DNA of 10,232 nt from Candidatus Falkowiibacteriota bacterium. GTDB lineage: Bacteria > Patescibacteriota > Patescibacteriia > Patescibacteriales > UBA12075. Positions within the stretch are counted from its first letter, which is position 1. Every line of letters begins with the position of its first letter. The DNA lies in assembly GCA_003647675.1 (NCBI GenBank), contig QMNH01000023.1, positions 1-10,232 on the forward strand, given 5' to 3'. Below the pieces are notes generated by a model that saw only the letters and a list, made by a program, of their open reading frames with translations, ran no database searches and had not been told where the DNA came from. Shown piece after piece: positions 1 to 10,232 of the stretch. A program made the translations under genes and the position numbers.

Positions 1-2
1 AA

Positions 3-3000
3 TTAGATAGAAACGGCGATCCTTCGGGCTCAATAAGCTGCGAGCTTTATAGTGCGGATGGCTCCCCCGGCTCGCCCGACACTTCCCTAGCGGTATCTAC
101 TAACTTTATAAACGCTTCAGAGCTGCCAACCTTTGATAATGATATATATTTTGATTTTAATTTTGACGGCGTAGAAATTATCATGGGAACCTACTATTAT
201 ATAGTATTAAAAGCTTCCCAGGACAATGATGCAAGCAATTATTTTTATTCCGGATATGACGGCAATGGCACTAACGCTATCTATCAAACTGACGATTCCC
301 CTGTTTCCTGGACAGTAAAGGATTCGGGTGCTCAAATAAACTATAAATTGCATCAATCCAGAAGTGATTTTATGGGACTGGCTTCTTCTACCCCCACGCT
401 CGCGAATTTTCTTGATTCAGAGGGTTATAATAATGTTAATTCGGACGATAATGTTAATTACGAAGTATTGTCTAACCAAATTTTGGATGCGAAAAATGAT
501 ATAGAATTTCAATATCCCGGAAACTTTAAAGATGGTAAATTTGGCCGTTCAGTTGCCTCAGGCGATTTTAATGGAGATGGAATTATAGATATTCTGGCAG
601 GAACTGCCAGTTCAACTCTTCACGAAGTTTATATTTTCTTTGGAAGAACAGGACAACCAATGACTGCTATATCTTCGGCCGATGTTACTTTGCAATATCC
701 CGGAACGGATGATAGCGTAAATTTCGGATATTCTGTTGCCTCTGGTGATTTTAACGGAGACGGATATGATGACGCGCTAGTGGGAGCATATAATGCCGAC
801 ATCGGAAGCAGCAACGAGGGGAAAGCTTATATATTTTACGGCTCTTCCAACTTATCAGGGCCAGACAGCTCTGCCGATTACACAATGGAAGATCCGGACA
901 ATGTTGCTGATGATCGTTTTGGTTTGCAAGTTACTTCCGGTGATTTTAACGGAGACGGATATGATGACGCTTTGGTGGGGGCGTATTGGTCTAATATTGG
1001 AAGCAATAATGAAGGTAAAGCACATATTTTTTACGGTTCATCCAACTTATCAGGAACAGACAGCTCTGCCGATTACACAATGGAAGATCCGGATAATGTT
1101 GAGAATGATTATTTTGGCTATTCTGTTTATTCCGGTGATTTTAACGGAGACGGATATGATGACGCTTTGGTGGGGGCATTTAGTGCCGATGTTGCCGGAG
1201 GAACCGGCGACGATGACGGTAAAGCCTTTATTTTCTTGGGCGAGTCCGGACTTTCCGGAATAGAATCTACGGCCGACTACACGATGGAAGATCCGGATAA
1301 TGTGGCTCAAGATTATTTCGGCGTCTCCGTGTCCGCCGCCGATTTTAACGGAGACGGGTATGATGACGCTTTAGTAGGGGCATATTTTGCTGATGTTGGA
1401 AGTAGCAATGAAGGAAAAGCACATATTTTTTACGGTTCATCCGGTTTATCGGGAACAGATAGTACTGCCGATTACACAATGGAAAACCCAAACAATGTTT
1501 CACTCGACTATTTCGGCTGGTCAGTTACCGCCGCCGATTTTAACGGAGATGGATATGATGACGCTTTGGTGGGCGCGTATAATGCCGATATTGGAAGCGA
1601 TAAAGAAGGAAAAGCATATGTTTTTTACGGTTCATCCGGTTTATCGGGGACAGATAGCACCGCCGACTACACCTTGGAAGATCCGGATAATGTTATTGCT
1701 GATAATTTTGGTTATTCTGTCTATTCCGGCGATTTTAACGGCGACGGATATGATGATGCTTTGGTAGGAGCGTATCAGGCCGACGTTGACGCAGGTGATA
1801 ATAATGGAAAGGTTTTTCTTTACAATGGAGGCAGTTTTGTAGATAACACAGAATACGTAGTAATAACCGGCGATACCGGTGATTCACTTTTCGGCAGTGA
1901 TAACGCTTATGCAGGCGATGTTAACGGCGACGGATATGACGATTATATAGTCGGCGACTATGAATCTAACTCCGGAACCTATACCGATAGTGGTGGCGTT
2001 TACCTTTATTACGGCGGAAAAACAGTAAACACTTCATATCTGGCTTTTTACGGCAATGAAGCTACCGCCGGTTTTGGTGTAGACGTAGACGGCGGCGATT
2101 TTAACGGGGACGGTTATTCCGATATAATTATTGGCGCTTACGCGCACGACGCTGGAAGTTCTACGGCGTCAGATATAGGGCAAGCTTATATTTATTTCGG
2201 AGGGCCGAATATAAATCCGGCTTCGCCGGACGTAACCGTTTCCGGTGATTATAATACAATTTATTTCGGCAATTCAGTAGCCTCGGCCGGAGACGTTAAC
2301 TCCGACGGGTATGATGATTTTTTGGTTGGCGCGCCTTATTATCCAGCTACAGGCACTAATCGGGGCCAAGCCTACCTTTATTACGGTGGAGCAACTATAA
2401 GCACCAGCTCGGTTATAACAATTTCCGGCAGTGAGGATAATACTTATTTAGGTTTTGATGTCGGCAGTGCCGGGGACGTAAATGCCGATGGTTATGCGGA
2501 TTTTATAGTCGGTGCCTATATGCATGACGCCGGCTCTTCCACAGCCGCAAATTTAGGGCAAGCCTATATTTATTTAGGAGGGCCCGATCTCGATTCTACC
2601 GCGGATATAACACTGTCGGGTGATAACAACAATGCCCGTTTTGGCACGGCAGTAGCCGGAGCCGGAGACGTAAACGGCGACGGGTATGATGACGTTATTG
2701 TCGGCGCTTATGCTCATAATAATTTTGGCACCGAAGATATACGCTGGGGACGGGCTTATCTCTATTACGGCGGACAGTCAATGGATAATATTCCTGATTT
2801 TACCATGCTTTCAAACGAAGCCATCGCTCGGCTGGGACTGGCAGTGAATAAAGCCGGAGACGTAAATGGCGACGGCTACGCGGATATAATTGTAGGCGCG
2901 GATGCTAACGACGCTGACGGCACTGAAACGGAAGATTTTAATAACCGCGGGCAGGCTTATGTATTTTTTGGGTCTCCCCATATAGGAACCTCGTCAAACG

Positions 3001-3581
3001 TTAATAGCGCCGATATTATTATGTCGGGCCTGGCTGATAATGATTTTTTAGGACTTGACGTGGCTTATGCCGGTGATGTAAACGGCGACGGCTACGATGA
3101 TTTTATAGCTGGAGTACAGGAGTATACCGGTGCCGGCATGTCATATTTGTATTTTGGCGGTCAATCCGAATCCTATCCTATGTATAGTTTTAAGAATCAA
3201 TCTTTATTTGAATGCAATACTTTAAATTCTATTACCGCAACCTGGGACGGCCAATCTACAGCCGGAGCAGAACATAAAGATATTAAAATGGAATTATTCC
3301 ATTTCGGCACAATTAACGCCTGGGAATTGGCAACCGGCACCTCTATATTGGCAACAAGTACAGATGGAACATTAATTATCGCGACAACTACTAGCTTAGG
3401 CGAATACTGCGATGCAAACGACTGGTCTTATTGGCGGGTTTACCAGGAACCAACCAGTAATTTTTCCCAGATTTTCATGACCGACTACTGGAACGTTGAT
3501 TTTTCTTATCCCCAGGCGACCACCAAACCTTACCGTATGGAAGGGACGATTAAGATAGAAGGAGAGGTTAAGTTTGAGTGA
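3..3581 (+). CDS. Giant FG-GAP repeat (integrin-alpha-like beta-propeller) surface protein, 5' end outside window
   Basis: The reading frame is open from base 3, so the first Met at 183 is not the start; 60 more codons precede it and the true start is upstream. From base 3 there are 1192 codons before TGA, followed at once by an in-frame TAA. Residues 1-120 resemble the jelly-roll of choice-of-anchor R type proteins (motifs GSISCELYSADG and GTYYYIVLKAS). Residues 180-1053 hold 14 FG-GAP repeats, each with an FG or LG turn and a Ca2+-type loop DxNxDGxxD. Residues about 1060-1175 look like a beta-sandwich (TWDGQS, then DWSYWRVYQ). The last 16 residues form a double-EG tail shared with the next gene. 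FG-GAP propellers usually bind ligands or form adhesive scaffolds outside the cell; an adhesion role here is inference. No LPXTG motif or C-terminal membrane segment is seen. The signal peptide, if any, lies outside the window. Confidence 0.93.
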   Translation, partial: LDRNGDPSGSISCELYSADGSPGSPDTSLAVSTNFINASELPTFDNDIYFDFNFDGVEIIMGTYYYIVLKASQDNDASNYFYSGYDGNGTNAIYQTDDSPVSWTVKDSGAQINYKLHQSRSDFMGLASSTPTLANFLDSEGYNNVNSDDNVNYEVLSNQILDAKNDIEFQYPGNFKDGKFGRSVASGDFNGDGIIDILAGTASSTLHEVYIFFGRTGQPMTAISSADVTLQYPGTDDSVNFGYSVASGDFNGDGYDDALVGAYNADIGSSNEGKAYIFYGSSNLSGPDSSADYTMEDPDNVADDRFGLQVTSGDFNGDGYDDALVGAYWSNIGSNNEGKAHIFYGSSNLSGTDSSADYTMEDPDNVENDYFGYSVYSGDFNGDGYDDALVGAFSADVAGGTGDDDGKAFIFLGESGLSGIESTADYTMEDPDNVAQDYFGVSVSAADFNGDGYDDALVGAYFADVGSSNEGKAHIFYGSSGLSGTDSTADYTMENPNNVSLDYFGWSVTAADFNGDGYDDALVGAYNADIGSDKEGKAYVFYGSSGLSGTDSTADYTLEDPDNVIADNFGYSVYSGDFNGDGYDDALVGAYQADVDAGDNNGKVFLYNGGSFVDNTEYVVITGDTGDSLFGSDNAYAGDVNGDGYDDYIVGDYESNSGTYTDSGGVYLYYGGKTVNTSYLAFYGNEATAGFGVDVDGGDFNGDGYSDIIIGAYAHDAGSSTASDIGQAYIYFGGPNINPASPDVTVSGDYNTIYFGNSVASAGDVNSDGYDDFLVGAPYYPATGTNRGQAYLYYGGATISTSSVITISGSEDNTYLGFDVGSAGDVNADGYADFIVGAYMHDAGSSTAANLGQAYIYLGGPDLDSTADITLSGDNNNARFGTAVAGAGDVNGDGYDDVIVGAYAHNNFGTEDIRWGRAYLYYGGQSMDNIPDFTMLSNEAIARLGLAVNKAGDVNGDGYADIIVGADANDADGTETEDFNNRGQAYVFFGSPHIGTSSNVNSADIIMSGLADNDFLGLDVAYAGDVNGDGYDDFIAGVQEYTGAGMSYLYFGGQSESYPMYSFKNQSLFECNTLNSITATWDGQSTAGAEHKDIKMELFHFGTINAWELATGTSILATSTDGTLIIATTTSLGEYCDANDWSYWRVYQEPTSNFSQIFMTDYWNVDFSYPQATTKPYRMEGTIKIEGEVKFE
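540..1889 (+). repeat. FG-GAP repeats 1-7 (type A), period 183-204 nt
   Basis: Units start at 540, 723, 918, 1113, 1317, 1512 and 1707. The consensus is FGxSVxSGDFNGDGYDDALV, followed by GAY, a stretch ending GKAxIFYGSSxLSG, and ADYTMEDPDNV. Units 2-7 are nearly identical in protein and share long identical DNA words around the Ca2+ loop, so they look recently duplicated or homogenised. Unit 1 is diverged (GIIDILAG). Seven units is the number in one integrin-alpha-type propeller. Confidence 0.9.
1890..3161 (+). repeat. FG-GAP repeats 8-14 (type B), period 183-216 nt
   Basis: Units start at 1890, 2073, 2265, 2448, 2640, 2832 and 3048. The consensus differs from type A: AGDVNGDGYDDxIVGAY, with blade ends GQAYLYYGG and a lead-in resembling VTISGD. 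All seven keep the D, N, D, G and D positions of the Ca2+ loop, although unit 10 has NSDG and unit 11 NADG. They are more diverged from each other than the type A units, suggesting an older array. This is probably a second seven-bladed propeller. Confidence 0.88.
3531..3578 (+). other. C-terminal double-EG tail of the FG-GAP protein
   Basis: The last 16 residues are YRMEGTIKIEGEVKFE. They contain two consecutive hexads of the form hydrophobic-E-G-x-hydrophobic-K, followed by F. The tail follows a Pro-containing linker (ATTKP) after the last beta-sandwich. The next gene ends in the same pattern at 9439-9486. The function is unknown; a sorting, anchoring or assembly signal is inference. Confidence 0.75.
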
Positions 3582-3641
3582 TAAACATGAAGCATAAAAT
3601 ATGGGAGAGTATAAAGTAGAAAGTAATAAGAAAAAAGTTAT

Positions 3642-3704
3642 AAGTATTAAGCGATGGAAAATAATAAAAAATTAGAAATATAAATCAAAATGCAAAAATC
3701 AAAA
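3642..3704 (+). repeat. Spacer direct repeat, copy 1 (matches 9652-9715)
   Basis: About 63 nt beginning AAGTATTAAGCGATGG, matching 9652-9715 with a handful of mismatches and a 1-nt gap. It lies in the untranslated gap between the FG-GAP gene and the Gly-rich gene. It overlaps the next repeat by 18 nt. Confidence 0.8.
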
Positions 3705-3751
3705 ATAAAAATAACAATTCAAAATGAAAAATAGTTATATAAATAAAGATA
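3687..3751 (+). repeat. 65-bp direct repeat, copy 1 (matches 9771-9835)
   Basis: This 65-nt stretch aligns without gaps to 9771-9835, with 5 mismatches by my count. Its first half follows a 7-nt rhythm (AAAATGC, AAAAATC and variants). Its last 18 nt, GTTATATAAATAAAGATA, are identical in both copies and could include a promoter -10-like element, but that is speculative. The repeat runs across the ATG at 3724, so the first nine codons of the long reading frame consist of sequence that is non-coding in the other copy. Confidence 0.85.
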
Positions 3752-6700
3752 CAATGAGACTAAAGACAGGCCTTAAAAAACTGCATCGCAGTTTCAGGGA
3801 AAACAAAATAAAACAATGGTTTAGACCGGCTAATATCCGCGCGATTTTAACCATGCCCAGAAATTGGCTCCACATCGCCGGTCTGGCCATATTTATGTTG
3901 TCTGTTTATTTTTTAATATTCCACCCCCTGCCCCAGGCTAATAATAAAATAGAAGTCAGCCATACCGAATCAGGTAGTCCGGCCAGTATTACTATAACTA
4001 ACAAAGAATTTAAAATAGAATTGCAGGATATATATTCGGATATTGATGAGGCTGTATTCAGTGATCCGGCCAGGGCTAATCAATATATAGAGGCGATTAG
4101 CTATAAGGCTAAGAAAAAGAATATAAATACAGTTAATAATAAGAAAGTGGCTCTCAGTAATATAAATACCAATATAGTCTATATGGATGATTCTAACCTG
4201 GAATTTAATAAAGCTAATTTAGAGCTGAAAAAGCAGGATAATAATAAGTACATAAATACCATTTTATATTGTGCTGATAATGATTTTAATAAAAAAACCG
4301 GCGAATGTACTAATTGGCAGATATCGGATATAAAGCCGGAAAATAAAGATGATTATATCAGTTTTACCACTTATCATTTCTCCGCCTATGTCGGCGCTTA
4401 TTTGGAAATTATAGATGTCCAGTCCAATCTGACCAAGGGCGATGTCTGGGAAGTCAGGTTTCAGACCGAGGGGCTAGACAATCTGGAAATAGAAGCCGTG
4501 GACGGTACATTGTTTGATATTGATATAGAATTTATTAGTGTAAGTTGTGGTGAAACCGAGATAGCAAGCGAGAATATAGAATGGCAGAACCAAAAATTAA
4601 TAATAGCTAATTATTCCTGCGATAATGAAATATCCCGGATCAGGAATCAAACCATTACCGGCGGCCGGCATTGGCTTTCGTTCAGCTTTGGCTATACGCA
4701 AGGGGTACTGGCCCATAATTTTGCTTGTGATTCGGGTGATTTGGATACGGATTGTTATGTGACTACCCAGCAATACTTGGGCGACGGGGATGAGATATCG
4801 GGTAGTGGTAATTTAATTGTCCAGTCCGGTGGTGATTTAACTGCTAGCAGTTCGGCTACTTCCGGCACCACTTACGGCAATTCGTTTGGGATTGATATGG
4901 GTGGGGATATTACTATTCAGTCTGAGGGGATGATTACCGGGAATGTGATGGCTACGGCTACTGAGATTGATGTGCAGGTTGGAGGCAGTATTGATGTAGA
5001 TGAAAAAGGTTATCAAAAGCAAGCCGGTTTGGGCGCGGGTATATATGGGGGCGTTAGTTATTGTGGTACCGGAGCCGGTCATGGAGGTACAGGGGGGAAA
5101 CGGCCGGGTAGAGAAAATGGGCCAATTTATGGTTCTACTACCTATCCGACTTTACTAGGTTCTGGCGGCGGTAATGATGAAGACGGTTCTGGCGGTGGTT
5201 ATGGCGGTGGCGCGATTATATTAAGTATAAGCGGTACTACTACCATCAACGGAATAATATCAGCTAATGCCGGAGATGGGTATGCTGCTCAATGCGGCGG
5301 CGGATCAGGCGGCAGTATTTTAATAGAAACTAATACTTTAGCCGGTATTGGCACAACTTCCGCTGTCGGAGGTAAAGCTTACGAGTCTTGCGCTGCCGGC
5401 GGCGGCGGCGGCCGGATAGCGGTTTATTATACAACCGATAATTCTTCTCTCAACTATCAAGTCTATGGCGGGTATAACGCTGGCTCTAACACAAATTATA
5501 TGGGCGGTGGCGGTACAATCTACAAAAAATCATCCGCCCAGTCCCACGGCGATTTAATTATAGATAATAGTGATCGTTATTATACCGGGGTTTATGGAGA
5601 GATTTATCATGGCAAAACAGAAATTTATGATGAATTAATTGTTGACCAGTTAACAATAAGTAATAGAGGCTTCTTTAATGTTGTTGCTAGCACCAACCTT
5701 ACATATTCTAGTTTAGATTGGTCTAATGAAGCTATTATCGTTGATAATGGCGGTAGTTTTACTTTATTCGCTACTGGTACGGATATATATATTGCTACTA
5801 CCTCTATTCTAAAAGCTAATACCGAAAGAACCTGGGGAGATATTGAGATTGATGGTGTGTTGACTCATAGCATAAACAGCACTAATCCGGACTATTTAAT
5901 GAATTTAACCGTTAGCTCGGTTTTAATAAATTCAATTGGGGAAATAAACGTAAACTCTAAAGGCTACCAAAACCAAAACGGATTGGGTCAGGGGGATTAT
6001 GGGGGAAGTGGTCAGTGCGGTAGCGGTGCCGGCCATGGGGCTACAGGAGGCGCGGGCGCGAGCAGAACAAATGGCGCGGTTTACGGGTCTACGACTTATC
6101 CTGTTTTATTAGGTTCTGGTGGTGGAAATGATACTAGTGGTGCCGGGGGCGGGTATGGCGGCGGCGCGATTAAATTAAGTGTTTGCGGTACTACAACGGT
6201 GAACGGACTAATAACAGCTAATGGTGGAGATGGGTTTTTTAATCAATGTGGCGGTGGATCAGGTGGTAGTATCTTATTATATACTGATGTTTTAGCCGGA
6301 ATTGGTACTACTTCAGCTATCGGAGGTAAAGGCGAGGAGTTATGTACCGCCGGCGGCGCCGGCGGCAGGATAGCTGTCTATTGTACAACCGATAATTCTT
6401 CTATCATTTATCAAGCTTATGGCGGGTATAACGGCGGCACAAACACAGACAGAATGGGGGGTGCTGGTACGATTTACAAAAAGTCATCATCCCAGGATTA
6501 CGGCGATTTGGTTATTGATAATAATGGCCGGGATGATGAGGACGACGCCTATATAGGCAAAACCTATATAAATGAAGCTATTACCGTTAATACATTAACC
6601 ATTCAAAACGAGGGTCATCTAGATATATCCAATACTACTAATATTACCCATACTATTTTTAATTGGACCGATGCCGGTAATATTACAGACAACGGCGGCA

Positions 6701-9489
6701 CTCTGTCCCCATTCAGCGACAGCGGTAGTCTAACAATTGCCACTACTTCCCGTTTGCATGGAAAAGTGATTAGGACATTTACTGATTTAACCATAAACGG
6801 CACCATGATTTTATACAATTATAGTACCTCTAGCGCCGGTAAGCTGGATATTTCCGGGGATGTTATAATCGGTTCCAGTGGAAAATTAACCCATTATAAA
6901 AATTCAACCGCCCAAACTCATGTTATTAATTTGGAGGCAGATAATTTAACTATTGATAATGGCGGCATGATTGATTTAAGTGCTAAGGGCTATAAAGGGC
7001 AAAGCGGGCCAGGCGCGGGTGTGTATGGAGGCTCGGGTTATTGCGGTACTGGAGCCGGCCACGGCGGTACAGGCGGTAAGCGCGTAAGCAGAGCAAGCGG
7101 CCCCAGCTATGGTTCTACCACCGAGCCGAGCCAGTTAGGATCTGGCGGCGGAAACGATAATGATGGTTCCGGCGGCGGGTATGGCGGCGGCGCGGTTAAA
7201 TTAAGCGTAAGCGGCACCACAACAATAAACGGAATAATATCGGCTGATGCCGGGGATGCATTTATCTCTCAATGTGGTGGCGGATCTGGTGGTAGTATTT
7301 TATTATATACTGATGTTTTAGTCGGTATTGGTACTATTTCAGTTATCGGAGGTAATGGCAAGGAGCTATGTACCGGCGCTGGCGCCGCCGGCCGGATAGC
7401 TGTCTATTATACAACCGATAATTCTTCTATCATTTATCAAGCTTATGGCGGGTATAACGGCGGCACGAACACAGACAAGATGGGCGGTGCCGGCACCATT
7501 TATAAAAAATCATTATCCCAGGATCACGGCGATTTAATTATAGATAACAGTGGCCGGGACAATGAAGACGGTGTTTATGTGGGAAAGACAGTAATAATCG
7601 ATACTCTGCCCTTGAATACGTTAACCATCCAAAACTACGGCCATTTATATGCTTCTTCCATGTCCAATATTACCTATAACACGATAAGTTGGTTTGACGA
7701 GGCGATAATAGAAGATTACGGTGGTTTAACGACTATGTTTGATGGTAGCCAGAATATAATTATAGCTACTACTTCTCGATTATACGTTAACACTGCCAGA
7801 AATTGTAATAGTTTAATCGTAAACGGAAAATTATCCCATTGGTATAATACGACCGTGGAAGAAAACAAAATAAACATAACCGCCACTAACGATATTACGA
7901 TTAATTCCGGCGCTACAGTCAGCGTAAATGGCAAAGGTTATTCCGGCGGTTACGGCGACGGCGCTGGTTCAGACCAGGGTGGCTACGGCTCCGGTGCCGG
8001 TCATGGCGGTAAAGGCGGAGCCACGGCTGATGGGGGTAGTTCCGGCGGTTCCACTTATGACTCAACTACCACGCCGGTAAATATCGGCTCCGGAGGAGGT
8101 GATGACGGCGGCGTGACTGGCGGGCCAGCCGGCGGCGGCGCCATTAAATTAACCGCTGGCGGCACCATGATCATAAATGCTAATATCAGCGCTAATGGCA
8201 ATGACGCCACCAATGAAGATGGTGGAGGCGGTTCTGGCGGCTCCATATATTTGATTTGCGATACGTTAGCCGGTTTAGCCATCCTGTCATCCGACGGCGG
8301 CGAGCCACAGGAAGCAAATGCCGGCGGCGGCGGCGGTGGCCGTATTGCCCTGGATTACAGTACTTATAATGCTACCCTGACATTCAGCGTGGACGGTGGT
8401 GGCACCTCTTATCCGGGCGCGGAAGGAACGGTTTATCCGGACGCTAATCCCACGATTTCCACCCAGGACGCTACCAGCATCCAGATGACCTCAGCTACCG
8501 GCAACGGCTCGGTTGACTCGCTGGGCATAAATAGTATAACTGAACATGGACATTGGTGGGCTACCAGCACAATGGCTTCCAATACTCCCATATCCCATTG
8601 GAAAATGAACGATAATTTAGATAGCACAACAGTTATTGATTCAGTTGGTGAAAATAACGGCACTGCTTCTCAAGATACATTCGCAATGGCCACGTCAAGC
8701 GGTAAAATAAATAATGCATTAGTTTTTGACGGTAGCAACAGAATTGTAATAGATGATAACGATGAGCTTACTTTCGCAAACGCACTTTCTATATCAGTTT
8801 GGATTTATATTGATTCATTATCTTGGAGTGATAGAACGGCTATAGTAACTAAATATAATCATAGTACCAATCAAAGGGGTTATGTATTGGGACTAGGTAA
8901 AAATGGAGACTCTGATAAAAGCAGTTTGTGCTTTACTGTTTCTCAAACAGGATCAACTTTTACCGGCAAAGTGGTCTGCGGTACTACACAATTACAATCC
9001 AAGCAATGGTATCATGTGGCGGCTATTTTTGAAGCTAATCACGTTGAAATTTATCTTAATACAGATGAGGAAATTGATGATACTGATTCAGCAATAGCGG
9101 ATTTTATATACAATAATTCCGAGCCTTTATATATAGCTTATCATGTTAGCGAAGGTACTTATTTTAATGGAATTATTGACGATGTCCGCGTTTATGATTA
9201 TGTCCTAACAAGCAATGAAATATCCCAAATATATAATTCCGGCGTTGGCACGGAATATTCAGACGCCTTTTCAAACTATTCGGAACTAGGCGCCAAATCA
9301 TCAACCGGCGCGTTTCAGTCCCCGCTGACTGATTTAATAATGGACACCACCTACTATATCCGCTCCTACGCTACTTTGTCCGATAGCTCTACTATCTATG
9401 GCAATGAGGTCCAGTTTGATACCCCACTTCCGCCGAAATACCATGTTGAAGGGAAGGTTAAGATGGAGGGAAGCGTGAAGTTTAAATAA
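3724..9489 (+). CDS. Giant Gly-rich repeat protein with signal anchor, LamG and Fn3-like domains
   Basis: The frame has 1921 codons and ends in TAA. No Shine-Dalgarno is visible. ATG 3724 lies inside a spacer repeat, so ATG 3754 (residue 11) is the likelier start. Residues 1-47 are basic. Residues 48-67 form one hydrophobic segment, followed by PLPQA, a possible but imperfect signal-peptidase site. Residues 78-222 include ILYC, GECTNW and HFSAY motifs. Residues 227-323 form a second small domain (GDVWEVRF, VSCGE, YSCD, then LSFSFG). Residues 324-428 look like solenoid strands. Gly-rich modules start at 429, 747, 1089 and 1405. Residues 1625-1840 are a LamG/concanavalin-like lectin domain, flanked by halves of an Fn3-like domain (1577-1620 and 1841-1899). 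A double-EG tail ends the protein. It is probably a secreted or surface adhesin; no catalytic motif is seen, and no autotransporter barrel follows the repeats. Confidence 0.93.
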   Translation: MKNSYINKDTMRLKTGLKKLHRSFRENKIKQWFRPANIRAILTMPRNWLHIAGLAIFMLSVYFLIFHPLPQANNKIEVSHTESGSPASITITNKEFKIELQDIYSDIDEAVFSDPARANQYIEAISYKAKKKNINTVNNKKVALSNINTNIVYMDDSNLEFNKANLELKKQDNNKYINTILYCADNDFNKKTGECTNWQISDIKPENKDDYISFTTYHFSAYVGAYLEIIDVQSNLTKGDVWEVRFQTEGLDNLEIEAVDGTLFDIDIEFISVSCGETEIASENIEWQNQKLIIANYSCDNEISRIRNQTITGGRHWLSFSFGYTQGVLAHNFACDSGDLDTDCYVTTQQYLGDGDEISGSGNLIVQSGGDLTASSSATSGTTYGNSFGIDMGGDITIQSEGMITGNVMATATEIDVQVGGSIDVDEKGYQKQAGLGAGIYGGVSYCGTGAGHGGTGGKRPGRENGPIYGSTTYPTLLGSGGGNDEDGSGGGYGGGAIILSISGTTTINGIISANAGDGYAAQCGGGSGGSILIETNTLAGIGTTSAVGGKAYESCAAGGGGGRIAVYYTTDNSSLNYQVYGGYNAGSNTNYMGGGGTIYKKSSAQSHGDLIIDNSDRYYTGVYGEIYHGKTEIYDELIVDQLTISNRGFFNVVASTNLTYSSLDWSNEAIIVDNGGSFTLFATGTDIYIATTSILKANTERTWGDIEIDGVLTHSINSTNPDYLMNLTVSSVLINSIGEINVNSKGYQNQNGLGQGDYGGSGQCGSGAGHGATGGAGASRTNGAVYGSTTYPVLLGSGGGNDTSGAGGGYGGGAIKLSVCGTTTVNGLITANGGDGFFNQCGGGSGGSILLYTDVLAGIGTTSAIGGKGEELCTAGGAGGRIAVYCTTDNSSIIYQAYGGYNGGTNTDRMGGAGTIYKKSSSQDYGDLVIDNNGRDDEDDAYIGKTYINEAITVNTLTIQNEGHLDISNTTNITHTIFNWTDAGNITDNGGTLSPFSDSGSLTIATTSRLHGKVIRTFTDLTINGTMILYNYSTSSAGKLDISGDVIIGSSGKLTHYKNSTAQTHVINLEADNLTIDNGGMIDLSAKGYKGQSGPGAGVYGGSGYCGTGAGHGGTGGKRVSRASGPSYGSTTEPSQLGSGGGNDNDGSGGGYGGGAVKLSVSGTTTINGIISADAGDAFISQCGGGSGGSILLYTDVLVGIGTISVIGGNGKELCTGAGAAGRIAVYYTTDNSSIIYQAYGGYNGGTNTDKMGGAGTIYKKSLSQDHGDLIIDNSGRDNEDGVYVGKTVIIDTLPLNTLTIQNYGHLYASSMSNITYNTISWFDEAIIEDYGGLTTMFDGSQNIIIATTSRLYVNTARNCNSLIVNGKLSHWYNTTVEENKINITATNDITINSGATVSVNGKGYSGGYGDGAGSDQGGYGSGAGHGGKGGATADGGSSGGSTYDSTTTPVNIGSGGGDDGGVTGGPAGGGAIKLTAGGTMIINANISANGNDATNEDGGGGSGGSIYLICDTLAGLAILSSDGGEPQEANAGGGGGGRIALDYSTYNATLTFSVDGGGTSYPGAEGTVYPDANPTISTQDATSIQMTSATGNGSVDSLGINSITEHGHWWATSTMASNTPISHWKMNDNLDSTTVIDSVGENNGTASQDTFAMATSSGKINNALVFDGSNRIVIDDNDELTFANALSISVWIYIDSLSWSDRTAIVTKYNHSTNQRGYVLGLGKNGDSDKSSLCFTVSQTGSTFTGKVVCGTTQLQSKQWYHVAAIFEANHVEIYLNTDEEIDDTDSAIADFIYNNSEPLYIAYHVSEGTYFNGIIDDVRVYDYVLTSNEISQIYNSGVGTEYSDAFSNYSELGAKSSTGAFQSPLTDLIMDTTYYIRSYATLSDSSTIYGNEVQFDTPLPPKYHVEGKVKMEGSVKFK
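3865..3939 (+). other. N-terminal membrane segment / signal anchor
   Basis: Residues 48-72 start WLHIAGLAIFMLSVYFLIF and end PLPQA, after the basic stretch LTMPR. The third gene has the same segment with few changes (10047-10121). The leader before it is 47 residues when counted from 3724, which is long for a plain signal peptide. A signal anchor, or a signal peptide starting at the conserved Met of LTMPR, are both possible. Confidence 0.8.
5008..5568 (+). repeat. Gly-rich module 1, 187 codons
   Basis: Begins GYQKQAGLGAG and ends near GDLIIDN. It contains CGTGAGHGGTGG, a GSGGGND stretch, GTTTINGIISANAGD, QCGGGSGGSI and GGGGGRIAVYYTTDNSS. Cys sits at module positions 19, 96 and 128, and His at 25. 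The pattern suggests a Gly-rich beta-solenoid-like fold, which is inference. A linker of 393 nt separates it from module 2. Confidence 0.88.
5962..6522 (+). repeat. Gly-rich module 2, 187 codons
   Basis: Begins GYQNQNGLGQG. It is exactly as long as modules 1 and 3, with Cys again at positions 19, 96 and 128. It has two extra Cys not seen in the others (VCGTTTVNG and VYCTTDNSS). Its second half is very close to module 3 at the DNA level, especially from YTDVL to YGGYNGGTNTD. A 465-nt linker follows, the longest of the three. Confidence 0.88.
6988..7548 (+). repeat. Gly-rich module 3, 187 codons
   Basis: Begins GYKGQSGPGAG. It has the same length and Cys positions as modules 1 and 2. The first half (YCGTGAGHGGTGGKR) is closer to module 1 and the second half (YTDVLVGIGT to NGGTNTDKMGG) closer to module 2. 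This mosaic pattern suggests recombination between repeats. A 387-nt linker follows. Confidence 0.88.
7936..8451 (+). repeat. Gly-rich module 4, diverged, 172 codons
   Basis: Begins GYSGGYGDGAG and ends before the Fn3-like domain. It is shorter than modules 1-3 and lacks all three of their Cys (YGSGAGHGGKGG, DGGGGSGGSI and EANAGGGGGG at those places), but it keeps the GAGHGG His. It has a single Cys elsewhere (YLICDTLAG). As the most C-terminal unit it may be the ancestral or capping module; that is inference. Confidence 0.85.
8596..9243 (+). other. LamG (laminin-G/concanavalin-like) domain region
   Basis: Typical Laminin_G_3 landmarks occur in order: HWKMNDN, DSVGENNGT, GKINNALVFDG, LSISVWIYI, QWYHVAAIFE, VEIYLN, FNGIIDDVRVYDYVLTSNEI. 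In this family the fold is a beta jelly-roll that often binds glycans or proteins. The flanking sequences together look like one Fn3-like domain (first half from 8452, second half through 9420). Confidence 0.88.
9439..9486 (+). other. C-terminal double-EG tail of the Gly-rich protein
   Basis: The last 16 residues are YHVEGKVKMEGSVKFK, the same pattern as the tail at 3531-3578. The aromatic, both EG pairs, both hexad-end Lys and the final KF are in the same places. Resemblance continues in DNA a few bases past the stop (AAACATGAAG versus AAACATGGAAG). It follows a Pro-rich linker (TPLPPK). Confidence 0.75.
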
Positions 9490-9575
9490 AAACATGGAAG
9501 ATTGTTTTTAAATATTTATTATTCCATCACCTCTTATTTAGAATTTAATGTTATTTTTGTTAATTACAGTTTTAC

Positions 9576-9650
9576 CGCTGATATGACCCCGTAAAATTGT
9601 TGCGCAATCACGAAGTAGGCGCTGATTACTACGCTGATATGCCGCTGATA
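9576..9650 (+). repeat. CGCTGAT word repeats, four copies
   Basis: CGCTGAT occurs at 9576, 9620, 9632 and 9643, three of the four followed by A. This GC-richer patch stands out in the AT-rich spacer. The palindrome TTGCGCAA at 9600-9607 lies between the first two copies. Function unknown. Confidence 0.7.
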
Positions 9651-9651
9651 A

Positions 9652-9715
9652 AAGTATTAAGCAATGGAAAATAATTAAAGAATTAGAAATATAAATTAAA
9701 ATGCAAAAATTAAAA
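9652..9715 (+). repeat. Spacer direct repeat, copy 2 (matches 3642-3704)
   Basis: Begins AAGTATTAAGCAATGG and matches the earlier spacer with few mismatches and one 1-nt gap. It is followed by about 73 nt that repeat the AAAATGC word region, so the two repeat blocks that overlap in spacer 1 are separated here. Confidence 0.8.
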
Positions 9716-9763
9716 TGATAATTTAAAATGTAAAAATAATAAAAATAAGATAAATAAGAAGAA

Positions 9764-9798
9764 AAAAATCAAAATGCAAAAATCAAAAATCAAAATGA
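9764..9798 (+). repeat. 7-nt word run, AAAAATC/AAAATGC family
   Basis: Five consecutive heptamers in strict 7-nt register: three AAAAATC, one AAAATGC and one AAAATGA. A related run starts at 9698 and lacks one unit, and another starts at 3687. Poly-A content alone would not keep the T-C/T-G positions in register. Confidence 0.7.
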
Positions 9799-9835
9799 CA
9801 ATTTAAAATGCAAAATTGTTATATAAATAAAGATA
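9771..9835 (+). repeat. 65-bp direct repeat, copy 2 (matches 3687-3751)
   Basis: Aligns ungapped to the earlier copy with 5 mismatches. Its last 18 nt (9818-9835) are identical to the earlier copy. Here the segment is untranslated and ends 124 nt before the next start codon. Confidence 0.85.
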
Positions 9836-9845
9836 GAAAGTTAGA

Positions 9846-9873
9846 AGTATTAAGTATCTAGTATTAAGTATTA
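9846..9873 (+). repeat. 7-nt word run, AGTATTA family
   Basis: Four heptamers in perfect register: AGTATTA three times and AGTATCT once. A fragment of the same word (AAGTATTAAG) opens the direct repeats at 3642 and 9652. Confidence 0.75.
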
Positions 9874-9893
9874 AGCAGTTTATTTTTATAATT

Positions 9894-9952
9894 ATTCGTG
9901 GTTAACGTATTCGTGATTCGTGAAAATTAGTTTCATATTCGTTTAATTCGTT
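9894..9952 (+). repeat. 7-nt word run, ATTCGTG family
   Basis: ATTCGTG occurs at 9894, 9909 and 9916, the last two directly adjacent, and variants ATTCGTT at 9937 and 9946. The run ends 7 nt before the start codon at 9960, in the place where a ribosome binding site would be expected; none is visible. Confidence 0.75.
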
Positions 9953-9959
9953 ACTAAAC

Positions 9960-10232
9960 ATGGCAAAAACACAAAAAACAAAAGAATTATTTAAACGATT
10001 TAAACCGGAATCCATCCGTGCCTGTTTAACCATGCCCAGAAAGTGGCTCCACATCGCCGGTCTGGCTATATTTTTATTGTCTGTTTATTTTCTCATATTC
10101 AACCCCTTGCCCCAGGCTAATAATAAAATAGAAATCAGCCATACCGAATCAGGCGCTCCGGCCAGTATTACTATAATTAACAAAGAATTTAAAATAGAAT
10201 TGCAGGATATATATTCGGATATTGATGAGGCG
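9960..10232 (+). CDS. Start of a tandem paralogue of the Gly-rich giant protein, 3' end outside window
   Basis: The frame has 91 codons, open at the right edge. ATG 9960 is the only start after an in-frame TGA at 9921; no Shine-Dalgarno precedes it. Residues 1-24 are a basic leader, 19 residues shorter than that of the upstream gene, but both contain F, a basic residue, P, two variable residues and then IRA. From LTMPR onward the first 69 residues match the upstream protein at 63 positions, and the DNA at about 193 of 207 positions. This covers the membrane segment (residues 29-48), PLPQANN and the start of the first extracellular domain (NKEFKIELQDIYSD). The rest of the protein cannot be seen, so whether it shares the Gly-rich modules is unknown. 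High similarity points to recent duplication or gene conversion. Confidence 0.9.
   Translation, partial: MAKTQKTKELFKRFKPESIRACLTMPRKWLHIAGLAIFLLSVYFLIFNPLPQANNKIEISHTESGAPASITIINKEFKIELQDIYSDIDEA

Follow-up and report, generated by a model that had tools for sequence, protein, structure and literature searches.

The C-terminal domain (CTD) of type IX secretion extends over roughly 70-100 residues. The PEP-CTERM signal, in those sections of its description drawn on here, consists of a PEP motif, a transmembrane helix and a basic cluster, and the PEP-CTERM/exosortase (EpsH) system is linked to exopolysaccharide (PMC1569441). The Bam beta-signal, as worded in the consulted part of PMC10945584, follows at the C-terminus the consensus zeta-x-G-x-x-[aromatic/hydrophobic]-x-[aromatic/hydrophobic], zeta being a polar residue. 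Finally, CPR bacteria are proposed in an excerpted source to lack an outer membrane (PMC6744442). A search of the literature on surface sorting in Falkowbacteria and Patescibacteria, with most subscription papers outside its scope, found no description of the C-terminal tail that is the subject of this report.

The tail was noticed in a single contig, C23, of a draft genome of 1.17 Mb in 209 contigs (G000, hereafter the home genome); the whole contig, 10,232 bases in length, is referred to as the window. Its relevant features are the following:

3..3581, forward strand: ORF1, 1192 amino acids visible, open at the 5' contig end, with tail 1 at its C-terminus
3531..3578, forward strand: tail 1, YRMEGTIKIEGEVKFE, end of ORF1, stop codon directly after
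3543-3578, forward strand: core of tail 1, GTIKIEGEVKFE
3724..9489, forward strand: ORF2, 1921 amino acids, with N-terminal hydrophobic segment, Gly-rich repeats, LamG and tail 2
3865..3921, forward strand: N-terminal hydrophobic (signal or anchor) segment of ORF2, residues 48-66
8728..9225, forward strand: Laminin_G_3 domain of ORF2, residues 1669-1834, Pfam E 1.3e-24
9439..9486, forward strand: tail 2, YHVEGKVKMEGSVKFK, end of ORF2, stop codon directly after
9451-9486, forward strand: core of tail 2, GKVKMEGSVKFK
9960..10232, forward strand: ORF3, start of an ORF2 paralogue, cut by the contig end, its C-terminus not visible

The translation of ORF1 closes with ...KPYRMEGTIKIEGEVKFE-stop and that of ORF2 with ...PKYHVEGKVKMEGSVKFK-stop. 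An earlier note on this DNA had proposed that both visible C-termini carry the same tail, and this is borne out: the translation is as first noted, 9 of 16 residues are identical, and the BLOSUM62 score of 54 was reached in 0 of 200,000 shuffles of both tails (maximum 46). Non-tail C-termini from context loci, compared in 3,486 pairs, attained that score in a single case, namely two homologous Fn3 proteins occupying the same place in a common gene order. At the DNA level the two cores agree at 26 of 36 positions and the four flanking blocks (two of them overlapping) at 10, 13, 13 and 13 of 36; the likeness of the window tails therefore ends at the tail borders and, the flanking DNA being dissimilar, they are not the edge of a longer duplication. 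The proteins in front of the tails differ, as the note had also held, Pfam placing FG-GAP (integrin-type) beta-propeller repeats in ORF1 and Laminin_G_3 in ORF2. Scored with profile A5, of which both are themselves members, tails 1 and 2 give E 1.3e-8 and 5.3e-9, respectively.

Further features of the window concern ORF2 and its relatives. The hydrophobic segment at residues 48-66 has a Kyte-Doolittle mean of 2.12 over 19 residues. Fn3-like sequence lies on both sides of the LamG domain, which may, according to a structure model, be inserted in an Fn3-like domain (window 8449-9414); in the model of the ORF2 end, the strands flanking LamG (model residues 2-38 and 276-324) are predicted with fair confidence, unlike the middle. 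The starts of ORF2 and ORF3 share 89% DNA identity (3815-4052 vs 9994-10231), and the paralogue family, with near-identical N-termini, has four matches in the home genome, ORF2 counted, those outside the window lying at L092 713-3736 and L093 12654-13217. The C-termini of the other three paralogues are not visible, being cut by contig ends. Between the big genes there are AT-rich intergenic repeats of about 97 bases (window 3658-3754, 9669-9765 and 9742-9838).

Profile searches of the 111 genomes of the order found 11 tail copies in 7 genomes, all at the exact C-terminus. Six of the carrier genomes are among the 12 members of the window's family, and the seventh (G100) is an outlier from another family; no tail was found by profile search in the other six family members. 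The genomes without a tail found include G004, G007 and G011, each at least 95% complete. The home genome holds four of the 11 copies, three of these four in one protein family. Since the first pass of the genome search scored 0-22 candidates per listed genome, all these tallies are lower bounds. The earlier note had named beforehand confinement to two neighbouring genes as the outcome that counts against it, and the tail is not so confined. Its expectation that many large proteins share the tail held for the position, always at the very end, and failed for the number per genome, which is 1-4.

The tails were gathered in steps. A two-row profile made of the window tails only, run on 11 family members, detected four further tails (E 0.007-0.66), each of them exactly closing an ORF with between 352 and 2,707 residues visible, and one internal match in the home genome. 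A six-row profile added two tails, both in G100, along with five other matches (E 0.04-0.47) that do not lie at the end of a long protein; once the two G100 tails and that of the database protein P0003 had been included, new tails appeared in C57 and C129 of the home genome and in G001. With the resulting 12-row profile the order scan returned 19 matches at E <= 3, of which 11 are tails (E <= 2.2e-6, all C-terminal) and the remaining 8 (E >= 0.003) were inspected and are not. As the 11 tails are members of the 12-row profile, the independent evidence is the stepwise discovery. Scans of the class (380 genomes) and of the phylum (379, the two sets overlapping) gave no new tail; four matches at E 0.007-0.02 were inspected and rejected.

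Whole-protein search with ORF2 gave 1,853 matches, the best 120 of which (query included) were examined in a set of 121 proteins; among the 121 from the matches listed, P0003 is the only tail bearer besides the query. In that same set, a different ending, [FW]G[FW][LIV] followed by at most 8 residues, closes 13 of the 121 proteins. A protein-database search with the tail region recovered only the query and one unrelated Fn3-type match (P0002), which is no evidence of rarity because the candidate filter is too stringent to let tails through. A second scan used a strict codon pattern, without the stop codon, on a collection of 84,980 species, and yielded 23 stretches with 25 matches (26 with overlaps). 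Four stretches fall precisely on the end of an ORF with 233 or more residues visible: L036 (Falkowbacteria RIFOXYA2_FULL_47_19), whose contig matches that of G010 at the same coordinates, L046 and L049 (bin C19.47), whose contigs match those of G100, and L045 (2-2899), in this collection the sole long-ORF-end match outside contigs matching G010 and G100. The FG-GAP protein of L045 shares 31-33% identity with ORF1; its contig was assigned to a Terriglobia bin, perhaps by mistake, transfer being the alternative. As for the rest, L034 closes a 52-residue ORF, L033 runs into a contig end, the frames of L035 and L038 (117 and 54 residues) end 4 and 1 residues past the motif, and the remaining ones are either internal or confined to short frames. 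A viral origin was rejected, the strict pattern occurring in three viral-contig stretches and in none of them at the end of a long ORF.

The tail carriers are of diverse build. ORF1 is an FG-GAP protein, as is L045. ORF2 and P0003 contain LamG, while their relatives C57 and C129, partly visible, are without it. G009 bears the tail on an SBBP propeller protein of 2,707 amino acids, G010 on a right-handed beta-helix protein with homologues in G001, G002, G008 and G100 (C41), and G100 in addition on a protein of 454 residues (C50) with no Pfam match. The ORF2-like and the beta-helix carriers each being interrelated, these amount to about five independent protein types, and the homologous beta-helix carriers of G001, G002, G008, G010 and G100 do not represent independent gains. 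All five carriers whose N-terminus was examined have a hydrophobic N-terminal segment, from which we infer that the carriers are exported; these segments and the domain types together suggest a place at the cell surface. The G008 tail gene lies in two overlapping ORFs in different frames (L087 1-981 and 945-2000), a split for which assembly error, decay and frameshifting are all candidates.

For the anatomy of the tail, the 11 copies of the order scan were joined by those of P0003 and L045, giving 13 tails, 12 of them distinct (two are identical). Their last 12 positions read G-x-hydrophobic-x-hydrophobic-[KRE]-G-x-[VIF]-[KRE]-[FI]-x-stop. The earlier note had spoken of 'EG' hexads; the glycines stand, those at -12 and -6 being invariant in 13/13, and the glutamate does not, the residue before the second glycine being K, R or E. 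Position -3 is likewise K, R or E in all 13 tails, and the last residue is K or E in 11. Upstream of the core, [YF]-[RK]-hydrophobic is present in nine of the 13 tails and P-G-G, a turn, in six; a fuller form, [KG]-[YF]-R-F-x-P-G-G-..., occurs in 6/13 (two of the six identical), and the window's two tails are a shorter version of it. The sequences thus show a genuine C-terminal module, some 16-20 residues long, that unrelated proteins of a Falkowbacteria-like lineage have in common.

When the 12 distinct tails are laid out as a strand, one face is hydrophobic or Gly at 72 of 72 positions and the other at 5 of 72, a count taken on tails gathered by profile, a procedure which favours look-alikes. 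The glycines sit on the same face as the hydrophobic residues. This alternation backs the strand character proposed in the earlier note and suggests that the tail forms an amphipathic beta-strand or hairpin. As a whole it is hydrophilic: across the last 25 residues of six carriers the best 15-residue hydropathy ranges from -0.51 to 0.11, with no hydrophobic segment. The AlphaFold model of the ORF2 end (mean pLDDT 53), in whose alignment only two rows contain the tail, leaves tail residues 331-346 below 50 and assigns them no strand; as values under 50 also prevail in the LamG domain, whose fold is known (block means of the Fn3 parts are 72-90), the low value says nothing firm about the tail. 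A second model is poor throughout (mean pLDDT 38).

Conservation was assessed in the related carriers C57 and C129. Their last 20 codons differ by 0 amino-acid and 5 synonymous changes, and the preceding 170 codons by 39 amino-acid differences (one pair; Fisher p 0.016), which shows the residues of the tail to be under constraint in this pair.

The tail has no convincing match in Pfam, NCBIfam or PDB and, with all copies C-terminal, is not internal to a known domain. At E 10 the 12 tails, scanned apart from their proteins, matched no NCBIfam model and gave a single Pfam match for one tail (YhdX, E 0.2); against PDB sequences there was no good match, the best being E 0.4. The earlier note had set the tail apart from LPXTG, PEP-CTERM and type IX signals, and rightly so: the first two motifs are each absent from all 13 tails, a hydrophobic segment is lacking in the six carriers examined, and no T9SS sorting-domain model in NCBIfam and Pfam matched at the same threshold. 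The data support a C-terminal tail that is distinct, restricted to this lineage and carried by proteins which differ otherwise and are apparently exported.

As to its function, I tentatively prefer, at somewhat less than an even chance, a beta-strand docking tag for the surface retention of large adhesin-like proteins. After Sec export of the carrier the tail would stay free and join a shared surface component, its putative partner, as an edge strand; such strand addition, in place of covalent anchoring, would retain or assemble the large adhesin-like proteins on the cell. Docking is favoured because tails were found stepwise, always at the stop codon and on several protein types, because hydrophobic and hydrophilic residues alternate so strictly (72/72 vs 5/72) and residues are conserved between C57 and C129, and because the five examined carriers join a hydrophobic N-terminal segment to a hydrophilic tail. 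With only 1-4 copies per genome and none found in half of the family, the evidence is thin for a general sorting system. A wider proposal, tentative too and held a little less firmly, is that Falkowbacteria-like Patescibacteria possess a hitherto undescribed, non-covalent surface-retention system in which a C-terminal amphipathic beta-strand tag of 16-20 residues, moved between unrelated giant surface proteins, would be read by a putative receptor in cells that lack an outer membrane and, in some carriers, a sortase.

It is rather unlikely that the tail is a cleaved sorting signal, recognised and removed by a putative membrane or surface peptidase that would attach the protein to a glycan or lipid, after the manner of the LPXTG, PEP-CTERM and type IX systems. 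The exactly C-terminal position on unrelated, apparently exported proteins suits such a signal, and so does the presence of polysaccharide genes near the tail gene in 3 of the 7 carrier genomes, recalling the exopolysaccharide link reported in the consulted sections of PMC1569441. In G008 (L087 2004-7358) a Polysacc_synt flippase lies directly downstream of the tail gene, with two glycosyltransferase genes and one of the Wzy_C ligase type beyond it; in G002 (L086 2-1396) one small ORF separates the tail gene from a Polysacc_synt flippase; in G010 (L089 12324-13802) a Wzy_C gene lies about 1.5 kb upstream. However, no such neighbours were seen in the retrieved stretches, some on short contigs, of the other four carrier genomes, and the last 25 residues of the six carriers offer no hydrophobic segment. 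Sortase PF04203, the only transpeptidase family searched, has one copy in each of 10 of the 13 genomes searched; it was not detected in the carriers G009 (99% complete) and G100 (89% complete, so that a miss is possible there), yet is present in G003-G006 and G011, in which no tail was found. The earlier note's expectation of a co-occurring processing or anchoring gene thus failed for the two families searched, sortase and Omp85, the former occurring in tail-bearing and tail-less genomes alike; of its suggested sorting, anchoring or strand-assembly signal, the strand part has gained support and the sorting or anchoring part has found no accompanying processing gene.

Neighbouring genes provide leads only. 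The same order follows the tail gene in C129 of the home genome (L084) and C6 of G010 (L089), which belong to two genera: the gene of an MQS-type Fn3 protein comes first, and next that of a protein which begins with an LLNFTGKVT region. Another conserved C-terminal tail, unlike the first, helical-looking and exemplified by ESVVDLIVKNLEEMFGFLK, was observed on Fn3-type proteins, several of them named as Patescibacteria (L084 1378-3345, L089 1817-3760, P0005, P0010, P0013, P0015 and others); the [FW]G[FW][LIV] ending of the 13 proteins mentioned above refers to it. Repeated words of the RDAINRVST / RDEACLVST type appear in translation at L083 5213-5587, L084 658-942 and L092 2-511, and are probably a dispersed DNA repeat.

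About as improbable as a cleaved sorting signal is a self-association strand, by which tails of different carriers would pair, or the tail would cap the end of a beta-helix or propeller, cross-linking the large proteins into a coat without a dedicated receptor. The strict amphipathic alternation agrees with it, as does the nature of the carriers: propellers and proteins of the beta-helix group account for 7 of the 11 tail genes. Two weak non-tail profile matches (E 6.7 and 0.84) are, moreover, bactofilins, polymer-forming proteins with a similar G-x-V-x-I-x-G pattern; yet hhalign of the tail with the two gave probabilities of only 4.9% and 16.6% (single-comparison E 0.0081 and 0.0015, over 9 and 11 columns), and Pfam Bactofilin matched none of the 12 tails. 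Against capping, the same tail occurs on folds that have little in common to cap.

Less probable still is that the tail is a relic of domain shuffling, left over from gene ends swapped among surface-protein genes and having no present role of its own. The window is indeed rich in repeats and paralogues, and two beta-helix homologues end at a visible stop without a tail, C63 of G001 (L117), a genome with a tail elsewhere, and C13 of G102 (L118); the tail may therefore be present or absent within one domain family. (The ends of the further homologues in G002 C73, G001 C55 (second ORF), G012, G035, G057 and G058 are cut, gapped or doubtful; L102, which runs off its contig, and L101, whose frame continues after one stop codon, were not counted as tail-less.) The reading frame of the beta-helix protein of G012 (L101 1-1467 and 1471-3036) is interrupted once, by an in-frame stop codon. 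A relic is at odds with C57 and C129, one pair, where all tail residues were kept while codons changed, with the arrest of DNA likeness at the borders of the window tails, and with the hydrophobic and Gly positions kept in 12 distinct tails.

That BamA reads the tail as an outer-membrane beta-signal is scarcely credible: the tail is a short C-terminal amphipathic strand with conserved glycine and hydrophobic-x-Phe near its end, but the consensus, in the form given in the consulted part of PMC10945584, is met by 0/13 tails in strict as well as relaxed form, -3 being always K, R or E, the glycines share the face of the hydrophobic residues, Omp85/BamA (PF01103) was found in 0/13 genomes as against 7/14 control genomes, and CPR bacteria are proposed, in the excerpted PMC6744442, to have no outer membrane.

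The preferred docking tag would be of use in several ways. Patescibacteria are mostly uncultured and many of them probably spend their lives attached to other cells, so that the way in which they hold large adhesin-like proteins on their surface is of interest. A compact tag would allow candidate surface proteins to be listed from genome sequence alone, and the tail peptide itself could serve as bait for the putative receptor. The tail teaches caution as well, for at first glance it looks like a Bam beta-signal, yet it fails in register and machinery.

In comparison with known systems, the tail shares with LPXTG/sortase substrates a C-terminal position on presumed surface proteins, in genomes most of which (10/13) have a sortase; it differs in having neither LPXTG (0/13) nor a hydrophobic stretch, and this system is ruled out by the missing motif and by the carriers without detected sortase, G009 and G100. 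With PEP-CTERM, as far as the consulted sections describe it, the tail shares a short C-terminal homology on diverse proteins with N-terminal signals (PMC1569441), as well as polysaccharide genes nearby in three of seven carrier genomes, but the PEP motif and hydrophobic helix are absent, carriers are few per genome, and the lineage is one proposed, in the excerpted source, to lack an outer membrane (PMC6744442). Type IX signals, in the partial accounts used, are similarly C-terminal elements common to unrelated surface proteins; they are far longer than the tail, and T9SS is described there from Bacteroidetes. The Bam beta-signal, ruled out by register and by the failure to find Omp85 in the 13 genomes, is alike as a terminal amphipathic strand with a conserved glycine and unlike in register and in the last residue, K or E in 11 of the 13 tails. 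Finally, the tail carriers are set apart from Type V pilus and TasA donor-strand proteins by being large and multi-domain, with no groove protein or protease identified here; the likeness, in manner of working only and as far as the partial accounts of those systems go, is that an end strand could complete a neighbour's sheet.
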